DNA from: Ptiloglossa arizonensis
Lineage: Eukaryota > Arthropoda > Insecta > Hymenoptera > Colletidae
Length of the DNA stretch: 64,000 bases
Direction of reading: 5' to 3'
Assembly (NCBI RefSeq): GCF_051014685.1
Contig: NC_135055.1
Location: 6,250,001 to 6,314,000 of the forward strand
This document shows positions 1 through 64,000 of the stretch, one piece after another. The notes beneath the pieces are model-generated. The model did not search any database, was not told where the DNA came from, and saw only the letters and a list, made by a program, of their open reading frames with translations. The stretch's first letter is position 1. The number at the start of each line of letters is the position of its first letter. A program made the position numbers and the translations under genes.

Positions 1-11
1 TTCAAGCTTTC

Positions 12-129
12 ACGATCTTTAGACCTTGAGAACTGTAGGTCTCGAGGCGTTGTAAATTTAGAATTTAAGGCTTTAGAAGTTTCGTAACATTGAAGTTCAA
101 GATATTAGGAACTTTAGATGTTGAGAACT
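12..129 (+). repeat. Left arm of inverted repeat
   Basis: This is the left arm of the foldback element. It pairs with 951-1068 at roughly 95% identity, counted by eye. Confidence 0.8.
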
Positions 130-950
130 TTTGGGCCCTTGAAAATGTTTCGTGCCCATACTTTGCGAATTTAAGATCTTGGATATTTGAAATTTTTGGA
201 CATTGTCACTTTTCACGTCGAAGATATTACAATTTAACAACTTTCGTCGAAGACTGGGACGATTTTTCATAATTTTACACGCGCAGACTGTTACTGTAAC
301 CGATCGAATATGATGTCCGCCGAGATGGTAAGGGAACAGTCGGGAAGAGGAGCAAAGAACGAGAGAGGAACGACGGAACGGAAAAGTGTCGGAGTGTACA
401 CGCGAGCTAGGCAATAAATCGTACGAGATCGGTGTCCCCCGTCTTATAACACGTACGATGAATATCTATTGTCTCTTTTACTTTCTCCCGCCGGCGACAG
501 AACATCGTGTCTAGGTCTCTCGAGAACAGAAGCAGTGTGCACGTACACGCGGACACCTGTTCGATGGTGTAACTTGATCGATCGCAAAAGAATACCAAAC
601 GAAATTATTATTATTATCAAGCTTTTTTTACCACACATACGTGAAAGTATGGGCACGGATAGAATATATAAAAATAAAATACAACCGAGGTACGTTTGCG
701 CGTAAAAGACAAAGTGCAGCTAAAAATACTCTTATAAAGGCTGACCTCTATTTTCCAGCTTTTTTAAAGATAATAGCTTCCACGTTTGTTAGAAACATAA
801 TAACGATATTTTTTAAAAATAATTCAAAAAATTAAGAAATGATAAATCTGGATAAACAAAGCCGAGAAATAAAAGCTAAAATTGTGTCTTCGTTTCGGTA
901 AATCAAGTGTAGTTAATTTTTAGCGAATAAAAACTCATCTACGTGATGAG

Positions 951-1068
951 TCCTCAACATCTAAAGTTCCTAATATCTTGAACTTCAATGTTACGAAACT
1001 TCTAAAGCCTTAAATTCGAAATTTACAGGGTCTCGAAACCTACAGTTCTCAAGGTCTAAAGATCGTAA
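951..1068 (-). repeat. Right arm of inverted repeat
   Basis: This is the right arm of the foldback element and the reverse complement of 12-129. Confidence 0.8.
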
Positions 1069-3198
1069 GAATTACGTAATTCGTTATACGTAAGAAATAT
1101 TGTATACCGTAGAAGAGAAATTTGTGCTCGATTGGTCGAGGAACATTTCGATTATTATTGCTCGAATTCTCCGTTCGAGGGCGTTCTCCGGATTTTCAAG
1201 GGCTCTCGAAGAAGGCTTTGGGCGACTCGACGGAACGAGAAACGAGGGTAATTGAGAAAATGGAAGGAAAATTTAGTTGCGAGCCTTTCGTGGACAGTAT
1301 TGTTACAAAATAGAGGGTAGTGCATTTGTGTGTTCCGTGGTGGGAGAGCTTCTCGAGATACAGACTTTGAAAGTTGTTCCTGCTTCGCCTCGAAGGCATT
1401 GTTGCAAAGTCGACTCGATATCTCAGCTTCGGTTGGAAGGAACTTCCTGAGTGGCAGGATAAAGGGAAGCTAGACTTTCTTGCTACAACTTTGTCTCTTA
1501 CCTGAAAATCGATTCTTCGAGTAGTAGATACACTATCCTTGTTGAATTCCGATAACAGAAATTTATTCTTTGGCGATGTTCAAGAATTCTGTTGTTTCTG
1601 TTTCATTTCAAGCAGTTTCCTGTATTTTTCATCCATTATATTCTCACAATATCGAATCAACAATATCGTGCTCACATGGACACAAGAATCTGGTTCTGAA
1701 CTCAATCCGAGTAATTGTTCTATAATTGTCAAACATATTTCGAGGGTCATTTTTCGATCGGTCCGAAACCTGTATTTTCACCTTGACATCGCGAGAAAAA
1801 TGATAGATTTATTCATAAAAAGGCGATAACATTAATTTACACGCAACCATTGCAATGTATTTACCTCGTGGTACACATTCCTTTTTAGACTTTCATTTAC
1901 TGGTTTTCAGATTAATATTATGTATCATTGCCAAGGATCAAAATAAAGTGGTTGAAGTTTTTTACGTCAAGTAATAACTTAAGGTTACGTTAGAAACAGT
2001 GCCACGGATGTGGCTCGCATCTTTTGCACAACTCTCTGAATATTTTACTTGTTTATCTGTAATGTACAAGTGCTTACACGTGTGTTTAATTAATATCCAA
2101 ATCTGAATTTCAAGATTAAATTTCTAAATCTCAGTTCTCGAGATTGCATTCGTTTCAAATAAATTTATTCAATAGTAACGAAAAATTGAAACGAAAAAAT
2201 TGATGAAAATTTGATTCAAGAATTTCCTTCATTTAAAAACATATCTTTGGCGCTTAAAACTTGCAAAAATTATAGAGAAAAAGTGGTCAATCTTTTTCAA
2301 CATCTACAATCGATAATCTACCTTCGAACTTGTCACTGCCAGAAAAGGCTCCGTTTATTTTCCAAAAAGTATGTACAAAAATTAAACGAAGCGATAAAAA
2401 AATCAGACAATATCGATTACAACAGCGAACAGGTTTGTACACTAAACGCTCTCTTCGAGATAGTAGTACCACCATTACTAATCGGTTGAAGGGTTAAGAA
2501 AATCACGCTTTCGCTTCTACCTAATAATACCTCCAATTGTCCCTGTCTAAGTGTCTCTGCGTCGCAACGTTCGCGCCGTGGTCTTTGACGGTGTCCAATC
2601 TCGTTAATTGCGTTCTCGAATATCCCCCCACCGAGAAAGTGGCGTGTTGCCGCAATTAACTGTAAAATCATCGTCTCGCTAGCCAGATGGCAAGAACGAT
2701 ACGTCCCGAACAGCGAAGCGGCGGCTGATCAGTGAAAGTGCCACACGGCCAGGCGGTCGGCGCGCTCGTTTTGAAAATCGAATCGACCCAATTCGATGCA
2801 CTCACAACGCGCCGTTACGTCGTCGTCTGTCGACTAATATAATCGAGACGTCGCCAGGACAGAGGCTAATCGCACGTTAAAAGCCAAGGCCAACGTTGGA
2901 TCCAGCTGATACGAGGCTGGTCTCGCACAATGCCACATAGAAACATTTTTACGCGTTTATTTTTCCGTCACGGTTTCCTTAAGTGGGTTACGCGTCCTTT
3001 TTCTCGTTCCAGTCGTCTACTCGTCCGATTGATCGAGCCACAGTCGCTGGAAACCGATTATTCTCCGTCGAGACCGAACGTTTACGATGCAATTAACGTT
3101 CGAAGAGAATGATCGCGACCTTGAATGCATTTTGTCGCGGAGTGTCTTTGGCAATAGGTTTGTCTCCTCAAAGTAGGTTTCCCACAGGTCAGATCGTT
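1069..3198. other. Unique sequence, no gene recognised
   Basis: Bases 1069-2490 are AT-rich with only short open frames that resemble nothing I know. Bases 2550-3130 form a CpG-containing block of more balanced composition. I see no repeat, RNA gene, or convincing exon with splice sites. Confidence 0.6.
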
Positions 3199-4095
3199 TA
3201 TTATGGAGTTCTCCGAGAGTTTCGAGTGAAACACAGAGTATGTATAGTCGAGAGCTGGAAAGAATGCATTTGAATGAAATTCAGATTCAGCGATCGGAAT
3301 ATTTTGATAGTGTTTTCTCTAAAGAGAACGATAAACGTTCGATAGATCGTTCATTATAGTGTTCCTTGAGAATGTTAAGTGAAATACGGAGTATGTATAG
3401 TCGAGAGCTGGAAAGAATGCATTTGGATAAAATTCAGATTCAGCAATCGGAATATTTTGGGAAAAGTTGCTTTACTATTGCTTAGAATTTAATATTGTAT
3501 GAACTAATGGTTGATAGTGTTTTCTCTAAAGAGAACGATAGATCGTTCATTATAGTGTTCCTTGAGAATGTTAAGTGAAATACGGAGTATGTATAGTCGA
3601 GAGCTGGAAAGAATGCATTTGAATAAAATTCAGATTCAGCGATCAGAATTTTTTGGGAAAAGTTACTTTACTATTAGTCAGAATGTAGTATTTTATGAAC
3701 CGATAGTGTTTTCTCTAAAGAGAACGATAGATCGTTCATTATAGTGTTCCTTGAGAACGTTAAGTGAAATACGGAGTATGTATAGTCGAGAGCTGGAAAG
3801 AATGCATTTGGATAAAATTCAGATTCAGCGATCGGAATATTTTGGGAAAAGTTGCTTTACTATTGCTTAGAATTCAGTATTTTATGAACTAATGACCGAT
3901 AGTGTTTTCTCTAAAGAGAACGAAAGACGTTCGATAGATCGTTCATTATAGTGTTCCTTGAGAACGTTAAGTGAAATACCGAATATGTATAGTCGAGAGC
4001 TGGAAAGAATGCATTTGGATGAAATTCAGATTCAGCGATCGGAATTTTTTGGGAAAAGTTATCTTACTATTGGCTAAAATTTAGTATCGCATGAA
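3199..4095. repeat. Tandem array, ~190-bp period, five copies
   Basis: A unit containing GAGAGCTGGAAAGAATGCAT recurs with its anchor TGTATAG at 3241, 3394, 3590, 3780 and 3986, giving spacings of 153, 196, 190 and 206 bp. Copies differ by small indels, for example in the stretch between the GGAATATTTT motif and TTTTCTCTAAAGAGAACGA. The edges are degenerate. The short open frames inside are by-products of the repeat. Confidence 0.9.
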
Positions 4096-5896
4096 TTAAC
4101 GAGCGATGGCATACTATTGTGAAAATCATTCAAAGAATTTTTTATAGCTCCTTACAGTACATAGGTAAGCAGACGAGAAAAGTGTGCTAATGTCAAGAAT
4201 ATAAAGAATAGATGGAGATTAGATAAAAGTCAAAGATATAAAATTAGTCAATATTTATAATTCTTGTTTATTAAAATCAAAATTTCTCTCTTAGGATATT
4301 CTCTTTCACGAACCTCGATAGTTGTACAGAAATAGAACCGAAAGTGGGCAATTATCGAAGCAACCGATGCAGTGCGAAGTATCCCCACTTTTACGATATA
4401 TCGTCACTACTCGTGGCTACTATTCACTGCTAAGCAACTACCGTTCCCTCCACTCGTCGATGCAAGTGACGCGTCGAGCGTGCATGTATCGAGGTTTTGC
4501 TGTACCCGAGAACAAGCGTGACCCTTCATTCTTTTTACAACTGGTGAATGAATTTCTTCCGTTTCTCAAGACATTGTCAACCGACTTTTCGCGTAGTTTC
4601 GTCCTGTCTCACGATCGATCTAGTTTTCTAAATTTCAACCGGGTCGCCGCGAGATCCTTTTGTTCGCAAGAGAAAGAGACGCGCGCAACCTGCCGCGGGA
4701 GCGAAAACGAACAGGAGATCGAGATATCCCAGGTGTCCCGATTAAATCGCGCCGTTGGTCGCGGATATCGCGCTCGAGCGATCCGAGTTCGCTCTCATCG
4801 AAAGTCACAGGTGTTAATTTCATCGGGAACCATGATGAGATGGTGGATAGATCGTTAGACAGGCCCCGAACGTCTATGCAGTGGATTCTTGGGATTCAGA
4901 GTGAAAATTTGAACAAGTGATTCGTCATTATTTTCAACAATTTTTCTTCCACGATCCATTGTTACATATTGTTAACAATGCATCGAGTATGACTAGAGGC
5001 GATGTTCTTCGTATGGTAGTCATTCACCAATGACCCATTTTTTGCCCTACTACCTTACAAGCCTTCGAACACAGTATTACTTTTATTTGGAAAAGTTTGC
5101 AAACACTTTGTTGAATTTCAAATTTCTACAGAGACGAGGAAAGTGGATGACTGTTACAAGTCTGCACAACAGAGCTTCGGAAAGAGTATAATTGTTATTT
5201 CGAACACTTTACAATATTTTTTCAAAACGTAAAAGTCGTACAGACACAAAGAAAACGAGCGGTTACTGAACATATTTTACTATCGTTTGTAATTGAAAAA
5301 TTACACAGGCACAAAATTGGTGGCTCGCGTACAAGGGGTGTCCCTCGTTTAAAGTCAAAAGTAGTTTCTTACGGTATACAGTGTACAGTGTACATCTGAA
5401 ATTAGAACATTCGTGCAAAATATGATCAAAATTGGCCTCGACAGCTCGCAATCTTCCCTTGTCAGTGCAAATTACACATCTTCCATCGACAGCCACTTGT
5501 TTTAAACGATCGTTTCGAGTAAACGATCCGTGAACCATTATCCGGTTACCTCGTCATCGGATTTGTTCATAGAACGGCAAAGTTACACATTTTTGGGGGT
5601 TTCGTTCCGCTGTCCTCTAGAAGAGCGAGCCAAGCGGTCGCCTAACCGTCGCCATTTTGCTCCAGTTTCGAGGCTCGCCAGATGTGCCGATTCGGAACAA
5701 ATTAGAGCCGCTTTTGCTCGCGATGAATTTCTGATTCTCTCTTTCTCCTGGCCGTTAGACCGTTTCGCTCGTCACGGTCCCCGGACCACAAAAGATTTGT
5801 CCTCTATATACCGCGGCCCCAGACTCGCCTCGGTTGACCCAAAATCGCTGGCCGATCGTCAGCGAATTCGCTAATGCCCCGGCCGATTCGCGAACG
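4096..5896. other. Unique sequence, no gene recognised
   Basis: The stretch is AT-rich at the left, with CpG-containing patches at 4640-4860 and 5540-5890. The longest open frame (4322-4858, plus) opens at TTG, matches no family I recognise, and has no ATG near its start. Nothing else is supported. Confidence 0.55.
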
Positions 5897-5967
5897 TGCG
5901 CGCGCGGGCGCGGGCGCGGGCGCAGGCGCGGGAGCGGGCGCGGGCGCGGGCGCGCACGCGCGTGCGC
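5897..5967. repeat. GC-only minisatellite, GGGCGC-type hexamer
   Basis: About 70 bp consist almost entirely of G and C in a GGGCGC/CGGGCG hexamer pattern, ending in alternating CG-CA steps. Such alternating purine-pyrimidine GC sequence can adopt Z-DNA and is prone to length variation. It lies at the right end of a CpG-rich patch. Confidence 0.9.
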
Positions 5968-6174
5968 TTTCTCGCGTCTCGATTAGCGCGATTCGAGGGA
6001 AGAGAAGCAGCGGCGCGTGAAGGATGCCTGGAATTGTATCGGCGCCGATGACGAGGCGTTTTCTGCGCGGATGTGAAACGCGTGAAACGCTTCTACGAGC
6101 CGGCTGGATGCGTTGTTGTCGTTTGACGGTGAGTATCGTCCCGATGGCGGAGGATTTTTCTACGCGGTGAATTA

Positions 6175-6800
6175 GGAAACGGGTCTCGAGACGGGAAAAT
6201 AAACGAGAATCCCATGGTAAATCGGACGATTTTTTTTCGATTATTTTTCAGTATTTTTCACGCGCTCGCTCGCCACTTTTGTATTAGAAGACGTTATAAT
6301 TATGAAGAAAGGAAGACGATATTTTTGTACACGGTGACGTGAGAAAAGGATTTTGAAAATTATGTTTTCTTACGTAATAAATGAAGAAAAGGTCCTCGGG
6401 ACGAGAAAGTAAGAGAGAATCGCGAAATAAATCGAATAATTTTTTTTATTAATTATTATGGAGAAGGGCGGATGATATTTTTGTACGCAGTGGCTTGACA
6501 AAAGGATCTCGAGATGAGAAAATAAGCGAAAATTGCGAAATAAATCGGATAATTTTTGTATCAATTATTATGGAAAATGGCAGATATTTTCATACATAGT
6601 GGTGTGACAAAAGGATTTCGAAGATGATATTTTCCTATGTAATAAATTAAGAAAAGAATCTCGAGATGAGAAAATAAGTAGAATCGCAAAGTAAATCGAA
6701 TGATTTTTTTTATTATTTATTACGACAAAGAGAAGATGATATTTGAATAGATAGTGACGCGATAAAAAGATTTTGATTTTTCCATTATATTCGAAAGACG
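6175..6800. repeat. Degenerate tandem repeat, four copies
   Basis: A unit recurs with anchors TCTCGAGA..GAAAATAAG at 6184, 6393, 6507 and 6659, followed by AATCG.ATAATTTTTTT and GATGATATTTTTGTA. The spacing is irregular (209, 114 and 152 bp) and the copies are diverged, which suggests an old array. Confidence 0.7.
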
Positions 6801-6849
6801 ATAGAATGGTATAGTTTTCGAACACTTTGTTCGTGTTGTGAAATCCATA

Positions 6850-7160
6850 GTGTAGCATTTTCTTTTTGTTGTATAGAATAAGAAAGATGGTGGTCTATTT
6901 TTAAGGGACACCGTGTATATTGATATGCTATATGTAGGTCTTCTGGCGAGGGAATGTTACTCGCCAGTGAAGCAGGTTTTCTTTCCGTTGTTTCAAGTAT
7001 CGGAGATAAGTGGCCTGTTTTTAGCGAGACACACTATATATATATATATTGTGACACGTCATAGGGTTTGTCTTTAGTAATGGTTCTTCTATTATTTTAA
7101 ATATCTAAGACAATCTGGTGACACGTTTCTTGTAGAACACACTATATTTTTCCAAACAAG
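6850..7160. repeat. Degenerate tandem repeat, ~110 bp, three copies
   Basis: Three diverged units end in a GGGACACC, GAGACACAC or GAACACAC motif at about 6905, 7026 and 7134, each followed by a TATA-rich stretch. Within the second unit, 6943-6967 forms a perfect 8-bp hairpin (CTGGCGAG/CTCGCCAG, 9-nt loop). Confidence 0.55.
6943..6967. repeat. Perfect 8-bp stem-loop
   Basis: CTGGCGAG at 6943-6950 pairs with CTCGCCAG at 6960-6967 around a 9-nt loop. No function is assigned. Confidence 0.7.
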
Positions 7161-8706
7161 ACCTAAAATCGTAAATTGTTAAGCAGTGTTCATTTCACGT
7201 ATTTTGTATCTTAATAATAGTTGTTCTTTTTTCGATAATAAAGTTTTCTACTAGAACAAATTTATTCCACAATCTCAATTTATTTTCTTATGTGGAATCA
7301 TTCCTCTGGGTATCATCCTATATTTTAATATTATTAGTAGTATACCTAATATCCAAAATATATTAGGTATATTATATACCTAAGCTTATATATATTCCTA
7401 TACAGAGTGTTTCACTTAAACAAGATCACAAAAAAACGATTCGTATTTATTATTGTATAAAAACATTTTAGAACGAAGTTACACTATTTCAAAGGGCACA
7501 TGTAACGGTGGAATGAATTTCTTTTTAGAGACATTTTTTAATGAAATTTCAAGGTCATAGGTGTTTTGCAACGATTCCATTTACCAAGGTACTTTGTATA
7601 TTAGCTTGTTCGATCAGTTTTGTTGTTTTTTCCATTGTGAAAAAATACTATGACAGTTGAACTTTGACACAACCGTGAATATACAAACGAGTCGACAGAT
7701 CTGCACGAAACTTCACACATGTTCATCGAACAGTAGTACCATCTTTAGAAAAATAAAACTTAGCTCCATTTCCTATCGAACGAAAAAACTTAAGCAACCC
7801 ATTATACATTGTCTCTAGCGATCAGGGAACGTTCACAAAGCCTACTTGAACATTTCCGATCCATCGATTCTACTTCGAGTGACATTCCGATGAAAGTAGG
7901 TGACTCCTAATTTTAAGGAGTCCAACGTCCCGAAATAGTACGATATAAGTAACCAACGAATCGATAACCTCTCTCCTGCACCATTTTGCTATCGGAGCAA
8001 ATTGGATCGACTGTTCAGTAACTCTTTCGAAATTGTTCCAATTGCAAACTAAAACATCGGTATACATTTTAAATCCATTTGTTCGCCTCTAATATTTCGT
8101 GTACGTATTTTTAAATATTATCCGTGGTGAAATTTGAATCCGGAGCCTTGTAATTTACCTCGACGCGATGTGACGGGAGTCACTGCACCAAATTAGGCGG
8201 CAAAAGGTTCAAGCAACGCGAACAACGCCGAAAGAAAAACGACCAAGATGGATCTCGTGGACCTGTAAAGGGCGACGTTCGGCTTCTTTGATTATGTGAT
8301 TATTCGAGCTATTATTAACGTAATCAGCGTTGTTCCGTCGTAGTAAATGGGGGGATGCATCGCGAATCTGGTTTGAGACGCATCGCTGGAATTATTGTGG
8401 GATACATACATAGTAGCATCGTCAATTACGGCAAACAGCGAAACCATCCGCGGGGAATCGGGCGAAATTACAGGCGGCGGTGATTCGATTTCTCGATCGG
8501 AAATGACGGGGCCAGGGGTTCTTGCGGAAACATCCGGGGAGAGATTGAGATCGTTGCCGCGACGGAACCTCGAATTTCAATGTTCAGTTTTCGTTCGATT
8601 CTTTCTTCCATCTTAACGTACTGAATAGTGGACCAGTTGCCAGAGCCAAGTTAATTCTTCAAAGTAACAATTAGGAGCGATTATTTCATTTTACCGGACG
8701 TGAACA
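7161..8706. other. AT-rich spacer then mixed block, no gene
   Basis: Bases 7161-8140 are AT-rich. Bases 8140-8640 are more balanced and CpG-containing. At 7403-7413 the sequence CAGAGTGTTTC resembles the AGGGTGT-type ends of degraded arthropod repeats, but no partner end was found. No supported gene. Confidence 0.5.
7341..7371. repeat. 12-bp perfect inverted repeat
   Basis: TATACCTAATAT (7341-7352) pairs with ATATTAGGTATA (7360-7371) around the loop CCAAAAT. A further TATACCTAAG follows at about 7376, so the motif is locally repeated. Confidence 0.8.
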
Positions 8707-9870
8707 CGGAAAGGAAATTTTATAATTAATTCTATCGATTGTATCCAATTTTTGGACGAACCTCTACAATATTTACCAATGCCAGATTCGTTTGTACTTA
8801 CAAATGATTATTTAATACGGAAAGGAAATTTTATAATTAATTCTATCGATTGTATTGAATTTTTGGACGAACCTCTACAATATTTACTAATGCCAGATTC
8901 GTTTGTACTTACAAATGATTATTTAATACGGAAAGGAAATTTTATAATTAATTCTATCGATTGTATCCAACTTTTGGACGAACCTCTACAATATTTACTA
9001 ATGCCAGATTCGTTTGTAATTACAAATGATTATTTAAGACGGAAAGGAAATTTTATAATTAATTCTATGGATTATATCCAATTTTTGGACGAACCTCTAC
9101 AATATTTACCAATGCCAGATTCGTTTGTACTTACAAATGATTATTTAATACGGAAAGGAAATTTTATAATTAATTTTATCGATTGTATCCAACTTTTGGA
9201 CGAACCTCTACAATATTTACTAATGCCAGATTCGTTTGTAATTAAAAATGATTATTTAATACGGAAAGGAAATTTTATAATTAATTCTATGGATTATATC
9301 CAATTTTTGGACGAACCTCTACAATATTTACTAATGCCAGATTCGTTTGTAATTAAAAATGATTATTTAAGACGGAAAGGAAATTTTATAATTAATTCTA
9401 TGGATTATATCCAATTTTTGGACGAACCTCTACAATATTTACTAATGCCAGATTCGTTTGTAATTACAAATGATTATTTAATACGGAAAGGAAATTTTAT
9501 AATTAATTCTGTCGATTGTATTGAATTTTTGGACGAACCTCTACAATATTTACTAATGCCAGATTCGTTTGTAATTAAAAATGATTATTTAATACAGAAA
9601 GGAAATTTTATAATTAATTCTATGGATTATATCCAATTTTTGGACGAACCTCTACAATATTTACCAATGCCAGATTCGTTTGTAATTAATTAAAAATGAT
9701 TATTTAATACGGAAAGGAAATTTTATAATTAATTCTATCGATTGTATTGAATTTTTGGACGAACCTCTACAATATTTACTAACGCCAGATTCGTTCGTAA
9801 TTATGAATGAATATTTAACACGAGAAGGAAAACCTATAATTAGTTCAATCGATTATATCCAATTTTCAAA
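8707..9870. repeat. 111-bp tandem array with long open frame
   Basis: GGACGAACCTCTAC recurs at 8754, 8865, 8976, 9087, 9198, 9309, 9420, 9531, 9642 and 9757. The spacing is exactly 111 bp until a 4-bp insertion in the ninth copy makes the last step 115. The tenth copy is diverged and the array fades by 9870. Because 111 is divisible by three, one frame stays open for 313 codons (8752-9693), reading DEPLQYL.MPDSFV per unit. That frame has an in-frame TGA at 8701 and opens at TTG, and nearly all differences between copies change the amino acid. I therefore read it as non-coding satellite DNA. Confidence 0.92.
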
Positions 9871-11399
9871 CGAATTTCGTATTATTTATTTGCCGGTATT
9901 ATGCAAATAATCTGTGGCTCAGAATATTTCACAAAATGATGCTTTATCGGAAATTTATCATTCCATTTACTGCAGTTTATCTGGGTTATTACGAGAACTG
10001 CATTGCATCCGATTGAAATATTATAGAAATGTTGATTTCCATCAAAATTAAATTTTTTAAATAATTTCTCTCGTAAAAAGTCAATTAGATAGCACCGACA
10101 GGCATGAAAAATATTTACGGATAGAAAAATGTTTGACAAGTGAACCATACAAGATGTAATACTAAACGCAATCGACTTAGATTATTCTGCTCTTAATGGC
10201 CCGATCGAAATATTGTTATTTAATATAACACGATTCACAGAAACTTCTAAGACGTTTAAAGTCTATATTTTGTCAACTTTTCCCTAGAGTGTTCAAGGTC
10301 GCCTACAATCTCCCACAGATAAATCTATAATTTATTCACAAGTCCAGCCTGTATAATCCAGTTTGAAAAGAAAGAAAAAAACATTCCATTAATACTAAAT
10401 CTTCACTGGAGAACGACTCGGTACCGATACTCAGAATCGATTTTTAATAAAAAGAAAAATTTCAACAAGTCCACGTACAGATCTCTGCAGATAAACTAAT
10501 CGGTATTGTTTATGTCTCGGCGATGGTAGTTCTGTTTCACGTTATCGTTGAAACGTTTCAAAAAAAAATACAAAAAAAAAAAAAATAAATGTTTACCCGA
10601 TGCACAAATGGGTTAATTAGACCGGCCGGAATGAGTCCTCGTCGTCTCGCGCCAGCAGCTCCGCCCTTAAATCCGCATATTCCTGTCGCGGGTATCGATT
10701 TTTCTGTCAACGCTGGATTGGAATAAGCGATCTCCGATACGCCCATTAGCGATCGTGACCCTGTTTCCCGTGGCAACTGGAGCCCCGCTGAAATTTATCG
10801 AACCATCCGCTCGCGAAACTGCGTACGCTCCTCTCTCGACAGTTCTGATAAATGGAACCGCGGATGACATTGTCGGATCGAATCGTATAATCATGGCGGC
10901 GCGAAATATGGGAAATAGGTGAAACGCGCCAGCCAGTGTTCTTTGAACCGAAAGCGTGACTTCGCGAGCCTCTGAGAAACTAAACGATCGATAATCCTTT
11001 GCCAATGGTCGTTGGAATTGTTCTTAAATAACGCCACGAGGAATTGTTCATTAATCGATTTGACAGAACCGAGAGGAACCGAACCGGAGGAACTCACGGT
11101 TCGAAATAAATATAGTTCGAACTCTTATAAAAATAGATTGTTGTGTAAGTATTTCGATCGTGCACGAGGGATAATTAAACGCTCGTAGTATCTTGATTGT
11201 GTATCGATAGCGTGATTAATGGTAATTAAACGCTTAAAAGAGACAGTGAAATGTAAATGACAAATAGTGTCCGTATTGTATAAATTGAATTCTAAATTTA
11301 ACCTCTTCAGGGGCGAATTGTGGCTAATTATTTCGATCGGTGTTCGTTCGAAATTACAGTGTTCCTATTTATGTTTGAAATTATTTTAAAGATGGTAGA
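9871..11399. other. Spacer with CpG-containing block
   Basis: Bases 9871-10590 are AT-rich and end in an A-rich run (10559-10588). Bases 10600-11110 are balanced and CpG-containing. Bases 11110-11399 are AT-rich. I recognise no gene or RNA here. Confidence 0.5.
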
Positions 11400-11558
11400 G
11401 AAGTATTAAGGAACCAGTCTCTTTGAAGAGGTTACGTAAAAAGGTTTTGTTAGCTATTACTAAGAGACCAGACTGCTCGAAGAAGTTAAGTAAGAATGCT
11501 TAAATACTATTAGAAAATCCGAATTCTCGAAGAGCTTGAATAAAAATGCTAAAATATT

Positions 11559-11811
11559 TTTGGCGGCGGTTTGAAGATGTTTAAGGTAGGAGAGAACGGA
11601 AATAGGAAAAGGAAGTGGGGATAAGCGTTTCATCCCGGGCCTGCTAGTGGACTCGTCAGTAAGGCATCCTAGCAGGCTCTGCCTTATACGCCGGGACATT
11701 GGAAGATCGGTAAGAGGTCGTATATATAGCGATCGGAGCAGGTACGGGAACTTGCGGGAAACGGTTGATGGTGAGTTTCCCTCTGGTGGCAAACGTGGGT
11801 AGTGCCGCCAC
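11559..11811 (-). mobile_element. Candidate ~250-bp element carrying a hammerhead
   Basis: This non-satellite segment interrupts the array. Its left end reads TTTGGCGGCGG and the reverse complement of its right end reads GTGGCGGCAC, sharing TGGCGGC. It is bracketed by ATATT at 11554-11558 and 11812-11816, which could be a target-site duplication. The satellite context (GCTAAAATATT before, AAATACTATTAA after) fits an insertion into a monomer. On the minus strand a TATATATA stretch (11721-11728) lies about 40 nt upstream of the ribozyme cleavage site. The boundaries are inferred from short matches and could be wrong. The relationship to retrozymes or other ribozyme-bearing elements is unknown. 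Confidence 0.45.
11625..11691 (-). ncRNA. Hammerhead self-cleaving ribozyme (stem III open)
   Basis: Read on the minus strand, all core elements of a hammerhead are present in order. Stem III 5' strand is GCGU (11691-11688). The cleavage-site nucleotide A is at 11687. Stem I is UAAGGCA (11686-11680) paired perfectly with UGCCUUA (11666-11660). The core CUGACGA is at 11659-11653. Stem II is GUCC (11652-11649) paired with GGAU (11635-11632). GAAA is at 11631-11628, and stem III closes with ACGC (11628-11625, sharing the last A of GAAA). The invariant core residues C3, U4, G5, A6, G8, A9, G12, A13, A14, the A15.1-U16.1 pair and a permitted H17 (A) are all there. Loop I holds CCUGCUAG (11676-11669) and loop II holds CUAGCAGG (11647-11640), perfectly complementary, as expected for the loop-loop contact of active natural hammerheads. 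Weak points are a G-U pair closing stem II and a stem III of only 4-5 bp. Expected activity is cleavage 3' of 11687, leaving a 2',3'-cyclic phosphate and a 5'-OH. Confidence 0.85.
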
Positions 11812-11824
11812 ATATTAAATACTA

Positions 11825-12042
11825 TTAACGCTAGAACTACCGATAGATGGTATCCGGTATGTTAAAGTGTTCCTCGTATGTGTCTCAGGAAAATTAATGA
11901 TTGGGGAAAAAGAGAAACTTATGAAATTGATTGTACCTATAAAATAGAAAATGTCATAACGTCTTTTGAAAATATGCTATGGAATTTCAAGTAAAAGTAG
12001 TTGAAACCAGTCATTTTGACTAGTTGGTAGATCTAGTGTTAA
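11825..12042. mobile_element. piggyBac-like MITE, TTAA target sites
   Basis: A 210-bp AT-rich insert (11829-12038) is flanked by TTAA on both sides (11825-11828 and 12039-12042). Its left end reads CGCTAGAACTACC and the reverse complement of its right end reads CACTAGATCTACC, so the inverted termini match at 11 of 13 positions. TTAA duplication plus terminal inverted repeats is the hallmark of the piggyBac superfamily. There is no coding capacity. The insert lies in the diverged flank of the 177-bp satellite array. Confidence 0.75.
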
Positions 12043-12320
12043 GGACCAGAATCGAAAAGGTTAAGTGGAAATGCTTAAATAATATTAAGGAACCAGAATC
12101 TTTGAAGAGGCTGAGTAACCTCAATCTAACCTATAGCTAGATACTATTAAGGCCTCAGAATTCTTGAAAGTGTTAAGTAAAAACTCTTAAATATTATTAG
12201 GAAACCAGAATTCTTGAAGAGGTTGAATAAAAATCCTTAAACACTACTAAGAAACCAGAATCCTCAAAGAGGCCAAGTAAAAGCCTTTGAATTCTATCAA
12301 GTAACTTAAATATTAAATAA

Positions 12321-13705
12321 TTATTAAGGGACCAGAATCCCTGAAGAGGTTAAGTAGAAACGCTTAAACACTATTGGGAAACCAGAATTCTCAAGGAGGT
12401 CAAATAAAAGGGCTTAAATTCTATCAAGGAACCAGAATCCTCAAAGAGGCCAAGTAAAAGCCTTTGAATTCTATCAAGTAACTTAAATATTAAATAATTA
12501 TTAAGGGACCAGAATTCCTGAAGAGGTTAAGTAGAAACGCTTAAACACTATTGGGAAACCAGAATTCTCAAGGAGGTCAAATAAAAGGGCTTAAATTCTA
12601 TCAAGAAACCAGAATCCTCAAAGAGGCCAAGTAAAAGCCTTTGAATTCTATCAAGTAACTTAAATATTAAATAATTATTAAGGGACCAGAATCCCTGAAG
12701 AGGTTAAGTAGAAACGCTTAAACACTATTGGGAAACCAGAATTCTCAAGGAGGTCAAATAAAAGGGCTTAAATTCTATCAAGGAACCAGAATCCTCAAAG
12801 AGGCCAAGTAAAAGCCTTTGGATTCTATCAAGTAACTTAAATATTAAATAATTATTAAGGGACCAGAATTCCTGAAGAGGTTAAGTAGAAACGCTTGAAC
12901 ACTATTGGGAAACCAGAATTCTCAAGGAGGTCAAATAAAAGGGCTTAAATTCTATCAAGGAACCAGAATCCTCAAAGAGGCCAAGTAAAAGCCTTTGGAT
13001 TCTATCAAGTAACTTAAATATTAAATAATTATTAAGGGACCAGAATTCCTGAAGAGGTTAAGTAGAAACGCTTGAACACTATTGGGAAACCAGAATTCTC
13101 AAGGAGGTCAAATAAAAGGGCTTAAATTCTATCAAGGAACCAGAATCCTCAAAGAGGCCAAGTAAAAGCCTTTGGATTCTATCAAGTAACTTAAATATTA
13201 AATAATTATTAAGGGACCAGAATTCCTGAAGAGGTTAAGTAGAAACGCTTGAACACTATTGGGAAACCAGAATTCTCAAGGAGGTCAAATAAAAGGGCTT
13301 AAATTCTATCAAGGAACCAGAATCCTCAAAGAGGCCAAGTAAAAGCCTTTGGATTCTATCAAGTAACTTAAATATTAAATAATTATTAAGGGACCAGAAT
13401 TCCTGAAGAGGTTAAGTAGAAACGCTTGAACACTATTGGGAAACCAGAATTCTCAAGGAGGTCAAATAAAAGGGCTTAAATTCTATCAAGGAACCAGAAT
13501 CCTCAAAGAGGCCAAGTAAAAGCCTTTGGATTCTATCAAGTAACTTAAATATTAAATAATTATTAAGGGACCAGAATTCCTGAAGAGGTTAAGTAGAAAC
13601 GCTTAAACACTATTGGGAAACCAGAATTCTCAAGGAGGTCAAATAAAAGGGCTTAAATTCTATCAAGAAACCAGAATCCTCAAAGAGGTCAAGTAAGTAT
13701 GCATA
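12321..13705. repeat. Homogenised 177-bp trimer block, eight copies
   Basis: This is the uniform part of the array. Each unit comprises three related submonomers. Units 4-7 share CTTGAACACT where units 1-3 and 8 have CTTAAACACT, so point variants spread in blocks of neighbouring copies. Confidence 0.9.
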
Positions 13706-15170
13706 AATATTATCAAGGGACAAGGAGATCCCGCAGAAGAATGCAAACACGCGGTTCCTACGACTGCATCGTGAGGGAGTAAACGTAAAAACAATATCCA
13801 TTTGTTTGGTGGATACCGAAATCGTGCGATTTTTAAACGGCGATCGCAGCGAAATCTGCGTGCCATATTTATTGCTACGCCGGTTTTAACGGGCTGCAAC
13901 CATTGACCCTTTGCGGTCCCTTGCCAGGCGGTCGGTTGGTCGCACTGTAAATAAAAGCCAGTACGGTGGCGGTACTGGCGTGTACCGTAAAACAGGGTTA
14001 CTAAAGTCGAATGGTTACTTTGGTGTATATGCGCGCCGCGTGTCTTCGTTTTCGTCGCGGCGTTGCCTCTTATAAAGGTTTCATTTAGCAGGATGGCGAG
14101 CGTGTACCGTTTCGAAGGTGGAATGGTTTCGTGAGTCCTCCGCTCGTCCGCCAATTAGATTCATTTGCGGCGTCGCATTGAATCGAAACACGGAAGATAC
14201 AAGAGAAAAAAAAGAAACGTTAACAGATGTTTCCTGGTAAACGTTCCAATTATTTTCGCGATTGATCATCGCCTCGAACGACGATAGAACATTGTAGGCC
14301 TTATTCTTTGCCCAAATTGTAGAAAATGAAGCACTTCACGAGGTTGAAAAATACTAGAAACAATTTCTTCTTTATGAAAATAACGGTCCATTTTGTGTCA
14401 CAATTTTTAAAATACGAATCATCGATGTTTGAATATTTTCTTTTTTTACTTTAACGAGCAGCGAGTAAAGTATGCCGATAATTGTACGAGAGAGAGGTGG
14501 CGCAGCTACAGTGTTGCTAATTTAACCTCAAATACTCGACCGTGGATAATAATCGTAATAATACTTTTATTGTAGACATTGTATACATTGTGAAATGCGG
14601 TTATGAGCTAAAAAAGAAAAGAAAAGAAAAAATTAACGTATAGAAGTGAAAATAAGGATACATTTCGTAGAAAGTTGTGGTACAACTACATCCTGCTAAT
14701 AACCTAACTCTGAAAGCAATAGAACAAGAACGCAATGAAATTATACAGAATAAAGGAAAGAGAAGAGAAAGAGAAAGAAAAGTTGAAAATAAGAATATAG
14801 ATATATACTTGCACGATATAATAAAACAAAAGTTTTCTCTACGATACAATTTTTTTATTTAACCTTCAAATACATATGATTGCAGAATTGTGACATATTT
14901 ACTTTTCGTTCATATAGATGTTATTTTATCACATACATATTCTCTCAATTTTAATTTACTTCCCAGCCTACTTAATACGAGTGAAGTAACTTTTCAAAAA
15001 AATAAAAAAAAAGTTGCAAATGCATTCGAGGGTTAATGTTTTCATTGAACGTATATGTCTGCAGAAGAGTTAAGGTTACATCTGAGGAGCAGTTTCTAAC
15101 CTAACCTCAATCTAACCTAACCTCGATGGCGTCCCCAATCATCGACGTATCGATGTACCAGTGTCGGCGA
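13706..15170. other. CpG-containing block then AT-rich spacer
   Basis: Bases 13740-14260 are balanced and CpG-rich. An open frame on the minus strand there begins inside the satellite and opens at TTG, so it is unlikely to be real. Bases 14270-15090 are AT-rich with A/G-rich runs (14610-14632, 14756-14785). No gene is supported. Confidence 0.5.
15096..15125. repeat. TAACC-type motif cluster
   Basis: CTAACCTAACCTC, then AAT, then CTAACCTAACCTC occurs here. Short TAACC/GGTTA runs like this are common in hymenopteran intergenic DNA. A single copy of the motif occurs elsewhere in the window, for example at 21098-21111 and 29608-29622. Confidence 0.7.
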
Positions 15171-15177
15171 GTGTAAT

Positions 15178-15265
15178 GAAATCCATAGTGACTGTTTTTT
15201 TCTTTTTATCCTTATTTAGAAGATTAAAAAAAAAAAAAAAAAAGAAAAACGGTCACTATAGATTT
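15178..15265. repeat. Inverted repeat with poly-A/poly-T arms
   Basis: AAATCCATAGTGACTG plus a T-rich run (15178-15208) is mirrored by an A-rich run plus CGGTCACTATAGATTT (15239-15265), with two mismatches in the non-homopolymer part. The loop is about 30 nt. A third partial copy, ATGGTCACTA, follows at 15273. It may be a small MITE or a hairpin produced by local inverted duplication. Confidence 0.75.
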
Positions 15266-15339
15266 ATACTCCATGGTCACTAATGCTTATTTAGGAGATT
15301 AGACACCGCGCGTTCAAAGTTACTCGAAATGTGGTAGTG

Positions 15340-15745
15340 GGGGGGCTGTAACTCGGCCGTTTCCCATGAAACGGGCATGCCGCGGGGCCCGGGGGCCCCT
15401 AGGCCCGTTCCGCTGGGAGGCTAATAACGCATGCATCATCGTGTACAATTAACATCTCGGCTAGCCGAGCTGCCACGGCGTTGTTCGTCGTGCCAAGTGA
15501 AACGGGAGACATCGCGCTCGTGGGAAGGCACGGTCGAACGAGCCTCGCATTTTCACCTGCTCTCCGCTCGGTCCCGCCGCGATCGTGGATCGAACTCGAA
15601 TCGGGCCCGCAATCGTTGATCGATGGTTGATCGACAGTTGACGTGAACGCGCTGGCAAGCAGCTAGCGAGAAACTTTTTGCTGCACGTTGAGAGTCTCTA
15701 TTCCTACGCGTAGGAATCGTTACAGGGGGGGCTTTTGACATCCTG
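15340..15745. other. CpG-rich block, no confirmed gene
   Basis: The block is GC-rich with short perfect palindromes: a 7-bp stem at 15357-15374 (CCGTTTC/GAAACGG, loop CCAT) and CTCGGCTAGCCGAG at 15456-15469. The run at 15380-15405 is almost all G and C. Open frames here overlap on both strands and begin at non-ATG codons or look random. It could be a regulatory or promoter region, but the sequence does not prove that. Confidence 0.45.
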
Positions 15746-17119
15746 GAATCAGAGACACTTACGAGAATTTATAACGGAAAAACCATTGGATGGATCGCTT
15801 CGAAATTTGTCACACGCGTCCACCAACTATCATTGATTCTGTAAATAATTTTTCCAGACCGGTGTATAATTTGGAGAAATTTTTATGTGTTATTTAAAAC
15901 TGTGTATATAGTAGTACGAATCCAATTGGGGTTTTATTCTAAATCGACGTGTACCGTAGTTTCTTCGATGGAATTGTTTTAAATTTTGTACATTCGTAGA
16001 TTTATACGATCGTCGTCGATCCTTGTTGGAAATTTTTTCATAAGGCTATGGGGAGCGTGGTGAAGGTAGGTGAAAGTACTGCACGGTGAAAATCGAAATG
16101 AGTTAATAACTCGGGTAAAATCATGGTAACTCGTAAAAACTCGACATGGTAAGAAAGTAGAAACTTTTTGCTATTTTCCAGCGAAAGTCTCATTAAAATA
16201 CCTTCAGTCGTTCAAAAGATATTAATTTATTTCGATGTTCGCCATTTTTGCTCCCCCCTGCCCCTCCCCGTAGAATTAACGGAAAATTTACAATTGGGAT
16301 CAACGACGTAAACGCAGTTCTAGAAATGTACAAAATTTAAATCAAATCCATCGGGGATATTTTGTTATTTTCGAATAAGGTGCTCTTATCGAATAATTTC
16401 GGTATGTAGAAAAAATCTTGGCTAATTACGAGGTCCTAATAGGTGTAGCCGGGAAGGTACGACCTAATCATCTGAAATAAAGAAAGAAAATCAATTGGGA
16501 AAATTTATTCCTAAAGTATAATTTGTGTAAATAGTTCTAGGGCCGATTTACGATCGATTTTTCCATTCCCCTAATTGAGAGTCGGCACTCGCTATAAGCT
16601 CTCAGAGAAAGCTCGAAAGGCTTACTATTCAGACTTTTAAAGATTGCCTTCATTAACGCGCCAAGGAGAACCAACTACCAAGACATAATCAGCCTCGAAC
16701 CTTCTCTCGACTTCATCATCGTAATATTTCAATACATCTAACTGTACCGAATCGGTGCGCAGGGCGAGGCAACACAAAAGCGTAAAACACTGGCGCCAGC
16801 GCGCGCACGTCGGTTAATTAGACTAAGCTGGGCGATCCGGTGTACGAGCAGGAAAAAATCGATTTCATCGAACCGGTTGAATCCTCCGTGCGCGTACAGT
16901 GGGCAAAAGAAGTATCTGTGCACCCAATTTTCTTGCGGCAACGACTCTCTACGAACAAATGAAATATCGAAACACCGATGTAACGATTACTCGAGCATGA
17001 AAATATTTAATGTCATCTGGGACGAGCAAAAAAGTGTTTTACGAATGCGTAGCACGTATCTTCGAGATACATAATTACTCTTCCGTTGAATACGATCATT
17101 ATTTAAATCTTTGCTATCC
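15746..17119. other. Spacer, nothing recognised
   Basis: This is mostly AT-rich unique sequence with a C-rich patch at 16252-16270 and a balanced patch at 16740-16880. No repeats or genes are supported. Confidence 0.5.
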
Positions 17120-19250
17120 TTTAAAGGACGTCCATCGATTCAATTATGCTGTACATCGAAAGACAAGATTGTGCTCCAGAATTTGTTTGGAGCTCGTTCC
17201 TTTCAATTTTGTAATTTATTCGTTAAGAGCTCCTATACCGACGCTCCGAGCAATCCCTTGAGTTTCACGATTGCAAAAGACTATTTTCTCAAATATAATT
17301 TTTCTATCTGCACTGTTCTGTAACTATGTAATTTATCAGGGGGGGGGGGGGGCAATATTGTGCCCCAGAATTCGTTTAGAGCTCGTTCCTTTCAATTCTG
17401 TAAGTTATTCGTTAAGAGCCCCTACACCTACGCTTCGGACAATCCCTTGATTTTAATGAGTGCAAAAGATAATTATTTCACATATCACACAATATCATTT
17501 TTGTACCTTGTTCTCCAATTATGCAATTCATTTATTTATTTATTTATCGGGTAAGAACCCTTTGATACACAAAATATCTACAAATAATTAAACTTCATTT
17601 GAATTAAAAAGATGAAATAAGTGTTTCGAGAAGTCTTCATACGAAGCTAAAAAATTGAAACGGATGTAATAATTATTCACAGTATTTATAATACAGTTTA
17701 TACCAATTAAGTTGGCAAAGAGAGAGAAGTGAACCTGTTGATGAAGAAGAACTCAATTCCTCGTAGTAATCACATAACAACTTTTTATGAATAGCGAACA
17801 GATTTCCGAGGATGCGACCAAGTTATGTATTGCTTTTAGAGGAGGGGGCAATATTGTGCTCCAGAATTCGTTTGGAGCACGTTCCTTTCAATTCTCTAAT
17901 TTATTCGTTAAGAGCCCCTACAACCACGCTTCGAGCAATCTCTTAATTTTGGCAAGTACAAAAGACAATTATCTCAAATATCTCATGAAGGTCATTTATA
18001 TACCTTGTTTTCCAATTACGCAATTTATCAGAAAAGGTGAGACTATATTGTGCTCCAGAATTTGTTTAAAGCTCGTTCCTTTCAATTCTCTAATTTATTC
18101 GTTAAGAGCCCCTACACTTACGCTTGGGGCAATCCCTTGATTTTAACGAGTGCAATAGAAAATGATCTCACATTACTCACGATATCATTCCTTTACCTTG
18201 TTCTCCAATTATACAATTTATCAGAGTAGGGGAGGCAATATTGTCCTCCAGAATTCGTTTGGAGCTCGTTCCTTTCAATTCTCTAATTTACTCGTTAAAA
18301 GTCCCTACACCCACGCTTCGGGAAATCCCTTGCTTTTAATGATTGCAAAAGAAAATGATCTCACATTACTCACAATATCATTTCTGTACCTTGTTCTCCA
18401 ATTATTTAATTTATCAGGGGAGGGAAGGCAATATTGTCCTCCAGAATTCGTTTGGAGCTCGTTCCTTTCAATTCTCTAATTTATTCGTTAAGAGCCCCTA
18501 CACCTACGCTTCGGACAATCTCTTAATTTTGGCAAGTACAAAAGACAATTATCTCAAATATCTCATGAAGGTCATTTATATACCTTGTTTCCCAATTACG
18601 CAATTTATCAGAAAAGGTGAGACTATATTGTGCTCCAGAATTTGTTTAAAGCTCGTTCCTTTCAATTCTCTAATTTATTCGTTAAGAGCCCCTACACTTA
18701 CGCTTGGGGCAATCCCTTGATTTTAACGAGTGCAATAGAAAATGATCTCACATTACTCACGATATCATTCCTTTACCTTGTTCTCCAATTATACAATTTA
18801 TCAGAGTAGGGGAGGCAATATTGTCCTCCAGAATTCGTTTGGAGCTCGTTCCTTTCAATTCTCTAATTTACTCGTTAAAAGTCCCTACACCCACGCTTCG
18901 GGAAATCCCTTGCTTTTAATGATTGCAAAAGAAAATGATCTCACATTACTCACAATATCATTTCTGTACCTTGTTCTCCAATTATTTAATTTATCAGGGG
19001 AGGGAAGGCAATATTGTCCTCCAGAATTCGTTTGGAGCTCGTTCCTTTCAATTCTCTAATTTATTCGTTAAGAGCCCCTACACCTACGCTTCGGACAATC
19101 CCTTGCTTTTAACGAGTGCAATAGAAAATGATCTCACATTACTCACAATATCATTTCTCTACCTTGTTCTCCAATTATGCAATTTCTCAGCGCAGAAGGT
19201 GCACGAATCCCCAGAATTCGCTTAGAGCTCGTTCCTTCAAGTTCCGTAAT
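17120..19250. repeat. 193-bp array with 580-bp higher-order duplication
   Basis: CCAGAATT anchors lie at 17176, 17365, 17861, 18055, 18248, 18441, 18635, 18828, 19021 and 19211. After a ~275-bp interruption (17560-17835) the spacing is 190-194 bp. Bases ~17880-18460 and ~18460-19040 are almost identical blocks of three units (580 bp, 193 x 3), so a recent tandem duplication copied a trimer. Several open frames are therefore duplicated verbatim; they are repeat artefacts. A TTTATTTATTTA run sits at 17526-17545. Confidence 0.93.
17339..17352. repeat. G14 homopolymer inside the array
   Basis: Fourteen consecutive G replace the GGGGAGGGAAGG or AGGGGAGG spacer found at the same place in other units. 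This may be a slippage expansion, or it may be unreliable in the assembly. Confidence 0.85.
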
Positions 19251-20155
19251 TTATTCCACGAAAATCGGTCCCGAACGTTGCGTGATCCCCGCCGCGCTTT
19301 TTCGGCGACGCGTCGCGATTCGTTCGCGAGATATTTCGCCGCAAGAAGATCGGTAATGCGAATACTTTTTGCGGCCACTGTATGCGTGCCAACAATTGCA
19401 TCGCCGGGATCTTGCGGGAAGTGGTTTCGAGTCGAAAATCGCCGCGATAAACCACGCGAGCGGGCGATTACCAGCCTTCGAACCAGCCGGAAAGGACGCT
19501 GTCCCGTGGTCGTTAATTTTATACGCGGATCGCGTATAAAATATCAGAAATTGATAGTTAACGGGGCGCTGGGAATTTTTCGCGAACGGTTCTTTCGACC
19601 GTGGCGAGTCTGTGCCCCCCATTGGTACCCCTCTCCTAAAGATCGTCTCGCGAGATAAGATTTTCGGAGCGAAGGAATCGCCCGATTAAAAGCACAGGCG
19701 AGTTTACGGATGCTCGCGGCCGCGAATCCTGGCGGCGTATAAATTTCGCGGTAAACAATTAGCGAGCGCCAGTGGATCCCTAAGCGGGGGGGGTGGGGGA
19801 GACGCGCGAGCGAACGAACGAACGAGCGAGCGAACGCGCTCGCGCGAATGTGTGTCAATCGAAAGCCGGTTTCTAGGTGGCGTCCAGCATCAACGACCGA
19901 CGATTTTCAGCGTGGAATTAATGGGGGATCGTTAACATCGCGGTGTAATTGCGTGTTTTACGCAGCCCGGCTGCGCGTCGACTGTTAATGCTTGTCGTTA
20001 ATACGGCCGCGTAATAACGGGCCAACGGGGGCTATTGACACATCGAATCGGCGCTGATTAACGTCGTTATTTATCTATTTCCCTTTTGGCACGGGAACGT
20101 TCTACACACGGTTCGATGTAATGGATGGGGTTCGACCGGCCATAGTAAAATCTCA
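19251..20155. other. CpG-rich block abutting the 193-bp array
   Basis: The block is strongly CpG-rich. Open frames on both strands are arginine-rich and match nothing I recognise. A CGAA/CGAG microsatellite occupies 19805-19846, preceded by a G-rich run at 19785-19799. No exon can be defined. Confidence 0.5.
19805..19846. repeat. (CGAA/CGAG)n microsatellite
   Basis: This is a tetranucleotide repeat of GCGAACGAACGA type that grades into GCGCTCGCGCG. Confidence 0.85.
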
Positions 20156-20650
20156 ATGGTTGTGCAACTGTAGGACAGAGGAGGTGTTGCCCACTATAGG
20201 GAGGAATTGAACAAACGTTTTCCTCGTTTGTGCGTCAGTAAAATTTGAAACCATTCTTGGTGTAATTAAATACCATGATGCAATCGTAGACGGATTTTTG
20301 TAACGAATCAAAAGTGCAGAGAGATTTGTAAAATATTACAGGAGGAATGTTACCCTCTTCAGGGAAGAATTAAAGAATTTTTTTCCTCTTTTGTTAGGAA
20401 GTGCAAGGAGACTTGAAAAATTAGGGATAGGGGAGATGTTCTCTGTAGAGAAGAATTTTTTTTTAATATTCCCTTTATTACTTGTGTCTATTTGAAGGAA
20501 AAATATTTAGAAATGTTTATATAATTGTCAATAGCAGAGAAGAATGAAACACATTTTCTTGTTTTTTTTTTTTTGTACGTCAGTAAAATTTTAATATTTT
20601 TGGAGCGAGTCAAAAGTTCAAAGAGACTTAAAAAATTACAGAACAAACAA
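20156..20650. repeat. Degenerate tandem repeat, four copies
   Basis: The motif GGGA.GAATT.AA..A followed by TTTTCCTC.TTTGT recurs at about 20200, 20361, 20448 and 20538. Two copies retain CGTCAGTAAAATTT (20235 and 20577). The spacing is irregular and the copies are strongly diverged. Confidence 0.55.
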
Positions 20651-21365
20651 TGAATATACTTTACTAAGATTTGTCACGTGTGCTTATCTAGTCTAGGCTA
20701 TTGTAGCATTATCAGTTGGATTAAATATTGACATTCGTGAAGTTTTGAACATACTTGTGAAAAATAAAAATAGTTCGGACTATTATCCTTATCAAGAAGC
20801 ACGAATTATTTATATTTATATTTATTTGAACTGTATTTCCATAACTTTTTTTAAATATTCAAAAATTGAAATACAATAATTATCTTTCAGCAAGGAAACA
20901 AGTGCTTCCCTCTACAAAAGAATTAAGAAAATGGCGTCCCTTTCCACATCGGTTCGATATTCACAAAGTTTTGAATTAAACAAAGAAAAACAAAGAAAGT
21001 TGGATAATTATATTTATTCGCAAATACAATACAAATGTAAAAAGATTTTTCAAATATACTCAACCGACTATCGAAAAGAACTCGGCAAGATGGTGAATTG
21101 AGGTTAGGTTTCGACAACAGTACCTGTATCGCTTGTTCTCTTTATATTTTATGTATTCAACGTTTAACGATAACAATAAACGACAGTACGAGTGCTTTCT
21201 TGATGCACGTATTCTTGTTATAGCACGTAGCGCACGTTTACTTTGGGCATTAAAGTGTTTAACGGAGAAGATTGCGTCGGTTTCACGAAACTGAGAAAGG
21301 AAGTAAATCTTCGGTCCATCAGACTTTTACGATTTGATGTTTTGGGAACGCAATCTGGCGTACTT
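20651..21365. other. AT-rich spacer, nothing recognised
   Basis: This is unique AT-rich sequence. A GAGGTTAGGTTTCG motif lies at 21098-21111. No gene is supported. Confidence 0.5.
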
Positions 21366-21715
21366 TCCTCTGTGCCCACTTGTATTTACATTTATGTCCC
21401 TCCGCGACTGGTTTTTCTACATCTGCATTTGCCACGTCGAGTTTACCAGTGCCTTCTATACGTCTGCTTCTTCTACATCTTCATCTTCCATGTCTGGTTT
21501 TACATCTTCTGTGTCTAGATCTTCTTTATCTCCATCTTTTGCGTCCAGTTTTATTGTATTTCAATCTTTTATAACAAGTTCTTCCTTGTGTACCTTTTCC
21601 GTGTCTTGTACATCCAGTTTTATTACATTTCTATCTTTCTACAACCACATCTATCCAACCCAGTTCTTCGACATTTTTAACTTCTACATCTGGTTCCAAC
21701 GCGCGAAGCTCTTGC
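21366..21715. repeat. Pyrimidine-rich degenerate minisatellite (~30 bp)
   Basis: Units resembling TTCTACATCTGGTTTTACATC and CATCCAGTTTTATT recur at irregular ~30-bp spacing. The resulting Ser/Thr/Phe-rich open frame (21334-21828) opens at TTG and is best read as a product of the pyrimidine-rich repeat. Confidence 0.55.
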
Positions 21716-22389
21716 ATATTCATGAAAAACCCTCTAAATCTTACGGTGGAAGAGTTGAATTATCTCCCGCCATTGCGTGCCACGAATTATTAACAACCAC
21801 TACGAAAACCACTCCAAAGACGCATTAAAGTTGCAGAGATCCACCCTGTGTACATTGTGGTTTGCATTTATTAATTCATGCATCTAACAAAATTACTATG
21901 CTTCGTTTAATGCAGATACTCGATAACAAGACGATCTTCAAATTGCAAGGTTGTGAGTAGAAAAATTAAAGATTATCATGAATGATTCATCACTTTGAAG
22001 AACCTTCTGTTCCACGACGTACTAAAAGTTAACCAAACGTATTGAAAAACTTGAAATAATACTACGCTAATCATCTTCAGTGACAAATAGTATAATAAAT
22101 ACTATTTTTATAACAAATACTTTTCACTACTCGATCCATCACTGGTGGTGTTCTGCATTGAATTGATTACACAATTTATTTTTTAATAGTCGCGTCAATA
22201 GTCGTGAAAATCGAGTAAAAGGGTAACAAACTTTACTGTAAACAGAAATGGATTCCCTGTCGAAAAGGTTACTATTTCCTTGGACTTGAATTTTTCAAGT
22301 AACGTCGTTATTTCTTCCGTAATAACTATGTACCATTATTTTTCGCGATCCTCACGGTGTATTTATCGTCGTGTTCCCTCTGTCACCCT
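21716..22389. other. AT-rich spacer, nothing recognised
   Basis: This is unique AT-rich DNA without a recognisable gene or repeat. Confidence 0.5.
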
Positions 22390-22861
22390 TCAGTCCGTGA
22401 AGACGGTGCTCGCGGGCGAAGTTCGCCCGACGACTTTCGAACACTCATAAACAATCTGCGTCGTCGCCGAGCACAAGAGTCGAGGCAAGAATTCCCATCC
22501 GGACAAGCGATCTTTCACCTCGCAGGCACGATCAGTTCGACGTGAAACAAAGAAAAACAGAAACGATTCGTATCAGCTCGCGGCATGCGGCCCCAGTTCC
22601 CGCGGATTTATGCAAGAACTTTCGAGGCGTACACGGCCGCGTCGTGCGGATACGCGACACCCCGGTAAAAATGAACGTTATGCGCGCATGCAGGCACGCC
22701 GCTCGCTCGTGCAGGTACCACGACCCGAAGTGGGTCACTTTTACCCCCTGTAGCAAGCTCGATCGCGTAGATCGCGATCGAAGATCGGGATCGGCCCCGT
22801 CTGTGATGCGAGCGGATCGTGATGTTGCGTGGCGCTGGACGTGCACCGCATCGGCGCGCGC
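22390..22861. other. CpG-rich block before the 231-bp array
   Basis: The block is GC- and CpG-rich, with a near-perfect palindrome at 22413-22429 (CGGGCGAA-G-TTCGCCCG). Overlapping open frames on both strands run into the neighbouring array, which argues against a real gene end there. It may be regulatory; no motif proves it. Confidence 0.45.
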
Positions 22862-23935
22862 ATTGCCACGCGCGGCTACAGGTCGGTTCATGGAATGTTT
22901 CAAGATGGACTCCTACTTTAAGAGCGTTCAATATTTTCTGATCACATTTCTAATAATCTATACTCAATGAGTTATAAAATAGAACAAATTATTTGTCTTC
23001 GCGCTTAATTTTCATACTATTTTGAAATGATGGATTTTAAAGTCTAAAAATGGGAATAGGTTGTTGTGGTAATCTAAACCTAACCTATAATGTTTAACAC
23101 GCGTGGTTACAGTTTGCTTTAGTGAATGTTTCAAGATGGACTCCTACTTTAAGAGCGTTCAATATTTCCTGATCACATTTCGAATAATCTATACTCGATG
23201 AATTATAAAATAGAACAAATTATTTGTCTCCGTTCTTAATTTTCATACAATTTTGAAATTATGCATTTTAAAGTCTAAAAAATAGGAATAGGCTGTTGTG
23301 GTAATCTAAATCTAACCTATAATGTATTAACACGCGTGGTTACAGTTTGCTTTAGTGAATGTTTCAAGATGGACTCTTACTTTAAGAGCGTTGAATATTT
23401 GCTGATCACATTTCTAATAATCTATACTCGACGAATTATAAAATAGAACAAATTATTTACAATCACTATTAATTTTGATACTAATTTCAAATGATGCATT
23501 GTAAAGACTAAAAATTTAAGTGAGACTGTGGTGCTAACCCAGACCTAACCTATAATATATTGCCACGAATACTCGGTTCATTGAACGTTTCAAAATGAAC
23601 TCACCTTTTAGGAACATCGGACATTCGATGATCACATCTTTAATAATCTACATTAGATGAATTATAAAATGGGACAAATTATTTGTAATCACTGTTAATT
23701 TTGACACTAATTTAAAATCATGCTTTTAAAAGTGTAAAAAGCGAGGCTAGTCTGTAATGCTAATCTAAACTTAACCTATAATGTGTTAACCCGCGCGGTT
23801 ACAGGTAAGTTCAGTGAATGTTTCAAGATGGACTCTCACTGTGGAGTGTTGGAATTTTTTATAGTCTATACTCGATGAATTACAACATAGAACAAATTAT
23901 TTATGATTACTAACGTGCTAAGTTACTTCCTCTGT
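22862..23935. repeat. ~231-bp tandem array, five copies
   Basis: GTTTCAAGATGGACTC or its variant begins at 22897, 23128, 23361, 23587 and 23820, giving spacings of 231, 233, 226 and 233 bp. Each unit also carries AACCTAACCTATAATG and a GCG(C/T)GGTTACAG motif. The first copy's left edge is fused to the CpG-rich block. Divergence increases to the right. Confidence 0.92.
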
Positions 23936-25640
23936 TGTAGAATACAAAATGTTTCAGCAGGCAAAAATAATTAAGTAAATCCTTAGAGTTCAATATTTAG
24001 AATTGCTTAAATCTAAGGAGGAATTCAAAATGGCCGCTATGAAATTGGCGAAAAATTCAGAAAATTGAGATTAGGTTGCTAACAGCAGTTAATTGTACCT
24101 CTTTTTGCACAATTCTCAGCAGATTTTGTCTCTGCATACATGTGCAACAAAGACATTGAATAAAAAAAAAGAAGAATAGTAATAATCACTTAACGAAGAT
24201 CTATTGGTAAAAGTATTAGTAAAATCGATAACCGTCGTGCCTCGTTTGAATCGACCTGTACATTTCCATCAAATATTCCCGGCTCGCGGCGCGAATACGC
24301 CAAACAGAAAATCATCGATCGTTCTCCGAGCGGATCGATTCGTTTCCCGAAGTATACCGCGGCCTCCAAAGATTTATAGCGATACGTCGGATGCGTCGAG
24401 ATAACTCCAATTATTATCACCACGATACGTCATAAATTCACGATCTCGCGGGCATTTGTCGCTATCGATCGGAGATCCAACGACGCGATTTCCCGTGTAT
24501 CACTTACATTGTCGTGAAGCTCGTTCAGCGATCAAGATATCTGCCCCGAGATCCGGAATCGCTGAAAAATCCTAATACGAGCATAAGTGCACCGGTACGA
24601 GCACGGTGCACGTTCGAAGAGAAAATTAGACCAATGACGTAATATTACGTCTGTTACTCGACCAAAATTGACACACATTGAGTGCTGTATTTTTTTTCTT
24701 TTTTTTTTTTACGTAGCTTAAATTTGTGACGTTATTGTTATCGGCAATATCGAAAAATTTGACAAATCTTTTTTCTACGTTTATTTATTTTTCTTAATTT
24801 TCATTTGTGTCTTCGTCAAATACTGAATTTTAGTTTTGTATTACGTCTGGTACAGAATGTACGAGTTCGTACTATGTAGGAAAAGTATACGAATTTTGAT
24901 TTTGTTTGTTGGCCATTTTAATGGATAAATATTTCCGCAAAGAAATAAATGGTACTTGACAAAAGTTTGATGCTTTAAAGCGACATATAACGAGTACAGT
25001 ACTAGCTCGGATATTGATAGAATTTGCTCGGATTCAAGATCAGAAATCGTCTTCGCCACAGTCTGCGTTTCTTGGATTCGTAATATATATTATATATTAT
25101 AATTATGAGAATGAATCAATTCTTTACCAATGTTTCGCAGATTGACTATTCGAACATTAAGCGAGGCATTGCTATACAATTTAAATTACAATTCCGACGG
25201 AATGTTTTTCATTCCAAGAAGAATTACTTGAAAAAGATCCCATATCAACTTTTAAGGAAGTATTCTAAAAGAGAGACTTCAATCTTCGAATTTACTTAAC
25301 TTTTAAGTGTGTGAACAAATTTTTAAACAATTGGAAACAGTATGAAACTTTTCATTTCTCTTTGCAAATGCATCTTCACATTATCAATCATCCCTTGGCG
25401 TAAAAGGACTGTCAGAAGAATTTAACCCAGAGTCATAAAAGTAGAGACTTCGCTCTTTAAAATGACTCCACGAAAATTACCGTGCAATTCGTTTTCACCA
25501 AGTTACAGCAGTTCAAAAATTGATATCGATTTCGATCAAGCATCTAGAAAATTTTGATAGTTAGTGTATATTTGAATCGATTTAACGATGGAATAAATTT
25601 CACTAAAATCTTTCGGAATTTCAAAAAACTCCGACGTATA
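23936..25640. other. Spacer with one balanced block
   Basis: The stretch is AT-rich apart from 24190-24640, which is balanced and CpG-containing. A T-rich run occupies 24690-24710, and 25083-25103 is an AT-only palindromic stretch. No gene is recognised. Confidence 0.5.
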
Positions 25641-25800
25641 TTAAGATACACTAGGTTGTTCTATCGTATTATAATGTCGTTTCTATCAAACGACAAAACT
25701 TATCGAACGATACAATACTAGGTTGCTATCATTCGATAAAACGGTACTACATTGAATAATGTTATAAATTTTATCTAACGACGAAACTTGTCGTACGACC
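25641..25800. repeat. Short hairpin-rich AT segment
   Basis: A TACTAGGTTG/ACTAGGTTG motif occurs twice (25651 and 25717), and GTCGTTT/AAACGAC forms a perfect 7-bp hairpin at 25676-25694. Related CGA-containing words (TATCGAACGATA, TATCTAACGACG) follow. It may be the remnant of a small inverted-repeat element. Confidence 0.4.
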
Positions 25801-26460
25801 TATTACAATAACAATCTTCCCTGACTCCATACACAGGGCATAAAAGGATCCTCGACCCTCGTTCGACGATCGTTCTGAAACACCCGGTACGTTTCACCGC
25901 GTTCGCATCTTCAGCTGGGATTTCTACTCGAGAAACGGTAGAAACTTAGCGCGTACGTTGGTAAAAAATCAGGTGAAATTAATTCGAGCGAATAGAAAGA
26001 CCTCACGGTGACGAATCAGTCCGACGGAGCGGCTCGCGACGCAGCGAGAAAACGCCGACGACCATAACTCTCGTGTGTCGTAACAGCCGAGCTAACCGGC
26101 CTGTCGTCCATTAAAATGCATCGGCCGTCGCGGAAACACCCTTTCTAGCAGTCATAGACCGCCCGCCATAAATTTTACCTGTACGAGCAGCCTGCTCTAA
26201 ATGGCGACGCGAGATTTCTACCGGGACAAAACGGTCGCCACTTAGGGATCCAGCCTTGCCAATCATCGATTCAAATACCAATATCTCGCCTGGCGGCGGC
26301 GTGCACGCTCCCATTTCCTCCTGTTCCGTCGCTGCAACCACCTACGAAGCGATACCACCTCCGGGCGTCGATCTTCTCTCCTCCCGCGATCGATTCGCTC
26401 AAGGTGTCTTCTTTCCGCGTGTTACCCGTTCCGTTTCTTTCCAACATGAGAACTTTGGTC
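25801..26460. other. CpG-rich block, no confirmed gene
   Basis: The block is balanced to GC-rich with overlapping non-ATG open frames on both strands. I can assign no exon or family. Confidence 0.45.
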
Positions 26461-26461
26461 T

Positions 26462-26492
<31 letters not shown>

Positions 26493-26520
26493 TGCATACA
26501 CACACACACATACACACACG
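26461..26520. repeat. Compound (CT)n-(CA)n microsatellite
   Basis: A CT-repeat with two interruptions is followed by a CA-repeat. Read on the plus strand from an ATG at 26446 it gives a hydrophobic signal-peptide-like stretch followed by THTHT. That is a chance product of the microsatellite. Confidence 0.95.
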
Positions 26521-26524
26521 CCGC

Positions 26525-26620
26525 TGACGAGATTACCGACGCCCAATGGCACGACGTTCGACCTTCTTAGGAGAAGAGATCCGTCGACTTTTCCGTACGA
26601 CGTCCCCGATCTGGACGTCG
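26525..26620 (+). repeat. Duplicated segment, copy A
   Basis: This segment matches 28775-28864. Shared blocks include ACCGACGCCC.ATGGCACGAC, CGACCTTCTTAG and GACTTTTCC. Indels of 4 and 11 bp separate the copies, so no reading frame is conserved throughout. In both copies one frame reads EITDA(Q/R)WHDV before diverging. Confidence 0.7.
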
Positions 26621-26757
26621 ACACGCAGTGGGACAAATTTCCCGAAAGACGAGCGAAATTCGAGTACGTGTATTGCGAACGCGAGAATAATTGATGCATT
26701 GTGCGTGGAAAATAATGCGAAGGGCGTGTCGATGATAATTGCAGCTTGGAGTAATTT

Positions 26758-27985
26758 CATCATTGTTAATGCTTTCTTTCGAAGTAGGGAAATTTATTTT
26801 ATCTTGTGTAGTCAATTTTTTAGAGAATTTATTCTTTTCCGAGTATGGTCGGTTGTAAGTCGTTGGTACAAACACAAGTTAGTGCTTCCTTTCAAGCTCG
26901 GGAAATTTATTTTAGATAATGAAGTTTTTAGAGAATATTATTCTTTTCCGAGTATGGTCGGTTGTAAGTCGTTTGTACAAACACAAGTTAGTACTTCCTT
27001 TCAAGGTCGGGAAATTTATTTTAGCTAGTGAATTTTTTAAAGAATATTATTTCTTTTCAGTACGGTCGGTTGTAAGTCGTTGGTACAAACACAAGTTAGT
27101 GCTTCCTTTCAAGGTCGGGAAATTTATTTTAGCTAGTGAATTTTTTAGAGAATATTATTTCTTTTCAGTACGGTCGGTTGTAAGTCGTTGGTACAAACAC
27201 AAGTTAGTGCTTCTTTTCGAGGTAAAGAAATTTAGTTTTCTTTCTGGTGTAGTTAAGTTTTTGCAGAATATTTTTTTCCAGTATGGTCGGTTGCGAGTCG
27301 TACTTACAAGCACAAGTTAATGCTTTCTCTCGAGGAAGGGAAATTAATTTTAGCTAGTGAATTTTTTAGAGAATATTATTTTTTTCAGTACGGTCGGTTG
27401 TAAGTCGTAGATACAAGAACGAGTGAATGCTTTCTTTCGAAGTAGGGAAATTTATTTTATCTTGTGTAGTTAATTTTTTAGAGAATATTATTTTTTTCGA
27501 GTAAAGTCGGTTGTAGGTCGTTGCTACAAACACAAGTTAGTGCTTCCTTTCGAGGTAAAGAAATTTAGTTTTCTTTCTGGTGTAGTTAAGTTTTTGCAGA
27601 ATATTTTTTTCGAGTATGGTCGGTTGCGGGTTGTACTTACAAGCACAAGTTAATGCTTTCTCTCGAGGAAGGGAAATTAATTTTAGCTAGTGAATTTTTT
27701 AGAGAATATTATTTCTTTTCAGTACGGTCGGTTGTAAGTCGTAGATACAAGAACGAGTGAATGCTTTCTTTCGAAGTAGGGAAATTTATTTTATCTTGTG
27801 TAGTCAAATTTTTAGAGAATATTATTTCTTTTCAGTGCGGTTGGTTGTAAGTCGTTGCTACAAACACAAGTTAGTGCTTCCTTTCAAGGTAGGGAAATTT
27901 AGTTTTCTTTCTGGTGTAGTTAATGTTTTGGAGAACATTTTTTTCGAGTATGGTCGGTTGTGAGTCGTAGATTCAAGGAAGCTGC
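26758..27985. repeat. 108/113-bp array, eleven copies, 333-bp superunit
   Basis: GGTTG..AGTCGT anchors lie at 26851, 26960, 27068, 27176, 27289, 27396, 27509, 27622, 27730, 27843 and 27956. Two unit lengths alternate (107-109 and 113 bp). Units carry TTTTAGCTAGTGAA, TTTTATCTTGTGTAG or TTTTCTTTCTGGTG variants. The order of variants repeats every ~333 bp (107+113+113) between 27207 and 27880, which shows a higher-order trimer. Confidence 0.93.
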
Positions 27986-28774
27986 AAAGGAGAAATTTTG
28001 TTAGAAAAATTTGATTTGGTTTTATTACACAATTAACCCTTAGTAGATATTTTCCTTTTTTAATTTTTTCTCACAAATATAATAAGATTGCAAGAAAAAA
28101 ATTAAAGAGAAATTTTTAATTGGTTTTATTTTATAACCGACTTTTACTAAAAAATGGCACTGTCACACTCCAGTCGTGTGTTTAGCTTCCTTATACAGTA
28201 CCTACTCTTAGAAAAAAAAAAGAGAGATAAAAGAATTTTCGAAGAAAAAATAAATTTTCTTTAGTGGTTCTCCCTTATGGCTGTCTCCACCATTTAGGCC
28301 GTATTATTCCCGAAAGAGGAACGTAATAGTTACATTCATAATACTTGAACTGTCTATCTACAAAATTACCAATCGTTTTGAATATTTGAGTTCTCTTCCA
28401 AGTCGTTTGAAAATATTAAAAATGATAATTATTCTACTTTTCAACAGTAACATTCCACAATCTGGAAAACTCCTGTACACATGAAAATAAATAAAAACTA
28501 GTATTATGTCTCCAAGAAATAAAAATTTTCAAGTTTCAAACCCCTATCTGTACCATAGAAGTAATGATTTTCAAATTTAATTTTATTTAAAAAAATTATA
28601 AAATACATTAAAAACACTCCAGTCGTGTGTTAAACAAATTTCTCCGATGTTTCGGCTGCAAGTCCGAATTTTTCAAAATTCCAAAAGCATTGAATTGAAA
28701 AGAAAAAAAATTATTCTTCGGTTGTACATTTAATCGAGATTTCAGTCACTGTGTTTTGATTTTTCGATCGTGTG
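27986..28774. other. AT-rich spacer with a repeated 18-mer
   Basis: The sequence is AT-rich. ACACTCCAGTCGTGTGTT occurs exactly twice, at 28165-28182 and 28614-28631, 449 bp apart. The 18-mer is itself partly palindromic (ACAC..GTGT). No gene is supported. Confidence 0.55.
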
Positions 28775-28864
28775 TCGTCGAGATCACCGACGCCCGATGG
28801 CACGACGTCTGCTCGACCTTCTTAGAAGAGACTTTTCCATCCGTCGTCCTCGATCTCGTCGCGT
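28775..28864 (+). repeat. Duplicated segment, copy B
   Basis: This is the second copy of the segment at 26525-26620, 2.25 kb downstream on the same strand. The two copies flank the 108/113-bp array. Confidence 0.7.
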
Positions 28865-29709
28865 CGCGCGTCTCTGTAGCAACGCCGAGGAATCGACTAT
28901 CGTACGAAAGCACCTCGGGGCCCCGCGGATAGATGACACGCTTCCGATAACGAATGACACGCGATGATTCCTAAGCGATAGCCACCACGGCCCAATATCC
29001 TCGCGCGATTCTTTCACAGGGATAATAGACGCAGCTTGTTTGTGTAGTTCTAGGTGTTGGAATTGCCGCCGAGAATCTTGATGTTATCTGGAAAATTGTC
29101 TTTCGTTGCCCCCTTTGGAATTAGACTTGTTTGAAAATAAATTAGAAATTTGTCTTACACGCTTAAAAATTACACAGAAAAATCACTCGACAAGGAAAAC
29201 ACGTCTATTGAATAAACAACCGTCGAAAACATAGATTTTTAACTTTTCTGGTAACGACAAGACTCTCGAAAAAATCTTAACAAATTGATACTAATAATTT
29301 CGACGAATTTGTGAAAATATCGAAATAGTAATTTGATAATTTACTGTGTCAATGTTTTTCTGTTGTCTGAGTAAATTTTGTAGCGTGTAACTAAACGATC
29401 TGGAACGTCTCTGATTTTTCTTTCATGACTTTGTACGCAATAGGAAAGAAGAAATTGAATTAAATTTGAAAATCATTAGCCCTACTGTAAAGACAGAGGA
29501 TTGAAATTCGATAAGAATTGTTCTTTCTTTCTTTCTTAGAAAGAAAAATCAATGTATGACAAACCTGCCGAAAAATCGCCAATGTGAAGAGCAAAGATTT
29601 AATAATTTGAGGTTAGGTTCATAAACAGCCATTGGCGTAATAAGTTCTACTCCGTATACAATAAAAATACGTGTATAAACTTTCTTTATATGCTCGATAA
29701 AGATGTCAC
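28865..29709. other. Spacer, nothing recognised
   Basis: Bases 28865-29030 are CpG-containing and the rest is AT-rich. A perfect hairpin TTCTTTC/GAAAGAA lies at about 29529-29545. A GAGGTTAGGTTC motif lies at 29609. No gene is seen. Confidence 0.5.
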
Positions 29710-29739
29710 AATAATAATAATAATAATAATAATAATAAT
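29710..29739. repeat. (ATA)n microsatellite
   Basis: This is an uninterrupted ATA trinucleotide run of ten units. Confidence 0.97.
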
Positions 29740-30410
29740 TCTATAAACCTAATTATAAATATTTAACCGTAACAAAATATTCTATACCGTCGATACATTT
29801 TCAACTCCAAAATGGCACCACTGGGGGTTAATATAACTCACAAAGTCACGCATTCCTCAGAAACTTCTATCACTCGTGTTTCGAACCTTTTTAATTACTT
29901 TCCTCCCCATTTATTATCATTTCTTCCTTTTTTCGAGTTTTTAACCGAGATTTCAGCATCATCTCAGGTTCGAAGTCCAGTATCTAATCCACCTGTGCCT
30001 GGAGTCTCGATTATCGGGTGGTCGTATGTAACAGATCGTCGATTGTTCGCTAGTCACTCCTACGAAAACGATTTCTCCGGGGCTAATCAGCGGTAATTAT
30101 CTTCCCGACGAAGAGAGAAGCGAGGCGTGCGTGTAGCGATGCTCTTGGATAGAAAGGAGCTATTAGACACGAGAGTGAACGATCGACGATAAAGTGTCCA
30201 CGAGGCTCGAATACTCGAATCTCGGTGGGGTCATAGGTGATCGAAGCGTTATCTCGGAAGGCGGTTGAGCCGGAACAGGAGTGGCGTACTCGGAAACACC
30301 TCCGTCGGTATTTTCTTTTCCCTTATACGCGAGGCGGATCGAGGCTGATCCATAACGAGAGACGCCGCGAGATGCGTTTCTCCGCGCGGGGCACACTGGG
30401 CCCAGGAATC
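29740..30410. other. Spacer and CpG-rich block
   Basis: Bases 29740-29960 are AT-rich. Bases 29960-30410 are balanced to GC-rich. Open frames are short and unrecognised. Confidence 0.45.
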
Positions 30411-31850
30411 ATTCCCAGCGTGGCGAAGATAGTCAACTGACTTCGATGAGTAGTTGAGAACGTAAGGAAATATTCAATAAGTAATTTCTTCGATGCTCGA
30501 ATGATAATGGTGAAAATTATTTAAATTACAATTGTGATAAGTATTGCACGCGCGCGAGAAAATTGCATCTGAGTTAGAAATTCATTCCTAGGGTGGCGAA
30601 GATAGTCAACTGACTTCGATGAGTGGTTGAGAACGTAAGGAAATATTCAATAAGTAATTTCTTCGATGCTCGAATTATAATGGTGAAAATTATTTAAATT
30701 ACAATTGTGATAAGTATTGTATGCGCGCGAGAAAATTGCATCTGAGTTAGAAATTTATTCCTAGGGTGGTCTAGATAATCAACTGACTTCGATGAGTAGT
30801 CGAGAACGTAAGGAAATATTCAATAAGTAATTTCTTCGATGCTCGAATTATAATGGTGAAAATTATTTAAATTACAATTGTGATAAGTATTGCACGCGCG
30901 CGAGAAAATTGCATCTGAGTTAGAAATTCATTCCTAGGGTGGCGAAGATAGTCAACTGACTTCGATGAGTAGTTGAGAACGTAAGGAAATATTCAGTAAG
31001 TAATTTTTTCGATGCCCGAATTATAATGGTAAATATTATTTACAATTATGATAAGTACTGTACGCGCGCGAGAAAATTGCATCTGAGCTGAAAATTTATT
31101 CCTAGAGTGGCCTAGATAATCAACTGACTTCGATGAGTAGTTGAGAACGTAAGGAAATATTCAATAAGTAATTTCTTCGTTGCTCGAATTATAATGGTGA
31201 AAATTATTTAAATTACAATTGTGATAAGTATTGCACGCGCGCGAGAAAATTGCATCTGAGTTAGAAATTCATTCCTAGGGTGGCGAAGATAGTCAACTGA
31301 CTTCGATGAGTGGTTGAGAACGTAAGGAAATATTCAGTAAGTAATTTCTTCGATGCTCGAATTATAATGGTAAATATTATTTACTTATCATAATTACAAT
31401 TATGATAAGTACTGTACGCTCGCGAGAAAATTGCATCTGAGCTGAAAATTTATTCCTAACGTGGCCTAGATAGTCAACTGGCTTCGATGAGTAGTTGAGA
31501 ACGTAAAGAAATATTCAATAAGTAATTTCTTTGATGTCTGGATGATAAATATTATTTAAATTATAATTATAATAAATATTCAAAAATAACTTTTTCTATA
31601 TTCGAGTAATAATGGTGAATATTATTTAAATCACAATTCTAATATATACTGTACGCGCGCGAAAAGATTGCATCTAAGCCCAAACTTCATTCCTAGTGTG
31701 ACGAAGATGGTCGACTGACTTCAATGAGGATTTAAGAACGCAGAAAAATTTGTAATAAGTAATCTTTTAAGCATTACTAAAATTATAATGTTGATATGTA
31801 TAGTACGTACGCGAGAAGATTGCACTTGAAGTAGTCACGGGTCCTAATTG
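30411..31850. repeat. 173-bp tandem array with alternating variants
   Basis: GATA.TCAACTGAC anchors lie at 30428, 30601, 30774, 30947, 31115, 31288 and 31469, and a diverged one at 31706. Spacings are 173, 173, 173, 168, 173, 181 and 237 bp. From the third copy on, units alternate between GTGGCGAAGATAG-type and GTGG(T/C)CTAGATA-type starts, which indicates a dimeric superunit of about 345 bp. Each unit has a CGCGCGCGAG stretch. The right end is strongly diverged. Confidence 0.93.
31383..31410. repeat. 13-bp perfect palindrome inside the array
   Basis: ACTTATCATAATT (31383-31395) and AATTATGATAAGT (31398-31410) are separated by only AC. Sister copies have only the right half, so one unit acquired an inverted copy of its own sequence. 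Confidence 0.85.
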
Positions 31851-32345
31851 TCCCAGGGATTATTTTAAACGTGTACGAAATGAATATCAGGATTGAATAA
31901 ATGTCTTGTTGAATAACGATTACAATCTAAATTACAAAATTTAATTTAAATTAATAACCTCAACAAATGAGACCCATACTACATCCAAAAGCAATTTTCT
32001 CACACGCGTACTGTACCTACTTACCGCCACCATTGCATCTTGGGTAATACGTCCCCTTTATTTCTTAACTCTTCTCACTGTCTTCAATTTGAACTTCTTC
32101 TCTCTTCATATATAATATCAAAAACGTACTACTAATCTACTATCAATATTTGCAAATACCCATAATTCCCTAAACAATTCTCAAACATTCTTTCCTCTCA
32201 ATTGTAACAACTACCTACAATTATAAATACAATTAATTTCAACAACTCGCATTACCTATCCACGATTTCGATCGGTATCCCAAAACATTGTCGTAGGACT
32301 AAATATTTCCTCAATTTAAATTCGCACAAATAATTCTCCCCGATT
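31851..32345. other. AT-rich spacer, nothing recognised
   Basis: This is unique AT-rich sequence with no features I can support. Confidence 0.5.
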
Positions 32346-33235
32346 CGTGCCTACGACGATAATTATTCCTTCTCGGATCAATTACCGAGCATCGAAACGC
32401 AAAATCGGCTTAAAAAGGAAACACGAGTACAATAATCTCGCGGCATTAAACGTTTTCTATTTTTTGGACGCGGTCACGGCTCTCGTAACACAAACACACA
32501 CGCGCACGCGCACACACACACGCGCACAAACGTAAACTATCGCGTGACGTCGTTTCATCGTCGATGATCGCCGGCGTGTCGGATCGTTTAATTTATTTAA
32601 TACCACAACACGCCTCGCCCCTAGGATCGGCGTCGATCGACGATGATGATGATCCGGGCAAGGCGGTCGCGAGCGCGCTCGCTCGCTCACTCGCGATCAT
32701 TATGCTAATGGAATATGTTTTACTTTAATTGTACGAACGGGCGGTTTAGATTTCTCCTTTTCCACGACGCCGCCCGAGACACGTAGCGGCGATTTTAATT
32801 CCGTCGGCCTCGTGAAAGCTCGCGTGTCTGCCGGAACCATTTTTCCGCGCGCGCACCCGACGATATTTCGCATGCACGGCTCGGAATGCGATGCGATCCG
32901 ACGCGCGATCCTTGCGATGAGAAAACGCGATAAACGCGCGACTCTCCGCTATTTATTAATAATGTATGAATTCGTTACGCCGCGGAAAGGCAAGCGAAAA
33001 ACGCGGAAGGAAAGAAAGAAGGTAATTGGTCGGCCTCGGGCCAACGAAGAATTCGTCCGGTGAAAACAGGGCCGTTTCGCTCGCGGCTCCAATGGAAACC
33101 GCCACGTGCCCGAAATCTCCGATTAAGAAATTACAAAGGGCCGAGAAGCGACCGGTGTCGCCCTCTGCGGGGAGCTTTCGCCTTTTTCGCGAAATCAGTC
33201 GAGAGGGATCGTCCTGTCAATTTTAATATTTTTTA
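32346..33235. other. CpG-rich block, no confirmed gene
   Basis: The block is GC- and CpG-rich with a CA/CG microsatellite at its left and CGCTCGCTCGCTCACTCGCG at about 32676. Lysine/arginine-rich open frames at 32812-33063 and 33026-33226 match nothing I know and lack supporting splice or start context. Confidence 0.45.
32488..32529. repeat. (CA)n/(CGCA)n microsatellite
   Basis: An alternating purine-pyrimidine run mixes CACACA and GCGCAC units. It has Z-DNA-forming character. Confidence 0.93.
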
Positions 33236-33845
33236 AAAATTTTTTATTTTGCGTCGCGTCCCCATGATGTAGTTTCTTTTTTTCTTTTTTGTTGTTAAAG
33301 CTGAGGCAATCGACGCACCTGGGTATTCCTCTGTTATCTTAGTATTATAAAGTTATAAACCCAAGTTGCGTACCTTTGGGCTATTTCCAATTGCGTAAAA
33401 ATAGTTTGAGGTTAAAAATGCTTTTCAAAAAATTTCGGACGAAAGTGTACATCGAGATTGTTTTAGAACAATTTTTATTAGTTTGATGAACAAAGATTCT
33501 CAAAGGAAATTCTTCCTTTTCGAAGAAAGACCACTTATGATCGTTTATATTAGAAAATATAGTGAAAAAAATGATCAGAAATTGTTATTCTTTCCTTTTT
33601 GAGAAAAACTATCCCCCTTGATATTTTAAGAAAGTCTTCGTTTTGTATCTTTTGTTTAACAAGCGTGATCTGCTTAGAAATTTTATTATTTGCAATGTGG
33701 AGCAATTCTTGAATAAAACCAAGATAACAATGGACTTGATCAAAGTGCATCGTTTCTTGTTTAAAATTTTCCATAGATTTGTGTCACATCAGTTCTCGAA
33801 AAACTCCAAGTAAAAGGTTCTCGATTGTTGATCGATTAATGGTCA
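33236..33845. other. AT-rich spacer, nothing recognised
   Basis: This is unique AT-rich sequence with no repeat or gene. Confidence 0.5.
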
Positions 33846-34610
33846 AAGTTACGTGGCAATATTCGTAACACCTACGCAATCGTTCACGTGTAATGAAAAA
33901 TAATTTTGTTTATGGTCGTTAAATCGTTTGGCGAGTTGCTGCGCGAGCAGTGTGCGCTCCAAATTCACGGACGGTTTTCGCAGAACGGCGCGCGGAATTC
34001 TTCGGAAGTCATCGACTTCGCGGAATGCCAATTCCCGGCGGAATAAATCAGAGTGGTCGTTCCTCTCCGTCGGAAACGGAGGAAACCGATGTATCCATTC
34101 GTGTCGCGCCGGAAACACCGATACTTTCACTGAGGCCAAGTGAACACCCGCGCGCAACGGCGCGCGCGAACGCGGGCGAGCAGCGCGTGGGCGGAAGTTA
34201 CATATTAAAGTTACGTCGAAGCGGGACGGACAGGTGCACCGGTACACGCATTCTCTTTGCATTGTTCGTCGCGACCCGGTGCGTCTCTCGAGCGGCGTCC
34301 ACGCAAAGCTGGGACGGGTATGCCCACGCTTTATGCAAATCGAAGGACCGTGTACGATCCTGCGGGCGTATCGGTTAGCTGTGTACACTATTGCGCGGAC
34401 ACGACGTGTCCGCCGAAGGGATGTAAAGCGACGTGGACATCTTGCCTGGGAGGGGGTGCCCCCCCCCCCCCCCACTTCGTGGACTCGCACGCCCCACCGG
34501 GGAGACGAGTTTCTGAAATCGATTCGACGGACCGTATGCCTCCCCCCCCCCCTCCTCGAGTAAATTCTTTTCGACAAGCGAAAAAAAAAAATTCTTGACA
34601 ATTTTCACGC
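33846..34610. other. CpG-rich block with two long C runs
   Basis: The block is GC-rich and contains C15 at 34459-34473 and C11 at 34542-34552. A 250-codon minus-strand frame (33849-34601) opens at TTG, is arginine-rich, and overlaps several frames on the other strand, so I do not call it a gene. The two C runs would be G runs on the minus strand and could form quadruplex structures. Confidence 0.5.
34459..34473. repeat. C15 homopolymer
   Basis: Fifteen C are preceded by GGGAGGGGGTG. Its length may be unreliable in the assembly. Confidence 0.9.
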
Positions 34611-34889
34611 TCGAATAAATAAATAATGAAGCTGTGACGAGTTTGCATATTCGTCGTTTGGGTCCTCTTTGGTGCGATACGACGATGAACGAAGGTTATT
34701 TTAACCGAGAATAGTCGAGAAGAATTGTTTGGTATGTTAAACATTGGACGATGAAAATGAAATGTGACGATGGTGATGGGAATTTATTGGCAAAAAGTTT
34801 AGAAGGGAAGAAAGTATACACTGGCCGTAGATTCTCTGTGGCGTACCGGTGCTACGGGAAAATTATCGAAAAAGAACGAATGCAATCGA
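34611..34889. other. Spacer
   Basis: This is unique AT-rich sequence without features. Confidence 0.5.
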
Positions 34890-36080
34890 TCTAGAGTCTA
34901 TTGTAGGGAGAAAAGAAGATCATCTTTGCGGAATGCCTGAATCAAGTGGATCGTGGTACTATAAGTGAATAGAATGTAGAGAGTCATTTTTAGTTGGGAA
35001 CAGATCTCAGAAATTCTAACTGATATATCTGTCCCGATACCACTCGCTATTCTTACTAGGACTGATTCTTTTTTCTTCCATGAATACAATATCTAAGTAG
35101 AATATAGACAGTGTCAAACAATCTCTTCCTAGCCAAAATGGTAAGAAAATTTCATCTAAAACACCTGACACAATACCACTTGCATTTCTTATTAGGATTA
35201 ATTCTTCTTTCTCCCATGAATACATTGTGTAAGTAGAATGTAGATAGTGTCGGGTAATTATTTCCTAATCACAAACCTCCAAAATGCTATGTAAAACCTC
35301 TATTCCAATACCACTCGCAGTTAGTACTAAAACTGATTCCTTTTTCTCCCATGAATACAATATCTAAGTAGAATATAGACAGTGTCGAGTAATTTTTTCC
35401 TAACCACAGACCTCCAAAATCCTGTCTAAAACACCTGACCCAATACCACTTGCATTTCTTATTAGGATTGATTCTTCTTTCTCCCATGAATACATTGTGT
35501 AAGTAGAATGTAGATAGTGTCGGGTAATTATTTCCTAATCACAAACCTCCAAAATGCTATGTAAAACCTCTAATCCAATACCACTCGCAGTCAGTACCAA
35601 AACTGATTCCTTTTTCTCCCATGAATACAATATCTAAGTAGAATATAGACAGTGTCGAGTAATTTTTTCCTACCCACAGACCTCCAAAATCCTGTCTAAA
35701 ACACCTGATCCAATACCACTTGCATTTCTTATTAGAATTAATTCTTCTTTCTCCCATGAATACAATGTGTAAATAGAATGTATAATAGATAGTGTCGGGT
35801 AATTATTTCCTAATCTCAAACCTCCAAAATGCTATGTAAAACTTCTAATCCAATACCACTCGTAGTTAGTACTAAAACTGATTCCTTTTTCTCCCATGAA
35901 TACAATATCTAAGTAGAATATAGACAGCGTCGAGTAATTATTTCCTAATCACAAACCTCCAAAATGCTATGTAAAATCTCTAATCCAATACCACTCGTAG
36001 TTACTACTAAAACTGCTTCTTTTTTCTCCCATGAATATATTGAATAATTAAAATATATACAGTGTCGAATCATTTTTACT
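34890..36080. repeat. 135-bp array with 270-bp dimer structure
   Basis: ATGAATA anchors lie at 35080, 35216, 35351, 35486, 35621, 35756, 35896 and 36031, spaced 135 bp apart (136 and 140 once each). Odd and even units differ consistently (CTAAAACACCTGA versus ATGTAAAACCTCTA), so the superunit is 270 bp. Repeated minus-strand frames reading MGERRIN.NKKCKWYW are a consequence of the period being a multiple of three. The leftmost unit is diverged. Confidence 0.93.
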
Positions 36081-37500
36081 CGTTACTGGACTTCACGAAG
36101 TTTGGTCAAGAAATCTCACTCGTTACAATTCAGTATTTTCGTTCGAAAATCAATCTTTCCTTCTCCCTAGAATACATTCCATAAAATTCGTTCTTCGGTT
36201 TTGCTTGCTCGGTAAATGTAAGCCCGCCTTTACGAGGAAGGAATCGGGGAGCGTCCGCGAACTGACCGAGGTCGCGGTCGTTACCGTCCCTCTCGTTTAC
36301 CGCTCGAGCCGCTCGAGCCGGATTAAAATTATTAATCTTTCGCACGGCGCCTAATTGTTTGGCCGACGAATTTATCACGGCACGGCGGGTAGCCGCGGCA
36401 GATTTAATTGCGCCTCCTCTCGAGGGCTAATTAAAGAAAGGCGCAGGCTCTCCGCGCGTGTGCGTGCGCGCATCGTCGACGCGCCGCGTGCGCGCGTGCG
36501 CGATAACATCTCCTAAACGGAACTAACGAGCGAGCTGAGCTTAAGGGGGCAGTCTGGTAATTTCAGATTAGAAAATCGATTTTATTTATATGCATTTTCA
36601 TGAGGATCCGAGTCACGAAGGCATTAATCCGAAAAGAGTTCGTCGAATATCGAAAACTTGGCAATACTGTAGGACTTTGAACCGAGTGCAAGCGATGTCT
36701 CATAAATCACTTGGCCGATCGAATTGAAATTCAAATTTAAACACTTCATAAGAGAAACATTTGTCCATAGATTTTTTCATCAAAGTAGCGCCATGTTCTT
36801 AGTTTCTGTAATGTTTACTTTGGTAGTTTACCAGCAACGGGTAAATTAATTTCGATTAATAATCTTCTTCACTTTTATCCATTGGATCAACGTTTCACCC
36901 GCGATCGTGCACATCATTGAGTCATGTTTGGAATTAAGAAAAACAATAACAAAGAATTGTTTCGCAAAATAATATATATTTCTTTGTAGTATGCCACACA
37001 ATGTATAATACATGTTTACAAATTTTTAATTCTACTCAATTATTACTTTGTAAGAAAAAAAGGACTATATTTTCTGTCACTCGTGGTACGCATGCGCGGC
37101 AGAGCGCTGACATTTCGACACGAGGGGGGGGGATACCCCGTGGCTGAGACCGCGCTGTCGAGCGCGCGTAGTTGTCCATTCAGCGTCGATAATCGCTGTT
37201 ACGCTGCCAACTTTCTCCAAATTAGCGGCAGAACACCGCGCAAAGCGGCCAGCTCGCATTAGATAGGGTTGCTTCCACCGTTTCCCTTTTACTTTCACGC
37301 CTATTGTTGGATGGGAGGACCGTCCAGTGGAAATGGTGGCTCGCGTGTCTGGATAACAACCGGGGAAAACTGCCTCGGGAAATCGCGCGCCCATCGTGAA
37401 GGAACGCGCGTGTCGTTCACGTTGGGAATTCCTGGACTGGAAAGCGCACCGTTTCGAGAAATTGCGAGTCCCAATTTGATAAAATTGAGAGTTTAGGAAA
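36081..37500. other. Two CpG-rich blocks around an AT-rich core
   Basis: Bases 36170-36540 and 37080-37500 are CpG-rich. The first ends in an alternating CG/TG-rich stretch (36444-36504). The core 36540-37080 is AT-rich. A G7-8 run lies at 37124-37131. No gene is supported. Confidence 0.45.
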
Positions 37501-37820
37501 CGAGAGTTAAAGTGTTTCGAAATACAGAAAATTCGTCGAAAGTGAATTCGAAAGTTTATTTAAAAATAATTGTAATCGAAGGGACAGAGTGATCGGACTT
37601 ATTAATCTTCTGTGACGAGAGATGAGACCTTTCGCGATCAAAGTGACGTTGTTTTAAATAATACATTTCAATTGAAGTTAATACAAAAGTTGTTTGAAAA
37701 AGTGTGTCAAGTGTTTCAAGAAGATGAAAGAGGATTAATAGTCCCGTATCATTTTGCGATCCAAGGGTTCGTTTTTGAGATATAAGTAGTTCAAGTTTTT
37801 GTACGTTTGAACGTCATGGA
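37501..37820. other. Spacer
   Basis: This is AT-rich unique sequence; nothing recognised. Confidence 0.5.
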
Positions 37821-37915
37821 CACGTGGTTCTCGCGCACGAGTACACGCATGCGCGGCCACGTGGTCAGCTTGCTAGGATATAAATAGCGCGTGCTTGTAC
37901 TCCCGTCGGTAAATT
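37821..37915 (+). promoter_or_regulatory. Possible core promoter: two E-boxes and TATA box
   Basis: Two CACGTG E-box palindromes (37821-37826 and 37858-37863) lie 16-60 bp upstream of TATAAATA (37879-37886), within a GC-rich patch in otherwise AT-rich DNA. A start site would be expected near 37910. No downstream open frame of note follows, and CACGTG also occurs elsewhere in the window (33103, 43203, 45248, 49338, 62561), so this could be chance. Confidence 0.28.
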
Positions 37916-38035
37916 TCATCCGCTTACATCTCGAAAAGGAGACTACGGATTGCAACATACTAAAGGGTATCTGCATTCAGCTTGTCGCATTTTTTTTAAA
38001 ACATTATCGGCATAATAATAATTCACACTCTAACG

Positions 38036-38292
38036 ATACATGTATAATAATTTATTTCTGATATTACATATACAATAATTTATTTCTAATAATAGACGTT
38101 CGATCATTTGTTTCTAATAATACATCTAGAGTAATTTATTTCTAATAGTAGAATAATTTATTTTAAACAATAGGTGTAGAATAATCTATTTTTAATATTA
38201 CGTAGACAGTAATTTATTTCGAATAATAGACGTAGAATAATTTATTTCCAATAACAGATGTACAACAATTTATCTCTGATAATATATAATAA
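38036..38292. repeat. ~33-bp AT-rich minisatellite
   Basis: Degenerate units of TAATTTATTTCTAATAATA followed by GACGTAGA or TACAT recur about eight times. The core AATTTATTTC is the best-conserved part. Confidence 0.75.
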
Positions 38293-39154
38293 TCAATTTC
38301 ACGCTGAAAAGAAAATTCTGATTTCAAGGTACAAGCATGAAAAAGATGAACTCGTTGACTCGTTAATCCGTAGTCGTTATTTTCGCTTAACTAGAACTTT
38401 ATTTCACGTTTGCCTACGTCTCGAGTAACAAGCGTCATCTTCAACTGGAACAAACATACATCGGCTGACCCGTGTTTTTGCAATCGTCCTGTGTAACAAC
38501 AACTTCGATCGTCATCGATTACCGGCGCCAATATATCAGTGTCAACGACAACCGGCTGCCTCAAACCAGTCTAAGACACTGGTAGGCGATTGTTCGAAAG
38601 TAAACATCCTCCGTGCAAGAATCGCGTGAAATTTACGCGTCTCGCCATTCGCGAAAGGCCGCCCAGAAAGCTCCCGCTTAACGGCCAGCTCCACCGTATT
38701 ATTACGCGCGATTTCACCCGGAGTGCCTATTATACGTCGAAGTCGGTCATGAAGACGAGTCCCTGCGCGCGTTCCGAATCGTTCCGTCGTCGTCGTCCTC
38801 TTTGTCGTCAGGGATTCGAACTCTCGGCCCGGGAACCCGTGTCGTTGATCCTCCCCGAGCGTCGCGCGTGGAACGATTTTCGGCAGTAAACCGACAACCA
38901 TAAGCGAAGCGTAATCGTTTCTGAAACGTCCGGCCCACGAATTCGGGACGGGATAATAAAATTTCGTCCACGGGAGAACGCCCCGAGAGCCGTCCACGAG
39001 GCGAGGTAATCGTACGGGGGCCGCCGGGGAGTCCCCACTCTCGCGACTCGTAATTAAAATCTTGATGTAAAATATCCCGTCGGTCGTTCGCGCCGCGAGT
39101 CGTCGGCTTGGAATCGCGACATTTCTCGCAAACCGGAGAAAAGAATCTGCCAGA
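38293..39154. other. CpG-rich block, no confirmed gene
   Basis: Bases 38293-38500 are balanced and 38570-39110 are CpG-rich. A 243-codon minus-strand frame (38542-39273) starts in the adjacent 16-bp minisatellite, so its first ~40 residues are repeat-derived. The remainder is arginine-rich and unrecognised. Confidence 0.45.
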
Positions 39155-39273
39155 GTACCATTTTTCGAAGGTACCATTTCTCGAAGGTACCATTTTTCGA
39201 AGGTACCATTTCTCGGAGGTACCATTTCTCGAAGGTGCCATTTCTCGAAGGTACCATTTTCCAAAGGTACCAT
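39155..39273. repeat. 16-bp minisatellite, GTACCATTTCTCGAAG
   Basis: Seven to eight units of GTACCATTTCTCGAAG have few substitutions (T/C at position 10, A/G near the end). Each junction makes a GGTACC site. Confidence 0.95.
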
Positions 39274-39399
39274 TTCAAAATATCAATCTCTGTTCTACGA
39301 TCAGCGGATCTCGTCCTGAACATACGTCTCATCCAACAATCTTGGATCCAGAACGTAGTGTGTAGTAGACCATCCGTGACAGATTGTAGAGGTCACATG

Positions 39400-40535
39400 C
39401 CGCAACATTCCCCGTAACGTAGACACCAACTGAACACAAATTGGAATCCAGGTTGTTTGAACGCTCGGGATGAACGCCCTGACCATTTCAATTGCTCCAG
39501 TTTATTCTTCTTCCCGGGATCAAACTCCAAACGAACAGAATAGTCCATAACGACTACTCTGACCGTTTCAACTAGCCAGCTTATCCGTTCGACCAGAACC
39601 AAGTTCCAAACACACGTCCAGGACGACTACCTAGCTTATCCTTCCGTAAAGAACCAGGCTTCAAACGAACGTTCAGGACGACTACCCCTGACCATTTTAA
39701 CTTTCCAGGATCAGGTTCAAAACGGACGTCTAGGATGACTGACTATTTCAACTATCTTGGACCAGACTCCAAATGGATGATCAGGGTGACTAGCTTGACC
39801 GTTTTAACTTTCCAGGATCAGGTTCTAAACGGACGTCTAGGATGACTGACTATTTCAACTATCTAGGATCAGATTCCAAATGGATGATCAGGGTGACTAG
39901 CCTGACCGTTTTAACTAGCTAGGTTTTCCTTCAATCCAGAACAAAGTTCCAAACACACGTCCAGAACGACTAGCCTGCTTATCTTCCAATTCAGAACGAG
40001 GTTCCAAACGAACGTTCAGGACAACTTTCAGCTTATTTTTTCATCCAGAATCAGACTTCGAACACACGTCCAGGATGGCAATCTTAACCAGGTTCCGAAC
40101 ACATCGAGGGTGACTACCCTGCCCGTTTCAACTAGCCTGCTTATCCGTTAATCGAAAAACCAAGTTGCCAACGCACGTTTGGAACTACCCAGCTTATCCT
40201 TTCACGCAGAATCAAGCTCCAAACAAAAGTCCAGAACGACTACCCAGCCCGTTTCAACTAGCCTGCTTATCCGTTACTCGAAAAACCAAGTTGCAAACGC
40301 ACGTTTGGAACTACCCAGCTTATCCTTTCACGCAGAATCAAGCTCCAAACAAAAGTTCAGAACAACTACCCTGCCCGTTTCAACTAGCCTGCTTATCCGT
40401 TAATCGAAGAACCAAGTTGCAAACGCACATTCGGAACTAGCCAGCTTATCCTTTCACGCAGAATCAAGCTCCAAACAAAAGTCCAGAACGACTTGACCAT
40501 TTCGAATGATCCAGAACCAGGTTGGAAACAGTTAG
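39400..40535. repeat. Degenerate repeats with 126-bp higher-order copies
   Basis: Words such as CCAAGTTGC.AACGCACGT, AGCTTATCC, GAACGACTA and GTTTCAACTAGCCTGC recur throughout. At the right end they settle into near-identical 126-127-bp units (anchors 40160, 40287 and 40413). The left part is a strongly diverged version of the same array. Confidence 0.8.
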
Positions 40536-41087
40536 CTATCATCGTCCTAAAAAGCATCGGTTGCAAACTTCAATCCCTCCAGGTTGCTCGGTTGCATAGA
40601 ACGCTATAATGAACACCGAGATGTGAGGAGATAAGGTGAATCGCTTCTGTGGCGAATAGAATCGGTGCCCCAGGACCAGGAGTCAAAGTACACGATCGAG
40701 GTGCATCCAGCAGCGACAGCGAACCGAAGCGAGGAAGCAGGAAATTACGCGGAGGTTATTCAAAAGCAATTATCGATCTTCTATGCGGCCGGGTTGCATT
40801 CGCCTCTTAAAACGTGAGTTATTAACTCGATGCCAAAGGACGGGGGCCCCCGGTAATTGCCCGCTCGCCGGCGAGTTTATCTACCTATCGTCCGCGCACG
40901 GCGTGGACTTTCGTTGCGGATTAGTAAGAGTAAAACGTAATGCTCGGAGACATCGATTAACGGTAACGGTAAACGACTTACTCCGTTGGTATTCCAGCGG
41001 TGAACGCGTACGAGCTTTCGAAGGCTGCCTCGGGTATCGATTTTCAGCGACGCGCCCCGTCCAAAGCGCGCAATTAATTATCGAAAC

Positions 41088-41113
41088 GCGCTCGCGCTCG
41101 CGCTCGCGCGCGT
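41088..41113. repeat. (CGCTCG)n microsatellite
   Basis: This is a short run of GCGCTC hexamers passing into CGCGCG. Confidence 0.85.
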
Positions 41114-41571
41114 GCTCGGCGGCCGATTAATTAAAATCGAACACGGAAACGATCGGCCCCGAGAGCAGTGGAAAGTTAAAAGCTGGAAACTTTCGAACGA
41201 GATGGAGGATCTAGACAACATAGCTAACCCGGGGATCAAGCGTAAGAGTCGATGGAACGGAAAGCATCGATACACGAGCAAAATTAAACTTCCATGGATG
41301 CGAGTAGTCGCAACTATGATCCGGAGCCCAAGACACGCAATGCTCGACCGAGACCTTGTTCGAGTCACGCAATACTTAACCTAGAACTAACCTGTACCGC
41401 GCGATACTTAAGCCGAGAGTAATGCAAGTCACACAATAGTTAACCCAGATCTTGGATTAAGTTGAATCCGACGCACCTTGGAATTTAGTATCCCTTCGGG
41501 CTCGGACTAAGAAGTATACTCGTTGATCGGACGAGGTTAAGTCCACCTAATTTAGAACTCAATCCGCGCCA

Positions 41572-41590
41572 GTCCGCGTTTAACGCGGAC
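41572..41590. repeat. 9-bp perfect palindrome
   Basis: GTCCGCGTT and AACGCGGAC flank a single T. It could be a protein-binding dyad or a cruciform. No function is assigned. Confidence 0.75.
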
Positions 41591-42250
41591 ATAAATTACT
41601 GTAACACAATCCCGATATCTAACCTGGACCTAACCTCGAAACAGGAAGACACTGAGACAGGATTCATAAAACGAAACTAAGATAGAGAGCAGGATGAAGT
41701 CTTTCATTAGTTAAATTGCCCACTTGTAGCGGTTTAATGAGACAGCGTCGATAGATTGAATTTTTCAAAATCAACGGCTTGTAAATTAACGCACCGAAAA
41801 AGAAATCGTACGTCACGGAGGTTCTCCGCTTCCGCGCCACACCTGGAAATATTGTCCATACTTGGCTCGATAACGCCGGCCCCTCGTCTCCTCTAAACAC
41901 CATAATCGCGATCGTTGCTCGTGCGCCGACGCGCGGACATAATTTCCATTCCGCGGATCGTGAAAAATTCACGGTACTGGTACCACCGGAACGTTTATCT
42001 GCAACTACGTCGGTAGGAATTCCGATTTTAATAGTGTCGACGCCCTCCACGCGAAATTATCGCTTTCCCTAAGTCCCGAGCGCGACTTAAATATAGATCG
42101 CATTACGATATATCATAGGATCGGTGATAAAAGCCATACCATACCGGCACCGCGTGTATCACTTGTTCCGTAATTAAAGTTCCTCGCCACTGGTTCGATA
42201 GAGGTGCTGATAAGACGCCGATAAGCGTCGATACAAATTAAACGTTTCCT

Positions 42251-43329
42251 AGCGGCAGCGCCCGCGCGCCGAGCGTACTCGAGCAACGTTCACCGAGTCC
42301 GTGCGAATTTTCCCACGAAACGTGCCATCGACTGACATTTACCCGTTTCGTTTTGCGTCATCAAGTGGTCCTTGACCCCTTCCACGTCATTCCCCGTCGT
42401 TCGATGCGATGGAACGGCCAACGGTGCAAAATGGTAACCCGGAGTTACCATTTCTGCCATGGTGCGGGTGGGTGTCCTCGTTCGTAAATTTACACACTCG
42501 TAACGTTCACTTTGATCGTTCGATTCTTACAATTCGAACGATTACAGCCCCTCCCCCTCACCAAGAATGAAAACCCTGCACCGACCATTTTTCAGACCCT
42601 GTTTCAAGTTCGAAGCAAGAGGATCGGACTTTTACAGAGAAATTCAATTCAATCTCGAAATAGCCTCGGTCGTACTTGCGGTCCGTTTGTAGTAATGAGG
42701 GACCATGTACGGCGGGGCCATTTCATTCCCCATGCAAATGGGTGGAACTTGGCGTCCCGAATGGAAACGCTCGTAGAGCAAACAAGCCGGTTTATTGGGC
42801 TGGAGGTACCCCATCTCCCAACCTCTTCAATGTTGCGTTCCGTCAAATCGACTCGGGCAGATTTACCGAGGAATCATGCAAATCATCTGTTCCGGACACT
42901 ATCATCATTTCAGGTATTTCCTCGGCTCGGGGAGGCGCGGGGAGTCGAAAAAATTAATCGAAAACTAATTTCGGGTGCGTCCTCGTTACTCGTCCGCTTT
43001 CACTCGATTAGATGGCGTGCCCCCTAAAAACTGTCTGTTGCAAGATAAAGTCGACCGGTGGCTGTATACACTTAACAGGAAAAACAAACCCTCGAAAGAG
43101 AGGTGAGAGCCCCCTCCCCACCTTCTTCTCTCCCTTTTGCAGGCCGTTTGAGAATAAGATTTAATTCGCGATAGGGACGGGCTTTCGCTACCAGCACCAT
43201 AATCACATGGACACGTGATGTATCGCGCGCCCCGGGCCCCGGGGGCCGCGTACGTTGCTTTAATTACGACCCTCGATCCACATCGCCTGCACCAAGTCAT
43301 TGAAATTTGGCCCGAGTACCAGTCGTCCC
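42251..43329. other. CpG-containing block, no confirmed gene
   Basis: The block is balanced to GC-rich. A 171-codon plus-strand frame at 42512-43027 opens at TTG and resembles nothing I know. A C/G-only stretch CCCCGGGCCCCGGGGG lies at about 43230. No feature beyond composition is supported. Confidence 0.45.
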
Positions 43330-43930
43330 TGCTGTCGGAAAGTAAAATTGGAATTCGGTGTGCCACTGGTGAACGAGGTGATCCTAATGCAGAAGGAACT
43401 GGAGTCCATCTAACCATGAATTCTTTTAACCCCCCTGGGAAGCCTTTGGGCCCGAGTGCTCGTAAAGATTCACGTCCACCGAGAGAATCGCGATAACGTC
43501 ACATTGAGATTAAGCGTACCATTGTTAAACCGGATGTGCCCGCTTTAATTTGCCAGGAGGAGTATTTTTGCCCATCTTTTCAAACATTCTACGTACCCGT
43601 TACGTGCCTCTGAACGCAACGATGATTGCACCTACCGGCACGGTAGCCACAAAACTGCATCTTCTACGAGAAAACAAGCCTCGAAAACATCGAATTGGAA
43701 TCAGGTGTAACATTATCGAACAAGGTGGTCCTGTTGCAGAGAAATCTGAAACTTTACAGACGTGGAGAGTATTTTCGGACCTAACGGTTACTTTACAGGC
43801 ACGGAAGCCATAAAGACTGGTGTCCTCCGAGGAGGGACCACGCTTCAATAACTTCAAAGTGGGATTAGGTGTGCCACTTTTGAACATGGTACGTCTACTT
43901 TGATTGCCAGAAGATTCGATTCCGTGACCC
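43330..43930. repeat. Degenerate ~170-bp tandem repeat, four copies
   Basis: A motif of the type GG.ATTAGGTGTGCCA.T..TGAAC is seen at about 43350, 43508, 43697 and 43861, with spacings of 158, 189 and 164 bp. GAGTATTTT and GCACGG.AGCCA.AAA words recur in the same phase. The copies are old and diverged. Confidence 0.5.
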
Positions 43931-45095
43931 TATCTAGTATCTTTTGACACAGTTGTGGTGATTCACAACATCTAAGAAATTTACATGTCCTTAGAAACGA
44001 AGCTTCGCTGTGTCAAGGGGTTGACTGCGCTGTAAATTAACGCTGTGTTCCTTTCTTTATTCTAAAAGACATTGAATCTTCTTTTCAACATGCCCATTGG
44101 ATGTTCTCTGGGTACACTTTGCGACCCTTTCAGCCTGGAAAGTTCATGCCATTGGAGGGACCATCTGGTTAGGCCTCCCAAGTTTCCCGAGAAGCTATTA
44201 AAGTCTGGCTTTAGAAAGAGGTCTAATTTTACGAGAACCCGTGATGTGCATTAAAGCTTACGAGCTTTAAAACTGCAGGGACACTAATTCGGTCCCTGAT
44301 AGTCCTTCGTGCTGCTACAGTTTGCATATTCAACACGACCGTTATCTGGGCCTGTGGCTTCCATTCAGTGGCTACTTTGTAGAACGAATTAACATTGCGA
44401 ATTAATTTATTATAATTCGCGCGACAAATTCAAGGAGAAGTTTAAGGTCCCATTTAAGAGGAGGCATGGATTCCGGAATCAATTGTGGAACTCGAGCTAC
44501 CTATACGGTGTGCACGAGGATCCATCTCGAAAGGCATAAGTTTCCAAAGGAGAATGGAATGTACGTACTGTCGTTTTCCCGGGACTTCGATTCAATTATT
44601 CCGAATATAATTGGACTCACGTTGGCAGGATGCGCGAGTAACCTGGAACGCTGAATGCCTAAGCACGGCAGCGTTTCGACGAAACGAATATTCGCATCGA
44701 GAGCTCAATGGTAACAGATACGCGCTTTCAGTCGCAGAATGTAAGCCACCCGGTTAACCTAGAATATCTCTTGTTAAAGCAGTGACTAAGCGATTCTAGC
44801 AATTAGTCGTGAATCTTAACGACGCTCCGCGCATCAAACCACGCCTAAGCATCGCGAGTAGATCCTGCGAACGAGATCTCGTGGAGCTATCGTCCTCGAT
44901 ATAGATCGATTTTAATCTGCCCCGTGCATACCGAAGTTCCTAGAGATTATCATCGACGATCGTTGTCTTCGTTTCCTCGAGAGTCGATGGTTAGTCGCGG
45001 ATGAAAAGAGGAAAGAAGAAAGGGGAGCAACTGTTCGAGAAGAAAGTCGAGGCACACGTTCGACGTATACGAGTGTATCGACTTGGTATACACGG
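43931..45095. other. Unique sequence, nothing recognised
   Basis: This is balanced unique DNA without a convincing exon or repeat. Confidence 0.45.
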
Positions 45096-45176
45096 GGTGA
45101 TGAAAAAACTTCAAGTCGAATTACGTGGGGCATATCACGGATTACGTTGATTTCGAGCTTGCCAATTTTCATCACC
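45096..45176. repeat. 81-bp segment with 11-bp inverted ends
   Basis: GGTGATGAAAA (45096-45106) is the exact reverse complement of TTTTCATCACC (45166-45176). It could be a tiny MITE-like element or hairpin. No clear target duplication is visible. Confidence 0.5.
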
Positions 45177-46800
45177 GACCGTGGTAGATATTCGCATCAA
45201 CAGACACGTTTCTTCGTAGAGTCCTGTCGATCACTTAGGTAGGACTCTGACACGTGTCACGGTGACCACTCGTTGATAAATCACTATTCGATTAATTTCA
45301 GATAATGTAGGACATTGTCCTGTTATTTGCTACACGAAACTTAGGGGCTCATGTTTATTAAAACATTTTCGTTTGCCCGGTCGAGTAGCCCATATGTCCT
45401 TGCAGCCTGGATTAATGAAGTGCCCGGCTAGATTCGTTCACTGGTGTTCGGTGCACGGGAGACCTACCTAATCGTTGAAAACTGACCTTCGAAACTGGCC
45501 AAGGATGATGGATTCAATGCCACGATCAAGATTAACGGTACAACGGGGCCAGTAGTATTGACTTGTCATCAGGGAACGAACAGGCTGTGAGACGTTCTTC
45601 GGAACAAAACGGTCGATACAATTTACATTGGAATCACATTATGATCCTGCACGGTACACGCATGGCCTAATACACTACCTCTAATAGTAAATATGTAAGA
45701 ACGGACGCAGCGTGGCTCTGTGTATATATAGGCGGTCGGTGACCGGTGCAGTATCGAGGTATGATAATGATCTTTGATTAAAGGCGTACCGACACCGAAA
45801 GGGGCGGTTATGCGAAAGGTCTGGCTACAGTATCGCTAAAATAGACGCCAACGCGTCGAGTTGCACCTGTACCGCCGAGAATCGATAATCAAGTTGCTCG
45901 TGAACTCGAATCTCCCTAGCTCGGAACGAGAGCAAGGATGCGCTAGACAGGGATGCCCAACATATGACTTTGCCTCCTGTTGAGATTTGCCCTTGGTAGT
46001 TGGCTCGAGTGGAAGGTGAACTTGATCAAGGTTGGAGCGGTTTTAGTACCCTTCTTCCAGATAAATTTGGTAGCTCGTCTATGTTGGAACTCGGTTGATC
46101 TTTACAGCACGCGCGTTAAAGAGAACGTTTAGCCGAGCTGAGGTAAAATCGGGCGAGTTTTGCATCTCGTCTGGCTGAAGAAACTACCGTGTCTCGAAAA
46201 GAGAAGAAAAATACAAGGGAGAGACTCGTAGTGAATGGGATCCAGTACGTGGGAAATTTCAACCAGGGCTACTCGACTAAAAGTAGTCGCACACTATCTA
46301 ACTAAAACTGAATCTTAAACCTCGTCTCTTAAATATTCCGTACAGCGGATTTTAATAACCTCCTCGTGAAATAGAAACCTCTTCCAATAGACAGAGTGCT
46401 CTGAAACGGATTACAAATAATATACCCTTCGTGAAAGATTACAAGCCCTACGGCAAAGTTCCCCAGAAGGGGTTACACGACATCGGTCGACGTTTCATCC
46501 AAGCCCAAAATCGGAGTCTAACATTAATCTCTTAAACCTTCCATGCAGGAGATCTTATCGTCCCTTTTATGAACGGTCACCAAGCCGCCGGTAGAGTCTT
46601 TCGAGGTCACGGGACATGGTCCTTGATTCCGTCCTCTTCCAAATCTTCAATTTCGTCGAAGCAATTTAACCGACTAGATGAAGGTGGGGTCGCCTATCTT
46701 TGATCTCGAGGACTCGAAAATTGTCGAGTGCCGGCAAAGAAAGGTCAAAGGAGGTTGCAATTGTCGGAAGCTAGAAGGAGTCGGCCTAGGCGCGAGCCAA
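45177..46800. other. Unique sequence, nothing recognised
   Basis: This is balanced unique DNA. A TATATATAGG stretch at 45724-45733 precedes a CGGTC/GACCG hairpin. On its own this does not establish a promoter. Confidence 0.45.
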
Positions 46801-47544
46801 CGTAGCGGATAGACGCTGCCGTGTCATTAGAGAGCGCCGGGTACGCGCCGGTCGATAGAGGAGGGATAACATTCCCGCTCCTGTCGATAGATCAATCATC
46901 GTATCGTCCCGGGCTCTGTCTTCCGCCGCTTTTTCCTCTCCAGCGGCTCATCTCGCGCGTTTCGTGGTATTTCTCAAGTAACGGCCGCCCGTTCCAGCTG
47001 GCCGTCGCTCAGCCTCGGTTCGATTGGCTCCGTCGGGCCCGACTCTGGAAGCGATTTCACGTTCAGAGCGATTGTTCTATCGAGGTGTACCGTGATCGAT
47101 TGGAAGCCCGGAGGATCGAGCGGACGCTGATTGTGAGAAACGACCACTTGGAGGAAATGGCAGTTTTTGCGCCACTTGGCGCCGCTCCTTCGCGAAGACC
47201 TTCGAAGATTTTCAAGCTACTGGTGATATTTTTCTACGGGGCCGGAGGTAACGTTATTGCGGTCTTCCACTCGGCTATTTCCCACGAGGAGGCGTCTCGA
47301 ATTCAGCCTGATCGTCCGTTGGCATTTTTATTATTATACTTGGAACAGCACGCGTTTCGATTTCGTGGATTCTGAGGCAAGTGCCCCGCGCAGTTCCTCG
47401 TAGTATTCTTTGTCAGGGAACATCTCTCTTTCTGTTTTCCTTCCAGCTAGATCCTTTATGAACGGCATCCCATTCCATCGAATTGGGTTCCGCTCATTTC
47501 GTCCATAACCCCATTGATCAAAGATCACGAACTGTCCAAGTGTC
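46801..47544. other. CpG-containing block with unrecognised open frame
   Basis: A 184-codon plus-strand frame (46821-47375) opens at GTG. Its product is arginine/phenylalanine-rich with no motif I recognise. I see no Kozak-like ATG near its start. Treat as non-coding unless transcript data say otherwise. Confidence 0.4.
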
Positions 47545-48300
47545 TACCTTCCAGTATCTACCACTACCTGGGAGTTTGATCCAGAGTTACCAAACCTATC
47601 TAAACTATCCTAGACTCCAGTCACCAGCAGATGCAGGGATGATCTTTTCTGCAGTTGTTTAACAGACCCATTGAGGATATATATAACCCGTATCTCTTAC
47701 TACAGAAGTATTTACCAGTATCAGGAGGTTTGACCAGGAGTAACTAGACTTCTCTAGGCGACCAAAAACTTCAGTCTCGAACAGTTGCAGGGATGATCTT
47801 TTCTGCAGTTGTTTAACAGACCCATAGAGGATATACATGACCCGTATCTCTTACTATAGAAGTATTTACCAGTATCAGGAGGTTTGACCCGGAGTAACTA
47901 GACTTCTCTAGGCGACCGTAGACTTCAGTCTCTAGCAGTTGCAGGGATGATCCTTTCTGCAGTTGTTTAACAGACCCATCGAGGATCTATATGACCCGTA
48001 TCTCTTACTACAGAAGTATTTACCAGTATCAGGAGGTTTGACCTGGAGTAACTAGACTTCTCTAGACGACCGTAGACTTCAGCCTCCAGCAGTTGCAGAG
48101 ATGATCTTTTCTGCAGTTGTTTAACAGACCCATCGAGGATGTATATGACCCGTATCTCTTACTACAGAAGTATTTACCAGTATCAGGAGGTTTGACCAGG
48201 AGTAACTAGACTTCTCTAGGCGACCGTAGACTTCAGTCTCCAGCAATTGCAGGGATGATTTTTTCTGTTGATGTTCAACAGACTCGTAAAGGATACGAAT
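47545..48300. repeat. 154-bp tandem array, five copies
   Basis: TGCAGGGATGAT-type anchors lie at 47633, 47787, 47941, 48095 and 48249, exactly 154 bp apart. Conserved words include TTCTGCAGTTGTTTAACAGA and GTATTTACCAGTATCAGGAG. The first and last copies are the most diverged. Confidence 0.95.
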
Positions 48301-48920
48301 AACCGGTAGCCCATGGTGTAACAGTACGACGTCGTCTGTCACTCAAACTCTTACGTTTCCTGAACAATCGTCGTCATGGCAGGTGACAACTACACGACTG
48401 CGAATTGCCACAGTGAACCACACTTAGCCATGAGGATGCACGGCTCGCGTGGACGATCTTGCAATCTACTGCGTGCAGCCGTAAATCGTTTCCATCTGTT
48501 TTTAATTAAACCGAACGAAGCTGCGCGACTAAACGACCCGTCGCACGTGCCAGACCCACCTGTTCCACCCCCGATAATGGCATACGATCGAACAATAAAA
48601 GCATCCCCCACCACCCACCGTGTTCCATCCCCCGACGTCCGGCCGTGCGCGTTTTAATCCTCGCTCGATAACAAACGCGGACACTCCTGCACCGTTTCTT
48701 CGGATTGCTCCATTTCGATCGCGGCGTTTCACCGTCACGCATCGATGCGCATCGAATTAATTAATATTGCCCCGTATCGTTCGACCAGCAAGAAGCGAAA
48801 CAGCCCTCCTTCTTTTTCCGCAAAAAGAAACGGCCGTGGCCGGGCAAGAGCGGTGCCCGAGCCATGGTCTCATTATGCGACTCGTCTTTCCGAACGATAA
48901 CTTTCTCGATAGCCTGGGCT
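48301..48920. other. CpG-containing block, no confirmed gene
   Basis: The block is balanced to GC-rich, with short overlapping frames on both strands. None is recognised. Confidence 0.45.
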
Positions 48921-49065
48921 CTCTGCCTCCGCAGCTTCTCTCCTTCTCCTCCTCCTCTTCTTCTTCTTCTTCTTCTGCTTCTTTTTGTTTTTTGTTTTTT
49001 TTTTTTCGTTTTTCTTTCTTTTTTCTTTCTTTCCCCGCGTTCTTCTTCCCCCCGCCCGCGGTCGT
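48921..49065. repeat. Polypyrimidine tract with (CTT)n core
   Basis: About 145 bp are almost entirely C and T on the plus strand, including CTTCTTCTTCTT and T-rich runs. Such tracts can form triplex DNA. Serine/phenylalanine-rich or lysine/glutamate-rich frames through it are artefacts. Confidence 0.9.
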
Positions 49066-49344
49066 ATGTTTTTCTCCCTTTATTTCTGTCCCTTCTTTTA
49101 CCCATCCACGCTGCACGGGCGCGCACCGCGCAGACGCTACGACGTCGAGGCGTGCCGGACGAGGAAACTCGCGTGCAAACTGGCCTTTACTTCAATGGGC
49201 CACGACTCTTCCTCCACGCCGCGAGAGAGTTACCGCTAATCTGCACTTGCGCTCAGCTGGTGTTGCCTCCGCGCTTACATGAACAGACCGTGCTACAGAT
49301 GGCTGCGCGCTGCCCGCGAGCACGAACCAGGGGCCACGTTCCAC
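49066..49344. other. GC-rich spacer
   Basis: This is unique CpG-rich sequence without a supported feature. Confidence 0.45.
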
Positions 49345-49690
49345 GTGAACATTCATCATTTGGGGATTCAACCTTTTCACTTGGACCTCGATTCTTCGGG
49401 GCGGACTGAAATTTTCATTGCGACTCGAGTCTTCAACGTGGACATCGATTTTCGCAGAGACTCAATCTTCATCGTAAACCTTCATTTCTGCGCGACTCGA
49501 GCTTCTACGTAGACCTTGATTTCACAAACGACTCAACCGTTTCATACGGTCCTCAATTTTTCCCTGAGCCAACCGTTCCATATGTATCTCGAATTTGACG
49601 CGATTTCGTGTTTCGATCAAACAGCTATTTTTGGTTTGATTCAACGTTTGACGCAAACCTCGATTTTCTTTCCAATTCGACGTTGTATAT
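49345..49690. repeat. Degenerate ~52-57-bp tandem repeat
   Basis: Units of the type GACTCGAGTCTTCAACGTGG plus A(C/T)(C/A)TCGATTTT recur about six times with progressive divergence to the right. Confidence 0.6.
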
Positions 49691-50519
49691 ATACCTATGG
49701 TTTAATTAAGAACTTCCATTTCGTTATTATTACAAGCTGTTACACACTCATACATCCGCCTACAATAGAGTGAAATGCCTGAAGCGCTCATCTCCATCGA
49801 ACCGAGTAAACAAACAGTTAGGTACTCCTCCTCGATTGGAAGAAACATCCTGGGTGTTCCGAAACACTCGTTTGCTCCTCTGCGAATTCCAACGCAGCAG
49901 TCCGTCGTTAACAACGTTGCCCTCGGTAATTTGGTGGTCGTGATGTCCGTAAATTGAAAAAGCAAGCGTACGGTAGCTGAATCGCCTCGCATGCCCGATT
50001 ACTTTCTCGTTCGCCACGAATCACTGCAATTTCGTGCCGAAACGGATACCACCAACGCAAAAAAAAAAAAAAACAGCGTTCTTTCTGAACAATATCGTCC
50101 GACACCTAATAACAACGCGACTGCAATTGGCCAGACATTGTTCACCACCCACGCCCGAAGATCCATGTACCAAAGGACCTGTTCAGTCTCTGGCCCAGCG
50201 GTAAATCTTTAAGAAGCTAAACCAGGAAGAACCGCTTCCAAAAGATACATATATGTAACTTTCTTCTATAAATATTTTTCAAAACACTAGTCATTGATAT
50301 TATTGAAAATGTATATTTATATTAATAAATAATACAAATTCAGAATATTTCAAGGGTTTTTCAATCAGCCTTTCCTTCTCCTTTCCTTCGATTGCGTCTT
50401 TAAATTAGATATATAAATCATTGATTTCAAAAACAAATTAAGAAGAAAATAAAATCACAATCAAAACAATTGCCAAAAAGTCGAAAATTTCAGTACGTAA
50501 AATTGCTTAACCATGACAT
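49691..50519. other. Spacer, nothing recognised
   Basis: Bases 49760-50220 are balanced, with an A15 run at 50059-50073. Bases 50220-50519 are AT-rich. No gene is supported. Confidence 0.5.
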
Positions 50520-50703
50520 CATTCCCAAAACTCCACGAAATATCGAATGCCTCCTCGACTATCACATTTCCTAAGAATCCCAGTAAATGGAATACCTCCT
50601 CAGCGATCATGTTCTCCTGATACCAACTCCCGAGATCGACGAAAAATTTTAACGAAAGTTCAGAAACTCGTTTGAAAATCCCGCGAAATTCCAATTCGCG
50701 GAA

Positions 50704-50730
50704 ATTCTTGGAATTGTCAATTCCAAGAAT
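50704..50730. repeat. 12-bp perfect palindrome in left arm
   Basis: ATTCTTGGAATT and AATTCCAAGAAT flank GTC. This nested palindrome is absent from the right arm. Confidence 0.85.
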
Positions 50731-50824
50731 CAGTGAAATCGTGCCACCTCCTCGATTATCATGTTCTCCTGATATCAAAAGTCCAAACATCTGAAATTTT
50801 CTAAAATTCTTACTCGATTCTCAC

Positions 50825-50894
50825 ACTTTGGTATCAGGAGAACATGACAGCCGAGGAGGTATTCGTATCGTGCCACTTCTAGGAAATGACGTCA
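50825..50894 (+). repeat. Inner left arm of palindrome (70 bp)
   Basis: This arm matches the reverse complement of 51118-51187 at 67 of 70 positions, counted by eye. Confidence 0.9.
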
Positions 50895-51125
50895 GTTCCA
50901 GGAAATTTCGAAAATTCTTAGAAATGACGTCAGTTCCAGGAAATTCCGAAAATTCTTAGAAGAAATGATGTCAGTTCCGGGAAATTTCGAAAATTCTCAG
51001 AAATGACGTCAGTTCCAGGAAATTCCGAAAATTCTCAGAAATGACGTCAGTTCCAGGAAATTCCGAAAATTCTCAGAAATAACGTCAGTTCCAGGAAATT
51101 CCGAATGTTCTCAGAAATGACGTCA
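50887..51125. promoter_or_regulatory. 38-bp array of CRE palindromes (TGACGTCA)
   Basis: Seven units of GACGTCAGTTCCAGGAAATT plus CCGAAAATTCTCAGAAAT-like sequence occupy the palindrome's loop. TGACGTCA, the full CRE bound by CREB/ATF bZIP factors, is intact at 50887, 50925, 51004, 51042 and 51118. Single-base variants TGATGTCA and TAACGTCA occur at 50966 and 51080. Spacing is 38 bp, except one step of 41 bp. The match to the CRE is observed. Binding or regulation is inference, and the array may be only a minisatellite. Confidence 0.45.
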
Positions 51126-51187
51126 TTTCTTGGAAGTGGCACGATACGAATACCTCCTCGGCTCTCATGTTCTCCTGATACCAAAGT
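51118..51187 (-). repeat. Inner right arm of palindrome (70 bp)
   Basis: This is the reverse complement of 50825-50894 with three mismatches. Confidence 0.9.
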
Positions 51188-51390
51188 CTGAATTTCTGAC
51201 AAAAATTTTCGAAAATTTCCAATTTTCGGAGTTTTGGTTTCAAGAGAACATGATAACCGTGGAGGTGGCATTGTGTCGCGGATTCTTGGATTTTTCGTCG
51301 ATTTTAAGACTTTGGTATCAGGAGAACATGATCGCCGAGGAGATATTCCTATTCCACGAATTCTTAGAAACGACGCCATCTTCAAGAAAT

Positions 51391-52414
51391 TGAGGGCTGT
51401 TCGGGAGAAGGAAAAGCAGTTAATTCGAGTAAAACCAAGTGTGTTTTAATGTTCATTTAAATTAATTTACTTTCGTCGAATTATCTTATCTCACAAAATC
51501 GTCATTCGAAATTCTCTAACCGAAAGGTTTGCAATACTTATAATTAGTAACTATAATTAAAACTAATACTGATCAGTAATACTAACAATAGTCCGATCAG
51601 TTCTAGTAACAGTAGTAGCCTAGTTCTCGATCTAATTAAAGTATTCCCATCGGTGAGCCGCATACTTTGCGACGCACCGACCATCATGGATCCACGGACC
51701 GTCGTGGATCATCGATCTGTCGCGGAAGAGTTTTTCACCGATTTTTCGGGGCCGTCTCGATCGGATCTGGTTTTCCGTGACGACGTTCGCCAGGAGCACG
51801 AGTCTCGTTCCGCGTTTCAGAATTTAAGCCCCGGAGAGATGTACCGGTAGACGATGTGCGTCGGTACTGCGGACGGCGCACGTTGAGTTACGAGGCGGCG
51901 TCGAAAGAACGGCACAGTGACACGATTTCCCCTCCCTCCCTCTACCCCCCCTCCTGTGCCGCGCTTTTAATCGACGCCCGTAATCCGATCTTTCGCGTCT
52001 CCTTCGGTCCGGATTTTTGCTTTACGACGCCTTCCAGCCGGAACGCCGAACGATCGAACGGATCGTAGCGTGCAGGATGTTTATTTATTCGTTTGCTTAT
52101 TTACCGGCATAAATACTTCGATGTGTGATTCACGGTGCGTGCTATAGAGACGAGCACGCGTTACGATTCGTGTTCCAGAAGATACACTCTAGTGTCCCAG
52201 AACAGTCATCGAATGTTAAATAGACTTGAGAAGTTGTCTTGCAACTGTTTGGATTTATTAATATCAGGGAGTAGGGTTCATTGTAATTACTGAAATTTTT
52301 ATATAAATTGTAAAATACATTGATCGGTCAGCAGAGAAAAGGAGCAGAAATAAGAAGTAGCTCTTAGAATCAAAGAAATATCATTTGTAAATTAATTCGT
52401 AAATTATTAATAAG
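51391..52414. other. AT-rich spacer and CpG-rich block
   Basis: Bases 51391-51640 are AT-rich, 51640-52080 CpG-rich and 52090-52414 AT-rich. The CpG-rich part holds a small candidate open frame described separately. Confidence 0.5.
51686..51850 (+). CDS. Small candidate ORF or first exon, function unknown
   Basis: An ATG at 51686 in the context ACCATCATGG opens a 54-codon frame ending in TAG at 51848-51850. The product begins MDPRTVVDHRSVAEEFF and ends LSPGEMYR, with a mixed acidic/basic composition less biased than the arginine-rich frames elsewhere. The terminal CGGTAG also reads as CG followed by a possible splice donor GTAGAC, so it could instead be a first exon. I recognise no family and no signal peptide. 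It sits in a CpG-rich block between the palindrome locus and the 161-bp array. An unselected frame of this length in GC-rich DNA is quite possible. Confidence 0.2.
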   Translation: MDPRTVVDHRSVAEEFFTDFSGPSRSDLVFRDDVRQEHESRSAFQNLSPGEMYR

Positions 52415-53235
52415 CATATTAATTAATTCTTTCTAAGCGTGCAAACATTCGTATCCAACACCTACACTCAATATGACAACGTCTACCGTGTATAAATGAT
52501 AATATACTACTACCAATTATTTTCGTACTTAACTTGGCTCTACAACTCATGAATCATCGATTTCAATTGTACAGTATACGAAATTAATCTTTTCCAAACG
52601 TACAAAAATTGGTACCAAACATCTACACACAACATGAAAACGTTTGTTATATATAAATACTAGTACTCTCCTACCAATTATATTCGTACCGAATTTAGTT
52701 CTCCAATTCGTGAATCATTAATTTCAATTGTACAGTATGCGAAATTAATCTTTTCCAAACGTACAAAAATTCATACCAAACACCTACACACAACATGAAA
52801 ATATTTGTTATATATAAATACTAGTACTCTCCTACCAATAATATCCGTACCAAATTTAGTTTTCCAATTCGTGAATCATTAATTTCAATTGTACAGTATA
52901 CGAAATTAATCTTTTCCAAACGTACAAAAATTCATACCAAACACCTACACACAACATGAAAATATTTGTTATATACAAATACTAGTACTCTCCCACCAAT
53001 TATATTCGTACCGAATTTAGTTCTCCAATTCGTGAATCATTAATTTCAATTGTACAGTATACGAAATTAATCTTTTCCAAACATACAAAAATTCATACCA
53101 AACACCTACACACAACATGAAAACGTTTGTTATATATAAATACTAGTACTCTCCTACCAATAATATCCGTACCTAATTTGGTTCTCCAATTCGCGAAACA
53201 ACGATTTCGATCTCACACTGTGTAAAATTAGTTCA
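52415..53235. repeat. 161-bp tandem array, five copies
   Basis: TTTCCAAACGTAC anchors lie at 52591, 52752 and 52913, with a variant at 53074 and a diverged first copy at 52431, spaced 160-161 bp. Units share CACCTACACACAACATGAAA and TACTAGTACTCTCC. The right edge merges into a CpG-rich block. Confidence 0.93.
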
Positions 53236-53999
53236 AAGTGGACAGAAATTCAAGAGAGAAGTTCCCTCGTCGAACGCCTCGATCTGCTACCAATGGCGAT
53301 TCAACGTTTCATGCAACGTTCGCTGCCACACTCAACATCCCGAATCCAGACGACCGTGACTGGACAGAACGCTTCCCGGTTTCGTTCGCGAATTCTACGC
53401 ACGTTTCGAAAAACGGAGCATCGTTGCGCGTGCGCGCGAGCGCATCGCGCGAAACTCGCGTCTGTCTCTCGAACCGAACAGAGTTCAGCCGGAACGAGGA
53501 CGAACGCTTCTCATTGCGCCCGATGTGCACGTCTCTCGGGGTAGCGAGCGACGCATTTGCATTTCCCGCGAGAATTATTAACGTCGCTATCTATCAAAAT
53601 CACCATGCGCGCGCACCGGCCGCTGGACGCGCAGATCGCACCGATAACGGGGCCAGGATGCGCCGGTGCCCTCTTAAAACGATATTTTCTCTCCGGCCGT
53701 CTCTAACTCGGTTTGCACCGTACTTGTTTTTCATTCGTGTACTAAAATGACGCCACGCGTTTAATTCCACCACCTTTACGGCGATTAATGTCCCGAACTG
53801 GACTCTCGGTTGCCAATTAATGCACCGGAATATTTATAAATTTCTTTCATTTCCGAGGAAAACTTCCTAACTCGAGGTGACGACAAATGCTTCGTAATAT
53901 ACACAAAAGTCGGAAGAACCAAATTAATTCTACAATTTATACTTACTTTTCTTTTGAAAGATCTCATTGAAAGGGTGAAATAAAATTGATCGAACAAAC
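53236..53999. other. CpG-rich block, no confirmed gene
   Basis: Bases 53236-53720 are CpG-rich with a 170-codon non-ATG frame that starts at the array edge and is unrecognised. Bases 53720-53999 are AT-rich. Confidence 0.45.
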
Positions 54000-54580
54000 G
54001 AATATTCCAGCTTTAATACCGTTGTATTCATAAAGTGTACAATCAGACTCTTTCGATAATATAACAATTGTTTGCAATAATTGTGTTAATTCTACGAGAA
54101 TCCCACTTACGTATCTCAAACTACCTATGATCACTACCACCACTTGCTCCCTACCTCTACCATTACCCGCTCATTAAACGACCATCCCTTCCACTTGGGC
54201 AGCGTATTTCAATAACCGAGGTTCTACCGTGCGTTTACAACGAATAACGATAACATTTACACCGAGCGTGTCAAGCTGATAAAAAATACGAATAAGATAC
54301 GAATAAAATTAATAGAACAGATAAGTACTCCGATATTATCGCCTATTACTCGTTGCACCCATAAAGAGTGCACTCCCATTCTTTTTTTTTTCCAATACTC
54401 GAGGCATCCAGTCCAATAAGACTAAGTTCTACTAACATGCTATATCTCCGCTATCTGTACCCGCTATTGCCACTTAAGTTCCCCCTACCGATGTTACCCG
54501 TTCGCTAAGTGACCATCCCTTCCACTAGCCAACCGTGTTTCAATAACCGAGGCTCTTGTGTGTTCGCAATAACCGGGGTT
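54000..54580. repeat. Diverged ~330-bp tandem duplication
   Basis: GACCATCCCTTCCACT occurs at 54180 and 54509. The surrounding words (TTACCCG.TC.CTAA, TTTCAATAACCGAGG.TCT, CATAAAG.GT.CA) occur in the same order in both copies. Confidence 0.65.
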
Positions 54581-54940
54581 CCAGCGCGCGGCGAGCATCC
54601 GATATGAATCAAGTGCACTTGATACGCGTGTCCAGGACTCGGTGCGAGTTAACCGCCATCTCCCCGCCTCGTGGAACTCGAAACGCGTCCGCGAGAAGCC
54701 TCGGCGTAGGTTTTTCGCGCGCGCGCGAGCGCGAGCGCGCGCTGCAAGAAAGCGGGGTGAGGGGAGTTCCAGAGGACGCGGCGGGGAAGCTTGGGGCAAC
54801 AGGCTGGAAGAAACGAAACGGGGCGCGGACGCAACGGAGAAAACACGCGACCAGCAGCCCGTGACGCAATTAACGACGAAATTATATCCGCTAATTGCGG
54901 GGCAACGCGCGGGACCGTGTTCTGGGCGTCGCGAGCGCGG

Positions 54941-54972
<32 letters not shown>

Positions 54973-55199
54973 ATGGAGGCGGCGTGCCCTTCCCGCGCCG
55001 CGGACGCCGGGACGCGGTACGCCGAGCACGTTTTGCGAACCGTACGACGCGATATTTTTTGCCACGAGTCGGGCTTGGAATCTGGACGCGAACACCGAAC
55101 TGTGCCAGCCACGGGGAAGATCCCGGAGCCACGACACGGGGAACAAAGGAGCTCCCGTGACTGGAGACATTGCGCTGCTGCCACGAATGTCGGGCCCCC
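54581..55199. other. CpG-island-like block, no confirmed gene
   Basis: This is a strongly GC- and CpG-rich block with a CG-alternating run (54716-54752) and a GGC trinucleotide run. A 242-codon minus-strand frame (54494-55222) has its ATG inside the neighbouring 125-bp satellite and reads through the GGC run as polyproline, so I do not call it a gene. Composition changes sharply at about 55195. It could be a promoter-type island. Confidence 0.5.
54939..54984. repeat. (GGC)n trinucleotide repeat
   Basis: About fifteen GGC-type triplets carry GGT and GAT/GGA interruptions. Confidence 0.93.
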
Positions 55200-56320
55200 C
55201 ACAGTGAGATTCCCAGAAACATGGTCGAAATTCAAAATTCTGATATATAGATTTATTGTTGTTCTCAACACGGAATTGACTAAGAAAAATTAAATAATTT
55301 TGGTGGTATGATTGTGAAGCTCATCAGAGTGAGATTTCCAGAAACATGGTCGAAATTCAAAATTCTGGTATATAGATTTATTATTGTTCTCAACACGGAA
55401 TTGACTAAGAAAAATTAAATAATTTTGATGATATGAATGTGAAGCTCATCAGAGTGAGATTTCCAGAAACATGGTCGAAATTCAACATTCTGGTATATAG
55501 ATTTACTGATGTTATTAACATGGAATTGACTAAGAAAAATTGAATAATTTTGGTGATATGATTGTGAAGCTCATCACAGTGAGATTTCCAGAAACATGGT
55601 CGAAATTCAAAATTCTGGTATATAGATTTATTGTTGTTATTAACACGAAATTGGCTAAGAAAAATTGAATAATTTTGGTGATATGATTGTGAAGCTCATC
55701 ACAGTGAGATTTCCAGAAACATGGTCGAAATTCAAAATTCTGGTACATAGATTTATCAATGTTCCTAACACGAAATTAACTAAGAAAAATTGAATAAATC
55801 TGGTGCTATGAATGTGAAACTCGCCACAGTGAGATTTCCAGATACCTAACTGAAATTCAAAATTCTACTATTATGTATAGATTTATCAATGTTCTCAACA
55901 CGAAATTAACTGAGAAAAATTCAATAAATCTAATGCTATGAATGTGGAGCTCCTCACAGTCAGATTCCCCGAAACGTGATTGTAATTAAAAATTGTAGTA
56001 TATAGATTTATCAATGTTCTCAACAGGAAATTAACTAACAAAATTTAAATCAACCTGGTTCCATGGACTGGTTTCGGTCCCGGAAAGCCCCCCACAATAG
56101 CATCCCCTAAAACGTGGACAAAATTCAAAATCTAAGCAATTGATTTATCAATATTCTCAACATGAAATTAGCGAATAAAAATTTGATCGATATGGTGCTA
56201 TGGATGTTCGGTCCCGAGAAGCCCCCACAACGGCATTCCCCGAAACGTGATTGAAATTCAAAATTCAAGCAGTCGATTTATCAATATTCTCAACATGAAT
56301 TAACAAAAATAAAATCGATT
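55200..56320. repeat. 125-bp tandem array, nine copies, degrading rightward
   Basis: GAGATTTCCAGAAACATGG anchors lie at 55206, 55331, 55456, 55581, 55706 and 55831, exactly 125 bp apart. Diverged copies follow at about 55961, 56099 and 56232. The left copies are nearly identical and the right ones have accumulated indels. The array begins immediately at the edge of the CpG-rich block. Confidence 0.95.
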
Positions 56321-57140
56321 CGATGATTCATTCATTATTCGATACGAATAACTAAACAAATTAAAAGGAAACTTTAAATAAAAGAAATTATTTAGCTATA
56401 ATCGAGTAACTGTGAAATGTTTGGAATAGGGGTCGAATTAATAACAATGACACCAAATAATATTCCCAAGATGTAGCGTGCTACCAAGCTTAAACGTTAT
56501 CTTTGTTGTTATAATTAATATTTCATTTATTCAAAGGAAATAAAAAAGCCTCTGATTTTTCAAGTTGTCCATTATATTACTCGTCCTGTAATAAATCGTT
56601 ATCAACCGTAGGATAAGATTAGTAATTTAAAGGAGTCATAAAATTCAGTATTGAGGTTAGTAATAACGGTCACAAGAGTTTATGTTAATCGCCATCTAGT
56701 GGTTTTTGCGGAAGATTTAACCTTTAACCGTTCGGATTTAAACACTGTTCATAAAGCCTCGAAGACAATCACAAGGGAATAAAATTTAACCTAAGAAAAA
56801 GAAAAGTACATTTCTCTGTGCAATGTGTATATTTATCCTACATTAATTTCATTAGTTGGTAAAAGAAAAATAAAATAGCTTCGCACATGGCGAACCGAAA
56901 AGTTCAAGCTCTGCTACTCGAGAAGGTTGAAAATAGTGTTTCAATAAATATTTTTTCCAAATACTTTTGCTGCTAATCGAATTTTGCGCACACCTACACA
57001 TTTAAAAAATACACATACCTTTTCTTGCTCAAAAAATATGAATTTATCAAAGAGAAGAATATAAAGAAAGCAGTATTATTTCTTTTAAACGCATCCCCTC
57101 CTAAACTGGCTCACCAAAAATTACCAAGCTCGTCTAATCT
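56321..57140. other. AT-rich spacer
   Basis: This is unique AT-rich sequence with one CTCF-like motif, described separately. No gene is supported. Confidence 0.5.
56690..56702 (-). promoter_or_regulatory. CTCF-like motif CCACTAGATGGCG
   Basis: On the minus strand CCACTAGATGGCG fits the CTCF core CCASYAGRKGGC at every position. CTCF exists in insects and acts as an insulator protein. A 12-bp match occurs by chance in large genomes and is also common in insect repeats, so function is uncertain. Confidence 0.3.
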
Positions 57141-58840
57141 GGTGTAAAGTAATCCACGCTGGTGAATCGCAAAGTCCCTTTATTCTCAGCTCTCGAAAAC
57201 GAAAACGTATCACCGAACAGACGGTCCCCGTGTTCCCTGGTATTCCCCGTCCCTCGATATCGAGGGAGCGCGTGCCAGGTCGATTTTGACATATTTTCAC
57301 GGATGACCTTGAATAGCCGAAGACATCGCGGTAGGATCCGCGCTGGAAGAAGGACGAACGACGGTGGCGATAGTAGTTAGCGGTAGAAAAGAAGAGGGTG
57401 ATCGAGAAGAAGCCGCGCGGGAGTAGGAAGGAAAGAGGTAACTGTGAAGGAAGGAGTGAGAGAGATATCTAGTCCGAGCCAGCTGTGGGGGGAAGGAACG
57501 GGACGAAGAGGGACCCTGGTGATGGCTCTCACGGTGATGGTCAGTGGTTGTATACCGGTTAAGCCGTTCAGTGCCAAGCCGGCGTCCGTCACGGTTAAAC
57601 CTTCGGTCCTCCGACTCGCTGACCGAATCCTCCGCGTCACCAGGACACCACCTACCTCGTGACACCTCGTTCGGTTCAGTCGCTCGATCCTGGAACCGCC
57701 GGCGAGCTTTTATCGTGTACCGCGTCCTCCAGTTCGAGGGATTCGTCCTGTCCGCGTGGTCACCGGCAAACTGTACCGTCCCCCGATGGAGATTCCTGAC
57801 CTCTCCGATGATCGAGATCCCCACAGACTCGAAAACTCTCCTCTGTGTAGTCTCGCGACCATTTGGGAAGACTCCTCGTGTCTCTAGAGCAACCGGAGCA
57901 ACGTGTACCGGAGGATTCCGATGGTAGATCGGGGACAATCACGAGTACGGCCAGGTCCCCGGAAATTGGAGGCAACGGTTCGCCAAACGGGGATCACGAA
58001 TTCTCACCGATCGACTCGCACGCTCCTCGAAGGAGGAAGCGATCCTCGGGCGTCTATCGGTGCACCAGGACCCGGCTCGCCCATTCAGCGCCGGTGATTC
58101 ATCCCAGAGCACCGGGGGGTGGGGGCAAAGTTTCGTGTTCCCCGTTTCGAGACGCCCCCGAGTTCTCTGGGTCCCGTGTGGAGGGCGAGAACAGACCGTC
58201 AGAGGGGGGGGACTGGGGAGATATTGTTCGTCACGCGTATCAGAATGGCGACTCGGGCGCGCGACGACACGCACGCGATCTGCACGTCGTCGTCGGGCAG
58301 CGGGTATCGAGGTAGCCAGCCAGCGGGATACCAGGATTCGGAGCGAGCGCGGATGAAGTGATTACGGAGGGGCTGACCAGTCACGGACCAGTCTGATCCC
58401 ACGGGAGATCCAGGTACTCCTTCCGCGTGTCTCTCATTCTTCCGTGCTTCCTACGGGAAATCGTGTTCGTTCCTCGCGGTCTGATCGCTCGATCGCGGCT
58501 CGGCAATACCGATCTTTCTCTCTCTCTGCCTCTGGCTTGAGCCCCCTTAACCAACCACCACCTCCCCACCCTCCTTCTCTCCTGCTTTCGCGCCTTGGTA
58601 CAACTTCATCGCGGCCTCGACACCGACGACAGAACCGCCGCTGAACCGCGAGCATTCTGGAATTCGATGAATCGACGCCGATATTCTACCGTTTCGCGGT
58701 GTCAGGAGGGGAGGAGGAGGAGTGGTGGTGGTGGTGGTGAGGGGAGAGGTGATGAACGGGCTCGTTTTCGAGACAACCTGTAGCCTCTACCGGGGGCGAG
58801 GTCACCCCGGGTTATAGACACACGCGTAGGAAGCTATTCT
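57141..58840. other. Largest CpG-rich block, gene not resolved
   Basis: About 1.7 kb are GC-rich with overlapping open frames on both strands. The best plus-strand frame (57863-58315, 150 codons) opens at TTG. It contains a serine/glycine-rich stretch, a basic RRRKRSS patch and a C-terminal HVVVGQRVSR. A CTCGTGTCTCTAG acceptor-like site precedes it at about 57889. The opposite-strand frame (57297-57938) is equally long. I cannot tell whether either is an exon, or whether this is a 5' regulatory island of a neighbouring gene. G/A-rich and GTG-repeat runs lie at 58706-58746. Confidence 0.4.
58706..58746. repeat. (GGA)n-(GGT)n microsatellite
   Basis: This G-rich purine run passes into GGT repeats, with quadruplex-forming potential. 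Confidence 0.88.
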
Positions 58841-58845
58841 GTGTA

Positions 58846-58872
58846 CAGTCGGGTGCAAAAATCTGAACGAGG
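58846..58872. mobile_element. Possible Tc1/mariner-type terminus
   Basis: TACAGTCGGGTGCAAAAATC starts with the TA plus CAGT expected at a Tc1-like end. The only possible partner found, TACAGTGG on the minus strand near 60206, shares just the first six bases, so the call is weak. Confidence 0.2.
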
Positions 58873-60255
58873 GTACCGTGAACTTTAATCTAGAAAATAG
58901 AGAACTAACGTGTACTGTGTTGCATTGCCTTGGTCATTTTTTAATCGCAAACTTGCCGCGAAGGGAGCAATTTTGGAGTGAAACTGTAGGCACTTGCCAC
59001 TTACGAATCTTTTATAGTACGATTGTCTTAATGGTTGGAGAATTTGAAAACTACCAAGCGAAGGAAATATTCTCAAAATTGAGTAGATTCCGTTATTTCG
59101 TACGATTTGAATGTTGTTTGGTACGGAGGGGGATGTACAAACGATCCCTGTCGAATAATTTGTTTAAAAAGATACTTTTCATACTTTACGAGATATTTCA
59201 ACGTACCGAGACAAAATGGACGACCTTTAGATAGGAACTTATCTTCACTGAACGGTATAGCACATAGAAGTTAAATTCAACGTGAGTTGTACAAATTTTT
59301 CATTTCGAAGAGCAAAAATTCTAAGAGGTACCGCTAGATCAGTCTGGTTACAAGAATTTTGAGGTTAGAAATCGATGACTATTTCAAGATATTTAGTCGG
59401 AGACAGTGAACCCTCGCGACTTGGATTGTGCCCTTTTTTAGAAGAGATTTGGTACAAAGTGAGCGAGTCCTCGAATTCCTGAACAGGTAGCTACATTGCT
59501 GGCAAAAAGTTGAAATTCTTTCCAAGAAGACAGGACTTAAATTCAGCAGTTTTACCAGCAGAGTATTTTAGACCACGTTCTTGACATTCTTAGAAAGCTC
59601 GGCGAAAAAGGGTGATGATATCAATGTACATGACCTCAAGTATCTCCTATTCTATGTTTTAGAATTTCTCGTACTATCCTCAAAATATAATTCTTTCATC
59701 AAGAATGGACGGCTTCTCAATTAAGCATGTGAGTGTATCTGTGCAAAACCAATTTCATAGCTCTGGAAAAGTTTCAAGTACCCTGACCACTTTCCCAGAA
59801 TTTATAAATTATTCTACTTGTCCACTATCCTTCATGTTTTTTCTCTCTTTTGCTCTTTCTTATATCGTAACTTGGAAATAAATCCACGCGTCTACTATTC
59901 TCCATAATTTCTTTTACTTTCTTTCCTACAATATGTTAGCCCTTTATACTCCTTGATTTTTTTCTTTTGTTTACTATCACAATTTCTCAATTAATTTACA
60001 AAATAGATAAAAAAAATGGAATCTCGACAAAATGTTGTATCGCAACAGTGCAGAGTATTTGCGATAAATATATTTTTCATTTATATCAAGTAATAAGACA
60101 GTTGTACGAGTCTAGCTCGACATTGGAGTTGATGTAGGAAATGTGACGTCGAGCCTCGCTCGACACAGGAGTGGTAAGGGTTAATAACCCATCATCGTCG
60201 ACCACTGTACCCCGTAACGTACACATTATTACCATTGAGAACTGCCCCGTGGATA
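58873..60255. other. AT-rich spacer, nothing recognised
   Basis: A 118-codon frame at 58878-59234 opens at GTG and resembles no transposase or other family I know. A perfect hairpin GTCGAGC/GCTCGAC lies at 60148-60164 and a GGGTTAATAACCC near-palindrome at 60178-60190. Confidence 0.5.
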
Positions 60256-61225
60256 AATCTAATTAAAATTTAGTTCAATGATCGGTCCCATTTCGCGAAA
60301 CAATGGTCTCGTAAAATTGCGATAAACAACGGGAGCTGATAAGGGATCTCGAACACCGCGAAAAGTAAAAGCAAAATGCGACGCCGCGGAGGCTACTTTG
60401 GATCCGAGGCGTCCCCGACGGGCATAATCTCGTTTATGAAACGCGACGACCGTAGGAGGGAAAAAGTGAGAGGCCAAGGATAAAGAGAGGGCGAGAGAGA
60501 TTTTATCCTCGGTGGTGGGGGAGAGCGTGAGGTAGCGGTGGGGGGGATGGGGGGTTTAGTAGAGGAATCGCCGCGGCGTGCAGGCGCGATAAAGCGCAGC
60601 AATTCCGCTACCAGTTACGAGTCCTTGATGGCCGATGCTATGATTTCCACGTTACTCGCGGGGCCACTTGAATACCGTAACGACGCCGAACGTGACTCCG
60701 ATTGAAAACCCGACGCGATACGTCCCGGTGCTACGGGCCTCCGTGGCGTCGATGCTCGTTTCCAGTTATCTATTACCGTTGTCATACTTCCGTAATACTT
60801 CTTCATCGGCCGTTAATCGTGCCACGAGCCTTATGCCCGGTCCATACTGTCCGTTCATTGGTCGTTCGGCGTCCACCGCGGTGGAAGGGGTGGCGTGGGA
60901 CATCGGTCGGGGTGGGGATAAAGCTTTTGTCCACGAGGTTTGTTACCGTAGCTGGGGCGCCAGATCGAAAAGTTGAGACCTCATGGAGCGGCTTGAGATC
61001 AAAGCGACCATGTTAGCCACGAGAGCTCGCAAACCTCTTCTCGCTCCCCGCGGACCTACACTTCCGTCTTCCGTGTTCCCAAGCTAACGACAAAACCCGC
61101 TCCGCTGCGTTGTGTCGAGAAATGGAACTCTCGATCCACTGTTATCGCCATTCCTCTGTTCGATTCGCGTGGGCTAAAGGCGGGCTCACACTGCGGACGA
61201 GGTACTTCGAACCGGAGCGGAAGTG
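60256..61225. other. CpG-containing block, no confirmed gene
   Basis: The block is balanced to GC-rich. A G-rich run at 60538-60560 could form a quadruplex. Overlapping frames (60259-60477 minus, 60668-61016 plus) are unrecognised. Confidence 0.45.
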
Positions 61226-63550
61226 GATGGATCCGCGAACAAAATTTATTTACCCGTTAATAAATAAATAATAATAAGAACGAATTGCAGAACTTGAAAA
61301 ATTGAAATCGACATCGGCTCCGTATTGTCTATTTTTATTTTCGGATCTATCAGCGACAAAATATTGGAATTTAAAATTTTTGTTTCGAGAAATTTACCGT
61401 TCGATGTGTCTTGTTACATGTGTAATGAATTTTAATGGAACTTCATATTTAAGTCTTGTAATCTAGTCTTTTCTCTATCTTTTTCAATAAAGAAGAAATT
61501 CAATGAAATATTAGCCTAGTTTGATTACATACTTAAACAACCGTTTTTTTTTTTTTTGGAAAGTATTGCGATATCTGTCTCTGCTAATTTTTTATTTAGT
61601 GACATTATTTACCACTCGAACAATATACAAGTCCAAGTTCGTGAAAGCATGACATGCTGTAAGAGCAAGATAAAAGAGTCAAATTTAGTAAATTGTTTTA
61701 TAACCTAACAATTCATTTATAATTACTTTAACTTTCTTCAGTATGTTCCTTAACCTTGTCACGCTTTCTTAACTCAACCAGTATAGTACCTGAATTCTAA
61801 ATTTATATTATAAAATTAAAATATAACCAACAAATTCAATTGTGAATATATGTGCACAACTTTAGTAACTTTCATATTACATTACTTAAGAGAACATAAA
61901 AGCTAAATACCTATTGTATATGCTACTACTGTTGGAGAGGTTAAGTTTGTTCAATTCGTTTTGATGCATTAGGCGATCATCGTCAATGTGACCTTGAGAT
62001 TGCTCGAAACTTCGATTTCAATATTAGTCTCTAAGAAAGCAGAAAGCGTAGAAAAATCGTTGAGTTAACGATTAGCCTCGAGTGAATTTCACTTGGTTGT
62101 CAAAATGTTTGTAAACGACGAGATTCTCAATTTCTTTTTCAGTGAAAACTTTCGTCGTTGCAGACTAATTATGTACAGCGTACGGCACGAGCAAAAGCTT
62201 CTCAATATTTGTACGTTGGTACTACTTTATTTCCACATACACAATTATATTCATAAATTATAAATTTCATTTTTCTAAATCAAAATATTGAAGTACTAAC
62301 GTACAAATATTGGACATATTCGTTGAAAATTTATACACAATCGATAAAATTTTTAATGAATTCCTAACCTAAAATGGCAAAAAAGTAAAGACTATTTTCG
62401 TTCGTGTGAAACCGGCACTACGTTCACCAGATGGGCACAAATGATACACCTACGCGCGTATACGGTTGCAGATAATGCAGTTGTAAATATTTGACACTGT
62501 AAATTGATCTAGAGTAAATTTGCGCCCGTCTTGGACAAACTATCAGTTTCAATTGCCACGTGGTATCCTGATCCGTGATTTCTAGTAGCCGGGTATTATT
62601 GCTATCGATGCATTCGATGTACCGTATACTTGCTTCAACCAACGCAATGCGTGCAATTACTTTAATTACGTTAAATTATTATCCATTCAGTGAACAGTGC
62701 ATTATATCCTTCAGGATCCGTGATACGCTTCGATATTCCGCGATCAAACGCGGAACAACTCTGATTACTATGTACCACACAGTACAGTTGGGAACTGTAT
62801 GGAACACCGTTGATTCCCTTGCTTTTATAGCTATTTATCGAATGTTTAAAACTCCGCAAGAAGAAAATAGATTGCGGTATAATGTAACTATATCGTAACA
62901 TATTTCGACAAGAGTTTCTTGAAAAACAAGGTAACAATCATTTTTGACTCATAACAATTCGAATTTGAAAAACGATGTTTTAAAATTTTATTTCAAAGCT
63001 TATTTTAAGAGTCAGTTTTTAATGTCTCACCCACTATACATTAAAGTGTTTAGCGGGAGAGGGCTTTAGTTCTTAGTTACTACAGCTAGAGCAAAATACT
63101 TTGGTTACTCAAGGTCACATATCCGATTGTGAGAAGATATGATGTCATATACTACCAGTTATTCTATTACGATTTGTATGTCGATTTGGAACGCTAGTGT
63201 TATAGTTGCAGCCAAAATAAAATTATTATATATAAAATTGTTACGTCTATGGGTTCTGCTACTAAGCTCACCTTTTGTATACTTAAGAGACCGAAAGCGT
63301 GTGCCATGGGATTAGCAAAAATGTACTATGCATTTAAAACGACAGAGTAGTTGGTCGATACTGTAGGATTTTCAACACAGTGACCTTGTGCAGCCAAAAT
63401 ATTTGGCGCACACTTCCTACAGGAGGTATACAGGGGCCTAACAAGGTATATACTAACCTAGACTTGGAAATAGAAAGTAAACGCACTGATATATATGTAT
63501 TAAAAACCATTTACCAAAATGAAGTTATCGAACAGATTTTGGTGCACGCC
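61226..63550. other. AT-rich spacer
   Basis: This is long AT-rich unique DNA with T and TAA runs (61255-61275, 61545-61557). Apart from the inverted repeat at 62203-62312, no repeat, gene or RNA is recognised. Confidence 0.5.
62203..62312. repeat. 110-bp segment with 20-bp inverted ends
   Basis: CAATATTTGTACGTTGGTAC (62203-62222) is the reverse complement of GTACTAACGTACAAATATTG (62293-62312) with one mismatch. The ~70-bp interior is AT-rich. It could be a small MITE. No clear target duplication is seen. Confidence 0.7.
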
Positions 63551-64000
63551 AGGTTCAGCTAGTGGAGATCCTTCTAACACACGAGCTCGAAATACATCTT
63601 CTCGGGAAACATCTCGTCGAATCTGCACTTGCCAAGCTCGTCGGCGACTCGAACGAAAACAGAGAGAAGAGAGAAAGAGATGGAATGATTGAAAAAAAGG
63701 AGAGACCCGAGCCTGTCTCTCCGCGTTAGCGAAAGCTCGTAATCTCCTCTCCGGATCGAAGGACAACCGCGTCCCCTTTTCACGAGCCGTCGTGCTCGAT
63801 CATCTCTCAGCGAGCGCGTCATCGATCGCACGGGCGTTATAGGAAGTCGCCGGCCGTGTTATCTCGTGGCGTACCCGCGCGCGGTTTCTTCCTTTTTGCC
63901 GGGCCCGCCGCAACGGGATTCCGGCGGCTCGATTTCGCGCCTATCGCGGCAAAAACGCCGCTCCGGGCATATGTGAAATTTTTTACATTCCGTTTAGAAA
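63551..64000. other. CpG-rich block at window edge
   Basis: Composition rises sharply in GC and CpG to the end of the window. Minus-strand frames are arginine-rich and unrecognised. It may be the edge of a gene's upstream island outside the window. Confidence 0.45.

Follow-up and report, generated by a model that had tools for sequence, protein, structure and literature searches.

Anatomy of the hammerhead motif

The minus strand of the window (the whole stretch of 64 kb that was analysed) carries at 11691-11625 a sequence of 67 nt that reads GCGU-A-UAAGGCA-(13 nt)-UGCCUUA-CUGACGA-GUCC-(13 nt)-GGAU-GAA-ACGC, that is, the parts of a hammerhead in type III order, with stem III open and a hairpin on each of the other two stems. 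In the list below, stems and core come from the sequence reading and a descriptor scan, the loops from the sequence reading and a loop comparison, and the kissing strands from the loop comparison and folding.

11721..11728, minus: TATATATA, possible core promoter, 41 bases before the predicted cut (association only)
11692 with 11624, minus: extra outward pair of stem III, G-U
11688..11691, minus: stem III, 5' strand, GCGU
11687, minus: H17 = A, triplet GUA; predicted cut between 11687 and 11686
11680..11686, minus: stem I, 5' strand, UAAGGCA
11667..11679, minus: loop I, 13 nt, GAGCCUGCUAGGA
11669..11677, minus: putative kissing strand 1, GCCUGCUAG
11660..11666, minus: stem I, 3' strand, UGCCUUA
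11653..11659, minus: core CUGACGA, C at position 7
11649..11652, minus: stem II, 5' strand, GUCC
11636..11648, minus: loop II, 13 nt, ACUAGCAGGCCCG
11639..11647, minus: putative kissing strand 2, CUAGCAGGC
11632..11635, minus: stem II, 3' strand, GGAU; U11.1 wobbles with G10.1
11629..11631, minus: core GAA (12-14)
11625..11628, minus: stem III, 3' strand, ACGC

All the residues by which a type III core is recognised (CUGANGA, GAA, the A15.1-U16.1 pair and an H17 other than G) are present and in order, and stems I, II and III can form 7, 4 and 4-5 pairs in the descriptor scan, the fifth pair of stem III being the outer G-U. The original prediction had placed the core on this strand, at these coordinates and with a cut after A11687, and both the sequence reading and the descriptor scan bear it out on each point. 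Stem I, which it called perfectly paired, has 7 Watson-Crick pairs, and the loops, which it gave as 13 nt each with a complement extendable to 9, do match over 9 Watson-Crick pairs (11677-11669 with 11647-11639), where a loop-loop pseudoknot hammerhead calls for at least 4 bp of complementarity between loop I and loop II. The topology that it proposed, with stem III open, hairpins on I and II and a Watson-Crick complement between the two loops, is thereby supported. The one departure concerns stem II, which opens with a G-U wobble in place of G10.1-C11.1, a closing pair that is usual, as in the RF00008 consensus, and not absolute. The possibility that U11.1 arose from C11.1 by CpG decay was considered; we do not argue for it because CpG is over-represented in the window (observed/expected 1.455, at a G+C content of 41%). 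Base composition of this sort would suit a hymenopteran insect.

A search of the 64 kb with Rfam, the check suggested along with the original prediction, finds no family at its gathering score anywhere in the window. RF00008 (Hammerhead_3) is the sole ribozyme family listed, and it does match the span of the motif (11694-11622, minus strand), with 22.8 bits against a gathering score of 48.5; the E-value is 2.5 over 4227 families in 64 kb, or about 6e-4 for a single family by division. The description of the ribozyme as "intact" consequently needs qualifying, because of the G10.1-U11.1 wobble and of this low covariance score, even if the core itself is in order.

Surroundings of the motif in the window

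The motif lies inside a unique stretch of about 400-500 bp (its edges were placed by eye, and are diffuse by join scoring), flanked by degenerate 50-bp repeat units that run on into a tandem array at 12145-13696, with a 177-bp period and an inner 50-bp period. When the segment 11545-12055 (511 bp) is compared with the window by blastn, it matches itself and gives two short weak matches. The descriptor scan of both strands, limited to type III motifs with at least 4, 3 and 3 pairs in stems I, II and III, returns a single match in the window, the motif itself.

The octamer TATATATA upstream of the motif was noticed post hoc; 0.6% of stretches 30 bp long can be expected to hold its start. About 50 bp further upstream, at 11789-11779 on the minus strand, there is a CTCF-like sequence, CCACCAGAGGG; another, looser match to the motif occurs at 56702 on the same strand.

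The original prediction pointed out that hammerheads in animals are usually tied to retrozymes, Penelope-like elements or satellites. It might be proposed that the motif processes the RNA of a non-autonomous retroelement, retrozyme-like or Penelope-like, one copy of which happens to be here, a proposal compatible with a real hammerhead and agreeable both to the degenerate 50-bp units that flank the unique stretch and to the statement, in passages of PMC7229834, that most classical animal type I hammerheads sit in repeats. The window, however, lends no support to such a tie: the motif is present in one copy, with no second similar segment; its topology is type III and not type I; when two edge zones of 80 bp are compared, the longest direct repeat that they share is one 6-mer; and no reverse-transcriptase, integrase or transposase domain was found among 30 ORFs, which comprised 20 of the 55 with a length of 120 aa or more and 10 from a further list of 37, and for which the few Pfam rows were all below cut-off. 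We think that a retroelement of this kind has a rather small chance of being the explanation.

Its classical forms are rejected or weak as explanations of this window. In a retrozyme the hammerhead should recur at a distance of 150-800 bp, either through tandem copies or through a pair of long terminal repeats, and there is one copy in 64 kb; a Penelope-like element should carry a minimal type I hammerhead, which is the wrong topology, and an ORF for reverse transcriptase, a domain not seen in the 30 ORFs above. A recent insertion with target-site duplication is likewise rejected or weak: the stretch does have repeat units to its left and right, but its joins score diffusely and the edge zones share no direct repeat longer than the 6-mer. 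An HDV-like agent would have ribozymes on both strands together with a delta-antigen-like ORF; the type III motif is on one strand, and the 133-aa ORF that overlaps it has no Pfam match.

Rarity of the motif and comparison with other hammerheads

How often should such a motif be met by chance? A first-order Markov sequence of 40 Mb contained 7 loose matches and none with stems of (6,4,4). A larger simulation, conditioned on CTGANGA, of the same composition, restricted to type III and covering the equivalent of 10,054 Mb on one strand, produced 1037 matches at the loose level (I at least 4, II at least 3, III at least 3), 6 at (7,4,4) and 1 at (7,4,5). Counting both strands, the last two figures correspond to 7.6e-5 and 1.3e-5 per window, or to 0.36 and 0.06 per genome if the genome size is assumed to be 300 Mb. 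With 0.06-0.36 cores of this quality expected per genome, meeting one would not by itself be decisive if a whole genome were searched. The loop match of 9 bp adds a second, separate rarity. Matches of 9 or more occur in 1.35e-4 of 200,000 shuffled pairs of loops, and in 1.7e-4 of 200,000 window segments at equal spacing; among the 1037 simulated cores, 8 loop pairs were found in 4 and 9 in none.

These numbers bear directly on the possibility that we are looking at a chance or relict sequence, hammerhead-like, with an incidental inverted repeat (produced, for instance, by a template-switch mutation) and inactive now. The genome-wide expectation for the core, the low Rfam score and the wobble at 10.1/11.1 would all sit well with this hypothesis, which has, on the other hand, to account for two separate rarities in the same place, and for a loop match whose length no simulated core attained. 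We consider it unlikely.

For comparison we used scans of viral contigs, which yielded at least 301 pattern matches (a sample, over 254 loci), 143 of them with U7/C11.1, 19 with U7/U11.1 and 139 with C7/C11.1. Matches lacking a type III fold were dropped before counting, which left at least 55 distinct ones with stem I of at least 4 and stem III of at least 3 pairs (38 U7/C11.1, 2 U7/U11.1 and 15 C7/C11.1); a stricter set among the matches listed (stem I at least 5, stem III at least 4) comprises 48 motifs. Among the matches listed, a 7-pair stem I together with a 4-pair stem II is the most frequent arrangement for U7/C11.1 (14 of 38 motifs) and recurs in 3 of the 15 C7/C11.1 motifs, where 6/4 leads with 4. 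The cleavage triplet in the 48 stricter motifs among those listed is GTC in 36, GTA in 10 and GTT in 2; loop I measures 3-9 nt in all 48; a loop II of 3-7 nt is found in 45 of them and one of 14-21 nt in the remaining 3. The longest consecutive run of loop-loop pairs among the 55 type III motifs listed is 4, in one motif, and the 9-pair match is therefore without precedent among these listed matches. Seen against this set, the stems of the window motif are thus ordinary and its cleavage triplet is that of a minority, while stem II is closed by a wobble and the loops are unusual.

L133 and L146, two type III motifs of viral contigs whose stems are full, combine U11.1 with GUA; they come from a scan aimed at the wobble, so that no frequency is claimed for it; L146 also has a second hammerhead motif, with C11.1 and GUC. 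As for the double variant C7 + U11.1, none of its 13 viral-contig matches has a type III fold, and this speaks somewhat against activity.

The same viral-contig motifs help to judge the Rfam score. The comparison run covered 12 loci, mostly short, picked from 30 of the 48 stricter motifs, and gave 11 RF00008 matches in 10 of them, with scores of 25.6-49.2 bits (L089 and L040 had no RF00008 row). The 22.8 bits of the window motif fall below all of these; since just 1 of the 11 exceeds 48.5, it appears that good motifs often miss the cut-off.

Three DNA patterns brought up no relative. The DNA pattern of stem II and loop II has no match in the viral contigs, and a slightly looser version has 7 matches in genome contigs, none sharing stem I or loop I by eye. 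The stem I pattern has 2 viral-contig matches, neither a relative: one (L008) is a type II hammerhead (RF02276 motif), and the other (L009) has only a tRNA at gathering threshold. A hammerhead-like arrangement (CUGAUGA, GUCCC/GGGAC, GAAAC) was seen in passing on a Planctomycetota contig (L005:757-776), where no Rfam family matches at gathering threshold.

Turning to known systems, type I is described as the usual hammerhead form in animals in passages of PMC6155905, PMC7229834 and PMC7761336, and the last two assign type I hammerheads to animal retrozymes and Penelope-like elements. These resemble our case in that a hammerhead lies in an animal-type genome near tandem repeats, and differ from it in being type I, in tandem copies or in an element with reverse transcriptase (as the same passages of PMC7229834 and PMC7761336 have it), whereas the window motif is type III, has one copy in the window and lies near no such domain in the 30 ORFs tested.

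More to the point, type III pseudoknot hammerheads are reported, in passages of PMC7936874, from termite and dipteran genomes (including Drosophila pseudoobscura) and from HDV-like RNAs of toad and termite. The termite and dipteran ones are likewise type III, in an insect genome and with a Watson-Crick contact between loop I and loop II, and those of termites are isolated, with no recognisable ORF within 2 kb. It is to such isolated motifs, in termites and flies, that the window motif comes closest. In the toad and termite ones described there, the first stem has 5 bp, helix I contains an internal loop and bears an additional hairpin, stem II has 6 bp, and the contact amounts to 4 pairs (GCCR/YGGC), whereas ours has plain terminal loops of 13 nt, a 4-bp stem II and a contact of up to 9 pairs. 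According to the same passages, no extended motifs were reported in the hymenopterans searched, and among the papers that we judged, mostly from their titles, no title reports a hymenopteran type III hammerhead, which is not a proof of absence.

The other known forms are more distant or less specific. With RF00008 the window motif shares the core, the topology and the lengths of stems I and II, and it differs in its two 13-nt loops and in a score under the cut-off. In phages and bacteria, the pseudoknot hammerheads of type II (RF02276) also have a Watson-Crick pseudoknot involving loop I, but with another stem open and a contact to the strand after stem II, as described in passages of PMC3088659. 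In the pistol-like pseudoknot hammerhead with helix IV, described in passages of PMC11300833, a loop-pairing helix (6 bp in the crystal) holds the fold too; there the pseudoknot replaces helix II, whereas the window motif would join two ordinary hairpin loops. Pseudoknots between stems I and II are not exceptional in themselves: the relevant passages of PMC3088659 put them at probably about 40% of hammerheads, describe one of 5 pairs in a human intron hammerhead motif, and show by mutation that one of 6 pairs is needed for speed in a type II construct.

Folding of the loops and interpretation

The hammerhead (hairpins on stems I and II, with stem III) is not the minimum-energy nested fold of the sequence. 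That fold, at -21.2 kcal/mol (z-score -1.26), is built on a hairpin between the two loop strands, and in unconstrained nested folding this 9-bp hairpin has pair probabilities of 0.70-1.0 and stem III of 0.92-0.98, whereas those of stems I and II are 0.0. The nested hammerhead comes to -11.2 kcal/mol and stem I alone to -7.6, and the 9-bp kissing duplex is worth -15.7 before any pseudoknot penalty. If both loops are barred from other pairing, the predicted nested fold does have stems I and II; with the loops tied up, an alternative beats stem III by 0.2 kcal/mol.

One may then ask whether the nine complementary bases mainly form this hairpin, which would break stems I and II and silence the ribozyme except where the kiss is favoured by the kinetics of folding, by a protein or by another RNA. 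Such a trap or switch is compatible with a real hammerhead, and it finds some encouragement in the minimum-energy fold and in the closeness of the two folds once the nested hammerhead and the unpenalised kissing duplex are considered together. Moreover, among 8 prefixes of the RNA, stem I is predicted at 33, 40, 45 and 50 nt, and the minimum-energy fold loses it from 54 nt. The kiss, however, requires no rearrangement after stem I has formed, and, as the pairs of the hairpin are also those of the kiss, the choice between them lies beyond energy models that leave pseudoknots out. We would regard a predominant hairpin as improbable. Since this reading and that of a retroelement are both compatible with our main one, the odds that we attach to them overlap. 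Since the nine pairs stabilise the inactive hairpin too, a "fast, tertiary-stabilised" ribozyme and "selection" for it, both put forward in the original prediction, are at this stage inferences.

We think that a genomic type III hammerhead ribozyme is the likely explanation of the locus, with some way to go to certainty. It is probably a real type III hammerhead, isolated in the window and not within any retroelement that we could recognise there, and an unusual variant by reason of its long kissing loops, and it is likely, though not assured, to be active. The analysis establishes the sequence with its possible pairing, its topology and its rarity; transcription, the kissing fold, cleavage and a biological role are inferred. 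In an RNA from the minus strand, stem I would fold first and stem II next; the two large loops could then zip together by up to 9 Watson-Crick pairs (possibly fewer, for steric reasons) and so keep the two stems alongside each other. The RNA would cut itself after A11687, leaving a 2',3'-cyclic phosphate and a 5'-OH end. If transcription were to depend on TATATATA, which starts 41 bases before the cut, the cut would fall near the 5' end of the transcript, and trimming of the 5' leader would be one possible role. A more elaborate version, in which a single-copy type III hammerhead was kept in a hymenopteran genome with its 9-bp helix acting as a switch (kiss on, hairpin off) that regulates 5'-end trimming near a TATA box, is, in our opinion, quite a long shot.

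If active, the ribozyme would put a type III hammerhead in an insect lineage for which one structure search, in the passages of PMC7936874 cited above, gives none of the extended kind, and its loop-loop contact would exceed the 4-6 pairs described in the literature passages considered here. It would also offer a clean test of the length of kissing helix that the hammerhead fold tolerates, and of whether long loops speed cleavage or trap the RNA.

The window is rich in repeats of other kinds as well. A tandem repeat of 111 bp (37 codons), in about 10 copies, occupies 8704-9866 and has within it, at 8704-9693, a 329-aa open frame whose Pfam matches are below the cut-offs. Nested inverted repeats, with arms of up to 243 nt at 79%, are present at 50568-51388, where matches to microRNA models are below cut-off. 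Minisatellites whose periods range from 107 to 233 bp form at least 8 more arrays, such as those at 17847-19256, 26765-27968, 30409-31536, 35037-36068, 47611-48295, 52421-53197 and 55200-56050.
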